Assembly (NCBI RefSeq): GCF_001025215.1
Contig: NZ_AP012330.1
Span: forward strand, 1,612,001 to 1,676,000
Source: Bifidobacterium pseudocatenulatum DSM 20438 = JCM 1200 = LMG 10505
GTDB lineage: Bacteria > Actinomycetota > Actinomycetes > Actinomycetales > Bifidobacteriaceae
Reading direction: 5' to 3'
DNA: 64,000 nt
Shown: piece by piece, positions 1 through 64,000 of the stretch
How the letters are laid out: each line of letters begins with the position of its first letter
Position numbering within the stretch: position 1 is the stretch's first letter
Notes under the pieces: model-generated
The model's database searches: none
Seen by the model: only the letters and a program-made list of their open reading frames with translations
What the model was told of the DNA's origin: nothing
Position numbers and translations under genes: made by a program

Positions 1-105
1 CTGACGGACGACAAGGGCCGTCGCATCGTGGTGCCGGCAGGCTCGCTCGGCTACGCCATCATCGGTTCCGAAACCAAGCACGCCGTCGGTTTCGGCAACC
101 TCTGA
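1..105 (+). CDS. DUF3107 family protein, C-terminal fragment
   Basis: The window opens inside a gene on the plus strand. The reading frame gives 34 residues (LTDDKGRRIVVPAGSLGYAI and onward to GFGNL) and a TGA stop. The pattern of a basic turn, IVVPA, a G-Y-A-I-I-G strand and a closing GFG resembles the end of the short (about 75 residue) actinobacterial DUF3107 proteins, whose function is not known to me. The start lies outside the window, so neither length nor operon can be judged. A hairpin with a T-run follows. Confidence 0.7.
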   Translation: MTDDKGRRIVVPAGSLGYAIIGSETKHAVGFGNL

Positions 106-164
106 CCCGTTCGCATCACCAGATTTCAGCTTCGAACTGAAACACACGTTTTCGACGTCACAAG

Positions 165-194
165 AAAAGCCAGACGTTCACGTCTGGCTTTTCC
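165..194 (+). terminator. Rho-independent terminator
   Basis: A perfect 12-bp stem (AAAAGCCAGACG paired with CGTCTGGCTTTT) around a TTCA loop, with T-rich sequence in the right arm and after it. It sits 60 bp after the DUF3107 stop and before the convergent PHP gene, so it can serve both strands. Confidence 0.85.
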
Positions 195-233
195 ATTTTG
201 GGCGATCAACTCGTTCCTGGTTTCATATCGCGA

Positions 234-1160
234 TTACGCATCGATGATTGCGTTTCGGTTTTTTATTTTCGCCTTCGACGATTCTTTGCTCAAGTGAACG
301 CCTCGATTGATGATTTCCTGAACCGTTTCGTCGCTGGTGAGGTTCTCCCCCAGCGCGTTCGGCTTGCCTTTGCCGTGCCAGTCGGATCCGCCAGTCACCA
401 GCAGATCGTGCCGGCGCGCAATGGTGAGCAGACGTTCACGCTGTTCTGATGGATTGCCGCGATGCCACACTTCCAAACCGTCCAAGCCTTCGGTGATGAG
501 AGATTCGATTTGCCGGTCGGTCAGTAATGTCCGATTGCGCCGGGGGTCTCCGGCGTGGGCGATAACCACCACCCCGCCCGCACCCTTGACCGCGGCCACC
601 ACGTCGTGCGTGGTCGGTGATGGCGTGGGAATGTAATATTTCGACGTTGCGCTCACCGCATCGGCGAAAGCGTCGGATCGTGTTTCATATACGCCGGCAG
701 CCACCAATGCGTCGGCGATATGCGGCCGGCCTATCGTGGTGCGTTTGCCTTCACGCACCTGCGCGAGCACATCATCCCACGTAATCGGAAAATCCTGCGC
801 CATCAGTTCGACCATGCGCTTGGTTCTACGCAGTCGCGCCTCGCGGGTGGACGCGAACATCTCGCTGATATCGGCGTTCAGCGGATCATATTGGAATGCG
901 AGCATGTGCACGGATACGCTCTCATCGACGGCAGTGATTTCCGTACCGCGTAACAACGGCAATCTGACCTCCCGCGAAGCAGCCAACGCATCCTGCCAAC
1001 CGGAGGTCGTGTCATGATCGGCAATCGCAACACCATGCAATCGCAATGCTCTCGCTTCCTGCAACAACGCACGCGGCGTTTCCGTACCGTCGGAAAAAAC
1101 GGTATGGCAGTGAATGTCCCAACCTTCAGCGGGCGGTGCCGCAGTGCCTACGCGAATCAT
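234..1160 (-). CDS. PHP-domain phosphoesterase
   Basis: A 308-residue protein of the PHP family, metal-dependent phosphoesterases related to the histidinol phosphatase and DNA polymerase III PHP domains. The N-terminus carries the first metal-binding motif (DIHCHTVFSDG, His17 and His19), then ADHD at about residues 48-50. Later IAHAGDPRR and GGSDWHG supply further metal ligands. Related stand-alone proteins hydrolyse small nucleotides or phosphates; the substrate here is unknown. The frame is open upstream to 1340, but the ATG at 1160 places the PHP motif at the normal distance from the start, and the longer version would run into the divergent VKOR gene. It is cytoplasmic, with no signal peptide. 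Confidence 0.85.
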   Translation of the reverse strand: MIRVGTAAPPAEGWDIHCHTVFSDGTETPRALLQEARALRLHGVAIADHDTTSGWQDALAASREVRLPLLRGTEITAVDESVSVHMLAFQYDPLNADISEMFASTREARLRRTKRMVELMAQDFPITWDDVLAQVREGKRTTIGRPHIADALVAAGVYETRSDAFADAVSATSKYYIPTPSPTTHDVVAAVKGAGGVVVIAHAGDPRRNRTLLTDRQIESLITEGLDGLEVWHRGNPSEQRERLLTIARRHDLLVTGGSDWHGKGKPNALGENLTSDETVQEIINRGVHLSKESSKAKIKNRNAIIDA

Positions 1161-1252
1161 GTATCCATCGTAAGCTGTTTTTGGCGCGACTCGGCACAAT
1201 ACCGCGTAAACTAGGCGATGACAACGTTTGTATTTTGATTCAAGGATGCACG

Positions 1253-1918
1253 ATGAGCGATTTTTCCGGCGAACAGGTTGCCGAAGCCACTCTCGACGAT
1301 GATTATACGAAGCCGCGCGGTTGGCGGCATACCGCGACATGGACGTATCTAGTCATGCTGATCGCCTCGGCGGTAGCGCTGGTCGTATCGTTCGTGCTTT
1401 CCGCCGAGACACTGAAAATGGCGCGCAATCCCGGTCAGAAGCTCAGCTGTGATGTGAATGCCGTGATGTCGTGTTCCGCGGTTGCGGAATCGTGGCAGGC
1501 TGAGGTTGTGAAGTTCGCCGGTTTGAGTTTCCCGAATGCGTTCTTCGGCATCGCCGCGGAATCAGTGTTCGTAACGATCGCGGTGATCGGTTTGACGAAG
1601 GTCGCCGTGCCCCGCTGGTTTGCGTCGTGCACATGGCTGGGTGGATTGGCCGCGCTGGCTTATTCGTATTGGCTGACCTCGCAGTCGTTGTTTGTGATCA
1701 ACGCGCTATGCCCGTGGTGTCTGTGCCTGATGTTCTCCACCACCGTGCAGTTCATGGCGTTGTCTCATGCCACGGCGGTGGTTCAGGAGATTCCGGCCAA
1801 GCGCGAGGGCGTACGCACCTACTACCGTCTTAATTACGATCTGATGGTCGATGCCTTATGGATCGTGACATTGATTGTGATCATTCTCGTCGAAGACGGC
1901 CCCCTGCTGTTCAGTTGA
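1253..1918 (+). CDS. Vitamin K epoxide reductase (VKOR) family membrane protein
   Basis: A 221-residue membrane protein with four to five hydrophobic segments (about residues 31-51, 94-116, 126-158, 164-180 and 203-218). It has the full VKOR cysteine set: a loop pair Cys66 and Cys74 and the active-site CPWC at residues 153-156. In bacteria such proteins reoxidise a DsbA-like thiol oxidase using quinone, allowing disulfide formation outside the membrane. No DsbA partner is fused or adjacent. The ATG at 1253 was chosen because the N-terminal cytoplasmic tail then has normal length; the upstream open frame overlaps the divergent PHP gene. Confidence 0.9.
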   Translation: MSDFSGEQVAEATLDDDYTKPRGWRHTATWTYLVMLIASAVALVVSFVLSAETLKMARNPGQKLSCDVNAVMSCSAVAESWQAEVVKFAGLSFPNAFFGIAAESVFVTIAVIGLTKVAVPRWFASCTWLGGLAALAYSYWLTSQSLFVINALCPWCLCLMFSTTVQFMALSHATAVVQEIPAKREGVRTYYRLNYDLMVDALWIVTLIVIILVEDGPLLFS

Positions 1919-1963
1919 CGTCAAGTAACGTCCAATCAGCAGTAGGGATTCACTCGCCTACAA

Positions 1964-1999
1964 GAGAAGCCGACTGGAAACAGCCGGCTTCTTTCTTTT
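1964..1999 (+). terminator. Rho-independent terminator after the VKOR gene
   Basis: Stem AGAAGCCG...CGGCTTCT with a short loop, followed by TTTCTTTT. It lies between the VKOR stop and the convergent dapF stop. Confidence 0.8.
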
Positions 2000-2034
2000 G
2001 CGTATCCGCAAATTTCAGTGTTATGCGCAAAACC

Positions 2035-2934
2035 TTACAGCAGTTCGATTTTGCCGACGATGGTGGCCGATCCGGTGAGTTTCACGTCGTTATCGGTCAC
2101 GTCGACGCGCAGGGTGCCGCCACGCACGGTGATCGTCCAATGGTCGATGCCGGTTTTGGCACGCAACGTGATGGCGGTGGCGCACAGGCCGGTTCCGCAC
2201 GACAGGGTTTCGCCGCAGCCGCGTTCGTTGACGCGCATGGTAGCGTTGCCCTCGTTGTCGCCTTCGCTTTGCTCGTCGATGCGCACGAACTCAACATTCT
2301 GGTCGCTTTCGATTCGGGGCGCGACCACCGGCTTGGTCACCAAATCAAGCTGTTCCACCGTCGGCAGGCTGGAGAACGCGTCTTCGATGACGGCCACCAC
2401 ATGCGGATTGCCCATGTCCACGAACGTGCCGCGTGCGGAACCGGCCGTGCCGGGAATCGTCACTTCGTATCCATCAAGATCGCCACGCTTCCATGAACCC
2501 ATCTCAACCTGGAACACGTCCTTGCCAAGAGTCGGCACATCGCCAAGTGAAGTCAGAACCTTCACACCGGCACGGGTGCCGAGACGGAACGGTTCACCGC
2601 CCGGCTGACCGGCAATACCCTGCCGTTGCGCGAACAGAGTGATCGCACGCGTGCCGTTGCCGCACATCTCAGCCAACGAACCATCCGCGTTGCGGTAGTC
2701 CATGAACCAATCCGCATTGTCGGCAGCACAAACGGCAATCTGCTTGTCGTTCAAATCGGACACCGCCTGCGGATGAGTAAGGCGGATCAAGCCATCGCCA
2801 CCGATACCGAAATGACGGTCGCACAGGAATCGCACTTCATCGGCGGTAGGCTCGTACGTGCCTTCGGCGTCCAGATACACCACGAAATCGTTGCCGGTGG
2901 CGTGCGCTTTGTAAACAATGCTTGGAATGCTCAT
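2035..2934 (-). CDS. dapF: Diaminopimelate epimerase
   Basis: A 299-residue enzyme that converts LL- to meso-diaminopimelate in the lysine and peptidoglycan pathway, in the cytoplasm. Both catalytic cysteines are visible: Cys91 in the EMCGNGTR motif and about Cys246 in GETLSCGTG. The N-terminal HATGNDF motif is also typical. The length is slightly above the usual 275 because of small insertions. It is transcribed divergently from murI with a 98-bp gap; both genes feed cell-wall precursors, so shared regulation is possible, though no operator stands out. Bifidobacteria usually have an ornithine- or lysine-type wall, so lysine supply may be the main role. Confidence 0.95.
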   Translation of the reverse strand: MSIPSIVYKAHATGNDFVVYLDAEGTYEPTADEVRFLCDRHFGIGGDGLIRLTHPQAVSDLNDKQIAVCAADNADWFMDYRNADGSLAEMCGNGTRAITLFAQRQGIAGQPGGEPFRLGTRAGVKVLTSLGDVPTLGKDVFQVEMGSWKRGDLDGYEVTIPGTAGSARGTFVDMGNPHVVAVIEDAFSSLPTVEQLDLVTKPVVAPRIESDQNVEFVRIDEQSEGDNEGNATMRVNERGCGETLSCGTGLCATAITLRAKTGIDHWTITVRGGTLRVDVTDNDVKLTGSATIVGKIELL

Positions 2935-3032
2935 ACCGATTCACTCTACACGCGGTAGGCTATTGAAGAAGTTGGACGCAACACGTGTGCATTATGTTGC
3001 AGTATGTTGGCGTGCGGAACAAGGGAGGACGT

Positions 3033-3809
3033 ATGACTTCAACGGCACCAATCGGCGTTTTCGATTCCGGTTTGGGCGGGATTTCCGTGGCGCGCGAAAT
3101 CCGCCGCGATATGCCGAACGAACGCGTGCTGTATTTTGGCGATTCCGCGAACGCTCCGTACGGAACCAAATCACCTGAACAGGTACGCAAGCTGTCCGAC
3201 GCCATTGTGAAACGTTTCGTGGAGCAGGGAGTGAAAGCGGTTGTCATCGCTTGCAATACCGCCACTTCCGCCGCAGCCAACGAGTTGCGCGACAAATACG
3301 ACATTCCGATCATTGGCATGGAACCAGCGCTGAAGGTGGCGTGCGATCGAGGCCATGGCAATCGTCAGCGTGTCATCGTCGCAGCTACTCCCCTGACGTT
3401 GCGGGAACGCAAGTTCGCCGTGCTGATGGATCGTTTCAAAACAGACCATACGATCTTTCCGGAACCCTGCCCCGGTTTGGTGGAGATCGTTGAGCACGGC
3501 CAACTCGACGATCACGATGTTGTGATGCACACGCTGCACCAGTATTTCGACCAGTATGATTTGTCGACGATCGATTCGGTAGTGCTTGGCTGCACGCATT
3601 TCGTGTTTTACCGCGACTATTTCCGCGAACTGCTGCCCGACACAGCGGCAATCATCGACGGCAACGAAGGTACCGTGCGCCATCTTGGCGTAGTGCTCGA
3701 ATCGTTGGGCAAACTCTCTCCGGAAGACGCGGACGGTGGTATCGAGCTGGCCAATTCCGACACTTCCACACAAATCGCGCAATTAGCGCAATCGCTGCTT
3801 GATCGCTGA
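3033..3809 (+). CDS. murI: Glutamate racemase
   Basis: A 258-residue enzyme making D-glutamate for peptidoglycan. The N-terminal GVFDSGLGG motif (Asp11, Ser12), the first catalytic cysteine in IACNTATS (Cys74) and the second in LGCTHF (Cys187) are all present, so it looks active. The start at 3033 follows a strong ribosome site (GGGAGG, 3024-3029). The upstream ATG at 2985 would add 16 residues with no family match. It is divergent from dapF. Confidence 0.95.
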
Positions 3810-3824
3810 GCGCGAATGTTCCGA

Positions 3825-4056
3825 TAGACCGCGTAAAGTCGATTGAAACCCGCAAAAACTGCTCAACCGTTATCAGACGTACAACGACGAAGTGGCGCTG
3901 GCCAAGGAATACGAGCAGGACGGCCGCGTGCTCATCCTCGCGCCGGAAAGCCTGTACGGCCTGAACACGTTGAGCAAGTCGTTCGAAGGTTTGGAACGCA
4001 TGTACCGCGCGGGCTATGCGGCAGTCGAGGCCATCCCCGCATTCCTAGAAAGCTGA
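3825..4056 (+). pseudogene. Internally deleted copy of the patatin-like gene
   Basis: Bases 3825-3857 match 7014-7046, the leader of the intact patatin-like gene. Bases 3854-4056 match 7722-7924, its last 67 codons and stop, with only a few substitutions. The join falls within a run of A common to both ends, so about 680 bp, including the catalytic GVSAG serine and Asp, are missing. No functional hydrolase can be made. This remnant and the intact gene are direct repeats flanking about 3 kb that carries the peptide-binding lipoprotein and the isoaspartyl peptidase. Confidence 0.9.
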
Positions 4057-4200
4057 AGATAACGTCCATATCCAACGCCTGCCAGCGGTTCGTTTTCAAA
4101 TTGAGACATGACACGAAAATTTTATAAAACTCTCATATTATGTCCTATTGTTTTTTCGTCGACATAATCGGCGGAAAAGTCGACATTAAAGGAGAATGAA

Positions 4201-5850
4201 ATGAAGAACAACACATTCCGGCGTCTGCTGGCCATGGCCGCGGCGGGTGCCATGCTGACGTCGATCGCCGCATGCGGATCGTCTTCCAACGATGACACAG
4301 CCTCCAACGGCTCCGATAGCACCTCGCTGATTTCAGTGAACAACAGCGAACCGCAGAACGGTCTAATTCCAAGCGACACCAACGAAATGGGCGGCGGCAG
4401 AGTTATTCGATACCTGTTCGAAGGTCTGGTGAGCTTCGACGCAAAGGGCAAGCAACATCTCGAAGTCGCCGAGAGTATCACCCCGAACGAGGATGCCACC
4501 ACGTACACAATCAAGTTGAAGAAAGGCTGGAAGTTCACCAACGGCGAGGCGGTAACCGCCCATTCCTTCGCCGACACCTGGAGTTTCGCCGCCAACGTGA
4601 AGAACGCGCAGAAGACCGCAAGCCGATTCTCCACCATCAAGGGCTATGACGAACTGCAGGATCCGAACGTCGATCCGAAGGCCACACTTTCCGGTCTTTC
4701 CACCCCGGACGACTACACGCTGGTCGTCGAGCTGAACAAGCCTGATTCCGTATTCCCGACCAAGCTCGCGCACCAATCCATGTTCCCGCTGCCAAGCGTG
4801 GCATTTAAGGACATCAAGAAGTTCGGCCAGGCTCCGATTGGCAATGGTCCGTACAAGTTCAAGTCCTGGTCCCACGACAAGAACATCATCGTCGTACCAA
4901 ACAGGGATTATAAGGGCAGCCGCAAGGTGTCCAACAAAGGCATCGAATACCGCGTCTACACGAATGAGGATTCCGCTTACTCCGACGTGCTGTCTGGCAA
5001 CCTCGACGTGATGGATCAGATTCCACAGTCCGCGGTGAAGACCTTCCGTCAGGATTCCAGCGTGATCGCCTACAGCCAGGCAGGATCCTCGTTCCAGTCC
5101 TTCGTCATTCCGGAACGTCTTGAGCATTTCGGCAACGACGAAGAAGGCCAGTTGCGTCGTCAGGCCATTTCCATGGCCATCGACCGCGACCAGATCGTCA
5201 AGAAGGTTTACAACAACACGAAGACCCCGACCACCGATTTCACTTCACCGCTCGTCCCCGAATATGTGAAGAAACTGGAACAGAACGGCAGCAACCTGAA
5301 ATACAACGCTTCCAAGGCCAAGGAACTCTGGAAGAAAGCCAATGCCATCAAGCCGTGGTCCGGCAACTTCCGAATCGCCTATAACGCCGATGGCGGCCAT
5401 AAGGAATGGGTCGATGCCGTGTGCAACCAGATCAAGAACACGCTCGACATCGACGCCGCTGGCGAGCCGTACGCCACGTTCAGCGACGTGCGTAACCAGG
5501 TGACCAACCGCACCATCAAAACCGCGTTCCGTGCCGGCTGGATGCTGGATTACCCGTCCGCTGAAGATTATCTCAATCCGCTATATGCCTCCAGCTCCGC
5601 TGACGGTCATGGTTCGAACGATGGTGATTACAAGAGTGCGGAATTCGACGAGCTCCTGAATGCCGCACTTGCCCAGACCGACGTAAAGAAGCGGACCGAG
5701 GACTTCACCAAGGCGCAGGAAGTGCTGGCCAAGGATCTTCCGGTGATTCCGCTGTGGAACGACAACGTCGCCGCCGCGTCCGCGACGAACGTGAAGAACG
5801 TGTCGTTCGATTACACCAATCTGCCTACCTACAACACCATCACTAAGTGA
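4201..5850 (+). CDS. Oligopeptide ABC transporter substrate-binding lipoprotein (family 5)
   Basis: A 549-residue solute-binding protein of the OppA/DppA family. The N-terminus is a lipoprotein signal peptide (basic MKNNTFRR, hydrophobic core, lipobox ending at Cys25 in SIAAC) followed by a Ser/Asn/Asp-rich linker, so it should be anchored outside the membrane. The body has the family features, including the RQAISMAIDRDQIV segment near residue 320 and an EDYLNP-type region near 460. It probably binds peptides. No permease or ATPase genes are adjacent, so it must serve a transporter encoded elsewhere. A clear ribosome site (AAAGGAG) precedes the ATG. It ends at a double hairpin. Confidence 0.92.
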   Translation: MKNNTFRRLLAMAAAGAMLTSIAACGSSSNDDTASNGSDSTSLISVNNSEPQNGLIPSDTNEMGGGRVIRYLFEGLVSFDAKGKQHLEVAESITPNEDATTYTIKLKKGWKFTNGEAVTAHSFADTWSFAANVKNAQKTASRFSTIKGYDELQDPNVDPKATLSGLSTPDDYTLVVELNKPDSVFPTKLAHQSMFPLPSVAFKDIKKFGQAPIGNGPYKFKSWSHDKNIIVVPNRDYKGSRKVSNKGIEYRVYTNEDSAYSDVLSGNLDVMDQIPQSAVKTFRQDSSVIAYSQAGSSFQSFVIPERLEHFGNDEEGQLRRQAISMAIDRDQIVKKVYNNTKTPTTDFTSPLVPEYVKKLEQNGSNLKYNASKAKELWKKANAIKPWSGNFRIAYNADGGHKEWVDAVCNQIKNTLDIDAAGEPYATFSDVRNQVTNRTIKTAFRAGWMLDYPSAEDYLNPLYASSSADGHGSNDGDYKSAEFDELLNAALAQTDVKKRTEDFTKAQEVLAKDLPVIPLWNDNVAAASATNVKNVSFDYTNLPTYNTITK

Positions 5851-5854
5851 TGTT

Positions 5855-5946
5855 TCTGGCCGGCGGACGAACGATTCGCCGGCCAGAAAGGGAGCTAAAG
5901 CACAGCGGGGTTCGAATCCTTCATGGATTCGAACCCCACTGTACTT
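5855..5946 (+). terminator. Two tandem terminator hairpins
   Basis: The first stem is TCTGGCCGGCG...CGCCGGCCAGA (5855-5887). The second is GGGGTTCGAATCC...GGATTCGAACCCC (5907-5938) followed by CTGTACTTTTGT. They separate the lipoprotein gene from the convergent isoaspartyl peptidase and probably stop both. The second arm mimics a tRNA T-arm but no tRNA is present. Confidence 0.75.
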
Positions 5947-5980
5947 TTGTGGCTTGTTTTGCCGGTTTGCCACTACAGCA

Positions 5981-6919
5981 TCAACTCTGCACGTAGCTGC
6001 CCTTCGGAGACTTCCAACCGCAGTTCATCATCTCGCTATTGAACACCATTGCGCCTTCACCATGAGCCGGAACGACGATCATACCGCCATCTCCATGATG
6101 ACGGGCGACACCATCCAGCGCCGCCTTCGCAGCCTCGATCGGCTCCTCCTTGGCGTACAGAACACGATCGGAAACCTGATGCGCAGCGACTTCCTTGACG
6201 AACGCTTCACCGATGCCGGTGCAGGAGATCGCGACGGAATCGTTGTTGGCATAGGTACCACAGCCCGGCAGAGGCGAATCGCCGACGCGTCCCGGCATCT
6301 GGTTGGTGATGCCACCGGTGGAGGTGCCGGCAGCGATGTTGCCGGACGAGTCACGGGCGACAGCGCCGATGGTGCCATGCTTCTCCCATTCATCGCCGTT
6401 GGATTGCGCCTCGCGCAAGGATTCCTGACGTGCTGGAGTGATGAAATATTCACTGTCGCACAGTTCGATTCCCCACTCCTTGAGCAAATCATTACCGGGC
6501 TTGGCAAACATGACATGCTTGGTCTTTTCCTTGATGGCACGCGCTACGTTGATCGGATTCTTAGACGTGGTCAGACCGCACGCGGAACCAACCTCGCCAT
6601 CGACACCAGTCATCAGGCAGGAATCCATGGATACGATGCCTTCACTCGTCAATGCAGCGCCACGACCAGCGTTGAACTCCGGAGCATCCTCCATAACACG
6701 GATAGCCGCGCACACGGCATCCTCCGCCGGAGCCCCCTGCTCCAGCAACGCATAGCCAGCTTCAAGAGCCCTGTTCAAATCCTGCTCCACCTGGGCACGA
6801 CGTTCCGGCGTATCCTTTTTGCCACGATTGCCGGCACCCGCGTGAATCACCAGCAGAATCCCGTCCGGATCAGCTTGGGCGATGTGGACCGTCGACTGAG
6901 GCAGTGCAGCTTCGTTCAT
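5981..6919 (-). CDS. Isoaspartyl peptidase / type 2 L-asparaginase (Ntn hydrolase)
   Basis: A 312-residue plant-type asparaginase. These enzymes are made as a precursor that cleaves itself before a threonine, which becomes the nucleophile. Here the site is HGTIGAVA, Thr183. The GNIAAGTSTGG segment and RVGDSP just after it are standard substrate-pocket motifs. They hydrolyse beta-aspartyl dipeptides and asparagine in the cytoplasm. The start at 6919 (MNEAALP) follows a good ribosome site (GGAGAAGATATC). The frame is open to 7012 but the extension has no match and overlaps the promoter of the next gene. Confidence 0.92.
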   Translation of the reverse strand: MNEAALPQSTVHIAQADPDGILLVIHAGAGNRGKKDTPERRAQVEQDLNRALEAGYALLEQGAPAEDAVCAAIRVMEDAPEFNAGRGAALTSEGIVSMDSCLMTGVDGEVGSACGLTTSKNPINVARAIKEKTKHVMFAKPGNDLLKEWGIELCDSEYFITPARQESLREAQSNGDEWEKHGTIGAVARDSSGNIAAGTSTGGITNQMPGRVGDSPLPGCGTYANNDSVAISCTGIGEAFVKEVAAHQVSDRVLYAKEEPIEAAKAALDGVARHHGDGGMIVVPAHGEGAMVFNSEMMNCGWKSPKGSYVQS

Positions 6920-7075
6920 TGATATCTTCTCCACTCCATTTTTATTGATTATTCGCAGATATCTTACGTCGTCCTTCGATAAGAAATGACCGAACACGCA
7001 AAAATACGTCAATTAGACCGCGTAAAGTCGATTGAAACCCGCAAAAGGGACGAACGGCGAAAGGACGGGACGCAT

Positions 7076-7924
7076 ATGGCTCACAGGACGGCAATGATCG
7101 ACGTCGGCGGCGGTTTCCGCGCGATCTACGGTGCGGGCGTGATGGACCGCATGCTTGAGGACGGCATCAGCGTCGACCACTGCTATGGTGTTTCCGCCGG
7201 CAGCGCCAACATGGTTTCGTTCATCGCGAAGCAGCATGGGCGCAACCACACGTTCTACACGCAGTACGCGTTCCGCAAGGAATACGCGAGCTTCGACAGC
7301 TATGTCAAGAACCATAATTTCGCCAACCTCGATTACGTGTATAGCACGCTCAGCAATCATGATGGCGAAAATCCGGTTGACTACGCGGCTTTCGAAGCCA
7401 ACCCGACCGGTTTCACCGTGGTTGCGTGCAACGCCGAAGACGGCTCCACGAAGTATTTCGGCAAATCCGACGTGGGCTACGACAATTTCGACATCCTGAA
7501 GGCGTCATCAGCGGTGCCGGTAGCTTGCGAACCGTATGCGATCGATGGCATTCCCTATTACGATGGCGGCATCGCCGATCCGATTCCGGTGCAGAAGGCC
7601 ATCGATGACGGCCACGACCGCATCGTGGTGATACTCACCCGTCCGAAAGACACCGTACGCGAACAGAAGAGGGATATCGGCCCCGCCAGGATTTTGAGGC
7701 GCACGCATCCACAAGCCGCGGAAAAACTGCTCAACCGCTACCAGACGTACAACGACGAAGTGGCGCTGGCCAAGGAATACGAGCAGGACGGCCGCGTGCT
7801 CATCCTCGCGCCGGAAAGCCTGTACGGCCTGAACACGTTGAGCAAGTCGTTCGAAGGTTTGGAACGCATGTACCGCGCGGGCTATGCGGCGGCCGAGGCC
7901 ATCCCCGCATTCCTAAAAAGCTGA
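7076..7924 (+). CDS. Patatin-like phospholipase / acyl hydrolase
   Basis: A 282-residue patatin-family hydrolase. It has the oxyanion-hole glycines (DVGGGFRAIYGAG, residues 9-21), the nucleophile elbow GVSAG (Ser40) and the catalytic Asp163 in the DGGIADPIP loop, so the Ser-Asp dyad is intact. Relatives release acyl chains from lipids; the substrate is not known. No signal peptide is present. The start at 7076 follows AAGGACGGGA. A deleted copy lies at 3825-4056. The LysR gene starts 13 bp after the stop, so the two may share a transcript. Confidence 0.9.
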   Translation: MAHRTAMIDVGGGFRAIYGAGVMDRMLEDGISVDHCYGVSAGSANMVSFIAKQHGRNHTFYTQYAFRKEYASFDSYVKNHNFANLDYVYSTLSNHDGENPVDYAAFEANPTGFTVVACNAEDGSTKYFGKSDVGYDNFDILKASSAVPVACEPYAIDGIPYYDGGIADPIPVQKAIDDGHDRIVVILTRPKDTVREQKRDIGPARILRRTHPQAAEKLLNRYQTYNDEVALAKEYEQDGRVLILAPESLYGLNTLSKSFEGLERMYRAGYAAAEAIPAFLKS

Positions 7925-7937
7925 GCACTACCCTCAT

Positions 7938-8954
7938 ATGAACACTCCAGCCGATAGCAACACGCGTGAAAACGCCAACACGAACACCGACATCAGCATC
8001 ACCGCGAATGCCACGGGATTCAGCACAAAAACACTGAACCCGCAGATTCTGGTGACCTTGTGGAACGTGGAGCGTTTGGGCTCGTTCTCCGCGGTCGCGC
8101 GTGAAACCGGATGGTCGCAACCGGCCATCAGCCAGCAGATCCGCAAGATCGAACGTGAACTTGACGCAAAACTCGTGCAGCGCACGTCGCATGGCGTGGA
8201 ATTGACTCCGATCGGCCGTATTCTGGCACGTCACGGGCAGCTTATCGACAATCGCGTCACCCAAGCCGTCAAAGATGTGGAAGAGTACCAGCGCAACGGA
8301 TCGACGCATATTCGTTTGGTCGCTCCTCCATCGGTATGTTCGTCGTTCGTGGCACGCGTTCTCGTGCATATCAGCAAAACGTCCGACATTCGCGTGAGCC
8401 TCATGCAGATGGAGCCGCCTGAGGCCATGGAGGCGTTGGAACAGGGGCTTGCCGATTGCGCGATCATCTTCCAATACAATTCACTCCCCGCTTTGGCCGG
8501 ACCGGACGATTTGGAAGTCGCTCCTTTCGGCGTCGATCCGCTGATGCTGCTGATCGGCGCGAACAATGCGATCGCGCGCCAGTACGAAAGCTCGCACCTG
8601 CCGGTCCAATTGGTTTCGGCACGCAGCGAACAGTGGATCGCCGGCTGCGAAACCTGCCAGGCGAATCTGGTGTCGTTGGCGCGTGCCGCCGGCTTCACAC
8701 CGGAAATCACACATTCGACCGACGATTTTTGGGCCACGCAGAATCTGGTGGAAGTTGGCATGGGCGTCTCGATCGTATCTCGCTTAGCCACAACCGCTGG
8801 AATCCAACCCGATTTGGCCGCACTGCCAATCGCCGACAACAACGCATTCCGCACAGTCTGTTTCGTCACAAGAAAAGTGGACGACCGACCGGCAGTGGCC
8901 CGCGTCAAAGACGAAATCGAAAGGGCGTCACACCAGTATTTGGAAAACATTTGA
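7938..8954 (+). CDS. LysR-family transcriptional regulator
   Basis: A 338-residue regulator. After an Asn/Thr-rich tail of about 30 residues comes the LysR winged helix-turn-helix (about residues 34-92: FSAVARETGWSQPAISQQIRKIERELD, then LTPIG). The rest is the periplasmic-binding-protein-like effector domain. It is 13 bp after the patatin-like gene on the same strand. The downstream PatB/MalY-type lyase gene is on the same strand about 200 bp away and could be a target, since cystathionine lyases are often LysR-controlled; that link is inference. Confidence 0.9.
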   Translation: MNTPADSNTRENANTNTDISITANATGFSTKTLNPQILVTLWNVERLGSFSAVARETGWSQPAISQQIRKIERELDAKLVQRTSHGVELTPIGRILARHGQLIDNRVTQAVKDVEEYQRNGSTHIRLVAPPSVCSSFVARVLVHISKTSDIRVSLMQMEPPEAMEALEQGLADCAIIFQYNSLPALAGPDDLEVAPFGVDPLMLLIGANNAIARQYESSHLPVQLVSARSEQWIAGCETCQANLVSLARAAGFTPEITHSTDDFWATQNLVEVGMGVSIVSRLATTAGIQPDLAALPIADNNAFRTVCFVTRKVDDRPAVARVKDEIERASHQYLENI

Positions 8955-9166
8955 TTCATCGTTTGATATCCGTGCTTATTCGCAATCGCGGAATACTGCA
9001 GCAAACAATTGTTTCCAGTATTTTGCTATATCGTCATAATCAGATTAATAATTGAATAGCAAAAGCATCTGATATAAGAAAACTTCATAACAGTCTTTGC
9101 TTTCAGTACAAGAACACACTGTTCGTGCAAGCATCGGTACGTCATGCTGGAACCATGGAAGAAATC

Positions 9167-10381
9167 ATGGAAATGAAGCATCGTACCGGTTCCGGCTTTG
9201 ACGCCGACGCCATCGACCACACCACCGCAGCCGATCTTGCCGCAGTCGGCTCCGACAAGTGGACACGCTACCCCGGCTGCATTGGCGCGTTCATTGCCGA
9301 AATGGACTACGGCTTGGCTCCCTGCATTCAGAAAGCCATCGACAACGCCTGCGACCATTGCAAACTCGGCTACATTCCCGAACCCTGGAAACAGCGCGTG
9401 GCAGAAGCATGCGCAGGATGGCAACGCTCGCATTACGGATGGGATGTCGATCCGAGCATTATTCGCGTGGTTCCCGACGTACTCGAAGCGTACGAGATTT
9501 TCCTGCGTGAACTGGTCGGTGCGGGCAACAGCGTGATCGTGCCGACGCCTGCCTACATGCCGTTTTTGAGCGTTCCGAAACTGTACGACGTTGACGTGAT
9601 CGAAATCGAAATGCTGCAAAGCGGCGACGCCGAAACCGGAGAGGCGCAATGGGTGTTCGACTTCGACGCCATCGAACGCGCGTTTGCGGCCGGATGCCAT
9701 GCGTTCGTGCTCTGCAACCCGCACAACCCGATCGGCAAAGTGCTCACCTTGGAGGAGGAGCTGCGTCTGAGCGATCTTGCGGCACAGTATGACGTGCGTA
9801 TTTTCAATGATGAGATTCATGCGCCGTTCGTGTTTGAGGGCAAGCACATTCCGTTCCCCACCATCAGCGAGCAGGCCGCATTACAGTCGATGACCGCTAC
9901 CAGCGCGTCGAAATCGTTCAATATTCCGGGCACGAAGTGCGCGCAGGTGCTGCTTACCAATCCTGCGGATCGTGACATGTGGGCGGTCAAGGCGGAGTGG
10001 AGCGAACATCAGACCGCCACCATCGGCGCAATCGCCACCACCACCGCATATAACGAAGGCGACCTGTGGTTCCAGGATGCGTTTGCCTATGTGTGCAGGA
10101 ATTTGGCGTTGTTCGACGAGCAGATGCGTGAAAGGTTCACCGGCGTCGGCTATATCAAACCGCAGGGCACATATATCGCATGGCTTGATTTCTCGCCGCT
10201 TGGCATCGACGATCCGGCCGCATACTTTCTTGAGAAGGCGCAAGTGGCGTTGACCGACGGACGTTCATGCGGCGAGACCGGTGCCGGATGCGTGCGCGTG
10301 AACATAGCAATGCCGTATCCGCTGCTGGTCGAATGCCTGGACCGCATGTTCAACGCATTGCACGCCGACGGATTATTGTAG
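9167..10381 (+). CDS. PatB/MalY-type PLP-dependent C-S lyase (cystathionine beta-lyase)
   Basis: A fold-type I aminotransferase of about 404 residues. The AFIAEMDYGLAP segment near the N-terminus is the hallmark of the MalY/PatB branch, which cleaves cystathionine or cysteine conjugates rather than transaminating. The PLP lysine is in TSASKSFNIPG, the Asn in VLCNPHNPIG and the Asp in FNDEIHAP. The start is uncertain: in-frame ATGs lie at 9125, 9155, 9167 and 9173, and 9167 has the best spaced purine-rich site (GGAAG). It probably acts in methionine/cysteine metabolism. Confidence 0.88.
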   Translation: MEMKHRTGSGFDADAIDHTTAADLAAVGSDKWTRYPGCIGAFIAEMDYGLAPCIQKAIDNACDHCKLGYIPEPWKQRVAEACAGWQRSHYGWDVDPSIIRVVPDVLEAYEIFLRELVGAGNSVIVPTPAYMPFLSVPKLYDVDVIEIEMLQSGDAETGEAQWVFDFDAIERAFAAGCHAFVLCNPHNPIGKVLTLEEELRLSDLAAQYDVRIFNDEIHAPFVFEGKHIPFPTISEQAALQSMTATSASKSFNIPGTKCAQVLLTNPADRDMWAVKAEWSEHQTATIGAIATTTAYNEGDLWFQDAFAYVCRNLALFDEQMRERFTGVGYIKPQGTYIAWLDFSPLGIDDPAAYFLEKAQVALTDGRSCGETGAGCVRVNIAMPYPLLVECLDRMFNALHADGLL

Positions 10382-10383
10382 GC

Positions 10384-10497
10384 TTCGCCACATATTCAGT
10401 GTTTTCCTCAACCAACGGCAGCATAACGGTGAACGTCATGCCCTTCCCCACTTCGCTGTCCACCGTTATGGTGCCGTTGGAAATCTGCATACTATCG
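10384..10497 (-). pseudogene. Remnant of a sensor histidine kinase C-terminus
   Basis: On the minus strand the frame reads ISNGTITVDSEVGKGMTFTV followed by MLPL (10413-10484). This is the G2 box and last strand of a HATPase_c histidine kinase domain. It then runs on for a few residues into a stop at 10350 inside the lyase gene. Nothing upstream in the frame resembles the rest of a kinase; the esterase gene occupies that space on the other strand. It is therefore a fragment of about 25-38 codons of a lost two-component sensor. Confidence 0.6.
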
Positions 10498-10517
10498 ACA
10501 TGCGATGGGAGGTTGAC

Positions 10518-11186
10518 ATGCGTTTGAACGTGAGTACCAGCATTGAGACGGCCGCCTGCGAAATAGCCGGCGATGATCTGCTGTTCTTGGGATTTCATGG
10601 ATTCAGCAATGATGAAAATGAGATGATCCGCATTATTGATGCGATTTATGATGTTCCGAAGCAAGACGCATCTTCAACGGACAACTCCATTGCTCCTGCC
10701 CAGCATCCGAATTATCTGTCGTTCCGAGGCACGTACGAACGTCCTTACATCGGAAGCTACTACTGGTATCCGGATGGATGTTCCGTAGGAGAGCGTCGAC
10801 GCGAGTGCAGTGCCGTAGGCGACGCCGTCGTACGATTGCTGGATTCGCCCGCATACGCGCATTTCCGCAAGGTACTGATCGGGTTTTCGCAGGGCGGATA
10901 CCTATCGTATCGCATGGTTGCGGAACATCCCGATGCGTTCGACATGGCGATTCTGATGAGCCCATCATTCAAAGGCGAAACCGCTGAGCCTTTGCCCGCG
11001 ACCGGACGCACGCGATTCGCACTCTGTTACGGCAGCGAAGACCGCACAATTCCACTATCCGACCAACAGCGTGCGCGCAACAAACTTGCGCAAACCGGCA
11101 ATCTCACGTATTTCGAATATCCGGGAATGGTCCACGGCATCTGCGATCAGGAAATTCGTGACCTACGCGCCTGGCTGGGATTGTGA
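10518..11186 (+). CDS. Alpha/beta-hydrolase, carboxylesterase/phospholipase type
   Basis: A 222-residue alpha/beta-hydrolase of the small serine esterase group. The nucleophile is Ser134 in GFSQGG, the acid is in YGSEDRTIP and the histidine in GMVHGI near the end, so the triad is complete. A HGFS oxyanion motif lies near residue 27. The start at 10518 follows GGGAGG with ideal spacing; the ATG at 10500 would overlap that site. No signal peptide. Substrate unknown. The gene sits directly behind the kinase remnant. Confidence 0.85.
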   Translation: MRLNVSTSIETAACEIAGDDLLFLGFHGFSNDENEMIRIIDAIYDVPKQDASSTDNSIAPAQHPNYLSFRGTYERPYIGSYYWYPDGCSVGERRRECSAVGDAVVRLLDSPAYAHFRKVLIGFSQGGYLSYRMVAEHPDAFDMAILMSPSFKGETAEPLPATGRTRFALCYGSEDRTIPLSDQQRARNKLAQTGNLTYFEYPGMVHGICDQEIRDLRAWLGL

Positions 11187-11351
11187 TATGCGCTGCGTGA
11201 GGAGTTCTGCGCATCTGAGACTCCGCACGCGTGCCCATAAACTCGTTTTCACCCCCTCGGATTGTCATTGAAACCAACTCGGAACTCTTGATACACCCTA
11301 ATCGTCGAAATTTATGGACATACACCCAGTTCATCTGAACTGAACCGCGAT

Positions 11352-11533
11352 ATCTGGCTTATATATGGCAGATTTGGCATCTTGACCTGAAGTTTCTCGC
11401 TCATATATGGCACATGCCCTTCGAGAAAAGCCACTTAGGGGGCATGTTTTTGACACTTTTCGCACGAACACCTGCCATATATAAGCGAGAAGCCTCCGTA
11501 CGAACCTCAAAATCTGCCATATATAGGCGAGAT
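11352..11533. repeat. Large imperfect palindrome with four TATATGGCA words
   Basis: The left arm (about 11352-11430) and the reverse complement of the right arm (about 11454-11533) align along their length. Each arm holds two copies of a [T/C]ATATATGGCA word at the same spacing, one at the outer end and one about 45 bp further in (TTCTCGCT[C/T]ATATATGGCA). The centre (about 11431-11453) contains CTTAGGGGGCATG. It may fold as one long cruciform or hairpin. No gene is evident. Confidence 0.75.
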
Positions 11534-11720
11534 AGGCGGCATAATTAAGCATTTTCCCTCACTGATGAGCCGCAGAACAAACCAGACGACCGAAGTTTTA
11601 CGATGTTATGTACGTCAAGCTCACCACGAACATCTCTCCACATATGTCGCAACAATATGGTCAGCGATCGCCCTTTTCCAATGCTCGGGCGGTCACTGCA
11701 TGATGGTCGTAAAGTCAAGC

Positions 11721-11937
11721 TTATGCGGGTTGGATTGTCAGCCTGCCGCCGAGAGCGTGCACGATCCCTTCATAATGGTATGGAAGCTCGGGTTGACATT
11801 CCTGTCGAGGCTCTTGTAAAGACTTTCACGTCCCACACCCGCCTCCTTCGTGATCTGCCCCATACCCTTCGCTTTGGTCATATCGCCGATTACGGCCTGC
11901 CGCAACGCCGAATCGTCAAGCTCGGCCACCGATAAAG
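11721..11937 (-). pseudogene. Broken antitoxin gene (HigA-like addiction-module antidote)
   Basis: The frame reads DDSALRQAVIGDMTKAKGMG, then QITKEAGVGRESLYKSL and NPSFHTIMKG. This is the helix-turn-helix core of the short addiction-module antidote proteins. After KG the frame is lost. A one-base shift near 11765 restores the expected ending (VHALGGRLTIQPA, stop at 11721). The normal N-terminal third is missing because a deletion joins this part to the toxin remnant upstream. Not functional. Confidence 0.75.
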
Positions 11938-12159
11938 CAGCAACATGAGCGAGTCGCTCTTCTGCGCGGAGCAAACACGGTAGCCGGGACCGAAATTGAA
12001 CCTCAGCGCGCTGGCCCCGTCACCAACCGTATGCAGGTCACCCACCGGCCGCCCCATCTAGAAGCGCAATCGGAGTCTCGCGCTGATTCGGGCTTTCGCG
12101 TTCCGGTCCTTTATCCGGCTGAACCATTGGCGATATTCGCCAGTCATATGTATTTCCAT
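11938..12159 (-). pseudogene. Broken RelE/HigB-like toxin gene
   Basis: From an ATG at 12159 the minus strand encodes MEIHMTGEYRQWFSRIKDRN and so on to LRLRF. A TAG stop follows (12058-12060), then in the same frame MGRPVGDLHTVGDGASALRF, NFGPGYRV and DSLMLLL. This is the RelE/HigB-type addiction-module killer fold (length usually about 100 residues). The nonsense codon and the loss of the last residues through a deletion into the antitoxin gene make it inactive. Confidence 0.75.
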
Positions 12160-12513
12160 ATGACATGTTGCATCCCATGAGACACAATATGTCTAGCTTG
12201 ACGACCACTCACGAGATGAACGACCAAAGTAAAACAGAAATTCGACAGGTTAGCCAATTTCTCGTGCATCCGCACCCACCCGACCGTTTTCACATACACT
12301 ATTTCTTTTACATAGCTTTCAGAAGCGACCCCATGCGAAACACCCAGTCGCAGTTCCTGCTCGTATTACCGTTGAAGTCGCCCCGAGCGGACAAAAACCC
12401 TGGTTTTCCGTTGCTAGCAGTCCCGCACATGTGGAATCCCGCATGTGCGGGGAACACTGGACATAAACAGGGAAAGCAACATCCACGCGGCGGCCGGAAC
12501 GATGCAGACACCG
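12160..12513. other. Gene-free stretch beside the trailer end of the CRISPR array
   Basis: No coding signal was found here; the short open frames have no ribosome site and run into CRISPR repeats. It contains the isolated type I-E-like repeat listed separately. It forms the old (trailer) flank of the array, where decayed sequence is common. Confidence 0.6.
12430..12457 (-). repeat. Isolated type I-E-like CRISPR repeat
   Basis: The minus strand reads GTGTTCCCCGCACATGCGGG followed by ATTCCACA. The first 20 bases match the type I-E repeat family of actinobacteria (GTGTTCCCCGC, 4-base loop, GCGGGG), including the CCCGC/GCGGG stem. The 3' part has drifted from the usual GATGATCC. Only one copy is present and there are no I-E cas genes in the window, so it is a relic or a coincidence beside the I-C array. 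Confidence 0.5.
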
Positions 12514-14558
12514 ATTTCAATCCACGCTCTCCATGAGGAGAGCGACTGATACGACGCTCGAAAATCATCTTAATCGTATCATTTCAATCCACGCTCTCCA
12601 TGAGGAGAACGACCCCTTGTACGGCGCGAACGCACTGCTCCCAGCTATTTCAATCCACGCTCTCCATGAGGAGAACGACGGGGATGCGGTCGAGGATCGG
12701 GCTGACCTGCGTATTTCAATCCACGCTCTCCATGAGGAGAGCGACATATCCGGCGTCTGCACGGTGTGAACAAGTGTATATTTCAATCCACGCTCTCCAT
12801 GAGGAGAGCGACCGGTCATGACGTCATACTCCCCATTATTTTTTAATTTCAATCCACGCTCTCCATGAGGAGAGCGACCGCCGCCCTGCTTGGCGATTGC
12901 CACGTCGGTCAGATTTCAATCCACGCTCTCCATGAGGAGAGCGACACGACGACAATCAGGTTTTGCGCTTGGGGATTATTATTTCAATCCACGCTCTCCA
13001 TGAGGAGAGCGACTTCCATGTAAGCGTTACCCAACTGGATATCGTGTTATTTCAATCCACGCTCTCCATGAGGAGAGCGACTTATCCGATTTTCGACGAA
13101 AACTATAGAGCGAGCCTATTTCAATCCACGCTCTCCATGAGGAGAGCGACCGGCGCGTACGGGGCGCAATGCTGGGATTTATGGGCATTTCAATCCACGC
13201 TCTCCATGAGGAGAGCGACCAAAATCATCACGACAAAAACGCAGATCTGGAATATTTCAATCCACGCTCTCCATGAGGAGAGCGACGAGACTGATTCCAG
13301 CTGACGTGCTCGAAGCCATATTTCAATCCACGCTCTCCATGAGGAGAGCGACTCATGTCAAAGGGCTCGGCGTTAATCCCGATGAATTTCAATCCACGCT
13401 CTCCATGAGGAGAGCGACAGAACCGTCTGGGCACGTCGAACCGGAACGCAATATTTCAATCCACGCTCTCCATGAGGAGAGCGACCAACCTCGCGCCGGA
13501 AAATCAACCTCGGGTGGAAATTTCAATCCACGCTCTCCATGAGGAGAGCGACAGAACCGTCTGGGCACGTCGAACCGGAACGCAATATTTCAATCCACGC
13601 TCTCCATGAGGAGAGCGACCAGTTTCAGCAACCTCGACATCGGCAAATACCTATTTCAATCCACGCTCTCCATGAGGAGAGCGACGCAACGCCTTCCACG
13701 ATGCGATCACCTCGGGTGTATTTCAATCCACGCTCTCCATGAGGAGAGCGACGTATCCGCCGGAATTGTTGACCGTCACGCGACTATTTCAATCCACGCT
13801 CTCCATGAGGAGAGCGACGATAAGTTCATCCAGCAAAAAGCGCAGGTGACTAACATTTCAATCCACGCTCTCCATGAGGAGAGCGACGTCGGCGCTGAGC
13901 GGGTCGCCGTCCTGCATGAGATTTCAATCCACGCTCTCCATGAGGAGAGCGACATGGCGTTCTGGTAGTCGCCTTGCGCTGCGTATATTTCAATCCACGC
14001 TCTCCATGAGGAGAGCGACTTAATGATTTGATGACTAAGAACAATGTTCTGACGATTTCAATCCACGCTCTCCATGAGGAGAGCGACTGTTGGCCGTGTC
14101 CGTAATAGCGGCATGCGGAATATTTCAATCCACGCTCTCCATGAGGAGAGCGACCGCCTCGAACGCTGATACCCCTCGCTATTATCTCGATTTCAATCCA
14201 CGCTCTCCATGAGGAGAGCGACAATTTGTTGTCGTCCCTTGTGATTGCGAAATACGATTTCAATCCACGCTCTCCATGAGGAGAGCGACTGGATGCCATA
14301 CGCATTTCCTCACGGAAAATGTTATTTCAATCCACGCTCTCCATGAGGAGAGCGACCTTGTCGGCCCAGAGGATGGCGCTCGCGAGCAGATTTCAATCCA
14401 CGCTCTCCATGAGGAGAGCGACGCCGCGATGCCATCTCACGGTCAAGTTTCGTGACATATTTCAATCCACGCTCTCCATGAGGAGAGCGACCACCAACAT
14501 CCTACCAGTATGGGGGTACGAGGGCATTTCAATCCACGCTCTCCATGAGGAGAGCGAC
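12514..14558 (-). CRISPR. Type I-C CRISPR array, 31 repeats and 30 spacers
   Basis: The 33-bp repeat, read in the crRNA direction (minus strand), begins GTCGCTCTCC, has a TCAT loop, GGAGAGC and ends GTGGATTGAAAT, the type I-C pattern with a GCTCTCC/GGAGAGC stem. Repeats start at 12514, 12581, 12647, 12713, 12780, 12846, 12913 and so on to 14526; spacers are 33-36 bp. The repeats at 12581 and 12647 have one shared base change (GTTCTCC), as expected at the old end, so the leader is on the right next to cas2. The spacers at 13419-13452 and 13553-13586 are identical. Transcription is leftward. Confidence 0.98.
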
Positions 14559-14943
14559 AGTGCAGCTGGACATTTTTGTCCGCTTTTTGAGACGCAAGCC
14601 AGCTGCCTAGCTTTAAGCATATCAAACAACACCGCCGATACGACGAACAACATGTCTAAAACGAGCAACTGGCTTTCTGTCTCATTTTAATGTCCATTAT
14701 TTAGTTTTCAAAACGCCCCACGAAAATCACAATTCGGATTTCGATAGTTTTTCAGGTGCGAAAGACGTCCCTTATCATGAGCGCTTACACTTCGCACAAA
14801 CACCATTCCAAGACCGGCCACCTTGCCGAAAACACAATACTGCTGGCTAGAAAACACACTCTGAATACCGGACGGCACACTCAAACGCTCAACCCAGCAT
14901 ACCCCACACCATATCGTTATGGCACCATGCCATTTTGCCTGTG
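14559..14943 (-). promoter_or_regulatory. CRISPR leader
   Basis: About 385 bp between the newest repeat and the cas2 stop. It has no convincing gene, is richer in A+T than the flanks and adjoins the leader-side repeat. By position it should carry the array promoter and the integration signals read by Cas1-Cas2. No specific promoter hexamers are claimed. Confidence 0.65.
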
Positions 14944-15234
14944 CTATATCATCATCACATCATTAACCGGCAAACTCCGTTCACGTCCATAATGCTCAAT
15001 CCTATCCGCATATCGAGCGCCAAGTTTATAAAAGCGCAGGCTGTCCTCATCGGTATTGGCAATCTTCAGCAAATCGTGCACCAACACCAGATAATCGGAA
15101 GGACTCACCGAGCATTCGAAAACACTGTTCTGCACACGCTGTCCGTATTTCACGCATGTCTTCGCCACCAAACGAAGACGACGCTTCCCCTCAGGGGTTT
15201 CCGTACTCACATCGTACGCAACCACAACCATCAT
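14944..15234 (-). CDS. cas2: CRISPR-associated endoribonuclease/integrase subunit Cas2
   Basis: A 96-residue ferredoxin-fold protein beginning MMVVVAYDVSTETPEGKRRL. The YDVS strand with its Asp is the Cas2 hallmark, and the downstream RVQNSVFEC motif is typical of the I-C group. With Cas1 it forms the complex that inserts new spacers at the leader end. It is the last cas gene, about 385 bp from the array, and starts 67 bp after the cas1 stop. Length is normal. Confidence 0.97.
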   Translation of the reverse strand: MMVVVAYDVSTETPEGKRRLRLVAKTCVKYGQRVQNSVFECSVSPSDYLVLVHDLLKIANTDEDSLRFYKLGARYADRIEHYGRERSLPVNDVMMI

Positions 15235-15301
15235 GGTTTTTCACCTCCAATAACGTATCACCACGAATCATCGCATACCGCCACACACAGCTACGCACCT
15301 T

Positions 15302-16333
15302 TTACTTCCACATAAATGGCGGGTAATCATCAAGATCACCCCGCAACGATCGAGCTAGCAGCAGCGCTTGCACATACGGAACCAACCCCCATGAAATTTT
15401 TTCTTGCAGGAACGGATGAAGAATCTGATCGCTCTTCTTTTTCTGCCACGCCGTAAGCACTTTCTTCCGCCCGGAATCAGACAGCAGCACACCACCATTC
15501 TCCCGTATTTCAAAATCCCCCGGCTTAACAGCGCCTGTATTAACCAATGTCAGCACAAAGCGGTCAGCCAACACCGGGCGAAACTCTTCAACCAGATCCA
15601 ATGCCAGAGAGGCTCTCCCGGGCCGATCCGTATGCATAAAACCAACATACGGATCCAGCCCCACGCCTTGCAAAGCCGCAATGCAATCATTCGTCAATAT
15701 GGAGTAGCAAAAAGACAACAATGCATTTAGTCTGTCCAGCGGAGGCCTCCTCGACCTATTGGTGAAAAAGAAATCATCTTTATTCTTCAGGACCAAATCG
15801 TCAAAAGCGTAGAAATAATCTTTGGCAGCAAGCCCTTCGACACCCCTCAACTCATCAACCGTCAAACTTTTCCGAGCTTCTAACAATGCCGCCGACAATT
15901 TGCCACTCTGCTCGGCAAGTCGGTCAATATTTACCCGCAAAGCATGATCACGTTTCGTACGTTCGAGCACCCATTTCGCATTGTAAAGTTTTCCAACAAT
16001 GAAAGATTTCGCGTAACACAAAGATTTTTGTTCGTCATCCGCGACTCGAAATTGTTCACGGCGAAGTAGCACATTACGATTCTCCTCCCCTAACACGGAA
16101 CAGTAATAATGGCCTCTCGGTGAATAGAATGCCATAGAAACGCCCAGTTTGCCGCAGCGCCCCATAAGAGCAGGCGAAGCACCCTTATACGAGAAACACA
16201 TGATTCCCTCAATTGACCGTAACGGCACTTTCGCCAAGGTTTTGTCATTCTGATGAATCACAACATTGTCGTTCTCCAAAGCAAGATAGGCATCTTCCGT
16301 CATCACAAACAGCGTGTTTAACAGCTGCTTCAT
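15302..16333 (-). CDS. cas1: CRISPR integrase Cas1, type I-C
   Basis: A 343-residue Cas1. The N-terminal beta domain (LFVMTEDAYLALENDNVVIH) is followed by the helical catalytic domain with DPYVGFMHTDRPGRASLALDLVEEFRP (about residues 225-250) holding the metal-binding His, Asp and Glu. It catalyses spacer integration with Cas2. Its start overlaps the cas4 stop (TGATG arrangement; a GTG one codon upstream is an alternative), showing translational coupling. Full length, no defects seen. Confidence 0.97.
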   Translation of the reverse strand: MKQLLNTLFVMTEDAYLALENDNVVIHQNDKTLAKVPLRSIEGIMCFSYKGASPALMGRCGKLGVSMAFYSPRGHYYCSVLGEENRNVLLRREQFRVADDEQKSLCYAKSFIVGKLYNAKWVLERTKRDHALRVNIDRLAEQSGKLSAALLEARKSLTVDELRGVEGLAAKDYFYAFDDLVLKNKDDFFFTNRSRRPPLDRLNALLSFCYSILTNDCIAALQGVGLDPYVGFMHTDRPGRASLALDLVEEFRPVLADRFVLTLVNTGAVKPGDFEIRENGGVLLSDSGRKKVLTAWQKKKSDQILHPFLQEKISWGLVPYVQALLLARSLRGDLDDYPPFMWK

Positions 16334-17010
16334 CACTCCCCGCTTTCCTTGAGCCGTTCTTCGATATATGCTTTTGCCGATTTCACCTTCCGTAATTCAG
16401 GCAGGCACAAATCCCGTAGAGAACATGACGAACACGATCTGGTCTGTTTCACTTTAGGAGTCCATCCGCGGGAGAAAAGATCATGCATTTGCAAGAAGTC
16501 AGCTTCGACCATGTTGCGAAGATCTTCGTCCAATTTTACCCGCTCACGACGTTTTGTCTGCCGATAGAACAAAGCACCTTCAGGAATATCACACGCGAGC
16601 ATTTCTTCCAAGCACATCGCTTCCGCGCATAGCTGTAAACGATCAGCATCAATCGTTTTGTATTTGCCGTGTTTGTATTCAATCGGATATGGCAACCACA
16701 ATCCATCTCTTCCGTGAAGCGGAACACCATCATTAGACTTATGGAATTCCACAACATCACAGGCTCCAGTTATGCCGAGCGCTCGCGAATAGACTCTCAA
16801 ATCCCGCATGATCAGCGTATCGCCGCGAGATTCAGAAGTCGCATAATCGTGGGCGCGTTCATGTTCCAGATGCCCAGCTGTGGTCAAATAATTCTCTGAC
16901 CACAGCTGTTCGATATGGATAAGAGCCCACTGTCGTTTGCAGAATGAGAAATGCTGGATGCCCGAAAGGGCCAGCCAATCTTCTTCCGGATATCCTTCTG
17001 GCCCTTTCAT
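16333..17010 (-). CDS. cas4: CRISPR-associated exonuclease Cas4
   Basis: A 225-residue Cas4/RecB-like nuclease. The N-terminal GIQHFSFCKRQWAL holds the first iron-sulfur cysteine; the other three are near the C-terminus in CSSCSLRDLC. The nuclease core includes the Asp of GACDVVEFH and the PIEYKHGKYK motif. In type I-C, Cas4 works with Cas1-Cas2 to trim prespacers and select those with the right PAM. It lies 33 bp after cas7 and overlaps cas1. Confidence 0.96.
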   Translation of the reverse strand: MKGPEGYPEEDWLALSGIQHFSFCKRQWALIHIEQLWSENYLTTAGHLEHERAHDYATSESRGDTLIMRDLRVYSRALGITGACDVVEFHKSNDGVPLHGRDGLWLPYPIEYKHGKYKTIDADRLQLCAEAMCLEEMLACDIPEGALFYRQTKRRERVKLDEDLRNMVEADFLQMHDLFSRGWTPKVKQTRSCSSCSLRDLCLPELRKVKSAKAYIEERLKESGE

Positions 17011-17043
17011 GCAACACCCCTTACTCTCTCAATTCCAAACGCT

Positions 17044-17889
17044 TCAGCGTCCTTCAATCACTTCGTACCGCAAGTCGGGAATAGAAGATCCATTCACTGC
17101 CACCGTTCCGTCCACATTAACGGAAACGGAACGATGAACTTTGGCGGAAGAGTATTGCCCTGACTTGCTGTTGTGCGTGAACCACACAACGTCCAACACT
17201 TCCATGGACCCCGCAGGACGAGCCGAACTTTCATCATTCTCAAACAACGTGACGAGAGCTTCCTTGATTTTTTCGGCGTCTTCTGCAGTAAACCCGGTTT
17301 TTTCGGCAAGCTGTGGGCTGATGCTGCCATACGTCGCATACACCGCACGGCCGGAAACACGGTATTTCATTCCCATGGTATCGGAGGATTTCTTACCGGT
17401 GTCCGTGGTTTCACTGTTCACTGACTTAGTGATCTGCACGTCGTCAATGGCGATGGGTTCAACCGAGAACGCAGCCTGAATGGAAACCGGACCGCGCACG
17501 CCCAAGGAAACTTCGTCAACATCCTTAGCTTTTTTGAATGCGAATACTTGTCCGAACGCACGTACGTCAAGCCACTGTTCGCACACTTTCTGGAACACCA
17601 GGTTCTTCTGTTTCTGCTCTTCTTTCGGCAAGGTTTTCAAATATGTGTTGAAACGGTCCGACAATGATTTTGCGCCGTCATCGGAACGGTCATCGGACTG
17701 CACGAAAATCGTTTCACCAGCATCTTGCAGGCGATTGCGAATCTTCCTTTTCAGTGCAACGTCAGAAACCTCGCCCAGCCCTTCCGATGTGGTTCGTGGA
17801 CGATTGCCATTCAACGGATCACCATTAGGATTGGCATTATTAGACGCAAAAACGACTGCGAAATCAATCTTGTTTTCCAAAGCTGCCAT
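17044..17889 (-). CDS. cas7: Type I-C Cascade backbone subunit Cas7 (Csd2)
   Basis: A 281-residue RAMP-type protein that forms the helical backbone along the crRNA. The N-terminus (IDFAVVFASNNANPNGDPLN) is diagnostic of Cas7c/Csd2, and the GVRGPVSIQAAFS and MGMKYRVSGRAVY segments match the family. A ribosome site (AAGGAG) precedes the ATG. It follows cas8c by 59 bp and precedes cas4 by 33 bp. Length is normal. Confidence 0.96.
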   Translation of the reverse strand: MAALENKIDFAVVFASNNANPNGDPLNGNRPRTTSEGLGEVSDVALKRKIRNRLQDAGETIFVQSDDRSDDGAKSLSDRFNTYLKTLPKEEQKQKNLVFQKVCEQWLDVRAFGQVFAFKKAKDVDEVSLGVRGPVSIQAAFSVEPIAIDDVQITKSVNSETTDTGKKSSDTMGMKYRVSGRAVYATYGSISPQLAEKTGFTAEDAEKIKEALVTLFENDESSARPAGSMEVLDVVWFTHNSKSGQYSSAKVHRSVSVNVDGTVAVNGSSIPDLRYEVIEGR

Positions 17890-17948
17890 GATATGACTCC
17901 TTAACTTTTTCTTTGATAATCAACGTCGATAACTTCAAAAACTAAACA

Positions 17949-19826
17949 CTAGTTTTCTTTGCTCTTCTGGGATGCTTCTTGCGCTTTACGCATAGACTCC
18001 CTTCGCTGGCATGAATAACCGAGCAGAAAGAGCGGTGAAAGTGCACGGTTATCTTCGAAGTCTCCTTCTTTGAAAAGCGCCATGACCTCATCCACGCTGT
18101 TCTGGAACCAGGGCGCGCCATTCGCCGATTTCAGGTAGGGCATCAGTTGCTTCCACAGCGTTCCCCATGTTGTAAACGGCTTTGCGACGAAATTGCTCAT
18201 GAGCTTAACGGCATTGGTCGGACGGGTGTCACTGATTCCTTGCTTATACAGGACACCGTTTTCAAAGCGGTCCGCGAGTGCCAGCAATCTCCCGTATAAG
18301 TAGTCGCGGTCATTTCGTGTTGGTTCAAGGTACATGGATATCGTGTCCTCCTGTTTGTTTTGCTTCCTCGCGTCGTCAATGTAATGTTTTTTCCATAGGC
18401 TGCATGCGATTTCAAAATCTCTTAGCCATGCTCCTGGAGCGTCATATCCCATAGGTTTAGTGACTCTGTGGTATGTGGCGTCCAATATGAAGCGGGGAAG
18501 CGATTCTCCTCCGAACATGCATTCTATAAGCTGCTTTTTCGTGTTTTTCGCAAAACGTTTATAGGCTTTGCTGCTTCTGTCTGACACGTCATATGCGCAG
18601 CTGATGATGTCGGCAAATGGTGGCGCACCTTCATATGCGACAAACTTCTTTTTTTCTTTGTCGTACATTTTCAACGGCCATGCCGCATCAACATGCCACC
18701 GCAGGATACTTTCGACATATTCGTCTTTTGAAAGTTCACGGTAATATGTAACGCTCAAACGCCCTGATGTCGCCGCATCCAGAATGACAATCATCATTGG
18801 GTCGGCATGCTTTTTGAGTTTGTTAGCATTGCCATATCCGCGTAGTACCTTCGAAAAAACTTGTGCGTATTGAAAGTTTGTTGCGGTCAGCGCATCTGCA
18901 ATATCGTTGCGGGGAGCTTCCGGCTCGTCCACATCCGATGAGAACAAAGAGCCAAAATCATAAGAACCTTCCTGAGGGTCAAGCTTCGGCTTTTCGTTGG
19001 GGTTTTTCACCGAGCAGATGACTATGGCCTGGGTATCGGTAATCGTTCCATGATTATTGACCAACCATTGCAGCGTCGAATGTATCTTCTGCGATGTTTC
19101 ACCATCGACTTGCAAAGCCTCCTCTTTGGATGCGAAGCGCCCTCGATAGGTGAAATTCGTTGAATCGTTTGCCGATAACAGTTTGGCGTTGCCATTTACG
19201 CTGACAATTTTCTTAGGGAAGTTCAATATCGGAGCATATAGGTCCTCTCCGAACATATCCTTCCCTTTTTTCTGTCGATCATGGTACAAATAAGAAATCC
19301 ATTGCGCCTGTATATCGGGATCGTTCGAGACATCTGAGTTTTGCAGCCCAATTTCAACTTCGAAGCAAACACCTGCTTTCCGGTCTTTTTCGGTTATTTC
19401 CACATTGAATCGAGCGGCTTCTTCGCTGATGCTGTGTTCCGAAACGCATCGATAGATGGCATTGAGTTTGACGTTGTCGCCTTTCCAAGCGGCAAGCTGC
19501 TCCAAATACATGGAGGTTTTCTCCTTGTCGAAATGCAAGTCGAGATATTGGAGCTGATCAAACAGAGGATGCGGTACCGGCTTGATGGTGCGTCCCATGG
19601 AACTTTCTGTGCACGGGATAACAATCGTTTGTTTTTCCCTCAGAAGCCGTAGTATCTCACCATTCTCGTTTACCCCTAGCGTCAATAGTGTCGGAAGTGT
19701 CGTATGCCCCGGAGGAATCAAGGCTTTCCTAATGTCAAGCGTAGAACCGTCGCCACTTCTCGGAATTTTTCCGGCGGCGTTGTGCACAGATTCGTTGATA
19801 AGCAACAGATTGTTCGACAGGCTCAT
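17949..19826 (-). CDS. cas8c: Type I-C Cascade large subunit Cas8c (Csd1)
   Basis: A 625-residue Cas8c, the subunit that recognises the PAM and recruits Cas3. Characteristic stretches include AWISYLYHDRQKKGKDMFG, ICSVKNPNEKPKLDP and MMIVILDAATSGRLSVTYY in the middle and the C-terminal FLLGYSCQRRESM. In type I-C an internal start in this gene often yields the small subunit Cas11c; no separate cas11 gene is present, so that probably applies here. A GTG directly before the ATG is an alternative start. The cas5 stop lies 3 bp upstream, so translation is coupled. Confidence 0.95.
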   Translation of the reverse strand: MSLSNNLLLINESVHNAAGKIPRSGDGSTLDIRKALIPPGHTTLPTLLTLGVNENGEILRLLREKQTIVIPCTESSMGRTIKPVPHPLFDQLQYLDLHFDKEKTSMYLEQLAAWKGDNVKLNAIYRCVSEHSISEEAARFNVEITEKDRKAGVCFEVEIGLQNSDVSNDPDIQAQWISYLYHDRQKKGKDMFGEDLYAPILNFPKKIVSVNGNAKLLSANDSTNFTYRGRFASKEEALQVDGETSQKIHSTLQWLVNNHGTITDTQAIVICSVKNPNEKPKLDPQEGSYDFGSLFSSDVDEPEAPRNDIADALTATNFQYAQVFSKVLRGYGNANKLKKHADPMMIVILDAATSGRLSVTYYRELSKDEYVESILRWHVDAAWPLKMYDKEKKKFVAYEGAPPFADIISCAYDVSDRSSKAYKRFAKNTKKQLIECMFGGESLPRFILDATYHRVTKPMGYDAPGAWLRDFEIACSLWKKHYIDDARKQNKQEDTISMYLEPTRNDRDYLYGRLLALADRFENGVLYKQGISDTRPTNAVKLMSNFVAKPFTTWGTLWKQLMPYLKSANGAPWFQNSVDEVMALFKEGDFEDNRALSPLFLLGYSCQRRESMRKAQEASQKSKEN

Positions 19827-19829
19827 CAC

Positions 19830-20537
19830 TCACTCCTCTCCCACCGGCTGCAGATTGCTCCCCAAAGCGAATTCCTTGACGCTCTGGTTTTTCCTGATAA
19901 TTCGTCCATCCAATTTCGTGGATTCCGGACGCTCAAATTCGATGATGCCGTCGGACATAACAGGCGACCAGAATCGGGCGATAAAATCGTGGTCCTCGTT
20001 TTCATCCGGATACGTGAATCCATGGAACATGTATCCCATATTCCACTCGCCATAACCGTCATAAAACCCTTCGCCAGATCCGAACTCACATGGTTCCACA
20101 TACCCCTGGCACTCGCGCGTCCCCAAGAATATGTCTCGGCGACCGCCTTTCTGAACGGATCTCAAGGCGATATTATGATGTTTGTTTTCGTCGCGGTCAG
20201 CGACAAGATCTTCACGCTGATCATTCCATTCGAAATGAGCCAAAACCTGATAACGCACGTCTTTGAGATACGTGTAGTACGAAAGATCATTGCCACCGCT
20301 CATTTTGATGGGTCGAATTCCCTTTCCTTCAGTCTGAACTCTGTTCATCACACGAACAGCGTCAATAACCCACATAAAAGTTGGCTTCCAATAGATGCTT
20401 TCCGTAATGCCTTTCAAAGCTTGGTACGTTGGCACCTGATACGAAAATTTCTCACCCCCAACACGTGTTGCTGCTTCCGAGAACAACGCATATCTGCCTG
20501 ATACCTCATATTCAATTGAGTTGCGATGTCGTTGCAT
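19830..20537 (-). CDS. cas5: Type I-C crRNA-processing subunit Cas5c (Cas5d)
   Basis: A 235-residue Cas5 of the catalytic I-C type. It replaces Cas6: it cuts the repeat hairpin and stays bound to the 5' handle of the crRNA. Typical segments are [32 protein letters not shown], the [13 protein letters not shown] region and [19 protein letters not shown] strong ribosome site (GAAGGAG) precedes the ATG. It is the first gene after a 242-bp gap from cas3 that contains a terminator-like hairpin and its own promoter, so cas5 heads a separate transcription unit. Confidence 0.96.
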
Positions 20538-20577
20538 ATAACTCCTTCGTTAATCGTTCCCTCAACCAGCCACTGTC

Positions 20578-20611
20578 AATATAGCACATTTTACGCTTAT
20601 TGTACATAGAA
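20578..20611 (-). promoter_or_regulatory. cas5 operon promoter overlapping a protospacer-like site with TTC PAM
   Basis: On the minus strand a -35-like TGTACA (20606-20601), 17 bp and a -10-like TATATT (20583-20578) lie about 40 bp before the cas5 ATG. A TACAAT hexamer in the same stretch is an alternative -10. Directly upstream, TTC (20611-20609) precedes TATGTACAATAAGCGTA (20608-20592). That sequence matches 15 of 17 bases of the spacer-like sequence at 20704-20720. TTC is the known type I-C PAM. Binding of Cascade here would cover the promoter. Confidence 0.65.
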
Positions 20612-20674
20612 CTCTTTGAGTGTTTCTCAATCAACAATCAACCAGTTATTCTTGTATAAGTAGGTTTTCCTACT

Positions 20675-20767
20675 GTCGCCACATTCATGGCGTGGATTGA
20701 AAATATGTACAACATGCGTATTTACCAAACGAAACTCTCCTGCAGATTCCCATCGACCTGCAGGAGA
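20675..20767 (+). ncRNA. Candidate crRNA-like autorepressor RNA (CreR type)
   Basis: The plus strand between cas3 and cas5 holds a degenerate I-C repeat at 20675-20703. It starts GTCGC, has a shortened CGCCA/TGGCG stem around CATTCA and ends GCGTGGATTGAAAA, so the handle TGGATTGAAA is identical to the array repeat and only the last base differs. A spacer-like TATGTACAACATGCGTA and about 15 further bases follow (20704-20735). A 10-bp hairpin (TCTCCTGCAG/CTGCAGGAGA, 20736-20767) stands in place of a second repeat. A weak promoter (TCAACA, 18 bp, TATAAG ending at 20660) precedes it. Matching to the cas5 promoter is described in the findings. Expression is inferred. Confidence 0.65.
20736..20767. 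terminator. Hairpin between cas3 and the candidate CreR
   Basis: A perfect 10-bp stem with a 12-base loop, 13 bp after the cas3 stop. On the minus strand it is followed by a short T-rich stretch and probably ends cas3 transcripts. On the plus strand it would define the 3' end of the small RNA. Confidence 0.6.
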
Positions 20768-20779
20768 ACCACTGCCCTT

Positions 20780-22522
20780 TCATATCATCAACAGAGACAT
20801 GTCCGTCTCTGTCACCACGCCATATTCGCCTTTGTAATAATCTCCATTCAGAACGCAAATATCGAAATCCTCGCTAGCGATGGAAATCGCATGTTTTTCG
20901 TTCAAAATCTTGTATTCGTAATCGAAAAGGGAAACCGTGTATTCCTGTAGCCGCCGCAGAATCGCAATCTTCTCCCTCAACTCACCGTGACCCAACATAT
21001 CCAGTAATTCCATCGCATTGCCATAGGGAACCACAACATTGTGCGTGATTTTCGGAATCACACGATATTCATTGCCGACCGTTTTGAACGCCTGGGCAAA
21101 AAACGGATTGTATCTCTCCCCCATCGTATTGTTCTCGAATTGCTTACGTTGGCTTTCGTTGTATGCCAGCAACTCATAAATCGTTTTTCCAGCGTTTTCC
21201 TTTTTCCAAAGCGGACCATCCAGCAAACTATTGCCGCCATCTCGATCCTCACTTTGAAGCAGCATGCCATAAAACTCATTGAGCATGCCAGTAGAAAGCA
21301 GATCAGCATCAGGATGCTCACCCATAATCTGCAAAGTGAGCTTTTTGCCTCTGTGAATCTCTGGAAGATAGTCCTTGAACCTTTCCTCACCTTGCAACGG
21401 ATAGACATACACATCCTTGATTTCTTTCGATTCACCATTCCTGTTGCACCTGCCAGCCGCTTGCATAATGCTATCCAGACCAGCCATCGCCCTGACTACG
21501 CATGCGAACGAAAGGTCCACTCCCGCTTCGATAAGCTGCGTGCTTACGCAAATCACCGGTTTGGAATCATGAGGATCAGTTAACACCTTTATTCTCGCTA
21601 ACTGGTCTGCCCTATGTTTGCCACACATGGCAGTACTCAAATGAATCAACTCAAACTGCCCGTCAGCATTGAGCTCTTGCAAACACTGATACATTTTGCG
21701 CGCTTCACTCTTCGTGTTGACGATAGACAGACAATTGCCGTTCCGAAGTGCCTGCTCATATATGATGTTCGCAAGTTCCTCGCAACTCTTGCTTTCCTGT
21801 GAAGCAATAATCCGGGTACGCTTGAGCTTCTCTTCGTAACCATCAGTATTGTCGATAAGATCAGGCTCGTCTGACAGACGCAGATTCTTTCGCGCCGTTC
21901 GTTCCAATAAAGGCTGCGTAGCTGAGCACAGCAGAATAGTCGAGTCCAATATCGTCGAAAGAAAACTCACAACTTCATTAAACGGATTGATGATATTCAA
22001 TGGAAGCGACTGAATCTCATCAAAAATGATGACGCTATTGGCCATGTTGTGGAATTTACGAAGTTTCGTACCACGCGCCGACATAACCGTTTCCAAGAAT
22101 TCGACCATCGTAGTCACGATGATCGGATTATCCCAACGTTCAGACGCCAGTTTACGTTGACGTTCCTTCACATCCTCTTCCTCACTTGTGCCGATAGATC
22201 CCGTGTTACCGGAATTCTGAAGGCCCGCGGTGGAGTAATGCTCCAGCACAATATTGCTGTCAGCATCCAGACCAAGCATATTCCGGAATGTTGCCACGGT
22301 CTGTGACGTAATAGACAAGTACGGAATCACATAAATGATTCGTCTTTTCCCTGTTTCCAAAGCATGATGCAAGGCGAAATTCAACGAAGCCAACGTTTTA
22401 CCGCCTCCGGTCGGAACCGACAATCGGTAAATCCCTGTCTCTCTGCTCCCAGCTTGACGGCACTGTTCCGTAATCTGTTGACGGATTTTATTGATTTCGG
22501 ATGTCGAATCGAATGATTTCAT
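20780..22522 (-). CDS. cas3: Cas3 helicase part (Cas3'), downstream of an in-frame stop
   Basis: A 580-residue segment carrying the Cas3 superfamily-2 helicase: Walker A VPTGGGKTLASLNFALHH (about residues 34-51), the DEIQSLP box (about 168), CSATQP, and the C-terminal helicase motifs VSTQLIEAGVDLSF and QAAGRCNRNGE. Cas3 unwinds and degrades DNA marked by Cascade. Normally it is one chain with the HD nuclease. Here the HD part ends at TGA (22553-22555) and the same frame continues SELIRRLDES into this ATG. Only a weak GAAAG ribosome site precedes it, so re-initiation may be poor. Confidence 0.9.
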   Translation of the reverse strand: MKSFDSTSEINKIRQQITEQCRQAGSRETGIYRLSVPTGGGKTLASLNFALHHALETGKRRIIYVIPYLSITSQTVATFRNMLGLDADSNIVLEHYSTAGLQNSGNTGSIGTSEEEDVKERQRKLASERWDNPIIVTTMVEFLETVMSARGTKLRKFHNMANSVIIFDEIQSLPLNIINPFNEVVSFLSTILDSTILLCSATQPLLERTARKNLRLSDEPDLIDNTDGYEEKLKRTRIIASQESKSCEELANIIYEQALRNGNCLSIVNTKSEARKMYQCLQELNADGQFELIHLSTAMCGKHRADQLARIKVLTDPHDSKPVICVSTQLIEAGVDLSFACVVRAMAGLDSIMQAAGRCNRNGESKEIKDVYVYPLQGEERFKDYLPEIHRGKKLTLQIMGEHPDADLLSTGMLNEFYGMLLQSEDRDGGNSLLDGPLWKKENAGKTIYELLAYNESQRKQFENNTMGERYNPFFAQAFKTVGNEYRVIPKITHNVVVPYGNAMELLDMLGHGELREKIAILRRLQEYTVSLFDYEYKILNEKHAISIASEDFDICVLNGDYYKGEYGVVTETDMSLLMI

Positions 22523-22552
22523 GCTTTCGTCAAGACGGCGAATCAGTTCCGA

Positions 22553-23197
22553 TCAATCCGCCTTGATCGGATGATATTGCTCTTTCGTCTCAAAATAAGC
22601 CGTATCTGTTCTATCGGCATCAATCAAACGAGAATAAACGTATTTAACTAGTAATCCCGAGTAGAAATAACGACTATCTTTCGACAATTTCAGCAATTTA
22701 GTTCGTCCTACAAAATCGAAAACATCTTTTTCGGCCTGCTGGAAGGTGTCTTGCAAGTCGAGGTCCAAATCATGTAGCCCCTGTTTGATTTCCCCATACG
22801 CATATTTAGGATTCTGTTTATCTGCTTCCGTAAAACCTGTGAGAAAAGCCTCATCACCGATTTCATTGATGCAATCAGGAAGCTCTCCATGATGTTTTGC
22901 AATAACAAGTTCAAGAATCTCTTTCACGATTTCCGCTGCCGAATTCGAAATCGGCAGGTCATTGACGACGAACGCACCCTGCCTCGCATGAGGAATCTCA
23001 CCACGACGTCCCTTGCCTGATATCAGATACGTTTGAAACTGTTGCGCGACCTTTCCAACATCATGCAGGAGCGCCGCCATTCGCGGAATCTGAGAAAACT
23101 CCGATTCATAGCTTTCCGCTAAGTCACCCGCATTGTGAAGATGGTCACGCAACGTCTGCACACCGCCATCCGCGTCCTTGTGCGCCAGCAAAGTCAT
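22553..23197 (-). CDS. cas3: Cas3 HD nuclease part (Cas3''), truncated by TGA
   Basis: A 214-residue HD-domain nuclease. The metal-binding motifs are visible: AALLHDVGKVAQQFQ with the HD pair (about residues 42-43), PHARQGAF, and IAKHHGELPD. It nicks and degrades target DNA together with the helicase. The ATG at 23197 has a strong ribosome site (AAGGAG) and gives the standard MTLLAHKDADGG start; the longer TTG start at 23224 is less likely. The TGA at 22553-22555 sits where a tryptophan (TGG) would be expected, so this looks like a recent nonsense mutation of a full-length cas3. Confidence 0.9.
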   Translation of the reverse strand: MTLLAHKDADGGVQTLRDHLHNAGDLAESYESEFSQIPRMAALLHDVGKVAQQFQTYLISGKGRRGEIPHARQGAFVVNDLPISNSAAEIVKEILELVIAKHHGELPDCINEIGDEAFLTGFTEADKQNPKYAYGEIKQGLHDLDLDLQDTFQQAEKDVFDFVGRTKLLKLSKDSRYFYSGLLVKYVYSRLIDADRTDTAYFETKEQYHPIKAD

Positions 23198-23224
23198 AAT
23201 CTGCTCCTTCACAGATATGTTCAA

Positions 23225-23461
23225 GCACCCCTACATTACCATAGCGTTACAGTTCTCACGAGCATTGCAACGAGGTTCGGCATATAGAGACAGAAGACTT
23301 TCAAGTGGAATAATCCGCATATACGCATACTCATTGGTATACCTATTCATATCTTTCCATTTTCAATTCCAAATGGAAAGATATGAATATTTTTTGCGTT
23401 AGCTACACTTAACCGAATAAGTGTAGCTAAATTCCGCGTTAGCCACATTTATTCGCACATA
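23225..23461. promoter_or_regulatory. Upstream region of cas3 with two AT-rich palindromes
   Basis: Two near-perfect inverted repeats lie 120-210 bp before cas3. The first is ATTCATATCTTTCCATTT and its complement (23345-23362 and 23371-23388), followed on the plus strand by ATTTTTTG. The second is TTAGCTACACTTA and its complement (23399-23411 and 23418-23430). A related half copy (TTAGCCACATTTATTCG) follows at about 23439. They may be terminators, operators or both. No gene is present. Confidence 0.55.
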
Positions 23462-23528
23462 GAAAAAACCGGACAGCGGATTCTTGGAATCCACCCACTT
23501 GGGCGAACCCGTTGAATCCGCCGTCCGG
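23462..23528 (-). terminator. Strong terminator downstream of ileS
   Basis: On the minus strand CCGGAC[G]GCGGATTC pairs with GAATCCGC[T]GTCCGG, then TTTTTTCT. It is a textbook Rho-independent terminator, but lies about 240 bp after the ileS stop, leaving room for a structured RNA. Confidence 0.85.
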
Positions 23529-23769
23529 CGGCGCGACTGCTTCTCAAGAATGTGTGCTTGACTCACATGGATGGTACTGAGAACCATTCGCTTAACGATC
23601 TGTTTCCGTGCGCGCCAACCGCGTAAGGAACGCGGCTGCGCGGCACGGACACAAATCAAGTCTTGAGTGGACTCGAGCCGCGGTGGGCAACGCCACGGCG
23701 GCTCGAAAGCCAAGGGATTACTCTAGCCGCAGCTTGGAATAATCGCAAGCCGACTGAGCTTCGTTCAGT
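23529..23769 (-). other. Highly structured GC-rich region after ileS
   Basis: No gene is supported here. Two strong hairpins are present: 23605-23649 (TCCGTGC.../...GCACGGA with an inner CCGCGT/ACGCGG stem) and 23674-23705 (CGAGCCGC.../...GCGGCTCG with an inner GTGGG/GCCAC pairing). Together with the terminator at 23462-23528 they look like a long structured 3' UTR or a small RNA released from the ileS transcript. Confidence 0.45.
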
Positions 23770-26700
23770 TCAGGCCTTGGCAACCTCCACGCTGAGCTCG
23801 GAGCCGCCTTCCTTCACGTTGAAGGAGGTGGCGAGCGTCTCGGAAGCGATGAGATCCTTGAACTGCTCGACCTTCGCCACGTCATCGGCCGGCACGGTCA
23901 ACGTCAGCGCGATGCGGTCGGAGATTTCCAGATCAGCGGCCTTACGGGCGTCCTGCACGGCGCGGATCACGTCGCGGGCGTAGCCTTCGGCGATCAGATC
24001 ATCGTTCAGCTCGGTGTCGAGGATCACGAAGCCACCGGTCGGCAGCGCGGCGGAAACGGAGTTGGCGGCCTCTTCGGCGTTCTTCTCCTCCACGCTGTTA
24101 ATCAGCTCGTATTCGCCTTCCTCAAGCACGATCTCGCCGTTCGGCGTCTCGCATACCGGAGCGCCGTCTGCGTTCACATGCCATGCGCCGGACTTGGAGG
24201 CCTTGATGGCGAACTGTACGTCCTTGCGCAGGCGCTTGCCTGCCACGCGAGCGTTCACGCGCAGCTCGTTGATGATCTTCAAGCCTTGGGCTTCGGCATC
24301 CTCAAGCGTGCACAGTTCAACGTTCTTCACGTTCAGTTCGGATTTCAGAATCTCGTCGTATGCGGCCACGGCATCAGTGTTTTCCACCACCACGGTCAGC
24401 TTATGCAGTGGCTGGCGCACGCGGATCTGCTTCGTCTTACGCATCGACAGGGTGCCGGACACGACCTCACGCACCTTCTCCATCGCGTCAACCAGAGCCG
24501 GATCGTCAACGAGCACACGGCCCAGTTCGGTCGCTTCGCCGGTCTGTTCGTCGGCAAGGAACGGCCAGTCGGCCAGATGCACGGATTCGCCACCGGTCAG
24601 ACCACGCCACACGGCTTCCGCTTCCATCGGAGCGAGCGGTGCGATCACGCGCATGAATGCTTCAAGCACGGTGTACAGCGTGTTGAACGCGTTCGCATCC
24701 TCATTCCAGAAACGGTCACGATTGTTGCGGATATACCAGTTGGTGAGCATGTCGATGAAATCAGACACTGCTTCGCAAGCGTCGGAGATCAGGAAGTTGT
24801 CCAGCGAGCTTTGCGTCTTTTCGATCAGACGGCGGGTACGTGCCAGCAAGTAGCGGTCCATTTCCGGCAGTGCGGCGACCTCATCGGCACGCAACGCACG
24901 AGCATCGAAACCGGCACCATTATTGGCGGCGTTCGCATACAGGGTGAAGAAGTAGTACGAGCTCCACACTGGCAGCATGACCTGACGCACGGTGTCGCGA
25001 ATGCCATCGGCGGTCACGATCAGGTTACCGCCGCGCAGGATCGGCGAGCTCATGAGGAACCAACGCATGGCGTCGGAGCCGAAATCGTTGAACACACCGT
25101 TCACATCCGGGTAGTTGCGCAAGTGCTTCGACATCTTCTGACCATCGGAACCGAGCACGATGCCATGGCAGATCACGTTCTTGAACGCCGGCTTGTCGAA
25201 CAGGGCGGTCGCCATGATGTGCAGCACGTAGAACCAGCCACGGGTCTGGCCGATGTATTCCACAATGTAATCGCACGGGAAATGCTGTTCGAACGTTTCC
25301 TTGTTCTCAAACGGGTAATGGTACTGGGCGAAGCTCATGGAACCGGATTCGAACCAGCAGTCCATCACGTCGCTGATGCGGTGCATGTGACTCTTGCCGG
25401 TCGGATCGTCCGGGTTGACGCGCGTCAGCTCATCAATGTACGGGCGGTGCATGTTGACATTGCCCTCATGGTCGCGCGGATAATCGCCAAAATCAGCCTT
25501 CAGCTCGTCCAACGAACCGTACACGTCAACGCGTGGATACTTCGGATCATCGGAAACCCACACCGGAATCGGCGAACCCCAGAAACGGTTACGGGAGATC
25601 GACCAGTCACGTGCGTTGGCCAGCCACTTGCCGAACTGGCCGTCCTTCACATTGCCCGGAATCCAGTTGATTTCCTGGTTCAGTTCGAGCAGACGATCCT
25701 TGATCTTGGTGACAGACACGAACCACGAGCTCACCGGCTTGTAGATCAGCGGAGTGGCGCAACGCCAGCAGTGTGGGTAAGAGTGTACGTAGCTCTTCTC
25801 CTGGAAAAGGATCGCACGCTGCTCTTCCGGAATACGCTCCAGAGGACCGTCACCGGCACGCAGGTTACGCAGAATCGGCTTGTTCGCATCGAACACGTAC
25901 ATGCCCTCATAGTCCGGGCACAGCGCGGTGAACTTGCAGCCCGCGTCGAGCACGTCAACGCTCTTGATGCCCTTGGCGTTGAGCGTGTTCATATCGTCCT
26001 CGCCGTACGGAGCCTGGTGCACGAGACCGGTACCTTCAACGGTATCGACATAGTCGGCGGTGAAGATCTGATAGCCTTCCGGACCCGGAACCTTGCCCTC
26101 GACGGCGTTCTCGTCGCCTGCGAAGTACGGGAACACCGGGTAGTAGCGCCAGCCTTCCATCTCGGCACCCTTGAGTTCGCGCACGATCTCATAGTTGTCG
26201 CCGAGTTCCTTGGCGTAGGAGCCGAGCAGTGGCTTGCCCAGGTAGAACTTCTTGCCCGCGAACTTGCCTTCGGTCGGACGCACTTCCACATAGTCGATGT
26301 CTGCGCCGACCACGATGGCGAAGTTGGTGGGAACGGTCCACGGCGTGGTGGTCCAGAACACCGCATAGGCGTCTTCCTCGTCGCGCAGCTTCACGGCCAC
26401 GGACACGGTGGTGTCCTGACGATCCTGATACACGTCGGCGTCCATGCGCAGCTCGTGCGCGGAAAGCGGCGTCTGATCCTTCGGACAGTACGGCAGCACG
26501 CGGTAGCCCTGATATGCGAGGCCCTTGTCGTACAGCTGCTTGAACGCCCACATCACGGATTCCATGTATGGAATGTTCAGCGTCTTGTAGCCATGCTCGA
26601 AATCGACCCAACGTGCCTGACGGTGCACGTAGTCCTTCCACTCGTTGGTGTACTTGAGCACGGAGGCACGGCAGGCGTCGTTGAACTTGTCGATGCCCAT

Positions 26701-27084
26701 TTCCTTGACCTGATCGACCGAATCGATGCCCAGTTCCTTCTGGGCTTCAAGCTCGGCCGGCAGACCGTGCGTATCCCAACCGAACACACGATTGACCTTG
26801 CGGCCCTTCATGGTCTGGTAACGCGGAATCACATCCTTGGCGTAACCGGTCAGCAGGTGGCCGTAATGCGGCAGGCCGTTGGCGAACGGCGGACCGTCGA
26901 AGAACACGAATTCGTTCTGGCTGTGATCGCCGGAAGGACGGCGTTCAATGGACTTCTGGAAAGTGGCGTCCTTCTCCCAATAATCAAGGACGGATTCTTC
27001 CAGCTTCGGGAAACTGGGGTTCGGCGCTACATTGGCGCTCTGCTCACCCGCAGCTGCCTTCGGATACACGTTGTTTTCGCTCAC
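23770..27084 (-). CDS. ileS: Isoleucyl-tRNA synthetase
   Basis: A 1104-residue class I synthetase that charges tRNA-Ile in the cytoplasm. The HIGH-type motif is PHYGH at residues 72-76 and the KMSKS-type motif is KMSKH in the middle of the chain. The long anticodon-binding and C-terminal regions and the overall sequence resemble the eukaryote-like IleRS type found in actinobacteria, a type associated with mupirocin tolerance. Start is GTG at 27084 with GAGGAG seven bases upstream. That site sits in the right arm of the T-box hairpin, so translation should respond to uncharged tRNA-Ile. Confidence 0.97.
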   Translation of the reverse strand: MSENNVYPKAAAGEQSANVAPNPSFPKLEESVLDYWEKDATFQKSIERRPSGDHSQNEFVFFDGPPFANGLPHYGHLLTGYAKDVIPRYQTMKGRKVNRVFGWDTHGLPAELEAQKELGIDSVDQVKEMGIDKFNDACRASVLKYTNEWKDYVHRQARWVDFEHGYKTLNIPYMESVMWAFKQLYDKGLAYQGYRVLPYCPKDQTPLSAHELRMDADVYQDRQDTTVSVAVKLRDEEDAYAVFWTTTPWTVPTNFAIVVGADIDYVEVRPTEGKFAGKKFYLGKPLLGSYAKELGDNYEIVRELKGAEMEGWRYYPVFPYFAGDENAVEGKVPGPEGYQIFTADYVDTVEGTGLVHQAPYGEDDMNTLNAKGIKSVDVLDAGCKFTALCPDYEGMYVFDANKPILRNLRAGDGPLERIPEEQRAILFQEKSYVHSYPHCWRCATPLIYKPVSSWFVSVTKIKDRLLELNQEINWIPGNVKDGQFGKWLANARDWSISRNRFWGSPIPVWVSDDPKYPRVDVYGSLDELKADFGDYPRDHEGNVNMHRPYIDELTRVNPDDPTGKSHMHRISDVMDCWFESGSMSFAQYHYPFENKETFEQHFPCDYIVEYIGQTRGWFYVLHIMATALFDKPAFKNVICHGIVLGSDGQKMSKHLRNYPDVNGVFNDFGSDAMRWFLMSSPILRGGNLIVTADGIRDTVRQVMLPVWSSYYFFTLYANAANNGAGFDARALRADEVAALPEMDRYLLARTRRLIEKTQSSLDNFLISDACEAVSDFIDMLTNWYIRNNRDRFWNEDANAFNTLYTVLEAFMRVIAPLAPMEAEAVWRGLTGGESVHLADWPFLADEQTGEATELGRVLVDDPALVDAMEKVREVVSGTLSMRKTKQIRVRQPLHKLTVVVENTDAVAAYDEILKSELNVKNVELCTLEDAEAQGLKIINELRVNARVAGKRLRKDVQFAIKASKSGAWHVNADGAPVCETPNGEIVLEEGEYELINSVEEKNAEEAANSVSAALPTGGFVILDTELNDDLIAEGYARDVIRAVQDARKAADLEISDRIALTLTVPADDVAKVEQFKDLIASETLATSFNVKEGGSELSVEVAKA

Positions 27085-27321
27085 CGTATCTCCTCGTAGG
27101 TTTTGCTATCTATCTCCTACGAGGACGATGGCCGTAACGTCTGCTGGACGCCGCCACCGCGGTACCACCTCGTTTGCCGCACTTTCAAATATACGTGCGA
27201 CCGCTTGTATGTTCGGCTATTCGGGCCTTCCCGCCGGGTCTAATAAGTCGCTCACGCGACCGTTCTTCCGGAAGCTCCCCGCTGATAACGGATCATCGCT
27301 CGCATTTCGGTTGTCACTATA
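27085..27321 (-). promoter_or_regulatory. T-box riboswitch of ileS (translational type)
   Basis: The minus strand contains the T-box core AGGTGGTACCGCGG (27170-27157), which pairs with uncharged tRNA ends. Upstream a stem-loop around CCGTTATCAGCGG carries ATC, the isoleucine specifier. Downstream CCTCGTAGG pairs with CCTACGAGG (27125-27092), and the latter overlaps the GAGGAG ribosome site. There is no T-run, so control should act on translation by hiding the site when tRNA-Ile is charged. A TATAGT -10 (27321-27316) marks the likely promoter. Confidence 0.88.
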
Positions 27322-27485
27322 GCATGCAGCGCGAACTATTTTCGCTTGTTTTGCATGATTATGGACGATTCACAATAGCTCTTATGTAGGATTACATACA
27401 ACAGAAATGCCGATACTGACAGCCCATCAGTATCGGCATTGTAATCGTATTTTCAATATGTATTTTTAGAACATACTATGTTCGA
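27322..27485 (-). terminator. Intergenic region with terminator of the GPH carrier gene
   Basis: AT-rich gap between the ileS promoter and the carrier stop. A 12-bp perfect hairpin, TGCCGATACTGA...TCAGTATCGGCA (27408-27438), followed on the minus strand by TTTCTGTTGT, terminates the carrier gene. Confidence 0.75.
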
Positions 27486-28934
27486 TCATTCGGAGATTTC
27501 ACCGGAAGCAAGCTTGGCTTCGAGCTCTTCGACAATCTCGTCGTGCATCTTCTCGGTGATCTTCACCTTGAAGAGGAACACGAGCAGGCTCAGCACGATG
27601 ATGCCCAGCGGCACGTAGAATGCGCAGACCTTGAACATGCCGATGTTCGCGGCGGTCATATCCGCGGCGGTTGCGTCACCGATCATGCCTGCGGCTACGG
27701 CGATGAAGCCGACGATACCGTTGGAGCATGCGCCTGCGATCTTGTCGAGCATCGGGCGGACGGACAGGGTGACGGCCTCGTTACGCTTGCCGTTCTTGAG
27801 CTGACCATATTCGATGGAGTCGGTCAGCGACAGGATGGCGGTCATCTGAATGAAAGTCTGCGGCAGGTAGAAGAAGACCAGACCGACGATGACCATTGCC
27901 AGATTGCTGGAGCCGACGGCGAACAGCAGGTAGCCGACGATCATGAGCACCATGCCACCCAAGTACAGGTAGCGGCGCGGAATGCGCTTGTTCAGGATCG
28001 GGTACAGCGGAGCCATAACCAAGCCGGTGATGACCGGGATGACGCCCACGATGGAGTATGCGGCGGTGTTGTCGAGGATGTACTTGAACAGGTACATGAG
28101 CACGCCGGTGGTGGCCACGTTGGCGATGGCGTACAGCAGGTAGCTCAAGGCAACCCACAGCAGCTGATCGTTCTGGGCCAGAGCCTTGAAGGCCTGCAGC
28201 GGGCCGCCGTTGTCTTCGGCCTTGGCACGCAGCGTGGTGGTGCTTTCCTTGGTGCCGAACGCCACGGAGCACACGGTGAGGATGCCGAGGATGGCCACGA
28301 TGATGGCGAAGCAGGTCCAGCCGGACTGGCTTTCGACGTACTTGCCGGTGAACACCCAGCTGAAGTAGGTGACGATCGGGATGACCACGATGGTCAGACC
28401 GTTGTAGCCGATGGAGCCGCCGAAGGAGCCGAGTGCGGTGTAGGTGGAGCGCTCGTGGGAGTCGGAACTCAATGCAGGGATCATACCCCAGTAGGAAATG
28501 TCACGCAGCGAGTAGAACACGTCGAGCACAATGAAGGTGATGATGAACAGCACGATGAACAGGGTAGTATTCACGTTCACCAGACCGAACAGACCAGTGT
28601 AGACGAGCACCAGCAGGATGGCGGAAACGGTACCACCGATGAGCTGCCACGGCTTGAAGCGACCCCACTTGGTGTTGGTGTTGTCGATGATGTTGCCCAG
28701 CAGCGGGTCGATGAAGATTTCTGCGATACGAATCACCACGACCAGGCCGGTGATGATGCCAATCAGCTTGGTGGCGACGCTCTTATCGACGCCAGAGAAC
28801 AGCGAGCTCGTCACGTAGACGATGAAATAGGTGCTCAGTGCGTTGTAGAACGCGGACTGGCCGACGTTACCGAACGAGTACGCCACGCGAGACAAGAGGT
28901 TCCCGCCTTTGGAACCGTTGTTGCCATTTCCCAT
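27486..28934 (-). CDS. GPH-type sugar:cation symporter (MFS)
   Basis: A 482-residue carrier with about twelve membrane segments, of the glycoside-pentoside-hexuronide family (MelB/LacS-like without an IIA domain). Signs are the early ISYWGMIPALSSDSHERS loop and the KWGRFKPWQ motif after the second helix pair. It probably imports a di- or oligosaccharide with a cation. No glycosidase is adjacent, so the sugar cannot be named. A divergent-free LacI gene upstream on the same strand (29253-30263) is the likely regulator. The cytoplasmic C-terminal tail is acidic. Confidence 0.88.
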   Translation of the reverse strand: MGNGNNGSKGGNLLSRVAYSFGNVGQSAFYNALSTYFIVYVTSSLFSGVDKSVATKLIGIITGLVVVIRIAEIFIDPLLGNIIDNTNTKWGRFKPWQLIGGTVSAILLVLVYTGLFGLVNVNTTLFIVLFIITFIVLDVFYSLRDISYWGMIPALSSDSHERSTYTALGSFGGSIGYNGLTIVVIPIVTYFSWVFTGKYVESQSGWTCFAIIVAILGILTVCSVAFGTKESTTTLRAKAEDNGGPLQAFKALAQNDQLLWVALSYLLYAIANVATTGVLMYLFKYILDNTAAYSIVGVIPVITGLVMAPLYPILNKRIPRRYLYLGGMVLMIVGYLLFAVGSSNLAMVIVGLVFFYLPQTFIQMTAILSLTDSIEYGQLKNGKRNEAVTLSVRPMLDKIAGACSNGIVGFIAVAAGMIGDATAADMTAANIGMFKVCAFYVPLGIIVLSLLVFLFKVKITEKMHDEIVEELEAKLASGEISE

Positions 28935-29252
28935 CTTTGCTTCTCCTTAGAAGTCAGATACAGGTCCTTCCTTGACCTAACTATCAGTATATCCCCTTAC
29001 CTAAAGTTAGTAAAATTTATCACTGAACATATCGCCTATCGGCGTGTCATATTTTGTGAGCTTCTGCTCGAAAGATAGCCAAAAACGTTATTTTTTCGCC
29101 ATTTACACAACAAAATAGGCAAACTGTCGCATTATCTTGTGGCAGCTTTTACCAAAATCGATATTTACGATATGCAAAAGCTTCCACGTCGAAACGAAAC
29201 CAAGCCAATCTGGAAATAGCCCGATTACTATACAGAAGTAAAGAAATAACCG
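28935..29252 (-). promoter_or_regulatory. Promoter region of the GPH carrier
   Basis: About 320 bp of AT-rich sequence without a gene, between the LacI stop and the carrier start. It includes TTACCTAAAGTTAGTAA (28997-29013), a partly symmetric element near the carrier, and A/T runs suited to a promoter. The LacI-family operator seen at 30282-30294 has no perfect copy here. Confidence 0.45.
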
Positions 29253-30278
<1,026 letters not shown>

Positions 30279-30281
30279 TTA

Positions 30282-30294
30282 GTAAATCGTTTAC
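30282..30294. promoter_or_regulatory. Putative LacI operator
   Basis: GTAAATCGTTTAC, a symmetric GTAAA-N3-TTTAC element 19 bp before the LacI start codon. LacI-family sites typically have a central CG, as here. Self-repression is likely. Confidence 0.6.
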
Positions 30295-30639
30295 CCATGA
30301 AAGGATAACCTATTATTGACATAACGACAAACCAAGCGAGATTTATGCAACGATCACGCAAGCCAATTATAATCGCTGCTCATGCAGCAGTCTCATGAAC
30401 ATATGACGGAACCGCCTTCACGGACGGCGGGCTGGCCGCAGCCGAATACCATGCATGGCAAAGACAATAAGAAATCCCTTGCTTCAAAATCGCAATTTCA
30501 AAGCAAGGGATTTTCCAGAGGATCCGTGCCGTTCAAAGCCACCGGCCATAAGGGCGGTATCAGCCGACAGGGATCGAAGCGCGGCTAGTGTAGAACGCTA
30601 GCGTGTGCTCGCATCGCTCCAATTCAGGAGACTATTAGA
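30295..30639. other. Intergenic region with terminator of the ABC exporter operon
   Basis: A strong hairpin, AAATCCCTTGCTT...AAGCAAGGGATTT (30472-30514), lies 126 bp after the exporter stop and ends with T-rich sequence on both strands. A 68-residue plus-strand open frame (30382-30588) spans this hairpin and lacks a ribosome site, so it is not called as a gene. Confidence 0.65.
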
Positions 30640-32688
30640 TTATTCGAGTTCTACGGCACCTGTGTAGAGCTGATAGTACTCGCCCTTCTGCGCGATGAGC
30701 TCGTCATGCGAGCCGCGTTCGATGATGCGGCCATGGTCGAGCACCATGATCACGTCGGAGTTGCGCACCGTGGAGAGGCGGTGGGCGATCACGAACACGG
30801 TACGACCCTTCATGAGGTTGTCCATGCCGGCCTGCACCACCTCTTCGGTACGGGTGTCGATGGACGAGGTGGCCTCGTCGAGGATCATGGCCGGCGGATC
30901 GGCCACGGCAGCACGTGCGATGGAAATCAACTGGCGCTGGCCCTGGGACAGGCCGGAGCCGTCGCCTTCGAGCACGGTCTGGTAGCCGTTGGGCAGCATG
31001 CGGATGAAGCCGTCGGCGTTCGTGAGCTTCGCGGCGGCGATGCATTCCTCATCGGTGGCGTCGAGGCGACCGTAACGGATGTTGTCCATCACCGTACCGG
31101 TGAACAGGTTCACGTCCTGCAGCACCACACCCAGCGAACGACGCAGATCCGGCTTGCGGATGCCCTTGACGGAAATGCCGTCATACAGGATCATGCCGTC
31201 CTGAATGTCGTAGAAACGGTTGATCAGATTGGTGACGGTGGTTTTGCCAGCACCGGTTGCGCCCACCAATGCGATCTTCTGTCCGGGCTTGGCGAACCAG
31301 GTGATGTCGTGCAGCACCGGTTTGTCGGGGTTATAGCCGAAGTTCACGTCAGTGAAGCGCACATCGCCCTGCAGGAGGGTGAGGCGACCGTCCGGTGAGG
31401 TAATGGCGGTTTCACGGGCTTTCATGGCCACTTCGGCGGCACGCGGGCTCAAGGATTGCGCGGCCTTGAGCGAACGGGTGCCGTCATCGCCTTCCTCGCG
31501 CTTCCACGCCCAGTGACCGGTTTCATGGTCAACTTCGGTCATGGTGCGTCCATCTTCGCCGAGTTCCACGTTCACCAAGGTCACGGAACCGCCGTCGTCC
31601 TCCGGCTGCTCGTCCATAAGCGCGAAGATGCGGGATGCGCCTGCAAGCGCCATCATCACCATGTTGAACTGCATGGACACCTGGCCAAGCGGGTTCACGA
31701 AAGAGCGGGACAGCGTCAACAGCGAGATCAGCGTACCCAGGGTGAGCGGGCCAGCACCGGACAATCCGAAGTTTCCAAGTCCGCTAATCGCAGCAAATCC
31801 GCCGAAAATAGCCAGCAGAATGTACAGCAGGTAGCCCATGTTGCCGACGATCGGCATAGTCACATTGCCCCACGTGTTCGCTTCGGCGGAAGCTTCGAAG
31901 AGTTCTTCGTTCTTCTTGTCGAAAGTGGTTTGGGTGACGTCCTCATGGTTGAAGACCTTGATGACCTTCTGGCCGTTGACCGCTTCTTCCACGAATGCGT
32001 TCACATCGCCGATGGCGATCTGCTGCTTGACGAAGTAACGTCCGGAACGGGAAACGACCTTGCGCACCACCACGAACAGAATTACGGTGAATGCGAGCAC
32101 AAAAATAGTGACAGGCACCGACAGCCACAGCATCGACACGAGCGCCGCAAGCGCGGACACCGCGGACGAGAACATTTGCGGGAACGATTGGCTGATGGCC
32201 TGGCGCAATGTGTCGGTGTCGTTGGTGTAACGGCTCATGATGTCACCGTGTTCGTTGGTATCGAAATAACGGATCGGCAAGGTCTGCTGGTGAGCGAACA
32301 TGTCGTCGCGGATCTTCTTCAATGTGCCCTGTTCCACGGCGACGATGATCCACTGCCATAGCCAGCTGCAGAAAATGCCGGCTGCATACAGGCATGCCAT
32401 GAGTGTCAGCGCACGCAACAGCGGCATCCAGTCAGGGTTGGTGGCACCAACCATGGGCAGAATGTAGGTGTCGATCAGCGACTGCAGGAACAGTGACGAT
32501 CCGGCCTGCGCTGCAGCTCCGACAAGAATGCACACTACTACGAGCGCCACGCGCCACTTGTATTGGAAGATGTAGCCGAAAATACGCTTGGTGGTGCCCG
32601 GTGCGGCTTTCTGCATTGGTGGCTTCGGCTGTTTGCTGGCCATGTTGTTGTTTTCCTTGGATTTCAATGCGGAAGTTTGTTCAGTCAT
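30640..32688 (-). CDS. ABC exporter half-transporter (permease-ATPase fusion), catalytic partner
   Basis: A 682-residue type IV (ABCB-like) exporter subunit. Six membrane helices (about residues 40-340) are followed by the nucleotide-binding domain with Walker A GATGAGKTT, signature LSQGQRQ and Walker B MILDEATS with the catalytic Glu intact. An unusual acidic and charged insert of about 60 residues (about 365-430) lies between the membrane and ATPase domains. It pairs with the preceding gene, 13 bp upstream, to form a heterodimer that probably exports drugs, bile compounds or peptides. The start at 32688 follows AGGAGG. Confidence 0.93.
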   Translation of the reverse strand: MTEQTSALKSKENNNMASKQPKPPMQKAAPGTTKRIFGYIFQYKWRVALVVVCILVGAAAQAGSSLFLQSLIDTYILPMVGATNPDWMPLLRALTLMACLYAAGIFCSWLWQWIIVAVEQGTLKKIRDDMFAHQQTLPIRYFDTNEHGDIMSRYTNDTDTLRQAISQSFPQMFSSAVSALAALVSMLWLSVPVTIFVLAFTVILFVVVRKVVSRSGRYFVKQQIAIGDVNAFVEEAVNGQKVIKVFNHEDVTQTTFDKKNEELFEASAEANTWGNVTMPIVGNMGYLLYILLAIFGGFAAISGLGNFGLSGAGPLTLGTLISLLTLSRSFVNPLGQVSMQFNMVMMALAGASRIFALMDEQPEDDGGSVTLVNVELGEDGRTMTEVDHETGHWAWKREEGDDGTRSLKAAQSLSPRAAEVAMKARETAITSPDGRLTLLQGDVRFTDVNFGYNPDKPVLHDITWFAKPGQKIALVGATGAGKTTVTNLINRFYDIQDGMILYDGISVKGIRKPDLRRSLGVVLQDVNLFTGTVMDNIRYGRLDATDEECIAAAKLTNADGFIRMLPNGYQTVLEGDGSGLSQGQRQLISIARAAVADPPAMILDEATSSIDTRTEEVVQAGMDNLMKGRTVFVIAHRLSTVRNSDVIMVLDHGRIIERGSHDELIAQKGEYYQLYTGAVELE

Positions 32689-32701
32689 CTGTTGCCTCCT
32701 T

Positions 32702-34513
32702 TCACTGCAGTTCCTCAGGTTGAGCCTGATTCTTGGTTTGCGATTCGTAGATGGAACGGTATTCGTCGCAGTTTTCGAGCAGTTGTTCATGCGTGCCGGC
32801 TGCCATGATGCGACCGTGGTCCATGACGAGAATCATGTCGGATTCCTGCACAGAGGCCACACGCTGGGCGATGATGATCTTCGTGGTGTCGGGAATCTCA
32901 TGATGGAATGCGGTACGAATCAGCTGATCGGTTTTGGTGTCGACCGCGGATGTGGAATCGTCGAGGATCAGGATCTTCGGCTTTTTCAGCAACGCACGCG
33001 CAATGCACAGACGCTGGCGTTGGCCGCCGGAAACGTTGGTACCGCCCTGTTCGATGTACGTATCGTACTTGTCGGGGAATTCCTGAATGAAGCCGTCAGC
33101 CTGTGCAAGCTGGCACGCGTGGCGAATCTCTTCATCAGTGGCGTTTGGATTGCCCCAACGCAGGTTTTCGGCAATAGTTCCGGAGAAGAGCACGTTCTTT
33201 TGCAACACCATGGCAACCTGATCACGCAATACTTCCAAATCGTAATCACGCACATCCACGCCGCCGACCTTCAGCGAACCTTCGGTCACGTCATACAAAC
33301 GTGGCACAAGCTGCACCAGACTGGACTTTGCGGAACCGGTGCCGCCGACGATGCCGACGGTCATGCCGGAACGAATCTTCAAATCAATATCGTCAAGCAC
33401 CGGCTTTTCGGAAGTGGCGGAATAACGGAAGGTGACATGGTCGAAATCGATATCGCCATTCTTCACTTCCTTGACTGGATTAGCCGGATTCGTAACCGTG
33501 CTTTCCTCGTTCAGCACCTGGCAGATACGTTCGGCGGAAGCCTGCGAAATAATGCACATCACGAAAATCATGGAAAGCATCATCATAGCCATGAGGATCT
33601 GCATGGCGTAGGTGACCAATGCGGTCAGATCGCCGGTGGTCAAGCCTAGGGCTGCATTGTTGCCGGACGCCACGATCTGCCGGGCGCCCATCCATGCGAT
33701 GAGCAGCATGGACACGTACACGCACAGCATCATAAGCGGATTGTTGAAGCTCATAATGCGTTCGGCCTTGGTGAAGTCCTTGAAGATGCGCTGCGAAATG
33801 CGGTTGAACTTTTCGGTTTCGTGGCTTTCGCGATTGTAGGACTTGACCACGCGGATGCCCTGCAGGTTCTCGTCGACCACGTTGTTGAGCTTGTCGTATG
33901 TGTGGAACACACGCTCGAACACCGGGTGCACCAGCACCGCCAGGCCACACAAGCCGATGGCGAGCACCGGAATGCAGGCGAGGAACACCAAAGAGATGGA
34001 TGGGCTGATGCGGAAGGAGAAGATCCACGCCACAATCACCATGATCGGAGCGCGCACACCCATGCGGATAATCATCGAATACGCGTTCTGCAGGTTGGTC
34101 ACATCGGTGGTCAGTCGTGTGATGATCGAACCGGTGGAGAAACGGTCGATATTGGTGAAGCTGTAGCCTTGCACCTTCTCAAACTGATCGTGACGCAGAT
34201 TCTTCGCGAATCCGGCACCTGCGATAGCCGAGAACTTTCCAGCCAAAAAGCCGGATGTCAGCGAAACTACCGAGCAAATCAACAGAATCAAGCCGAATTT
34301 CAAAATCGCCGGCATGCTGCCACCGCTGATGCCCTCATCAATCAGCGATGCCATGACAGTCGGAATAAGGATTTCCAGCACGCTTTCCACGGCTACGAAT
34401 GCCGGGGAGAGCAGACTGACTTTTTTGTATTCGCGCAGGGATTTGCCCAGTGTGCGAATGACATGCTGCTTTGGTTTCGGCGTTGCGGACGCCGTTGCGT
34501 TTGCCGTTGTCAC
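32702..34513 (-). CDS. ABC exporter half-transporter, degenerate-site partner
   Basis: A 603-residue permease-ATPase fusion. Six membrane helices precede the ATPase domain with Walker A GGTGSAKSS (an Ala in place of the second conserved Gly), signature VSGGQRQ and Walker B ILILDDSTS. The residue after the Walker B Asp is Asp instead of Glu, which is typical of the inactive ATP site in heterodimeric exporters. The gene starts with GTG after AAGGAAAGGG. It lies between the MarR gene (38 bp upstream) and its partner, so the three form an operon. Confidence 0.93.
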   Translation of the reverse strand: MTTANATASATPKPKQHVIRTLGKSLREYKKVSLLSPAFVAVESVLEILIPTVMASLIDEGISGGSMPAILKFGLILLICSVVSLTSGFLAGKFSAIAGAGFAKNLRHDQFEKVQGYSFTNIDRFSTGSIITRLTTDVTNLQNAYSMIIRMGVRAPIMVIVAWIFSFRISPSISLVFLACIPVLAIGLCGLAVLVHPVFERVFHTYDKLNNVVDENLQGIRVVKSYNRESHETEKFNRISQRIFKDFTKAERIMSFNNPLMMLCVYVSMLLIAWMGARQIVASGNNAALGLTTGDLTALVTYAMQILMAMMMLSMIFVMCIISQASAERICQVLNEESTVTNPANPVKEVKNGDIDFDHVTFRYSATSEKPVLDDIDLKIRSGMTVGIVGGTGSAKSSLVQLVPRLYDVTEGSLKVGGVDVRDYDLEVLRDQVAMVLQKNVLFSGTIAENLRWGNPNATDEEIRHACQLAQADGFIQEFPDKYDTYIEQGGTNVSGGQRQRLCIARALLKKPKILILDDSTSAVDTKTDQLIRTAFHHEIPDTTKIIIAQRVASVQESDMILVMDHGRIMAAGTHEQLLENCDEYRSIYESQTKNQAQPEELQ

Positions 34514-34551
34514 TACTTGCCCTTTCCTTTTATTTTTACCTATGACGTGTG

Positions 34552-35265
34552 TTACTTGCGATTGCGCGCGATCGCCATTTCCTGCGATATCCGCAGTACG
34601 TGTGAGACGTACTCATCACGAGCATCGCGATTATTCGAGGCATAGTCATCGCATGTTTTTTGCGGAACCTGCGATTCTTGCGGAACTTGCGATTTGCTTG
34701 CGTCCTGTTCCTGTATTTCCAAACTTGGATATCGACTTTCGTCTCCGATCAAACCTGTTTTCACCAGATTCGTCTGCATGACGTCGAGCACGTGCATGAA
34801 TTGGCGGATCTGATCGTCTTCAAGGCCTTCCAGCAGGATTCGTTCCATGTTCTTCGCATTGTCCCGCAAGACTTCGGCGATATGCCTCGATTTGTCCGTC
34901 AACACGATTTTTTTCAGTCGTGCGTCGCGTTTCACCGGTTCGCGCGCGATCAGGCCCTTCTGCTCCATCAGCCCCAGCACCCGGCATGATGTGGATCGGG
35001 TCACGCCAAAGCGTTGCTCGATGTCTTGAGGAAAGATTTCCTCGTTGTCATGCCGTGCGAGATACACGATGACGTCAACGTTGCCGTTGCTGATGTCTTC
35101 CGCCGCTTCAGGGCGGGTGACGCGCAGATACCGGTTGACCACGTTGTGCAGCGAGCGAATGGCCACGCTGGGGGGCTTTGCCAAGCCGCTTTCCCAGACT
35201 TCGAAGAGTCGTGAGCCAGTCGGTTCCTTGTATTGTTCGTTCGTCACTTCCGTCACAGCATACAT
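34552..35265 (-). CDS. MarR-family regulator of the ABC exporter operon
   Basis: A 237-residue regulator. The central winged helix-turn-helix (about residues 60-130: IFPQDIEQRFGVTRSTSCRV, LGLMEQKGLIAREP, DARLKKIVLT) is a clear MarR domain. The C-terminal extension of about 60 residues, rich in Gln/Ser and charges, is longer than usual. It is first in the operon with the two exporter genes. Two tandem palindromes directly upstream are probable self-operators, so an inducing compound would turn on its own exporter. The ATG at 35265 was chosen because further upstream lies the operator. Confidence 0.92.
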   Translation of the reverse strand: MYAVTEVTNEQYKEPTGSRLFEVWESGLAKPPSVAIRSLHNVVNRYLRVTRPEAAEDISNGNVDVIVYLARHDNEEIFPQDIEQRFGVTRSTSCRVLGLMEQKGLIAREPVKRDARLKKIVLTDKSRHIAEVLRDNAKNMERILLEGLEDDQIRQFMHVLDVMQTNLVKTGLIGDESRYPSLEIQEQDASKSQVPQESQVPQKTCDDYASNNRDARDEYVSHVLRISQEMAIARNRK

Positions 35266-35273
35266 AGTAAACC

Positions 35274-35303
35274 GTTGTATATACAACTGTTGCATATGCA
35301 ACA
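35274..35303. promoter_or_regulatory. Two abutting palindromic operators for the MarR regulator
   Basis: GTTGTATATACAAC (35274-35287, perfect 14 bp) is directly followed by TGTTGCATATGCAACA (35288-35303, perfect 16 bp), ending 9 bp before the MarR start codon. The pair share GTTG-N6-CAAC. Two dimers could bind side by side. Confidence 0.75.
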
Positions 35304-35381
35304 ATTGGCATGTCGTACGTATCCGCTTGCCCTGAAAATCGTCATAAAGCAACAATCCCAGAGCAACCTTCCAACAATGCA

Positions 35382-35439
35382 AAGGCCGAGGAATCAGGTC
35401 CGCACCGGTTCAGAGTAACGGACCAGATTCCCCGACCTT
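35382..35439. terminator. Terminator between MarR promoter and GH3 gene
   Basis: Stem AAGGCCGAGGAATC/GGTCCG pairing with CGGACC/GATTCCCCGACCTT across a short loop, located 20 bp after the GH3 stop. Confidence 0.65.
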
Positions 35440-35459
35440 AAGTCTTGAATCCCGCGAAA

Positions 35460-37706
35460 CTACTTGGTGAGTTCAGCGTATTCGGCAAGCATGTATTCGA
35501 AGATCTGCTTGCCATCGGCACCCATCAGCACCGACATGCTGTTGATCGGCATGGAGTCGAGGAATAGACGGGTCATGTCATTGTCGGGCACGATCGGCAT
35601 ACGGCCGGCTTCACCTTCGGCACGCAGCTTCTCGAGCACCTGGGAGCCGAGCGGATCCTTACGCCATTCCATGAAGTTGGACCATTCGGTGAGCTGCTGG
35701 GTCTTGCCGTCGCCATCGAGCTCCACTACCGCGGAACCGGCAATGTCACGGCTGGACGTGCCGACCTCGATGGCGTATTCGCCGCTCTCCACGTGCCAGT
35801 CGTTGAACTTCTCAGACCAGTAGGCGAAGGCGCGATCGTCGAGATCGAAGGAGACTTCGGCGGATTCGCCGGCTTTGAGGAACACCTTCTTGAAGCCTTT
35901 GAGCTCGTGCTTCGGGCGGGCCACGTCAGCCTTGCCAGGAGCCACGTACACCTGCACGGTTTCGGCGGCGTCAACGTTCGAGGTGTTCTTGACCACTGCG
36001 CTGACGGTTGCGGTGCAGGCACCGGTCTTGACGGCCTTCACGTCGCTCACTTCGAACGTGGCGTAGCTCAAGCCGAAGCCGAACGGGTAGTCGACGGCCT
36101 TGTTGTAGGTGTCGTAATAGCGGTAGCCCACAAACACGCCTTCGCCATAATCGACATGCCCCTCTTCACCCGGCCAGTTGATGGTGCTCGGATCGTCGTT
36201 GATGTCGAAGGGAATGGTCTGCGCAAGCTTGCCGGACGGGCTCACCTTGCCGAACAGCACGTCGGCGAGCGCCGGACCGCCGGACTGTCCGAGCAGCCAG
36301 GATTCGAGGATGCCCTTGGCGTTCTTGGCCCATGGTGCCACGGTGACGACGGAGCCGTTGGAGAGTACGACCACAACGTTCTTGTTTTCGGCTGCGACGG
36401 CTTCGAGCAGTGCGATCTGCTTGGCCGGCATGTCGAGGGTCTCACGGTCGAAGCCTTCGGATTCGGCCGCTTCAGGGAGCCCTAGGAACATGAGCACCAC
36501 GTCGGCGCCCTTGGCAGCTTCGACGGCTTCGGCTTCGAGTGCCGGATCGGCCGGTTCGAGGTCGAGGGTGAATCCTGGGGCGAACTTGGCATCCACGCCG
36601 CGTTCGGTGAGGGCGTCCAGGAAGCTGGTCATCTTGGTTGGGGTGATGTGCGAGGAACCACCGCCCTGGTAGCGCGGGGTACGTGCGAATTCGCCGATGA
36701 CGGTGACCTTGGCATCGCCAGCGACTGGCAGAATGGCGTCATCGTTCTTGAGGAGCACCATGGATTCGACGGCGGCCTGATGTGCGACCTCATCGTGGGC
36801 TTCGATGTCGAAACGATAGTTTTCGACGCTCATGGCTGCGCGGGTCTTGTTGACCAAGTCGATCATGCCTTGTGCCATGCGGTCGAGCTGTGCCGGCTGG
36901 ATGCGGCCGTCGCGTGCGGCGTAGACGATTTGGTCGTCGGTGTAGCTTGGCGGCATTTCGAGGTTGAGGCCCGCATTGAGGGAGGCCACGCGGTCGTGGT
37001 CGGCGCCCCAGTCGCTCATGACGATACCTTGGAAGCCCCATTCGTCGCGCAGCACGTCGGTGAGCAGCCAGCGATCCTGGGCGGCATGCACGCCGTTGAT
37101 GCAGTTGTATGCGCACATGATGGTCCACGGCTGGGCTTCCTTGACGATGTGTTCGAATGCCGGGAAGTAGATTTCGCGCAGCGCACGCTGGGAGATGTTG
37201 GCGCTGATGCGCAGCCGGTCGGTCTCCTGGCTGTTGGCGGCGAAATGCTTGAGCGAAGTGCCCACGCCCTTGGACTGCACGCCTGCGACAATGCCAATGG
37301 CCTCATGGCCCGCCAGATACGGGTCTTCAGACCAGTATTCGAAGCAGCGGCCGCCAAGCGGGTTGCGCTTGATGTTCACGCCGGGACCGAGGATTACGGC
37401 AACCTTCTCCTGAATGCATTCTTCGGCCATGGCTTCGCCGACCTGGTGGATGAGTTCCGGGTTCCACGAGCTGGACAGACCCGCGGCCGGCGGGAAGCAG
37501 GTGGCGGGCACGGAGTTGTTCAGATCGACTTCGCCGGTGGTGGCCGAGTTGGACTTGCGCAGACCGTGGGGTCCGTCGGTGATCATATAGCCGGGAATGC
37601 CCTTGGCTTCAACGCCTTGCAGATGCCAAGCGTCGCCGCCGGAAGTTAGGGATGCCTTTTCTTCAAGCGTCAGGTCATTGACGGAAGGATAGGTGTTTTC
37701 GCTCAT
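35460..37706 (-). CDS. GH3 beta-glucosidase
   Basis: A 748-residue family 3 glycosidase with the usual order: an (alpha/beta)8 barrel, an alpha/beta sandwich and a C-terminal fibronectin-like domain. The nucleophile Asp is in IVMSDWGA (about residue 232) and the substrate-binding SLKHFAAN and LGPGVNIKRNPLGGR motifs are present. It releases terminal beta-glucose from short oligosaccharides. No signal peptide, so it acts in the cytoplasm. The TetR gene at 37960 is divergent, and three related palindromic sites lie between them. Confidence 0.93.
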   Translation of the reverse strand: MSENTYPSVNDLTLEEKASLTSGGDAWHLQGVEAKGIPGYMITDGPHGLRKSNSATTGEVDLNNSVPATCFPPAAGLSSSWNPELIHQVGEAMAEECIQEKVAVILGPGVNIKRNPLGGRCFEYWSEDPYLAGHEAIGIVAGVQSKGVGTSLKHFAANSQETDRLRISANISQRALREIYFPAFEHIVKEAQPWTIMCAYNCINGVHAAQDRWLLTDVLRDEWGFQGIVMSDWGADHDRVASLNAGLNLEMPPSYTDDQIVYAARDGRIQPAQLDRMAQGMIDLVNKTRAAMSVENYRFDIEAHDEVAHQAAVESMVLLKNDDAILPVAGDAKVTVIGEFARTPRYQGGGSSHITPTKMTSFLDALTERGVDAKFAPGFTLDLEPADPALEAEAVEAAKGADVVLMFLGLPEAAESEGFDRETLDMPAKQIALLEAVAAENKNVVVVLSNGSVVTVAPWAKNAKGILESWLLGQSGGPALADVLFGKVSPSGKLAQTIPFDINDDPSTINWPGEEGHVDYGEGVFVGYRYYDTYNKAVDYPFGFGLSYATFEVSDVKAVKTGACTATVSAVVKNTSNVDAAETVQVYVAPGKADVARPKHELKGFKKVFLKAGESAEVSFDLDDRAFAYWSEKFNDWHVESGEYAIEVGTSSRDIAGSAVVELDGDGKTQQLTEWSNFMEWRKDPLGSQVLEKLRAEGEAGRMPIVPDNDMTRLFLDSMPINSMSVLMGADGKQIFEYMLAEYAELTK

Positions 37707-37742
37707 ACGTTCCTCTTTCGCATCGTTTTCTTGAGTTCGTAT

Positions 37743-37872
37743 CGGTTAACCGGCCTGTGGAATCTCAACCCCGAAATCTTTACTAACCGGTCGGTAGGTA
37801 CTTTATCAAAATCAACATCACAACACGCCAATCTTCTTTGAAAAATCAGTTAACCGACCGTAAAGTAACTGC
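37743..37872. promoter_or_regulatory. Putative TetR operators between GH3 and its regulator
   Basis: Three related elements. CGGTTAACCG (37743-37752) is perfectly symmetric. TACTAACCGGTCGGTAGGTA (37781-37800) is an imperfect palindrome with core ACCG-N2-CGGT. CAGTTA-ACCGACCG-TAACTG (37847-37871) shares the TTAACCGACCG word. They lie in the divergent promoter region, so the TetR product at 37960 probably binds them. Confidence 0.6.
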
Positions 37873-37959
37873 AAGTATTTACCACTTGAGAGAAATGGCG
37901 ATTCATAAGCATTGCAGCGCACATGAACCGCCACTATGAGTGCAAGAAAGGGAATCATC

Positions 37960-38538
37960 ATGGCCAACGAAGAAGTCGACCGAAGAGCGGAGATTCTCAA
38001 TGCGGCCGTCGAACTGTTTGGAACGCTCGGCTATTACGGCACTTCCCTGCAGAAAATCGCCGATCGCGTAGGACTCACCAAGGCTGGCGTACTGCATTAT
38101 GTCGGCAGTAAGGAAGGACTGCTCACAGCCGCGCTGGACGAAGTCTACGATTCCGAGACGGAAGACATTCTTACCGACATAGTACGTGAGCCACGCCCAT
38201 TGATTGCCGACATGTGGCGCAGAATCGTGGCGGTGAACGCACGCAGACCGATTCAGGTGCACATGTTTTCCACGTTGAGCGCCGAAGCGATCGACCCGAA
38301 CCACCCCGCACACGAGTATTTCGCCAACCACGAACTGCATAATGCCGACACCGCACTCAACATCCGTTGGCAAGTGCCCGAAGGTGTTGATACGCGTCGG
38401 CTGCTTAATGCGGGATTCGCCATGATGGACGGCGTGCAGCTGCGTTGGCTGCGCACGCCCGGCCAGGATCTGAACTCCATGTGGGCGGAATGCGAAGACG
38501 CCCTGTTCCCCCTGCCCATGTGGGAGGGTTACCGCTAA
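37960..38538 (+). CDS. TetR-family regulator next to GH3
   Basis: A 192-residue TetR regulator. The helix-turn-helix is in residues 6-50 (RRAEILNAAVELFGTLGYYG, TSLQKIADRVGLTKAGVLHY, VGSKEGLL). The C-terminal part carries the shared features of this window's TetR group: HPAHEYF, a MDGVQLRWLR segment and the ending LFPLPMWEGYR. It is divergent from the GH3 gene and probably represses it. The ATG at 37960 has AAAGGGA upstream; the ATG at 37936 is less likely. Confidence 0.92.
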   Translation: MANEEVDRRAEILNAAVELFGTLGYYGTSLQKIADRVGLTKAGVLHYVGSKEGLLTAALDEVYDSETEDILTDIVREPRPLIADMWRRIVAVNARRPIQVHMFSTLSAEAIDPNHPAHEYFANHELHNADTALNIRWQVPEGVDTRRLLNAGFAMMDGVQLRWLRTPGQDLNSMWAECEDALFPLPMWEGYR

Positions 38539-38593
38539 ACCTCTGCCCCGGCACTGCATTAATGTATGGATGCAGACGTAAAAGGAGGCATGT

Positions 38594-39796
38594 ATGCGGA
38601 TTCTGCTGGCACCGGACTCGTTCAAGGAAGCCGCTTCGGCTGAAGCAATCGCACAGGCGATGACTCGCGGCATTAAGCGTGGCAATCCGCAGGCGGAATG
38701 CCGGCTCATGCCTCTTTCCGATGGCGGCGAAGGATTGACACAAGCCTTGGTTCATGCCACCGCCGGCACGTTGCACAATGTTGAGACAGTTGATGCGATC
38801 GGCCGCCCGATTACCGCTCAGTTTGGCTTTCTTGGCAATAATCATGCTTCTTGTATTCTCCGCACCGCCGTAGTCGAGTTGGCTTCGGCAAGCGGACTTG
38901 AACGGGTCTCCCCCGCCGACCGCAATGCGTTGTCTGCTTCCACGTTCGGCACCGGATTGCTGATTCGTGCTGCGATTGACGCTGGCGCGGATCGTATTGT
39001 GCTTGGTTTGGGCGGCAGTGCCACTACGGATGGTGGCACGGGATTGGCTCGCGCGCTTGGATTTCGTTTTCTTGATACGGCAGATCATGATATTCCGCTT
39101 GGTGGCGGTTCTCTTGTTGATTTGGAGAGAATTGACGATTCGGAAGTTCCCAATTTTGTAAAAAATGTTCCGATTGTTCTCGCCTGCGATGTCATCAATC
39201 CTTTGACCGGACCAGAAGGTGCTGCGCATGTGTTCGCTCCGCAAAAAGGCGCGAACACAGCACAGGTCGAACTCCTCGATCAGGGACTTGCGAATCTCGC
39301 ACACGCGATCATGCAATACAATGGCCGCGATATTGAGCGCATTCCCGGTACAGGCGCCGCGGGCGGTACCGGCGGCGGGATGCTCGGCCTGTTCAATACA
39401 ACAGTACGGCCGGGAATCGAACTTATGCTCGATCTTGCGCATGGTCGAGAAGCATGCGCATGGGCCGACGTCATCATCACCGGTGAAGGTTCTATTGACA
39501 GTCAAACACCGTACGGCAAAGTGCCGAGTGGCATTGCGAAACTGGCGCAATCGCAAGGAAAACCAACTATTGCCATTGGCGGAACGGTAACCCGCGATCC
39601 ACACACCATCGAAGCGTTGAACGAGACCGGCATCGTCGCAACGTTCGGTATTGCGCCCGGGCCGGCGGATCTTGCGACGCTGATCGCCAACACGGAACGC
39701 AATGTCGAGATTACGTGTGCCGCAATCGCCGGCACACTGCGCGTTGCTTCGGCTACTACAGTAACTGCAGCTACTTCACCTTGCGAATCAGCATGA
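38594..39796 (+). CDS. Glycerate kinase (GarK/GlxK family)
   Basis: A 400-residue type I glycerate kinase, phosphorylating D-glycerate in the cytoplasm. Signature stretches are the N-terminal LAPDSFKEAASAEAIAQAM, the LPLSDGGEGL-like MPLSDGGEGLT, GLGGSATTDGGTG (about residues 140-152) and GEGSIDSQTPYGKVP near residue 300. AAAGGAGG precedes the ATG with ideal spacing. It follows the TetR gene on the same strand by 55 bp. Its 3' end overlaps a convergent MFS remnant by 26 bp. Confidence 0.94.
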   Translation: MRILLAPDSFKEAASAEAIAQAMTRGIKRGNPQAECRLMPLSDGGEGLTQALVHATAGTLHNVETVDAIGRPITAQFGFLGNNHASCILRTAVVELASASGLERVSPADRNALSASTFGTGLLIRAAIDAGADRIVLGLGGSATTDGGTGLARALGFRFLDTADHDIPLGGGSLVDLERIDDSEVPNFVKNVPIVLACDVINPLTGPEGAAHVFAPQKGANTAQVELLDQGLANLAHAIMQYNGRDIERIPGTGAAGGTGGGMLGLFNTTVRPGIELMLDLAHGREACAWADVIITGEGSIDSQTPYGKVPSGIAKLAQSQGKPTIAIGGTVTRDPHTIEALNETGIVATFGIAPGPADLATLIANTERNVEITCAAIAGTLRVASATTVTAATSPCESA

Positions 39797-40049
39797 TAAA
39801 CACCGTGCCCAGTAGCACCGCAACCACAGCGATCGGGAACAAAGCCGTATAACCGCCAGTGGCAAGCACAATCGTGCCGGCAAGCTGCTGTATGGCGTTC
39901 ATCACCGCGGAACAGTCGGCGTTCATTGACGATGGCAACTGGTTCAACGCATGCGTCTGATCAGGCACCAGTACGAATCCGGAAGCAGCCATAAATAACG
40001 CGTATGCCACGGCAATGGTCCATTCATGTGAGCCGCCCACGATCGGCAT
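39771..40049 (-). pseudogene. Chimeric C-terminal fragment of MFS transporters
   Basis: 92 codons only. The first part (GFVLVPDQTHALNQLPSSMN to SAVMNAIQQLAG) matches the drug-exporter (DHA2) type of MFS around its last helices. The last part (TIVLATGGYTALFPIAVVAV to RKVK) matches the ends of the GPH-like carriers at 52856 and 57005 instead (TAIV..IKKVK). It therefore appears to be a fusion of two truncated MFS genes. It begins abruptly without the first ten helices, so it cannot transport. It lies where a sugar carrier would be expected beside the GH3 gene. Confidence 0.7.
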
Positions 40050-40121
40050 TTCGTAGGCGGCTCATATCAGACTAGCGTATCGATTATTGGGTTCTGCGAC
40101 ACGGCTTATTTCGTTTCGCTT

Positions 40122-42464
40122 TTACGCGACGGTGAAGGTGGTGCGCTTCAAGTGTTCGCGACGGCTGGAACGGCCGATAAGCACTTCGAATTCGCCCGGT
40201 TCGACGATTCGGTTAGCTTCCGAATCGACGATGGTGCAATCGGAAACCGGAATGTCGAAGGCAACGGTCTTGCTTTTGCCTGGTTCGAGTTCCACGCGCT
40301 GGAATGCTTTGAGTTCACGATCAGTCCAGCTGTAGGAGGTCACGATGTCGCCGATGTAGAGCTGCACTACTTCCGTGCCCTTGCGATCGCCCGTATTGGT
40401 GAGGGTGATTTCGGCATGCACGGTGTCGGTTTCGGCGAATATGCCGGATTCCGAAACGTTGGTGATGGTCGGATCTCCGTATTCGAACGTGGTGTAGCTC
40501 AGACCCTCGCCGAATGCGAATGCCGGATTCTGCGTGAGGTCGGCGTAACGGTTGCCGTGCTGGCCTCGAATCTGGTTGTAGTAGACCGGCAGCTGTCCTG
40601 CGTGACGCGGGAAGGTGATCGGCAGGCGTCCGCTCGGTTCGGTTTCGCCGAGAATGATTTCGGCGATGGCCTGGCCGCCCTTCATGCCCGGGCTTGGAGC
40701 CCACAGCAGAGCCGAAGTGCCTTCGGCTGGAGTTTCGTCAACAATCACGCCGTTGGTGCCGATCACGGATGCTGGCAACACTTGCGGCTTGGAGCTGACG
40801 AGCACCACCACGAACGGCTTGCCGGTTTCGCGAGCCACGTTCGACAGTGCATCGATCAGCGTATTCTGTCCGCCGAGCAGTTCAAGCGTGGCGGTGGAGC
40901 AGCCTTCGCCAATGGCCTGGATCACATCGCCCACCACGGCCACGATCAGGTCGCTTTTGCGTGCGTTTTCCACGGCTTCGTCAAGCAGTGCGCGATCAAT
41001 CTTGGCGGAAACGCCGATCTTCGGGCGAGGCTGTCCATCCGGGTAGAACTCGCCTTCCGGATCGGGCACCAAATCCACGATGTTGGCACCGCGAGAGTAC
41101 ACGACCTCGCAACCTTCCGGAGCGAGCTGCTTGAAACCATCAAGCACGGTGGTGATCATTTCACGCGGGTGGCCGTCAGGCATCCAGTTGATCTGGCCGG
41201 AGCTGCCTGCCCAGTCGCCCAGCTGGGTCTGGGCGTCATCGGCGAGCGGACCAACGACCGCGATACGCTTCGCACCGGCCACGTTGAACGGCAGTGAACC
41301 GTCGTTCTTCAGCAATGCCACGGCTTCGCGAGCCACTTCAAGGTTGAGCTGCTGATGCTCTTCGGAACCGATCACTGCATCGATACGCTTCTGGTCGGGC
41401 AAGCGTGGATCTTCGAACAGTCCAAGACGGAACTTCAGTGCGAGAATACGAGCCACGGCGGCATCGATCAACGATTCGTCAAGCAGACCGGTCTTCACGG
41501 CTTCGATTGCACCCTCGTAGAACTTTGGCGTGGTCATCACCAAGTCGTTGCCGGACTTGACCGCATCGGCAGCAGCCTGCACATAGTCAGGCTTGACCTT
41601 CTGTTCCCACACGGAACGGCCGACGTTGTCCCAGTCGGTGATGAGCGTGCCCTGATAGTTCCAAGCGCCACGCAGTTTGTCGGAAAGCAGCCACTTGTTG
41701 AAGGTGACTGGCACACCTTCGATGGATTCGTAGCCGAGCATGAAGGTGCCACAGCCTTCCTTGGCTACGCGTTCGAATGGCGGCAGGAACCAAGATTCCA
41801 GCTTGCGGTGGCTCAGGTCGGCTTCGGAAGCGTCACGCCCTCCCTGTGTTTCGGAATAGCCTGCGAAATGCTTGGCGCATGCGAGGATCGCGTCTTTGGC
41901 GAGCGGCTCGCCCGCCTTGGCTCCACCTTGATAGCCCTTGACAATGGACGATGCCATTTCGCCAATCAGGTACGGATCTTCGCCAAAGGTTTCGCCCACG
42001 CGGCCCCAACGGGTATCTCGCGCGATGCACAGCACCGGGGAGAACGTCCAATGCACGCCGGTGGCTGACACTTCCTCGGCGGTGGCACGGCCCGCGGCCT
42101 GTACCTTTTCGGAATCCCACGTGGTTGCCATGCCTAGCTGTTCCGGGAAAATGGTGGCTCCCGGCCAGAAGGAATAGCCGTGAATGCAGTCGTCGCCGAT
42201 CACCAGCGGAATGCCGAGACGGGTTTTGGCGTTCACCGTTTCCACGGCTTTCGGCAGATCGGACGGCGAGGTATGCAGGATGGAACCAACGTGCTTGTTG
42301 ACGATCAGATCGTCCAAATCGCCGCTTCGCGCGTCAAGCTGCATCATCTGTCCGACTTTTTCCTCAAGGGTCATTCGACCAAGCAGATCGGCGATGCGTT
42401 CCTCAGTAGGAAGTTCCGGATTCCTATAGGGCAGATTTACAGTATTTTCAGTGGTTTCGGCCAT
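40122..42464 (-). CDS. GH3 beta-glucosidase, second copy
   Basis: A 780-residue family 3 glycosidase. The barrel carries the KHFAGYSETQGGRD motif and the nucleophile Asp in GTLITDWDNVG (near residue 280); the sandwich and fibronectin-like domains follow (ALLKNDGSLPF, YGDPTI, GTEVVQLYIGD). It is the longer BglX-like type and probably acts on gentio-, laminari- or cello-oligosaccharides. No signal peptide. The start at 42464 (MAETTEN) follows GAGGAAAGTGAG; the longer frame to 42551 overlaps the operator. A broken TetR gene lies upstream. Confidence 0.93.
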   Translation of the reverse strand: MAETTENTVNLPYRNPELPTEERIADLLGRMTLEEKVGQMMQLDARSGDLDDLIVNKHVGSILHTSPSDLPKAVETVNAKTRLGIPLVIGDDCIHGYSFWPGATIFPEQLGMATTWDSEKVQAAGRATAEEVSATGVHWTFSPVLCIARDTRWGRVGETFGEDPYLIGEMASSIVKGYQGGAKAGEPLAKDAILACAKHFAGYSETQGGRDASEADLSHRKLESWFLPPFERVAKEGCGTFMLGYESIEGVPVTFNKWLLSDKLRGAWNYQGTLITDWDNVGRSVWEQKVKPDYVQAAADAVKSGNDLVMTTPKFYEGAIEAVKTGLLDESLIDAAVARILALKFRLGLFEDPRLPDQKRIDAVIGSEEHQQLNLEVAREAVALLKNDGSLPFNVAGAKRIAVVGPLADDAQTQLGDWAGSSGQINWMPDGHPREMITTVLDGFKQLAPEGCEVVYSRGANIVDLVPDPEGEFYPDGQPRPKIGVSAKIDRALLDEAVENARKSDLIVAVVGDVIQAIGEGCSTATLELLGGQNTLIDALSNVARETGKPFVVVLVSSKPQVLPASVIGTNGVIVDETPAEGTSALLWAPSPGMKGGQAIAEIILGETEPSGRLPITFPRHAGQLPVYYNQIRGQHGNRYADLTQNPAFAFGEGLSYTTFEYGDPTITNVSESGIFAETDTVHAEITLTNTGDRKGTEVVQLYIGDIVTSYSWTDRELKAFQRVELEPGKSKTVAFDIPVSDCTIVDSEANRIVEPGEFEVLIGRSSRREHLKRTTFTVA

Positions 42465-42503
42465 GGATTGCTCACTTTCCTCATTGAAGCGATTTTCTTT
42501 AAT

Positions 42504-42515
42504 TACCAATTGGTA
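42504..42515. promoter_or_regulatory. Palindromic operator upstream of the second GH3
   Basis: TACCAATTGGTA, a perfect 12-bp palindrome 40 bp before the GH3 start, extended as ATTACCAATTGGTAGTTTAG. A near copy (TACCAAGTGGTA with the same TAGTTAG flank) sits before the GPH-like carrier at 58418-58429. Confidence 0.65.
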
Positions 42516-42565
42516 GTTTAGTATATCATATGCACATCCGCAACTCGACATAAACCCGTCAACGC

Positions 42566-42598
42566 AAAAGGCGAGGGACCATCAGACCCTCGCCTTTT
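42566..42598. terminator. Terminator after the broken TetR gene
   Basis: Perfect hairpin AAAAGGCGAGGG...CCCTCGCCTTTT with a short loop, usable on either strand; it separates the TetR remnant from the GH3 promoter. Confidence 0.85.
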
Positions 42599-42638
42599 CG
42601 TACACGCATGCAATGCCAATCTCAACAAGTATTCAAAA

Positions 42639-42962
42639 TCAACGATATGCATCCCACAACGGGGATGGAAACAGCATGTTTTCCATCTGAGCTCACTCTT
42701 TGCATAAATCAACTTCAGGCTCGCGCAACCACCATAATTGCACACCATCCATGATTTCCATGGCTTTACGCACCACCGGTCGCATGCTCGACTTCCATGA
42801 ACCCAATTGCGGAGGAATCAGCCAAGGATATTGCGAATAGTTCTCCCAAATATCGTCCATACGAGCAGTGAATTCATCATGCAACGGATGTTCAGGATTC
42901 AACGATTCCACAGAAAGCACGGTAAACTTTGAAACAGACACCCCCAAGTATGCCAAAACCAA
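42639..42962 (-). pseudogene. TetR regulator remnant (C-terminal half)
   Basis: The frame reads FTVLSVESLNPEHPLHDEF, then WENYSQYPWLIPPQLGSWK and AMEIMDGVQLWWLREPEVDL and CKE. It is closely related to the effector half of the intact TetR at 45848. The DNA-binding half is missing: similarity starts abruptly near 42925. A TGA at 42693-42695 replaces the tryptophan of EEW in the paralog. After it the same frame continues to MENMLFPSPLWDAYR and a second stop at 42639. The gene cannot bind DNA. Confidence 0.85.
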
Positions 42963-43057
42963 GCGTCACTATATGTGGACGCAGCAATGAACAATTCCCC
43001 TATGACAACTAGCATGGGGAGACATTATTTGTAAAGCATAAAAGAAGGTCCATTCAA

Positions 43058-44296
43058 ATGGAGAAGCCGAACGATATTAAAAGAGACTCCATATCAGTGA
43101 ATTACTTTTTGAATACTGCTGCGTACAGCGGTCTCTTCTCCCTTCTTTCGGTTATTCTCACCGGCCAAGTTTCTGCGGCGTCATCGCTATATGTTGGGCT
43201 GGCGCTCGGAATTTTATCTCTTTTTTCTAGAGGCAGTACTGTTTTTATAGGTAGCCTGATTGAGCGTTTCTCAACGGTATCCCTCACCGAGGCCGGTTTC
43301 GGATTCATGGTTTTTTCACTTTTGCTGCTACAACCGGCAATGGGTGGTTTTATCGGCTTCCTTTTTGCGGATTTGGCTTTGCTGGGACTCGGTCTTTCAT
43401 TGGTTAATTTTGCCCTACGAGGGCATATCATCGCTACAGTAAAGGATAAAAAAATTCAGGCTTCTTTGTTTGCTTTAGTGACTATGGCAGCCAATCTTGG
43501 ATCCGCGATTGGACCTCTGGGCTCGAATTACATATATAAAGCTTTCGGACAAACGCTCTTTATTGCAATCATCGTCGGACTCTATGCTTTTTCTGCTTTA
43601 CTAGCTCCAATAGCGCTGACTCATCATGTCTTCATACGCAATGAGAAAAGCGGCGAGGAAAACACTTCCTCCATCGTGAAGACCATTACAGACTCGCTGA
43701 AAAGTCCCGGTACGGTTCTTGCCATCCTGGCGGTGTTCGTGGGCAGTATAATGAATGGTCAGCTTTTTGCCGGAATGGCATTGGAATTCCACTCGTTATC
43801 CGATAGTCCAGTCATAAGAGGATTGTTCTATTCCATTGATGCCATATCGGTCATAGCACTGCAAATGCCGGTAAGTAAGATCATCTCGCGCAATATGACC
43901 AAAGAACATAATGCCACCTCATTCATAGTCAAAAGCCTGGGGATTTATGGAATTTCCTTCGCACTATTCGCCTGCGGAGTCTCGTCGTGCTGGTGGATAT
44001 GCATCATTTCCTTGGTTGTGTTCTCCATTGCAGAATGCATCTATGCGCCATTAATCAATATTGCTCTGGTAGAGGCACAGCCAGATAAGCCTTTGGTGGA
44101 CATTCTGAACTATCGGCTGATAATTGCAGCCATTGGTGAATCGGCAGGCTCATTCCTTGGCGGTTGGATCGTTCCGGCACTACGTCCTGCAGGATTGACG
44201 GCTTGGTATTGGTGTGCACTGGCGTTAGTGGGAATAATGCCTGCAGTCGTCACTAATCAAATTAGAAAACGTGGACAAAGAATCATTCGTCATTGA
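43058..44296 (+). CDS. MFS transporter of the low-GC cassette
   Basis: A 412-residue major facilitator protein with twelve predicted membrane helices. The first half has a short RxS/RGSTVF loop between helices 2 and 3 and FALRGHIIATVKDKK after helix 5. It has no closer match among sugar carriers that I can recognise. Base composition is clearly lower in GC than the neighbours (many ATT, TTT, AAT codons). It is followed after 39 bp by an ATP-grasp ligase. A carrier beside such a ligase often exports the ligase product, so a peptide-like or amino-acid conjugate exporter is an inference. Confidence 0.85.
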   Translation: MEKPNDIKRDSISVNYFLNTAAYSGLFSLLSVILTGQVSAASSLYVGLALGILSLFSRGSTVFIGSLIERFSTVSLTEAGFGFMVFSLLLLQPAMGGFIGFLFADLALLGLGLSLVNFALRGHIIATVKDKKIQASLFALVTMAANLGSAIGPLGSNYIYKAFGQTLFIAIIVGLYAFSALLAPIALTHHVFIRNEKSGEENTSSIVKTITDSLKSPGTVLAILAVFVGSIMNGQLFAGMALEFHSLSDSPVIRGLFYSIDAISVIALQMPVSKIISRNMTKEHNATSFIVKSLGIYGISFALFACGVSSCWWICIISLVVFSIAECIYAPLINIALVEAQPDKPLVDILNYRLIIAAIGESAGSFLGGWIVPALRPAGLTAWYWCALALVGIMPAVVTNQIRKRGQRIIRH

Positions 44297-44335
44297 AAGA
44301 AAAAGTCTTGGTGAGTACACCGGAAGGGGAATGAC

Positions 44336-45523
44336 ATGAAAGTATTATTGCTGCAACAGCCCAAATCTTTCTCAAATTATCCTAAATGGATTGAGGAAAT
44401 CCAAGAACGTTTCGATTGTTTAGAAGTTATGGTCTTCACCTCGAACGATCGAGCCGCACACCATAGTTGGCCGAGCTCCGTCATCAAGGAAATCGAGGTT
44501 TCCGATTATTCCTCTGATAGCGCTACCGCAAAATTCTTTGATATTGTCAGGAAATTTAAACCAGATAGGATAGTTTCCAGCTCAGAGGAAGACGTACTGA
44601 GGGTTGCAGAGGCGAGAAGTTTATTTGGAATTCCCGGTTTACAGCATGAACTGGCGTTAAGCTGTCGAGATAAAGTCACGATGAAACAATCGGCCCTTGA
44701 TGCCGGATTAAAGATTATTCCCTATACCACCTGCCAAGGCTTTGGAGATATTATTTCGGCGTTCGATCGTTGGGAGACGGTTGTTCTCAAACCTCGATGG
44801 GGCGCAGGGTCTGCAGGCATTACGATATTGCATTCGAAAGATGACCTGCCTGCTTTAGCTACCAAGCCGGAATTCATACGAAACGTGCATTCAAACCAGT
44901 ATTACTTAGAGGAATATTGTTCCGGTTCCGTCTACCATGTGGATGTAGTCTATATCAATTCCGGTTCGATTCTGATCTCACCATCACGGTACCTTGTCCC
45001 GCCACTGGATTTCGAGAAACAAAACACCGGTTCCGTGATGTTGGATGAGAACGGTGCCGACTATTCCGAGCTGCTCCGACTGACAAAGCAATTAATTGCA
45101 TCTTTCAACGATCAGACGATTCCGAATGTGATGCATATCGAATTCTATAAGAATGAAACCGGTGATTTCGTATTCGGGGAAATGGCGGCACGCAGAGGAG
45201 GCGGTCTCATCAAGCAGGAGCTGGCAGCCGCCTATGACATAGACCAAAGCAAGGCCAACTTCCTATTGGAACTTGGTCTTGTCGATGCGGATGCGAATAT
45301 TACGCGATCATCTCAGTATGGCATACTGCTGGAAACCGCTGGATTGAACTGGCCAAAGGAAAAAGAAATCCCGGATTGGGCGGTTTTGGAATCTGTGGGC
45401 AAGAAAAAAGGTATCGCTCATAACTCTGTTGATTCTGACAGGAAATTTCTTATTTCCGGCAAGAATGAATCTGAGATTATTCAACGTTCTAATTATCTTA
45501 TAAATAGTCAATATAATGAGTAA
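44336..45523 (+). CDS. ATP-grasp carboxylate-amine ligase
   Basis: A 395-residue ATP-grasp enzyme. The N-terminal Rossmann-like domain includes DRIVSSSEEDVLRVAEARS; the ATP lysine and glycine-rich loop is VVLKPRWGAGSAGI (about residue 150), then YYLEEYCSGSVYHVDVV. The magnesium-binding end is HIEFYKNETGDFVFGEMAARRGGG (near 270-292). Such enzymes join a carboxylate to an amine through an acyl phosphate, as in dipeptide ligases. The partners here are unknown. It is low in GC like the MFS gene before it and has AAGGGG before the ATG. Confidence 0.88.
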   Translation: MKVLLLQQPKSFSNYPKWIEEIQERFDCLEVMVFTSNDRAAHHSWPSSVIKEIEVSDYSSDSATAKFFDIVRKFKPDRIVSSSEEDVLRVAEARSLFGIPGLQHELALSCRDKVTMKQSALDAGLKIIPYTTCQGFGDIISAFDRWETVVLKPRWGAGSAGITILHSKDDLPALATKPEFIRNVHSNQYYLEEYCSGSVYHVDVVYINSGSILISPSRYLVPPLDFEKQNTGSVMLDENGADYSELLRLTKQLIASFNDQTIPNVMHIEFYKNETGDFVFGEMAARRGGGLIKQELAAAYDIDQSKANFLLELGLVDADANITRSSQYGILLETAGLNWPKEKEIPDWAVLESVGKKKGIAHNSVDSDRKFLISGKNESEIIQRSNYLINSQYNE

Positions 45524-45800
45524 AATTAACTTTTTACAGAGGGACAATTGTAACTAATTCTGCAGCAGGTTCTATATATGACGAATTATTATGTAGAATT
45601 GGTAATTCTACTGAATCTAGACTCTTCCGTAAAATAATGATACTAGTATCGCTAGGGATGTTGGGAGCCAGCATTGGCGTCTATACGGGAAGCGCAGCAG
45701 GTAGTCTGACTGCATCAAAATGGTCGACATCTCAAGAAACCAGCATGTCTCTTTCAGCAAACTTTTCAGGCACTACCACAATAGAAGATAAGCAAAATGA
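45516..45800 (+). pseudogene. Possible third cassette gene, frameshifted small membrane protein
   Basis: An ATG at 45516 overlaps the ligase stop and reads MSKINFLQRDNCN then stops. In a shifted frame from about 45541 the sequence continues GTIVTNSAAGSIYDELL, RLFRKIMILVSLGMLGASIG and VYTGSAAGSLTASKW, containing one hydrophobic segment. A single indel in the GAGGG stretch near 45540 would join them. No family is recognised. The low GC content matches the cassette. This is tentative. Confidence 0.3.
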
Positions 45801-45820
45801 GGGTGGCCGTCAGGTCACCC
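45801..45820 (-). terminator. Terminator after the intact TetR gene
   Basis: Hairpin GGGTGACCTGACGGCCACCC on the minus strand followed by TCATTTTGCTT, 28 bp after the TetR stop. Confidence 0.65.
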
Positions 45821-45847
45821 CCGAACGTATGCGGAACACACATAAAA

Positions 45848-46483
45848 TCAGCGGCATGCATCCCAGAGGGGCGCGGGAAACAGCAGATTCTCCATTTCGG
45901 ACCATTCCTCACACAAGTCCACTTCCGGTTCGCGCAGCCACCACAGCTGAATGCCATCCATGATTTCCATGGCTTTGCGCACCACTGGCCGCATGCTGCC
46001 GGCCCATGCGCCCAATTGCGGCGGAACCACCCACGGGTATTTCGAGTAGTGTTCCCAGATGTCCTCCATGCGTCCCATGAATTCGTCATGCAATGGGTGA
46101 TCCGGGTTCAGGGATTCCACCGACAGCACGGTGAACAGCTGCACCATCATGCGGCGGCGCGAGTTGTGTTTCACCAGGTAGCGCAGATACGCGGGAAAAT
46201 GCGGCGCGGACGGGTCGCTGCCCGGCATGCCCGAAGAGAAGAAGTCCTCCGGCGTGCCGGTCTGCCCGTAGTATTCGTCATATACCAGCGCCAGCATTTT
46301 GTCTTTGTTGTCGACGTATCGCAACACGCCTTGTTTGGAGATGCCGACCCTGTCGGCCACGTCTTGGATGGAAATGCCATTGAATCCACGCTCACTGATC
46401 AGCTGAACAGCCGCATCCAGCACTTCCGCTCGACGCTCCTGCGGTGATTTTCGGATACGTTTCGAAGTCTCTTCCTCTGCCAT
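45848..46483 (-). CDS. TetR-family regulator behind a GH5 gene
   Basis: A 211-residue TetR regulator. After a basic tail (KRIRKSPQERR) the helix-turn-helix spans residues 16-60 (EVLDAAVQLISERGFNGISI, QDVADRVGISKQGVLRYVDN). The effector half includes FTVLSVESLNPDHPLHDEF, MEIMDGIQLWWLREPEVDLC and the group ending LFPAPLWDACR. It is 47 bp downstream of a GH5 gene on the same strand and probably co-transcribed. Its close relative at 42639-42962 is broken, so it may now serve both loci. Confidence 0.92.
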   Translation of the reverse strand: MAEEETSKRIRKSPQERRAEVLDAAVQLISERGFNGISIQDVADRVGISKQGVLRYVDNKDKMLALVYDEYYGQTGTPEDFFSSGMPGSDPSAPHFPAYLRYLVKHNSRRRMMVQLFTVLSVESLNPDHPLHDEFMGRMEDIWEHYSKYPWVVPPQLGAWAGSMRPVVRKAMEIMDGIQLWWLREPEVDLCEEWSEMENLLFPAPLWDACR

Positions 46484-46530
46484 GATTCCGAGTCTAATGC
46501 ACCTTGCGTCGATTGCCGTTGATTGACTGC

Positions 46531-47730
46531 CTATGGCACGTCATCGTGAGAGGTATCCGCCCGAATCCATCCATGACGCCATACGCGAGTCAGATCCCAC
46601 GCCTCAAGATTGCCGCCGTTGCGAGGATCCCGCGGCGGTTTCCCTTCGCCACTACCCGGTTTCGCGGAGCGCGCAAGCTGGTAGCTCCAATAGATCTGCC
46701 CCGCCGACACGTCCCATGCCGCGCGTTGCAATCGTGACACTTGGCGGTATGCAGCCGATCGGTTTTGGCTGTGTAGGGCCCACTGATTCTCCACGCACCA
46801 CTCGCCCACCAGCACGGGAATACGACGGGCCGCCGAACGGATGGCGATGCCACTCGCGCCCACCAGCATCCGGTACAGCCATGGCAGTCGCCGCGATCGC
46901 AGGTACAGCCGGCGTGCCGGTCCCGAAAACAGCGGATCCTCCATCGCGATGAGATACTGATGGGTGTCGAGCATGACGTTGCGCATGCCAGCACGACGGA
47001 ACCAACCACCCCAGCGGAGCAGTCGGAAACCGTCATGGAATACGATCACGGTTTCCGGACGTAGCACGGCGCGCAACCGGGCGTAAGCGTCGCGGTAGAA
47101 GCGCTTCAGAAAACGCAGTGAGACATACGTGCTACCGGAAGCCTCATGAGAGTCTTTCGCCGTGTTCGACGTGCTATGGAACACTGACCAGCTCACTGGT
47201 TCGTTGAGTACTTCGATGCCGTGCAGGGCCGGTTCGTCGCGGTATCGGCGAGCCAATCGCTCCAGCACGTTCAGCGTGTACTCCACCAAGTCCGTATTCT
47301 GCGCCCATTTGCACACACCCGTCAGACCGCCGTTGTCGAAACCATTCTGCGAGCCGGGCACGGTATGCAGGTCGATCATGATCTTCAGTCCCGTCTCCCG
47401 CGCCCAACGGAACGCGCGGTCGAGGTACGTGATGCAGCCCGGATGCCCGGGCCAGTCGCCGAAGATGAAATACGGTATGGGAATGCGTACGAGGTTGATT
47501 CCGTGGTCGGCGATGATACGAAAATCCTCCAAGGTGATGTAGGTTTCGCGGTGCCGGCGCAGTTCCTCGGCTAGATTCCGTTCGGACCAGAGGGATACGT
47601 GCGTGCGGTGCATCCAGATTTCATCGTCTTCGGCGCTGCGGGTGAACGGTTTCGGATCCATCCATTTCTCCAGCACCAGCCAGTTGCCGAGGTTCACGCC
47701 GTCGATTCGCTCGTCGATGCCTAGCACCAT
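46531..47730 (-). CDS. GH5 beta-glucanase/exo-glucosidase
   Basis: A 399-residue family 5 glycosidase of the type starting with GVNLGNWLVLEKWM. The acid/base Glu is in EVLNEPVSW and the nucleophile Glu in VLVGEWCVENQ; both are intact, as is the substrate-binding His in IDLHTVPGSQNGFDN. No signal peptide, so it works on imported short beta-glucans (1,3- or 1,6-linked are likely for this group). The start at 47730 places the barrel normally; the frame is open further to 47814. It heads a unit with the TetR gene. Confidence 0.88.
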   Translation of the reverse strand: MVLGIDERIDGVNLGNWLVLEKWMDPKPFTRSAEDDEIWMHRTHVSLWSERNLAEELRRHRETYITLEDFRIIADHGINLVRIPIPYFIFGDWPGHPGCITYLDRAFRWARETGLKIMIDLHTVPGSQNGFDNGGLTGVCKWAQNTDLVEYTLNVLERLARRYRDEPALHGIEVLNEPVSWSVFHSTSNTAKDSHEASGSTYVSLRFLKRFYRDAYARLRAVLRPETVIVFHDGFRLLRWGGWFRRAGMRNVMLDTHQYLIAMEDPLFSGPARRLYLRSRRLPWLYRMLVGASGIAIRSAARRIPVLVGEWCVENQWALHSQNRSAAYRQVSRLQRAAWDVSAGQIYWSYQLARSAKPGSGEGKPPRDPRNGGNLEAWDLTRVWRHGWIRADTSHDDVP

Positions 47731-47952
47731 GCGTCTCACCGCCCTTACGTTCGGGGGTTGCCCGACTTTTCGTTTCCGCCCATCACAACCCATGGCAAAA
47801 CCCATTCGGCCCAATGGGCCAAGGAACCGCGCGTCATTCGCAACGTTCCTTGGTCCATTGTATGCGCCCCGCGAGCGGCCACGCGGCCGCTCGGAATCGG
47901 ATCACAGCCGGATCAGGGTCGTTGAATGATCGTGGTGGCCGGCCGGGCGGGA
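47731..47952. promoter_or_regulatory. Promoter region of the GH5-TetR unit with a 16-bp inverted repeat
   Basis: CAATGGGCCAAGGAAC (47812-47827) and GTTCCTTGGTCCATTG (47845-47860) are inverted repeats matching at 15 of 16 positions with a 17-base centre, located about 80-130 bp before the GH5 start. It may be an operator for the TetR product at 45848, or a terminator-like hairpin of the GH43 gene upstream (47953). There is no T-run. Confidence 0.55.
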
Positions 47953-49599
47953 TCAGTCGACGGGCTTCGTCTCGTCCGCCTCGTAGTCGAAGAAGTCGAA
48001 GTCGGCGGTCTTCTCGTGCAGAGCGGCGTCGGTGACGGCGATGCCGACCATAGTGCCGGTGAATTCGCCGTACTTGCAGTATTCGTCAGAGAAGGTGGTA
48101 GTGTCGAAATCCGGGCCAATCTTGGTCCAGTTCTCGCCATCATAACCCCACTCGAACCAAGTACGACGACCTTCGATATTCAAACGGAAATAGATCGGCT
48201 TGTCTTCCACAGCAACGCGAGTGTCAAGCATTTCCGTCTTTTCACCGTTTTCGAGACGCACAATCGAAATCGCGCTGCCGCCAAGCGTCTGTGAATAATA
48301 CTTGCGCAGGAAAATATTATTCATGTTGTCGTAGTAGATGGTCAAGCCAGCGCTGTGCTGGTAGACTTCCGGCTCGAACTCCATCTTCGTGGTGACGGTG
48401 GCGTACACGCTGGTGAGTTTGCGTGCGATCAGGCTCGTGCGGTTGAGCGATGCCAACGATTCCTCGCCGCGGATGCGCAGCCAACCGGGGCGTTCCGTCA
48501 CGTTGGCGAAGGTGGTCGGCATCTGCCGCGGCGAATAATACCAGTTGCCGATCGCGCCGCCGTCGAAGTCGTCGTGCCCGGGAATCTCCGGCATCGGCGC
48601 ATCCGGCAGATCCGGCTCTTCGACTTCGAGTTTGGCCAGATTGGAGCCGTCCGCCATGCGCAGCCAGCCGTCATTCGTCCATGTCATCTTCTGAATGGCG
48701 GTTTCACGGCCAAGCGTACAACGTAATTCCGGCACAAACGGACGGCTGGTCAGGTGCACAAGATATGTCTCGCCGTTCGGCAGATCCACGTAGGAGCCGT
48801 GCCCGGACTTCTGCAGCACGGAATCCGGGTTGAAATAGCGCGGCTTCAAATGATCGTCATCAGCACGCTCGTTTGACTCCTTCGGCTGCGAAGTGACGAG
48901 CGGACCATTCGGATCCGGCTCATACGGACCCCACACATTGCGGGAACGGCCCATGGTCACGGCATGGTTGTAGCCAGTGCCACCCTCGGCGCACATAATG
49001 TAATACCAGCCGTCACGCTTGGTCAGATGCGGAGCCTCAATGCAGCCACGATCAGTAGCGCCACGCCATATACGCTTCGGATAGCCAACCACATGCTTGG
49101 TTTCCGGATCATATTCCACACAGCAGATCACGCCCGGCTTCTCATAGCCTTCACGGGTCTCCCACTCCAAGCTGACGATGTACTTCTTGCCATTGTCATC
49201 ATGTAAAATGGACGCGTCGAAACCAGAAGATGTCAGATATACCGGCTCGCTCCACGGACCTTCAATGCTCTTTGACTTAATCAGATAATTATTCACGTCG
49301 AAATAGCGTGCATTCATGGAGTTCATAACGCCGTAAATCACGTAAAACATGTCCTCTTCCTCACAATACGTGAGACATGGAGCCCAAATGCCCTTAGCGC
49401 TCGGCAGCTTGGTGAGGTTCGGCTTCGTATCATCAGTAAGCACGTGGGTGAGCAGCTCCCAATGCTTCATATCCTTCGAATGGTAAATCGGAATACCCGG
49501 GAACCATTCGAATGTAGAGACAGCAACATAGTAGTCGTCGCCTTTACGGCAGATGGCCGGATCAGGATTGAAGCCTTTGAAGATCGGATTATGCAGCAT
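47953..49599 (-). CDS. GH43 beta-xylosidase / alpha-arabinofuranosidase
   Basis: A 548-residue family 43 enzyme. The five-bladed propeller starts with KGFNPDPAICRKGDDYYVAVS (general base Asp), continues with GFDASILHDDNGKKYIVSLEW (pKa-modulating Asp) and TDRGCIEAPHLTKRDGWYYI (acid Glu). The C-terminal beta-sandwich begins near residue 345. This layout is typical of exo-beta-xylosidases acting on xylo-oligosaccharides. No signal peptide. AAGGAACG precedes the ATG. It lies 62 bp after the GH5 gene at 49662 on the same strand, so they probably form one operon. Confidence 0.92.
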   Translation of the reverse strand: MLHNPIFKGFNPDPAICRKGDDYYVAVSTFEWFPGIPIYHSKDMKHWELLTHVLTDDTKPNLTKLPSAKGIWAPCLTYCEEEDMFYVIYGVMNSMNARYFDVNNYLIKSKSIEGPWSEPVYLTSSGFDASILHDDNGKKYIVSLEWETREGYEKPGVICCVEYDPETKHVVGYPKRIWRGATDRGCIEAPHLTKRDGWYYIMCAEGGTGYNHAVTMGRSRNVWGPYEPDPNGPLVTSQPKESNERADDDHLKPRYFNPDSVLQKSGHGSYVDLPNGETYLVHLTSRPFVPELRCTLGRETAIQKMTWTNDGWLRMADGSNLAKLEVEEPDLPDAPMPEIPGHDDFDGGAIGNWYYSPRQMPTTFANVTERPGWLRIRGEESLASLNRTSLIARKLTSVYATVTTKMEFEPEVYQHSAGLTIYYDNMNNIFLRKYYSQTLGGSAISIVRLENGEKTEMLDTRVAVEDKPIYFRLNIEGRRTWFEWGYDGENWTKIGPDFDTTTFSDEYCKYGEFTGTMVGIAVTDAALHEKTADFDFFDYEADETKPVD

Positions 49600-49661
49600 T
49601 GTCGTTCCTTAATGTTCTTGATATCACGCGTTGCTTTGTACGATTCTTGCGTCCGACGGAA

Positions 49662-50870
49662 TCACTTTTGGACGGGGAACCAGTTTTGGGCGATGCAGCG
49701 TCCAAGGTCCCATGCGTCCCAGCCGATCCAGCCGGGAGTGTTGACAGTGTCAGTGAGCAGCTTGTAGTTCCAGTAGTAGAAGCCGCTGCCCTTGCTCCAT
49801 GCGGCGAGCTGGGATTCGGCTAGGCCCCGGTACAGCGAGCGCTTCTGTTCGGCGGTCAGGGTTTCGACCTGAGCCCCTTCCTCGCCGTTGAGCACGCTTT
49901 GGCCGCCGTGGGTGTCCACACCGCAGCCGACGGAGTTGAACAGGCACCACTCCCCCACAATCACCGGGAAGTATTCGCTCATCTCGGCGATCATCGGCGC
50001 ATAGGTATTCCTCACGAAGTCGTCGTAGCCCTCCGCTGTCTGCGGGCAACCCATCGTTTCGGCGGTCATGAGGTATTGGTGGGTATCGAGGACCACGTTC
50101 TTAAACTCGGGCGCGAGCTTGCCGTCGGGGCCGCGCATGAAGTCCTTCCACTGTTCGATGTCGAAACCGTCGTGGAACACCACGACTTTGTCGGTCGGCA
50201 ACGCGCCCTTGTCAGCGTCGCGCAGACGGTGGTAGGCGGTGATGTAGAAGTTCTTGAGCCAGTCGAATGCGATCGGGCCGGTGCCTTCGGCGAGTTCCGG
50301 ATCGACCGCCTTGTAGCGTTCGGTCACGTTCGCCATCGGCCAGCAGGTGGTGGTGTTCGGCTCGTTGATGATTTCGATGCCCATCAGCGCCCGACGATGG
50401 CCGTACCGCTTGGAGAGGCGTTCGAGCACGGACAGCACGAATTCGACTTCGTCGGGCAGCTGCGCCCACTTGCACACGCCGGAGATGCCGCCGTTGTCGA
50501 AGCCGTTTTGGCTCATCGGTGCGGTGTGCAGATCGATAAGGATGGTCAGGCCGTATTTCTCGGCCCAGTTGAAGGCCTTGTCGAGTTCGTCGATGCAGCC
50601 GATGAACGGCGCGCGGTCGCCGAAGATGAAGTACGGCACGGGGATGCGCACGGAGTTCAGTCCCCACGATTTGATGGTGGCGAAGTCGCGCTCGTTGATG
50701 TATTCGGCGCGGTGGGTCCTGATACGGGCCTCGTAGACGGCCGGATCAAGTTGCGTCGGCAGATAGTATTCGTCATCGGCAGTGGTTCCATCGAATAATG
50801 CCGGGTTCATCCACTTTTCCAGAACCAGCCAGTTACCCAGGTTCACGCCCTTGATGTAATTAAGGTCCAT
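49662..50870 (-). CDS. GH5 beta-glucanase/exo-glucosidase, second copy
   Basis: A 402-residue family 5 enzyme related to the one at 46531 (shared GVNLGNWLVLEKWM start). The acid/base is in MGIEIINEPNTT and the nucleophile in VIVGEWCLFNS. The HTAPMSQNGFDNGG and VLDTHQYLM motifs are also shared. Cytoplasmic, so it should work on imported oligosaccharides. The start at 50870 follows AAGGAG; the ORF extends to 50894 without support. A perfect TTAGTAA-type palindrome lies 39 bp upstream. Confidence 0.9.
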   Translation of the reverse strand: MDLNYIKGVNLGNWLVLEKWMNPALFDGTTADDEYYLPTQLDPAVYEARIRTHRAEYINERDFATIKSWGLNSVRIPVPYFIFGDRAPFIGCIDELDKAFNWAEKYGLTILIDLHTAPMSQNGFDNGGISGVCKWAQLPDEVEFVLSVLERLSKRYGHRRALMGIEIINEPNTTTCWPMANVTERYKAVDPELAEGTGPIAFDWLKNFYITAYHRLRDADKGALPTDKVVVFHDGFDIEQWKDFMRGPDGKLAPEFKNVVLDTHQYLMTAETMGCPQTAEGYDDFVRNTYAPMIAEMSEYFPVIVGEWCLFNSVGCGVDTHGGQSVLNGEEGAQVETLTAEQKRSLYRGLAESQLAAWSKGSGFYYWNYKLLTDTVNTPGWIGWDAWDLGRCIAQNWFPVQK

Positions 50871-50900
50871 ATGCACTCCTTCGTACGCTTTCAATCATAT

Positions 50901-50930
50901 TTTTTATTACTTAGTAATTACTAAGTTAGA
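50901..50930. promoter_or_regulatory. TTAGTAA-type palindromic operator of GH5
   Basis: ACTTAGTAATTACTAAGT (50909-50926) is a perfect 18-bp palindrome 39 bp upstream of the GH5 start. The 17 bases TTTTTATTACTTAGTAA (50901-50917) recur exactly at 58551-58567 beside the TetR gene at 58688, so that regulator is the likely ligand. Confidence 0.7.
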
Positions 50931-51083
50931 TGATAGTACATTTTTCTCCTCCCCGCAACTCGTCTCGGACATCTCTCCGAACCGCTGTCGCACTATTTCG
51001 CATAAAGCACCCTTTGCGAAAATCGTGGGACCGACAATCAAAATCGTGCAGCAATTTCACAGAATCATGCGATTAATCATAAG

Positions 51084-51115
51084 AAAAAGCCTCTTTCTTG
51101 CGGGAAGAAAGAGGC
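51084..51115 (-). terminator. Rho-independent terminator of the GH51 gene
   Basis: On the minus strand GCCTCTTTCTT pairs with AAGAAAGAGGC and is followed by TTTTTCTTA, 29 bp after the GH51 stop. Confidence 0.9.
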
Positions 51116-51143
51116 AACCTGCAGCCGGAGAGACGATTACTGC

Positions 51144-52700
51144 TTATCGCTGGCGAATCGTTACGTGCAAGGCACTCACCGAGGCAGCGGGCAACGTTAC
51201 CGTCAGCTCGGCACCGCCGGCAGATTCGTGCACGCTCACGGCACTATCCACGTCCACGGCATGAGTGCGCACCAGATCCGAATGCTCCACTGTGTTGCAA
51301 TCATGCGGATCTTCGGAAGCAAGCGTTTCCATCGAATCAACCTGAGCGCCGCACGGCAAATGCAGCCGCACTTCGGCACCATCGTTCATATGCGCATTGG
51401 TGAGATTAATCAGCAGCTGAGTGCCGTCTTCATTGCGTGACGCAAACGTATATACGGCGGAATCTTCGGAATCGTTGCGATTCACATCAAGTGCGATCAT
51501 GCCACGATGCGCCCTGTACATCATGAATACGTCATAGTTAGGCGTAAGGATGGTACGATCGCCTTCAGTCAAAATCAGTGAGTTAAGCACATTGATGGTT
51601 TGCGCGTTGCACGCCATGGACACCTTGTCGCAGTTGCGCTGCAGCAGATCCAACGTAAGCGCGGTAGTGATGGCGTCACGCATGGTCACCTGCTGCTTAA
51701 GCGCCGGGCGCGCAAAGAACGCGGTCTTATGCCAATTGCCCCACTCACCGATAATCAGATCGACATGCGAAAGCTTGGAATCCATCGCCACTTCCGGCTC
51801 ATGAATAAGCGCCAAACCATCGTTCATCAAACGCCACTGATCACACAGAATGTCTTCAAGCTCAAGGCAACCCTCAATCACCGTGTTCCAGCCGTCTTCA
51901 TCGAACTCGGTCGGAGTATCAGCATCGTTATCCACATTCCAGTTGTAGAAATGCAGATCATAACCATCGATTTTCGGCTGACGATATTCGACAAGACCAC
52001 GGAAGAAGTCCTGGGTCCACTGCACGCGTTCGCGCGGCTTGTTACCGTCAGGACCGCTCGCGATGGCATACATTTCCGTCGGCGCGAACACATCGGTGGT
52101 GAAGCTTGGCATAGCGGATGCGAACCTGCGGTATTCGTCAAGGTAGGTTTGCGGCGTCATGGTACCGCCTCCAGCCCACACTTCGTTGCCAATGCCCCAA
52201 TATTTCACACCGTACGGTGCTTTATGGCCGTTGGTCTCACGTTCCTTGGCCAGATCGGTGGGCTGCTCACGATTGCAGTATTCCATCCAATCCTTCATTT
52301 CGGCCACAGTACCGGAAAGCATGTTGATATTGATCCACGGTTCCGCGCCGAGCATTTCGCACAAACGCAGGAATTCGTCGGTGCCGAAGCTGTGATCGTC
52401 GAGTTCGTACGTGGCGAAGTTTTCATTAAAGGTGGTTTTACGTTCGCTTTGCGGCCCCACGCCGTCACGCCAATGGTAGGTGTCTGCGTAGCAACCGCCA
52501 GGCCAACGAATAACCGGCGGCTGCAATGCACGCAAAGCATCCAATGTGGCCTTGCGGTAGCCATGCTCGTTTTCAATCGGGGAATCCTCCCCTACCCACA
52601 GACCTTCATCAATGCATTCGCCAAGGAATTCAATGAATTGGCCATGCAGTTTCGGATCGATACGACCAATCGTACTGTTCGGGTCAATGCAGACAACCAT
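51144..52700 (-). CDS. GH51 alpha-L-arabinofuranosidase
   Basis: A 518-residue family 51 enzyme releasing arabinose from arabino- or arabinoxylo-oligosaccharides. The barrel has PVIRWPGGCYADTYHW near residue 68, the acid/base Glu in YWGIGNEVWAGGG (near 176) and the nucleophile Glu in DLIIGEWGNWH (near 295); a C-terminal beta domain follows. No signal peptide. The start at 52700 (MVVCIDP) follows AAAGGAGC. The GPH-like carrier gene upstream (52856-54112) probably shares a transcript, despite a hairpin between them. Confidence 0.94.
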   Translation of the reverse strand: MVVCIDPNSTIGRIDPKLHGQFIEFLGECIDEGLWVGEDSPIENEHGYRKATLDALRALQPPVIRWPGGCYADTYHWRDGVGPQSERKTTFNENFATYELDDHSFGTDEFLRLCEMLGAEPWININMLSGTVAEMKDWMEYCNREQPTDLAKERETNGHKAPYGVKYWGIGNEVWAGGGTMTPQTYLDEYRRFASAMPSFTTDVFAPTEMYAIASGPDGNKPRERVQWTQDFFRGLVEYRQPKIDGYDLHFYNWNVDNDADTPTEFDEDGWNTVIEGCLELEDILCDQWRLMNDGLALIHEPEVAMDSKLSHVDLIIGEWGNWHKTAFFARPALKQQVTMRDAITTALTLDLLQRNCDKVSMACNAQTINVLNSLILTEGDRTILTPNYDVFMMYRAHRGMIALDVNRNDSEDSAVYTFASRNEDGTQLLINLTNAHMNDGAEVRLHLPCGAQVDSMETLASEDPHDCNTVEHSDLVRTHAVDVDSAVSVHESAGGAELTVTLPAASVSALHVTIRQR

Positions 52701-52790
52701 GGTTTGCTCCTTTGCAGTAGTACTCACATCTGCAGTGTTCGTAATTCGTACAGTTCCTGTAGTTATTGTGCCGCACAATATGTGCGAAAT

Positions 52791-52831
52791 GGCCGAAGAT
52801 CCCAGGAGAGATAATGAAAGGATCTCCGGCC
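52791..52831 (-). terminator. Hairpin between the carrier and GH51 genes
   Basis: GGCCGGAGATCC pairs with GGGATCTTCGGCC on the minus strand followed by ATTTCGC. The weak T-run suggests partial termination or mRNA processing rather than a full stop. Confidence 0.6.
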
Positions 52832-52855
52832 AAGTTATTTCGGAAAATGCCGACG

Positions 52856-54112
52856 CTACTTCACCTTTTTAATCATCAGAATGAAGACGCAGGCGAGCGC
52901 CACCATCACGATTGCCGTCGGGAACACCATGGCATAGGAGCCGGTGGCCACCACGATGGCGGAAGTGACGATCGGGCCGACCATCTGACCGAGAGTGGTT
53001 GCGATGTTCAGAATGCCTAGATCCTTACCAGCCTCTTCCTCGTTCGGCAGCACGTCAACGTTGAGTGCCTGGTCAACAGAGCCGTACATGCCGTAGCCGA
53101 AGCCGCCGATGGCGGAGAAGAGAATCATACCCAGCGCATTATGCATGAGCCACGGCAGAGCATAACCGATGGCAAGCAGCACGCTTGCAGCCACAACCGG
53201 AATCTTACGGCGGCCGATTTTGTCGGAAATCGGACCTGCGGAAAGCGCGGAAATCAGGGAGACAACCATCAGCACCAAGCTCATGGTGGAAATGGTGACT
53301 GCGGAATCTTCAACGCTTTGACCGATATAATCCTGCAGAATATACAGCTGGTAGTTGAGGATCATGTAGTAGCTGAACAGCAGCAGGGAACGACCAGCGA
53401 ATGCCAGCCAGAAGTCACGAGCGCCCTTGGTCGGCGGACGGAAGCTCATGATGATGCCCTTGAAATCGACCTTTTCCTTAGGCATGTCCTTACTGGACTT
53501 TTCCTTCGGCCAGAAGATCACGGCAAGCACACCGGAAAGCGCCATGGCCGCACCAGCGACGATGAAGCCCGGGAGCTGCAGGGTGATGAACTGCGCACCA
53601 ACAATCTGGCCGAGTGCGGAACCGAAAAGCGTACCTGCGGAGATGAATGCAGACATGGTGCCGCGCATATCTTCCGGAACACGGTCGGATAGGGATGCGA
53701 TGACCGGCGCGATCATCATGTTCAGACCGACCATGGAAATGCAGTAGCTGACACCGATGCTCACACCGTCCGGCAAAATGCCGATGAGGAACAGCGAGAT
53801 ACCAGCGACAATGCCGCCCGATGCAATCCACGGCGTACGACGGCCGAAGATCGAGCGCGTACGGTCAGACATGTTGCCGACCACAAGGTTGGAAATCAGC
53901 GAGGCGAGTGCCGTTGCCGAATTAAGCACACCAAAGATGGCGTCTTTGCTGTCGGGCGCGATATCGGCCAAACGCTGCGGAAGCAACACTGCAGCAACGA
54001 TCTGCAATGCCAGCATCCACGCGAATGAGAACACGAAGAACGCTACGCAGAAACGCGTTTTGTCAATTTTGGAAAGCGTGCGAGTGCTTTCCGCGGACTG
54101 TGCGCCAGTCAT
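52856..54112 (-). CDS. GPH-like MFS sugar carrier
   Basis: A 418-residue carrier with twelve predicted membrane helices. Signs of the SLC45/GPH-like sugar group are GNMSDRTRSIFGRRTPWIASGG after the second helix and SDRVPEDMRGTMSAFISAG in the first half. It ends in a lysine-rich tail (MIKKVK) shared with the carrier at 57005. It probably imports arabinose- or xylose-containing oligosaccharides for the GH51 and GH43 enzymes. The start at 54112 follows AAGGAGATAAGC. A TetR gene is divergent, with a 31-bp inverted repeat between. Confidence 0.88.
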   Translation of the reverse strand: MTGAQSAESTRTLSKIDKTRFCVAFFVFSFAWMLALQIVAAVLLPQRLADIAPDSKDAIFGVLNSATALASLISNLVVGNMSDRTRSIFGRRTPWIASGGIVAGISLFLIGILPDGVSIGVSYCISMVGLNMMIAPVIASLSDRVPEDMRGTMSAFISAGTLFGSALGQIVGAQFITLQLPGFIVAGAAMALSGVLAVIFWPKEKSSKDMPKEKVDFKGIIMSFRPPTKGARDFWLAFAGRSLLLFSYYMILNYQLYILQDYIGQSVEDSAVTISTMSLVLMVVSLISALSAGPISDKIGRRKIPVVAASVLLAIGYALPWLMHNALGMILFSAIGGFGYGMYGSVDQALNVDVLPNEEEAGKDLGILNIATTLGQMVGPIVTSAIVVATGSYAMVFPTAIVMVALACVFILMIKKVK

Positions 54113-54224
54113 GCTTATCTCCTTATCTTTCTTCTTCGAAATCAGCCCCACGTTTTTGCCGAATCTTCAACGATCGCGCAAGCAAGAGAGGCGTTGATTG
54201 AAGTCGATGTCCGTCGGCTTCGTC

Positions 54225-54255
54225 AGTTATCTTATATCTTATAAGTATAAGATAA
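54225..54255. promoter_or_regulatory. TetR operator between carrier and regulator
   Basis: Perfect 11-bp arms GTTATCTTATA (54225-54235) and TATAAGATAAC (54245-54255) around a 9-base centre that is itself TA-rich, in the divergent promoter region. The TetR product at 54374 is the obvious ligand. Confidence 0.75.
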
Positions 54256-54373
54256 CAAATCGGCGTGTCGAACAACTACCCACTTGCAAACACATCAATC
54301 AATTACATAACCGCAATATCGAAACCACACGAAAACACACGTGGGCAGCGGCAATAGTATTCTTCAAAGCAGT

Positions 54374-55060
54374 ATGGAATCACAGGAAAAAACATCAGCA
54401 AACAGCATCAAGAGCCGTCCAATCAACCAAAGAAAACGACTCTCCCCAACACAACGACGCAAACAGGTCGCACAAGAAGCGGTAACCCTGATCACGCAAT
54501 ACGGATCATATGGCTTCCCCATGCAAGCCTTGGCGGACGCGGTCGGAATGACACTGCCAGGACTCAACCATTACGTCAAAAACCGCGAAGAACTGCTCTC
54601 ATTGGTCATCGAAACGTTCTACGACTCCGAAGAAAGCAATGCACCCACGACATTGGGCGCAACCATCAACCACTGCGACCAATCAGATTCAGCAACCAAA
54701 GAATGTCGACATTTGCCCAGCGCACTGCACGAAACCGTATGTTTCAACGCCAAACGTCCTGAACTCGTCGCACTATTCATGCGCCTCGCAATCGAAGCAT
54801 CCGACCCGCAACACCCGGCACACGAGTTCTACCAAAACAGGCACGGATCAATCCTAACCGACATGACCAGCGTGGACTGGGAACTACCGGAAGAATACCG
54901 AGATCCAGAACGCCTGCACGACCTCATCGTCACCGCATTCTTCGCCATGGACGGCGTGCAAATCCAGTCGCTGACCAACCCAAACGAATCCATGATGCAA
55001 CTTTGGGAACGCGCCGAACGCATTCTGTTCCCCTCCCCCACCTGGGACGGCTACCGCTAA
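54374..55060 (+). CDS. TetR-family regulator of the GPH-like carrier
   Basis: A 228-residue TetR regulator with a basic, polar N-terminal tail of about 30 residues. The helix-turn-helix follows (RRKQVAQEAVTLITQYGSYG, FPMQALADAVGMTLPGLNHY, VKNREELLS). The C-terminal half has DPQHPAHEFY, MDGVQIQSL and the group ending LFPSPTWDGYR. It is divergent from the carrier gene and a long palindrome lies between them. An in-frame GTG at 54341 is an alternative start; no strong ribosome site is seen for either. Confidence 0.9.
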   Translation: MESQEKTSANSIKSRPINQRKRLSPTQRRKQVAQEAVTLITQYGSYGFPMQALADAVGMTLPGLNHYVKNREELLSLVIETFYDSEESNAPTTLGATINHCDQSDSATKECRHLPSALHETVCFNAKRPELVALFMRLAIEASDPQHPAHEFYQNRHGSILTDMTSVDWELPEEYRDPERLHDLIVTAFFAMDGVQIQSLTNPNESMMQLWERAERILFPSPTWDGYR

Positions 55061-55291
55061 ACAGAGCGCGACAAGCAAAAACACTGCAAAACAAGAGCAC
55101 AGCAAACAAAAAAGGCGTCTGTCTGCGGCGACCAGTAACCAATCACCACAGGCAAACGCCCTGCAACACAGCACCGGCTTGCGAAGGTGGCAGGAAGAGA
55201 AGGGAAAACCCACCACCCGGCATTCAACAAACCGTTGCCACAACCAAGCCGACGCGTTACGCACACATTCGCATCAGCCAAGCAGCTCCTG
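55061..55291. other. Gap between the convergent TetR and GH30 genes
   Basis: About 230 bp with repeated AACAAG/CAAAAC words after the TetR stop. No gene or perfect hairpin is evident; the open frames here read antisense to the TetR tail. Confidence 0.4.
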
Positions 55292-56635
55292 TTAGTCCAG
55301 CACAAACGTGTTGAACGAACGCGGAGCAAGCGTCACTTTGATACCGCGATCGGCATTGCAAGGATCGGCAAATTCAAACGGACGCTCCTCTTCGAGAGCG
55401 TTCTGGGCCACCACCACAATGGTGCCATCCGGATTACGGAACGCAATAGCCATCGAATTGAAATGCCCCGTAGTGCCAAGCACATGCGCACCCGGCTTGA
55501 CGAAATGCGAGAAATGACGCATCACATAATATTCCGGATTACGACGAACCTCATGCGTATCCGCAGTAATGGTGAACAGTGAATTCTGCCACCATCCCCA
55601 CGTGGAATCCTGATCGTCAAGAATCATATTCCAATACGTGTAGGCAGTCGCGCCATTACGCAAATAATGGTTGATCAAGTGGAAAATATACTCCGCATAT
55701 TCCCACGTATTATCGCCCATACCACATTCGGATTCGGACTGAATCAGCTCAATCTCCGGCCAAGACTCATGCGTACGTGCAATGCAATTCTGGCCAGCCC
55801 ACTGGTAGGCAATGCCCTTGATATACTTGCGAGCACCATCATCGAACAGAATATTATCGACGAAACGGTTGTAATTATTCAGCTTCATGCCGTAGCCGCC
55901 GGTCCACGCCATATCTTCCGGACCATTGAGCGTGCCCAGCCAAATATCGGTGTCAAGACCAGCCTCCTCAAAAGCAGGTCCAAGATAATCGCGGATGAAC
56001 ACTTTGAGCGCTTCGGCATCCCACAACGCACTCGGGAACTTCTGATCGGCGAACACCTCATTCTGCACATGCAGCTGGTTCACGGTAATGCCATGCTCGG
56101 CATAAGCCTGAATGTACTTGACGAAATACTTCGCATACGCCTTCAGATTCTCAGGAGTCTGCACCAAACGGCCATAGTTGTAAGCCTTCGGACGCTTCAT
56201 CCACGTCGGCGGGCTCCACGGGCTGGAGAACAGCTGCATGTTCGGCTGCCATTCCTGCGCGCGATGAATATACGGAATCAGCGTCTGCTCATCATGCTCG
56301 ACGGAGAAATGCTCCATCTCGTAATCGCCGTCGGTCTCGTTATAGCTATACCAATGATCGGCGAAATCATTGGCGCCGACCGGCGCACGATTGAAGGTGA
56401 AGTTCATCTCATCCGGGCTGAACAGTTCCTTGATGATCTGATCGCGTTCTTCCTCGATGACCGTCTGCAGAGGAAGCCAGCCAAGCTCGTTGAAGCAGCC
56501 GCCGAAGCCGCGCAACGCCTGATATTCGTTGCCGTCAAGCTGCAGATCGGCAGCGGAAGTGGCATGCGTGGATTCGATTTCTGATGATTTGTCGGCAAGC
56601 TTGTTGTCTTGCGTTGTTGCGATCCAAGTAGTCAT
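55292..56635 (-). CDS. GH30 beta-glycosidase
   Basis: A 447-residue family 30 enzyme with an (alpha/beta)8 barrel and a side beta domain. The RGFGGCFNELG start, the FSSPWSPPTWMK strand, the acid/base Glu in QLHVQNEVFADQ (near 200) and the nucleophile Glu in ELIQSESECG (near 295) are intact. Relatives cleave beta-1,6-glucan, beta-glucosides or beta-1,6-galactan; the exact substrate cannot be told. No signal peptide, so it acts on imported oligosaccharides. It lies downstream of the carrier at 57005 on the same strand, but with terminators between. Confidence 0.9.
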   Translation of the reverse strand: MTTWIATTQDNKLADKSSEIESTHATSAADLQLDGNEYQALRGFGGCFNELGWLPLQTVIEEERDQIIKELFSPDEMNFTFNRAPVGANDFADHWYSYNETDGDYEMEHFSVEHDEQTLIPYIHRAQEWQPNMQLFSSPWSPPTWMKRPKAYNYGRLVQTPENLKAYAKYFVKYIQAYAEHGITVNQLHVQNEVFADQKFPSALWDAEALKVFIRDYLGPAFEEAGLDTDIWLGTLNGPEDMAWTGGYGMKLNNYNRFVDNILFDDGARKYIKGIAYQWAGQNCIARTHESWPEIELIQSESECGMGDNTWEYAEYIFHLINHYLRNGATAYTYWNMILDDQDSTWGWWQNSLFTITADTHEVRRNPEYYVMRHFSHFVKPGAHVLGTTGHFNSMAIAFRNPDGTIVVVAQNALEEERPFEFADPCNADRGIKVTLAPRSFNTFVLD

Positions 56636-57004
56636 GGAAAGTCCTTAGTATCGTCGTTGATTCTTTGGTTTTATTTTTATTCGTTTTTGAGTTGTTTTTT
56701 ATTTGATTATTGGGATTTAGTTATCGATATTGAGTTTTGAGATTGAATTATTGAGATTGAATTATCGGCAACGCAATTTCATTTCAGTAAGTGCAAAAAC
56801 CGCAGGATGCCGCGATAATCTATTCACGGCACGCTCCAGGCCGCTCTGGCCAAGTCTTTACGGTCTTAAACAGATTATCGCGGCATCCTGCTCGTAACGC
56901 TATGACGTTACGTTTGCACTGTTATTTAGTTTTGGAAAAACTCCCCATTCCCTCTCTCCCTCTCCTCTCTCGAAATTGAGAGGAGAGAGGGGAGGGAGGT
57001 GTGG
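56636..57004 (-). other. Low-GC GH30 promoter region and carrier terminators
   Basis: Three parts. An AT-rich stretch (56660-56770) holds a tandem 14-bp repeat TTGAGATTGAATTA. A 20-bp perfect inverted repeat, GCAGGATGCCGCGATAATCT (56804-56823) with its complement at 56873-56892, is followed on the minus strand by GGTTTTTGC. A CT-rich stem (about 56950-56996) around GAAAT sits directly after the carrier stop and is followed on the minus strand by TTTTT. The last two look like terminators of the carrier. Confidence 0.6.
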
Positions 57005-58330
57005 TTACTTGACCTTCTTGATGGCCATGATGAAGAAGCAGCCGATGATGGCCAGGGCGATGGCGGTCGGGAAGGCGAAGTTATAGCCGAGGGACACCAC
57101 GATGGTGGACATGACGACCGGGCCGCACATCTGGCCAAGGGTGGTGCCCATGTTCAGAATGCCCAGATCCTTGCCAGCTTCTTCCTTGTTCGGCAGCACG
57201 TCGACGAGCAGAGCCTGGTCGACTGCGTAGTAGACGGCGTAGCCGAGGCCAGCGATGCCCGCGAACAGGTACATGCCCAAGGTGGACGGAATCAGCCACG
57301 GCATGGCGATGCCGATAGCGAAGAGCACGGAAGCTACGACAACCGGGACCTTACGGCGGCCGATGAGATCAGAAACCGGTCCAGAGATAAAGGAGCCGAC
57401 CAGAGACATGACCATCATGATCATGGAGACGACGGACACGGTGACGGCTGATTCCTTAACGGACTGGCCGATGTAGTTCTGGATGATGTAGAGCTGGTAG
57501 ACGTTGATCATCTGGTAGCTCATGAGCATGCAGAAACGGCCGGCGAAAGCCTTGTAGAAGTCGTGGGCGCCAGCGAACTTCGGCGGGCGGAAGGATACGA
57601 GGATGTCCTTGAAAGAGCCCTCTTCCTTCGGCAGGAAGTCAGCGGAACGTTCCTTGGGCAGAATGATCACCGCAACGATGCCGCCGAGGAACATGAGCAC
57701 GCCTGCAACAGCAAAGCCGACAGTCAGGTTCTCGATGAAGAATGCACCGATCATGGTACCAATCGGGGCGCCGATCGTGGAGCCTGCACCATAGAAGGCT
57801 GACATAGTGCCACGGATGCCGGACGGCACGCGGTCAGACAGCACGGCGACCAGCGGGGCAATCATGCAGTTGAGGCCGAACATGCAGGCGCAGTAGAAGA
57901 TGGTGAGCAGCACCGCGTTGTGCGTGGTGCCGGTCAGGAACAGGGTGACGCCACCAAGCACCGCACCGAAAACGATCCACGGAGTACGACGACCGAACCT
58001 GGAGCGGGAACGATCGGAGAAGTTGCCGAACATCAGGTTGGCAACTAGGGATGCCACTGCGGTGAACGCATTGACGATGCCAACGAGAGCATCCGGATCG
58101 GCGCCTTCGATGGTCTTGTAATGCATCGGCAGAAGCACGGCGGAGACGATGCCGAGACCCGACATCCACAACACGCCGAACAGCAGGAAGCCCGCACCGA
58201 AACGGATGGTGTTGACCTTGCTCAGTGGCTTGCCGGTTTCAGGAGACAGCTGCGGATCCTTGTCTGCAGCGGCGATGTTGGCGTTATAACGCACCAAACG
58301 CTCCTCTTTGCTTGCGATTGCTTCACTCAT
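57005..58330 (-). CDS. GPH-like MFS sugar carrier, second copy
   Basis: A 441-residue carrier, paralogous to the one at 52856: shared GNFSDRSRSRFGRRTPWI loop, SDRVPSGIRGTMSAFYGAG and IKKVK tail. Twelve helices are predicted. It probably imports a beta-glucoside or galactoside for the neighbouring GH30, GH42 or the distant GH3. The upstream operator TACCAAGTGGTA, nearly the same as that of the GH3 gene at 40122, links it to gluco-oligosaccharides. GGAGAGAG precedes the ATG. The TetR gene at 58688 is divergent. Confidence 0.88.
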   Translation of the reverse strand: MSEAIASKEERLVRYNANIAAADKDPQLSPETGKPLSKVNTIRFGAGFLLFGVLWMSGLGIVSAVLLPMHYKTIEGADPDALVGIVNAFTAVASLVANLMFGNFSDRSRSRFGRRTPWIVFGAVLGGVTLFLTGTTHNAVLLTIFYCACMFGLNCMIAPLVAVLSDRVPSGIRGTMSAFYGAGSTIGAPIGTMIGAFFIENLTVGFAVAGVLMFLGGIVAVIILPKERSADFLPKEEGSFKDILVSFRPPKFAGAHDFYKAFAGRFCMLMSYQMINVYQLYIIQNYIGQSVKESAVTVSVVSMIMMVMSLVGSFISGPVSDLIGRRKVPVVVASVLFAIGIAMPWLIPSTLGMYLFAGIAGLGYAVYYAVDQALLVDVLPNKEEAGKDLGILNMGTTLGQMCGPVVMSTIVVSLGYNFAFPTAIALAIIGCFFIMAIKKVK

Positions 58331-58687
58331 GAAACTCTCTCCTTCGATTCATGTTTCAGTAGTGTTTTCTGTGATATTCCTGTTTTCCGATAGGGCTTCT
58401 CTGCCCAATCAACTAACTACCACTTGGTAACTAGCTGGTTTTCATCATAGATACCCTTTCGAAAGAACGCAAGTCAGACGCGAATTTTTCCAACGGCAGC
58501 GTTTTTTCAAATAGCAATCCACAACGATTCGCCCCATACGGCAACTTCAGTTTTTATTACTTAGTAACTGCTTAGTTAAAGCATATTACAATCTCTTGTA
58601 TCTGTCATTTTCCGGCGTGTCCCAACGTTTCCAACACACTTCCTCTCCCCCTTCTTGTAACTTAGTAAGCACAAGAAAGGAAAACGC
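58331..58687. promoter_or_regulatory. Divergent promoter region with two operator types
   Basis: TACCACTTGGTA (58418-58429) resembles the GH3 operator at 42504. TTTTTATTACTTAGTAA (58551-58567), continued by CTGCTTAGTTAA, matches the GH5 operator at 50901. A further TAACTTAGTAAG lies at 58658-58669 close to the TetR start. Two regulators may therefore act on the carrier. Confidence 0.6.
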
Positions 58688-59314
58688 ATGCGTCGCCACA
58701 TCGAAAGCAAAACCAAGAAACGAATGAGCGCAGAAGACCGCAAGAAAGCGATTCTCGAAACCACGGTCTCTTTCATCTCACAATTCGGATTCTGGGGATT
58801 TACCATTCGCGACGTGGCACAAGCTCAGAACATCACCGAAGCAGGCCTCCTTTACTACTTCAAATCCAAAGAACAACTCCTTGAAGCGACACTCAAATAC
58901 GCCGATCGCACTAACCAAATCGCCATTGCAGAGCATCTTGGCGTCGAAGGCGTGACCGGCGAAGTCTTACAAGACGGCATCGCATACCATTGCGATCTCG
59001 GACTCAAGGCCATCTCCACGGGAACCGTGGAAACCAACGCAGGCCGACCCGAAATGGTTCGCCTCTACACCCTGCTCGAAAGCGAGGCCCTAAGCAAAGA
59101 CCATCCGGTGCACGAGTATTTCGAACAGCGCGAAATCAATCTGCTGAAGGAATACACGTTCGCAGCCAAACGAGATGGCGTCGTCGATCCGGAACGCACC
59201 GCACTGCAGGTGCTATCCGCCATGGAAGGCTTGCAATTGCGGTGGCTCAACGAATCTCACGATATCGATTTCGTTGGAGAATGGAAGGCCCTGATCGGCC
59301 TTCTCATTCCCTAA
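58688..59314 (+). CDS. TetR-family regulator of carrier and GH5
   Basis: A 208-residue TetR regulator. The helix-turn-helix spans about residues 14-58 (RKKAILETTVSFISQFGFWG, FTIRDVAQAQNITEAGLLYY, FKSKEQLLEAT). The effector half has DHPVHEYFEQRE, SAMEGLQLRWLNE and a shortened end (GLLIP), lacking the WDGYR tail of its paralogs. It is divergent from the carrier at 57005 and just left of the GH42 gene. Palindromes with TTAGTAA lie in its promoter and before the GH5 at 50870. Confidence 0.91.
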   Translation: MRRHIESKTKKRMSAEDRKKAILETTVSFISQFGFWGFTIRDVAQAQNITEAGLLYYFKSKEQLLEATLKYADRTNQIAIAEHLGVEGVTGEVLQDGIAYHCDLGLKAISTGTVETNAGRPEMVRLYTLLESEALSKDHPVHEYFEQREINLLKEYTFAAKRDGVVDPERTALQVLSAMEGLQLRWLNESHDIDFVGEWKALIGLLIP

Positions 59315-59347
59315 ACGTTCTCTTCTCGAGCTCTCTTATCGCAGATT

Positions 59348-61474
59348 TCAGCCGGCGATCACCGCAACATTCCAGCGGCCGATCGTCAACGGATCACCCT
59401 GCTTGACGGCTGCACCTTCCTTCAGCACGACTTCAGCATTTGCAACCTCATCAATACTGCCGTCGGTGGCGATGACGACCGGAGCGACCACTACTTCACC
59501 CTCAATCGGGCTTGCAACAGTAACTTCGTCGGCGGAATAGTTGAGCAGATACGTCACGTTCTCGCCACGGGCATTCACACCCTGGCGAACCGCGACCTGT
59601 CCCGCGAGCGCGGTTCCAGCGCCCTCGACGCCGGCATGCTCCACGGCCTCTCGCATAACCGCACGAATGGAATCGGCGTCAAGCAGTGTGGCGACCCACT
59701 CGGCATCGCCTTTGCCGAATGCGTGACGGGTGACTGCGGCGTAATCCTTCCAAGCGTAGTGTCCATAGGATGCGAGCACCTCAGTATCGGCGTCGGCGTT
59801 CAACAGTTCGATCAGCGACTGAGCATCGGTGGACGCGGTTTCGGCGAGCGCACCTGCGAATTCCACGGAAACGTGGCCGTTTGGGCGGGTGAACTGGTTG
59901 TACGTCATGCCGAACACGTCGGTGAGGTTGTGCGGCGCGCGGTCGTGCCATACGGTCACCTCGTCGTCGGTCACGAAGGAGCGCATGGTGGAGACGAGGT
60001 GTCCGCCGTTTTCAACGAACGCACGCAGGCGATCCGTAGTTTCCTGAGATGCGCAGTAGAGCGCCGGGGTCACGATCATCTCGTATTTGGCGAGACGTTC
60101 GGCCGGAGCATCGGACGGCACGAAATCGCATTCGACGTTGAGCTCGAACAGCGCGTCGTAGACATTGCGCACCACGTCGTTGTATTTGAGGGTGCCGCCG
60201 AATGGGAAGCCGGCTTCGATGAGGAACCAGTCGAGCGCGGTCAGCGATTCGTTGCTGACCATGATGGCTACTTTGTTGTGCTTCTTCAGGTGGACGAGCC
60301 GCTCCCCCACTTCCGGTTTGGCGATCTCGCGACCGAATACGCCGGCTTCGCAGTACGTGGGGTTCGGTTCGAGGTCGTGGCTCAGCAGGCCCTTCCAATA
60401 TGTTTCAAAGGAATTATGGATGGAGTGCCAGTGCCAGTATTCCACCATGTCGGCGCCGGAGGCGAGGTGGGAGTAGGCCTGCAGGCGCAGCTGGCCGGGG
60501 AATGGCACCCAGCCGTGCTGGCCTTGGGCCTCGGTTTCGAGCACCAGGTAGTTCTGGCCGTTCTTGGTGGAGCGGGTCATGTCGCCGCCGAAGGCGATCT
60601 CCTTGCCGGTCAGGTCGTCTTCGGTCGGGTGGTAGATGTCCACGCCGGTGATGTCCACTGCGGTCGCGGCCTTGAAGTGGTCGACGGCCGGCTGCACGCC
60701 GTAGGAGTATCCGCGCCATTCGAAATCGAAGTTGTGGGTGATGAACTGGTCGTCATGCGCGTATTCGCGCACGATGTCGGCCTGCCACTGCAGGAAGGCG
60801 CGCACCTGATCGCGGCGGAACTTGTCGAATTCGCCGCCCAGGGACTCGTTGATGGTGGCAGTCACGTCCGGGAAGTCCTCCCAGGAGTCGATGCGGTTGG
60901 ACCAGTAGTCGAGGCCGAAGTGGTGGTTGAGCTCGTTCAGATCGCCGTGGAACTTCTCATGCAGATACTTGACGAACAGACGCTGCATGTCGTTGGACAC
61001 GGAATCGTAGTACTTGGTTTCATTATCGACTTGGTAGCCGATCACCGCCGGATGGTCGGCAACGTGGGAGATCAGCTTGCGGATCACGCGCTCACCGTAG
61101 AAACGGTAGGTGGCGTTGACGATGTCCATGATCTGGCGGGCGCCGTACTTGCCTTCGCCGTTCGGAGTGACCGCGAGCACGCTCGGATCGATTTTGACGA
61201 GCCAGCTCGGCACCGCGTAGGTTGGAGTGCCGACGATGACATCGATACCGACACGCTGTGCCGCGTCGAGAGCACGATCCACATAGGTGAAGTCGAACGC
61301 ACCCGGCTGCGGTTCGCAGGTGCTCCATGTGGATTCGGCAATACGGATAACGTTCAGTCCCGCTTCCTTCATCATCCTCATGTCTTCATCGACACGGTCG
61401 ATGCCTTTCATCATGAGATATTCGTCGTAATATGCGGCACCGAAAAGAATGTGATCTGCCTCGTAACGACCCAT
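59348..61474 (-). CDS. GH42 beta-galactosidase
   Basis: A 708-residue family 42 enzyme, a cytoplasmic beta-galactosidase acting on galacto-oligosaccharides. The domain order is the standard TIM barrel, trimer-forming alpha/beta domain and C-terminal beta domain. The acid/base Glu152 is in GYQVDNETKYY and the nucleophile is in YLVLETEAQGQ (near residue 312). The N-terminal FGAAYYDEYL is a variant of the usual YNPEQW. The TetR gene at 61937 is upstream on the same strand; two copies of its probable operator lie before this gene. Confidence 0.94.
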   Translation of the reverse strand: MGRYEADHILFGAAYYDEYLMMKGIDRVDEDMRMMKEAGLNVIRIAESTWSTCEPQPGAFDFTYVDRALDAAQRVGIDVIVGTPTYAVPSWLVKIDPSVLAVTPNGEGKYGARQIMDIVNATYRFYGERVIRKLISHVADHPAVIGYQVDNETKYYDSVSNDMQRLFVKYLHEKFHGDLNELNHHFGLDYWSNRIDSWEDFPDVTATINESLGGEFDKFRRDQVRAFLQWQADIVREYAHDDQFITHNFDFEWRGYSYGVQPAVDHFKAATAVDITGVDIYHPTEDDLTGKEIAFGGDMTRSTKNGQNYLVLETEAQGQHGWVPFPGQLRLQAYSHLASGADMVEYWHWHSIHNSFETYWKGLLSHDLEPNPTYCEAGVFGREIAKPEVGERLVHLKKHNKVAIMVSNESLTALDWFLIEAGFPFGGTLKYNDVVRNVYDALFELNVECDFVPSDAPAERLAKYEMIVTPALYCASQETTDRLRAFVENGGHLVSTMRSFVTDDEVTVWHDRAPHNLTDVFGMTYNQFTRPNGHVSVEFAGALAETASTDAQSLIELLNADADTEVLASYGHYAWKDYAAVTRHAFGKGDAEWVATLLDADSIRAVMREAVEHAGVEGAGTALAGQVAVRQGVNARGENVTYLLNYSADEVTVASPIEGEVVVAPVVIATDGSIDEVANAEVVLKEGAAVKQGDPLTIGRWNVAVIAG

Positions 61475-61588
61475 GGATCCTCCATCGTCTTCATTGACTT
61501 GTTACTGATTGCTACTGTTTCTGCGTCTAAGGCTGTTCTTCTGCGATATCCCTGGGATATATCCTTGGATGCATCCTCGGAACTCTCA

Positions 61589-61608
61589 TATCTAACAACC
61601 ATTAGATA
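61589..61608. promoter_or_regulatory. TetR operator copy 1 upstream of GH42
   Basis: TATCTAACAACCATTAGATA: 7-bp arms TATCTAA/TTAGATA around CAACCA, 115 bp before the GH42 start. Nearly identical to the site at 61669 and similar to the one in front of the TetR gene at 62581. Confidence 0.8.
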
Positions 61609-61668
61609 TAAGAAATATAAATCTTCTAGATTCACTTGTCAAGAACCGCAAAATTTCATGGCGTGTCT

Positions 61669-61688
61669 TACCTAACAACCATTAGATA
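61669..61688. promoter_or_regulatory. TetR operator copy 2 upstream of GH42
   Basis: TACCTAACAACCATTAGATA, differing from copy 1 by one base and located 80 bp further upstream, on the same side. Paired sites allow cooperative binding. Confidence 0.75.
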
Positions 61689-61756
61689 CAGCGTTTCCCC
61701 TTGACCAAAACCAACCAATCACCGCACGCCACACAAAATGCTATCCCAGCAGGCAA

Positions 61757-61890
61757 ATCCATCCAGCCACTGGAGGAACCCTCCCGCAAACATGCCTCCA
61801 AAAGTCCAGATCCATCCAGCCACTGGAGGAATCACCCCGCCCAAAACCTTCCAAAAGTCCTGATTCTTCCAGCGAGTGGAAGAATTGGGA
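61757..61890. repeat. 53-bp tandem repeat, about 2.4 copies
   Basis: Units start at 61757, 61810 and 61863. The first two share ATCCATCCAGCCACTGGAGG and end CCAAAAGTCC[A/T]G; the third is shorter (ATTCTTCCAGCGAGTGGAAG). Each unit opens with an imperfect palindrome around CCAGCCACTGG. It lies in the gap before the TetR stop and no gene overlaps it. Confidence 0.75.
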
Positions 61891-61936
61891 CGCGAAAGGC
61901 TATAGAAACACAGCCCGCAAGAGAGTTGCACACGGC

Positions 61937-62566
61937 TTAGCGGTAGCTGTCCCAGACAGGTGAGGGGAAGATCATCTTTTCGAAGGCGAGCCATTCATCG
62001 TAGAAATCGATGGGCGGCTTACGCGTCCAACGCAGTTGAATGCCGTCCATCGCTTCCAAGCTTTGACGCACAATCGCACGCATATTCTCCCAACCACCGA
62101 TTTCAGGCGGCAATTTCCATGTGTACTGGGAATAGTGTTCCCACACGTATTTCGGACGATTCTCGAAATAGTCGTGCAACGGATGGCCCTCGCTGAAAGA
62201 CTCGGTTTCCAGCACCATGTATAGCTGCAGCAAGCTACGTCGACTCTCATTGTAACGTACCAAAAAACGCAGGTATGCGGGAAACAACATGCCTTCCGGA
62301 TCGCTGCCCGGCAATCCGGATTTTGCAAAATCAGCCGGAGTGCCTTCCTGATCATAATTGTCGGTGACTAGCAGCGACAACAACCGTTCCTTATTGCCGA
62401 TGTAATGCAGCAGTCCAGGCTGGCTCATGCCGATCGCATCAGCAATGTCTTTCAATGACGTTCCGTAATACCCCTTTTCCCCGATAAGACGGCTCGCCGC
62501 AGCGATGATTTCCTTCTTACGTTCCTCAGGTGATTTACGAACACGTTTCTTCCCCTCATTACCCAT
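61937..62566 (-). CDS. TetR-family regulator of the GH42 gene
   Basis: A 209-residue TetR regulator with the tail KKRVRKSPEERKKE. The helix-turn-helix is in residues 15-60 (IIAAASRLIGEKGYYGTSLK, DIADAIGMSQPGLLHYIGNK). The effector half has EGHPLHDYF, LEAMDGIQLRWTRKPPIDF and the group ending IFPSPVWDSYR. The intergenic sites near GH42 and its own start share the TATCTA...TTAGA word, so it probably represses both itself and GH42. Confidence 0.92.
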   Translation of the reverse strand: MGNEGKKRVRKSPEERKKEIIAAASRLIGEKGYYGTSLKDIADAIGMSQPGLLHYIGNKERLLSLLVTDNYDQEGTPADFAKSGLPGSDPEGMLFPAYLRFLVRYNESRRSLLQLYMVLETESFSEGHPLHDYFENRPKYVWEHYSQYTWKLPPEIGGWENMRAIVRQSLEAMDGIQLRWTRKPPIDFYDEWLAFEKMIFPSPVWDSYR

Positions 62567-62580
62567 AAGGAACAGTGTAC

Positions 62581-62600
62581 TATCTACCGTTCATTAGACA
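62581..62600. promoter_or_regulatory. Putative autoregulatory TetR operator
   Basis: TATCTACCGTTCATTAGACA, 14 bp before the TetR start codon. It matches the GH42 operators in the arms TATCTA and CATTAGA with a changed centre. Confidence 0.65.
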
Positions 62601-62723
62601 GGCAAAATCGTATCGGACCGTTGCATTTCCACTCGCCACACAAAAACGAGCCGATCTTCAACAGACCAGCTCGAAATCACATTCAGTCAGCCTCGACCAA
62701 CCAAAAATATTCGAAAAGCAATT

Positions 62724-63995
62724 TTACTTCTGGAACACGTCAGGGTGTTTCGGATCACCAGGTTCGTCGGCGAGGACGCCCTCGAGCCCGAGGAACTCCT
62801 GCCAGAATTCCAGCGAATTGCCGTACGGAGCTGCCTGATGGCCGCGCGCCTGCAGGTTCGCCTTCGCCTCGAACACATCCTCCTCGCGGATGCCATCGAA
62901 ATACGATTCGAGACGCTCACGGTTCGTCGGATCATAGAACAGCGATCCGATGATTTCCGTCAGTCGTTCCGCGCGCGCTACCGGCAGTGAATCCCAGTGA
63001 CGGAATTCAATGAAGTTCTTCAGACGGACATCGTTGAAATGCGTGGAAATCACATGATTGATTTCGTATGCGTTGAGTTCTCGATCAGGATACACGTCGT
63101 TCGCATTCTCATAGAATGCAGGATGATGCAGATCAGTTCCGGGAGTTTCCAACGCTTCCGGAGTGTGCGTCAGATCAGCGAACATCATCGGCGTGCTCAA
63201 CACGTCGACCGCATAATCTTCCCAACCGAAGCGAGGATCAAACAATCCCGGAATAACGTTCGTGCGCTGCAAATCCAAATAATCCCACATGCGTTGGCGC
63301 AGCAGCGGATACGGATTCTCCTGTCCCTCGAAATACGGGGTGTTACGGAAGAACCATGCGAGAATCGGGCCGACCACCGTACCCAACCGCAGTTTGGAAA
63401 TCGCGTCCTGTTCGGAAACATAGTCGATGCTGACCTGCGTCGAAGCGGAGCAACGCATCATGCACGGACCGAACTGGCCGACGCGCCCCAAATACGCGGT
63501 CATCGCCTTGTAACGGTCCTTCGGATTGACAGGAATGTCGGCATAGCCGGACTTCGGCTGATACCCGTAATTAACCAAGCGGAAGCCGAGATCGTCAAGC
63601 ACAGGATCGACTTCGCGGCGGAACGCACCATAGATCGTGCATAGATCTTCCGGCTTGTGCAGAATGCCCAGCGAGCATTCCAGCTGACCGCCCGGCTCAA
63701 GTGACACGGAAATACCTTCGCGGCCAAGACCAACAAGCCTGCCGTTCTCCCAGTATTCCTTGCTTTCGTCGTAATATGGGCGAATGCGGTTCAGCAACGC
63801 CTCGATACCGTTCTCCTCGTAATAGTTCACGGCGGTATCATCGCTGTTATGCACCGGCAGATGCTCGATTTCCACACCGAAACCACCGGTTCCACGCTCT
63901 TGGCAGCCTGATTCGAAGAATTTGACCAGACTTTCCACATGCTTCGGATTCGGCTCGGTAAGCAGGTGCGCATAAGAAATTCGTGGCGTTGTCAT
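62724..63995 (-). CDS. Glutamate-cysteine ligase-like protein (GCS2/carboxylate-amine ligase)
   Basis: A 423-residue protein of the glutamate-cysteine ligase superfamily. The GGFGVEIEHLPV segment near residue 38 and EGISVSLEPGGQLECSLG near 95-110 are the ATP- and substrate-binding strands of the family, and SASTQVSIDY and FIEFRHWDSLP are further typical blocks. Members make gamma-glutamylcysteine; bifidobacteria are not known to make glutathione routinely, so the product may be another gamma-glutamyl compound. The ATG at 63995 lies five bases from the window end, so the promoter is not visible. Confidence 0.85.
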   Translation of the reverse strand: MTTPRISYAHLLTEPNPKHVESLVKFFESGCQERGTGGFGVEIEHLPVHNSDDTAVNYYEENGIEALLNRIRPYYDESKEYWENGRLVGLGREGISVSLEPGGQLECSLGILHKPEDLCTIYGAFRREVDPVLDDLGFRLVNYGYQPKSGYADIPVNPKDRYKAMTAYLGRVGQFGPCMMRCSASTQVSIDYVSEQDAISKLRLGTVVGPILAWFFRNTPYFEGQENPYPLLRQRMWDYLDLQRTNVIPGLFDPRFGWEDYAVDVLSTPMMFADLTHTPEALETPGTDLHHPAFYENANDVYPDRELNAYEINHVISTHFNDVRLKNFIEFRHWDSLPVARAERLTEIIGSLFYDPTNRERLESYFDGIREEDVFEAKANLQARGHQAAPYGNSLEFWQEFLGLEGVLADEPGDPKHPDVFQK

Positions 63996-64000
63996 GTTGG

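Follow-up and report, generated by a model that had tools for sequence, protein, structure and literature searches.

A CreR-like mini-repeat predicted to repress the type I-C cas operon in Bifidobacterium pseudocatenulatum

The type I-C locus and its mini-repeat

The window, a stretch of 64,000 nucleotides of Bifidobacterium pseudocatenulatum DNA, contains a type I-C cas locus. The whole set lies on the minus strand in the order cas3, gap, cas5c, cas8c, cas7c, cas4, cas1c, cas2 and CRISPR array. A single in-frame stop (22553-22555) splits cas3 between its HD part (22553-23224) and its helicase part (20780-22522); the gene is uninterrupted in the close relatives L102 and L103. On the other side of the gap, cas5c (19830-20537; TIGR01876, 258.9 bits) is the leading gene of the operon that is predicted below to be repressed. 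It is followed by cas8c (17949-19829; TIGR01863, 207.3 bits, slightly below the cut-off of 218.65), cas7c (17044-17889; TIGR02589), cas4 (16333-17010), cas1c (15302-16336; TIGR03640) and cas2 (14944-15234). The array (12514-14558) is built of 33-nt repeats of the sequence GTCGCTCTCCTCATGGAGAGCGTGGATTGAAAT. The effector genes cas5, cas8 and cas7 are full-length open frames. Interference may have been lost in the window genome owing to the cas3 stop, while the Cascade genes remain open.

The 242-base gap between cas3 and cas5 carries, on the opposite (plus) strand, a degenerate type I-C repeat, GTCGCCACATTCATGGCGTGGATTGAAAA, at 20675-20703. Its stem (20677-20681 paired with 20688-20692, around a loop at 20682-20687) is CGCCA/TGGCG, which gives five pairs in the fold versus eight in the array repeat. 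The mini-repeat retains the 5' GTCGC of the array repeat, and its 11-nt 5' handle TGGATTGAAAA (20693-20703) is the array counterpart TGGATTGAAAT in all but the last base. Sequence and fold thus agree with what an earlier, sequence-only reading of this DNA had claimed for the GTCGC end, the stem and the handle, and a degenerate repeat with both a handle and a processing stem inside a cas locus is what characterizes CreR elements. The handle is directly followed by a 17-nt guide, or psi-spacer (20704-20720). Immediately 5' of the mini-repeat lies the palindrome AGTAGGTTTTCCTACT (20659-20674), the place of which is occupied by a different palindrome, GTGGGATTCCCAC, in the L101 locus of genome G001.

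Downstream of the guide, the window folds into a hairpin at 20736-20767 on the plus strand, for which the statistics were taken on the near-identical copy of G041 (L103). The same sequence-only reading had described a unit that lacks a second repeat and is ended by this hairpin. The solitary repeat and the hairpin were borne out. The terminator role was not, because there is no T run on the plus strand and no terminator was predicted there. It is possible that the hairpin forms the 3' end of the RNA, the terminator of cas3, or both.

The guide is identical in 15 of 17 positions to a site on the minus strand at 20592-20608, as had been noticed earlier, with mismatches at positions 10 and 12. 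The trinucleotide TTC directly precedes this target at 20609-20611 (minus strand). Its identification as the type I-C PAM agrees with the PAM 5'-TTC reported for type I-C in B. longum (PMC5626976). The target lies over the -35 region of the cas5 promoter, also as first claimed, and overlaps the hexamer TGTACA. This promoter (20578-20606, minus strand; -35 TGTACA, 17 nt, -10 TATATT) is predicted from its consensus match; it is the sole consensus promoter in 20480-20850, where one was found against 1.1 expected in shuffles. The target site is 55-74 nt from the cas5 start, and no gene lies in between. A further feature of CreR, a partial guide match next to a PAM in a cas promoter, is therefore found here despite the position 10 mismatch, which falls inside the seed. 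Within the same interval, 20480-20850, no consensus match to a promoter of the element's own was found on the plus strand.

The match between guide and target exceeds what shuffling of the gap produces. In 3000 dinucleotide shuffles the best TTC-flanked match reached 12/17 and the best match without regard to the PAM 13/17, against the 15/17 observed. A search of the 2.31-Mb genome with PAM plus guide, in which positions 6 and 12 were masked and three mismatches tolerated at most, yielded just two places: the cas5 site, with one mismatch, and the element, with three that all fall in the PAM. The backwards pattern gave three sites at the same tolerance, and the weight therefore rests on the single mismatch of the cas5 site, which is the closest guide target in its own genome. 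An Rfam scan of the gap returned no match at E values up to 1, and no DNA similar to the element was found at E 1e-5 among 50,697 phage records or 72,556 plasmid records. One hit on a viral contig, a single 20-base exact word that sits within a coding gene, was rejected as a chance match.

Recurrence among relatives and across type I-C loci

A close type I-C Cas5c is encoded by 12 of the 112 genomes of the genus set. In 11 of these 12, an element of the same kind is found upstream of cas3 or cas5, and each guide fits its own promoter site. The gap is nearly identical in G000, G038 and G041. In G038, target position 10 pairs with the guide, unlike in the window, so that position 12 is the lone mismatch in 17. 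In G001, the Cas5c of which is 77% identical, the layout is the same, but the stem (CATCGC/GCGATG), the guide and the promoter site are all different; two of the first 15 bases of this guide are mismatched, namely position 14 and position 6, the latter being a base flipped out of the guide duplex. The cas3-cas5 gap of the remaining eight genomes is without such an element. Seven of them bear it before cas3, there the leading gene (G028, G085, G095, G098, G012, G025 and G031), and in G086 it was not found even with a looser search. The unusual TCGAAA of the G031 array handle, TGGATCGAAAC, is found again in the mini-repeat handle of this genome, TGAGTCGAAAT, and the guide-target mismatches (locus L104) are at positions 6 and 12.

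Seven further genomes of the family have a Cas5c match. Three of them, G154, G158 and G126, carry an element at the strict threshold; Cas5 of the latter two is only 32-33% identical. The G126 element is regarded as the weaker candidate because of a mismatch at position 7. No element was found in the other four (G140, G157, G172 and G185). In a cross-match matrix of ten Bifidobacteriaceae loci, guides matched their own sites in 12-14 of 15 positions and the sites of other loci in 0-10. The guides diverge strongly among the species of the genus, yet each suits its own promoter site. We looked in the relatives for the outcome that had been named as refuting the proposal, a conserved repeat with a drifting 17-base match. 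It did not occur: the match is kept while guide and site diverge, as is expected of CreR.

Two single loci deserve mention. In G154 (L113:5217-5363) the guide suits two adjacent TTC sites, one on each strand, before cas5. The guide of G001 is separated from its hairpin by a tract of 11 C and 10 A (L101:11050-11070) that may be phase-variable or sequencing-prone.

For a wider survey, 184 type I-C loci were anchored on Cas5c, and 174 were kept after 10 near-duplicates had been dropped. Of the 184, 75 came from named genome contigs (five Bifidobacterium loci being left out), 19 from the family and 90 from three wider draws. For one draw, 111 hits scored above 200 bits and 40 were used, taken alternately from the first 79; the other two comprised 28 of 29 (the remaining one being L063) and 22 of 23 (the remaining one being L082). 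The names given to the draws, Clostridia, Paenibacillales and Gammaproteobacteria, were inferred from the titles of the centre records. The scan took solitary handle-like words, read the bases that follow as a guide and compared them with sites up to 700 nt away, with any triplet allowed in front. Matches were accepted at 12 or more of the 13 core positions (1-5, 7-11 and 13-15), and array-associated handles were kept apart.

Across the 174 loci, 38 of 41 accepted matches behind solitary handles adjoin TTC, as do all 28 of the full-core (13/13) matches. When the guide was read in eight wrong registers, with the handle 7-10 or 12-15 bases from it, none of 74 matches was next to TTC; for array-associated handles the count was one of 14. 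Strictly positive loci number 37 of 174, and the other 137 show no element at these settings. By group, positives amount to 10/16 in Bifidobacteriaceae, 7/24 in Clostridia, 11/37 in Paenibacillales, 0/22 in Gammaproteobacteria and 9/75 in the others; these counts are lower bounds, because some contigs stop before the leading gene and because handles vary. Of 38 targets, 31 lie 5-104 nt upstream of the inferred start of cas3 or cas5, and 36 of 38 elements are oriented away from that start. Over 35 distinct pairs, guides fit their own sites with a mean of 14.0/15 versus 5.6 on foreign sites, where 13 of 1190 pairs reach 12. The register, the PAM, the pattern at positions 6 and 12 and the promoter-proximal placement recur in the presumed Clostridia and Paenibacillales loci.

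Core matches were imposed by the selection; positions 6, 12, 16, 17 and 18-24 are free of it. The 26 distinct full-core pairs give 5 matches at position 6, 7 at position 12, 20 at position 16 and 14 at position 17, and over positions 18-24 the average is 30%. Matching at positions 6 and 12 is thus at the background level, while position 16 still matches (Fisher p = 7e-5 for position 16 versus 6, and 7e-4 for 16 versus 12). Such a footprint is expected of Cascade pairing, in which each sixth base is flipped out, with the match ending near position 17.

A hairpin stronger than in shuffles (z < -2; median -5.1) stands behind the guide in 33 of 37 elements, as compared with none of 33 control stretches taken about 350 nt further on. 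G001 is among the four that lack this signal, with z 0.7 in the 55 nt that follow the guide; its hairpin begins further down. A stem with a T-rich tail follows the guide in 16 of 37 elements, against 12% in shuffles. Typically, then, a unit has a single shortened repeat and a short guide and closes with a hairpin or terminator. Upstream of the elements, -10-like hexamers are not enriched (20/37 versus 48% in shuffles). The targets overlap the best consensus promoter in 13 of 30 pairs (of the 35 distinct pairs, 30 were entered), against 7.0 expected by random placement. The crudeness of the promoter model accounts in part for this modest overlap.

Searched more loosely, the 137 negative loci gave four extra pairs. 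Those of L104 (G031) and L166 were accepted; that of L193 was set aside as consisting of array letters, and that of L087 as coding and palindromic. The exclusion of array-associated handles had hidden L166 from the solitary count. It is a Gammaproteobacterial candidate (L166:3770-4010, G1280) in which the element runs in the same direction as cas5, the order being the TTC site, a shortened repeat with the handle TGGGTTGAAAC, a 16-base matching guide, a hairpin and cas5. A different arrangement was seen in G655 (L188:3276-4301, minus strand), where the guide target is directly upstream of the mini-repeat itself, before a DUF3800 gene (PF12686) and then cas3; in the first 17 bases this guide has mismatches at 6 and 12 alone. 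By analogy with CreTA or CrePA, L188 may represent a type I-C guide that guards a cargo gene.

Predicted autorepression and alternative explanations

We propose, with a probability of roughly 0.87, that the element encodes a CreR-like, cas-regulating crRNA-like RNA, and that type I-C Cascade is predicted to repress its own operon through it. The comparison of genomes supports the initial suggestion of an autorepressor of cas5-cas8c-cas7-cas4-cas1-cas2. Transcription, processing, Cascade loading, binding without cutting, repression and a sensing role are what we infer, and they might proceed as follows. A transcript divergent from cas5 would fold so that its short repeat forms a stem, and Cas5c, which does the processing in type I-C, would cut at the base of this stem to leave the 11-nt handle and a short guide closed by the hairpin. 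Cascade (Cas5c-Cas8c-Cas7) loaded with this RNA would recognise TTC and pair over 15-17 bases at the cas5 promoter, positions 6 and 12 being flipped out of the pairing. The short match would permit binding without licensing the destruction of the DNA, and RNA polymerase would be kept off. Free Cascade would thus determine the level of the operon cas5-cas8-cas7-cas4-cas1-cas2, which would rise once array crRNAs or anti-CRISPRs draw Cascade away. Since the Cascade genes are open and of full length, repression could outlast interference in the window genome with its interrupted cas3.

Several other explanations should be weighed against predicted autorepression. The mini-repeat is degenerate and solitary, as a decayed array remnant would be, and self-matching spacers occur in CRISPR arrays. 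The promoter match might then be due to chance, or the guide might be an ordinary self-targeting spacer, in either case with no regulatory role. A remnant is, however, at odds with own-promoter matches before the leading cas gene in 11 of the 12 genus genomes, with a register and a PAM kept in distant groups, and with the frequency of hairpins behind the guide (33/37). An acquired spacer would match over its full length, whereas the observed matches end near position 17. This explanation is largely refuted, and we consider it very unlikely. The two 17-nt sequences are also inverted copies, some 100 nt from each other, that contain the palindrome TGTACA, and they could be read as a pair of operators for a protein repressor that loops the DNA across the cas3-cas5 gap. 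Yet, in the survey, a Cascade handle precedes one copy, as the selection required, and TTC precedes the other in 38 of 41 cases although any triplet was allowed. A protein site would neither track the changes of the array handle, as in G031, nor leave positions 6 and 12 free to vary. The strand of the target with respect to the gene is the other one in several loci, which fits poorly with operators in a fixed arrangement. An operator pair is accordingly even harder to credit.

The remaining two explanations start from known solitary repeats. CreTA modules, which have the same guide design, are reported in or near cas operons (PMC8501985), and a toxin-antitoxin guide would have a target that drives a toxin instead of the cas operon. 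In the window, however, the target is the cas5 promoter region itself, at the short, gene-free distance from the cas5 start given above. By annotation the target promoter drives no toxin (creT), although a very small toxin RNA between promoter and cas5 remains conceivable; overall, we judge a CreTA-like guide to be highly improbable here. A type I-C RNA anti-CRISPR (Racr) beside acrIC5 has been reported from a B. pseudocatenulatum prophage (PMC10651486), and the solitary repeat might be a Racr or the remnant of one. The element lies inside the cas locus rather than on a virus or plasmid, none of the phage and plasmid records searched matched it, and a decoy would need no guide that matches a promoter. 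Of all the explanations considered, a Racr has the slenderest chance.

Returning to predicted autorepression, we would lean slightly towards a wider form of it, in which a compact autoregulator is common in Gram-positive type I-C systems. It would consist of one shortened repeat cut by Cas5c, a guide of 15-17 nt free at positions 6 and 12 and a nearby hairpin, and it would precede the leading cas gene in divergent orientation. The guide would co-evolve with the promoter within each species, and cas expression would gauge unoccupied Cascade. Copies like that of L188 would guard cargo, and the system of the window may persist as an RNA-guided repressor only.

Relation to known systems

CreR is described for subtypes I-B, I-E and V-A (PMC13131331), and its scope is given as 'Type I and Type V-A' (PMC12737573). 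The element described here is like CreR in being a degenerate mini-CRISPR in a cas locus, with a partial seed match to a PAM-flanked cas promoter and predicted autorepression by the effector. As CreR is described there for I-B, I-E and V-A, the present element differs in belonging to type I-C, which is without Cas6, so that processing would fall to Cas5c. It also differs in having one repeat and a short guide followed by a hairpin, and in being divergent from the operon.

The statement that crRNA-like RNAs of the CreA and CreR kind repress promoters in other CRISPR types agrees with these descriptions and with that of a toxin promoter as the target of CreA (PMC8501985). According to the same source, CreA of Haloarcula depends on its guide bases 1-5 and 7-11 and can be altered at 6 and 12; its PAM is TTC, and its repression requires the Cascade genes but not cas3 (PMC8501985). 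The present element shares the pairing at 1-5 and 7-11, the freedom at 6 and 12 and the PAM. It also shares the one-repeat form with CreA of H. hispanica, which ends in a terminator (PMC8501985). Unlike CreA, which belongs to type I-B and acts on a toxin promoter, it has the cas5 promoter as its target, and no toxin was seen. RacrIC1 is likewise a solitary I-C repeat in a bifidobacterial genome; it is a prophage-borne decoy beside acrIC5, and a promoter-matching guide is not among the features described for it in the text available (PMC10651486).

The kind of element is already known as CreR, and we regard its extension to type I-C as well supported. Shmakov et al. 2023 reportedly defined by computation a broad class of crRNA-like elements, standalone repeats with spacers that partly match cas promoters, and the present element is like these. 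Cas9 is said to repress itself by means of a long tracrRNA, with a short-match guide that prevents cutting (Workman 2021). The likeness is that an effector represses its own operon through a short match; there the system is type II and the guide is derived from tracrRNA. No case of a type I-C CreR came up in searches of open papers, which did not cover Shmakov et al. 2023, where I-C members may be listed. Within that scope, the outcome agrees with the view that such an element had not been described in bifidobacterial I-C loci. The words 'CreR', 'mini-CRISPR' and 'autorepress' are absent from the main text of a 2026 review of bifidobacterial CRISPR systems (PMC12838274).

According to that review, type I-C is the subtype present in the largest number of Bifidobacterium strains (1,212, with 3,050 strains having CRISPR-Cas), and in B. 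breve it has been repurposed as an editing tool (PMC12838274). A built-in autorepressor would set the amount of Cascade for editing tools as well as for natural immunity, and it would offer a simple knob, in that either the guide or the site could be altered. Through it, an attack by anti-CRISPRs would be coupled to the induction of cas genes, and this in a subtype for which CreR is not listed in the available parts of the reviews. The collected guide-promoter pairs also document, in natural sequences, how short a match can be and still bind, presumably without setting off destruction.

Two other features of the window locus were noted. An identical array spacer is present twice, at 13553-13586 and 13419-13452 (minus strand), two units apart. 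Upstream of cas3, at 23344-23389, two AT-rich arms of 19 bp form a perfect inverted repeat around an 8-nt loop; it may serve cas3 as an operator or a hairpin, with no relation to the mini-repeat.
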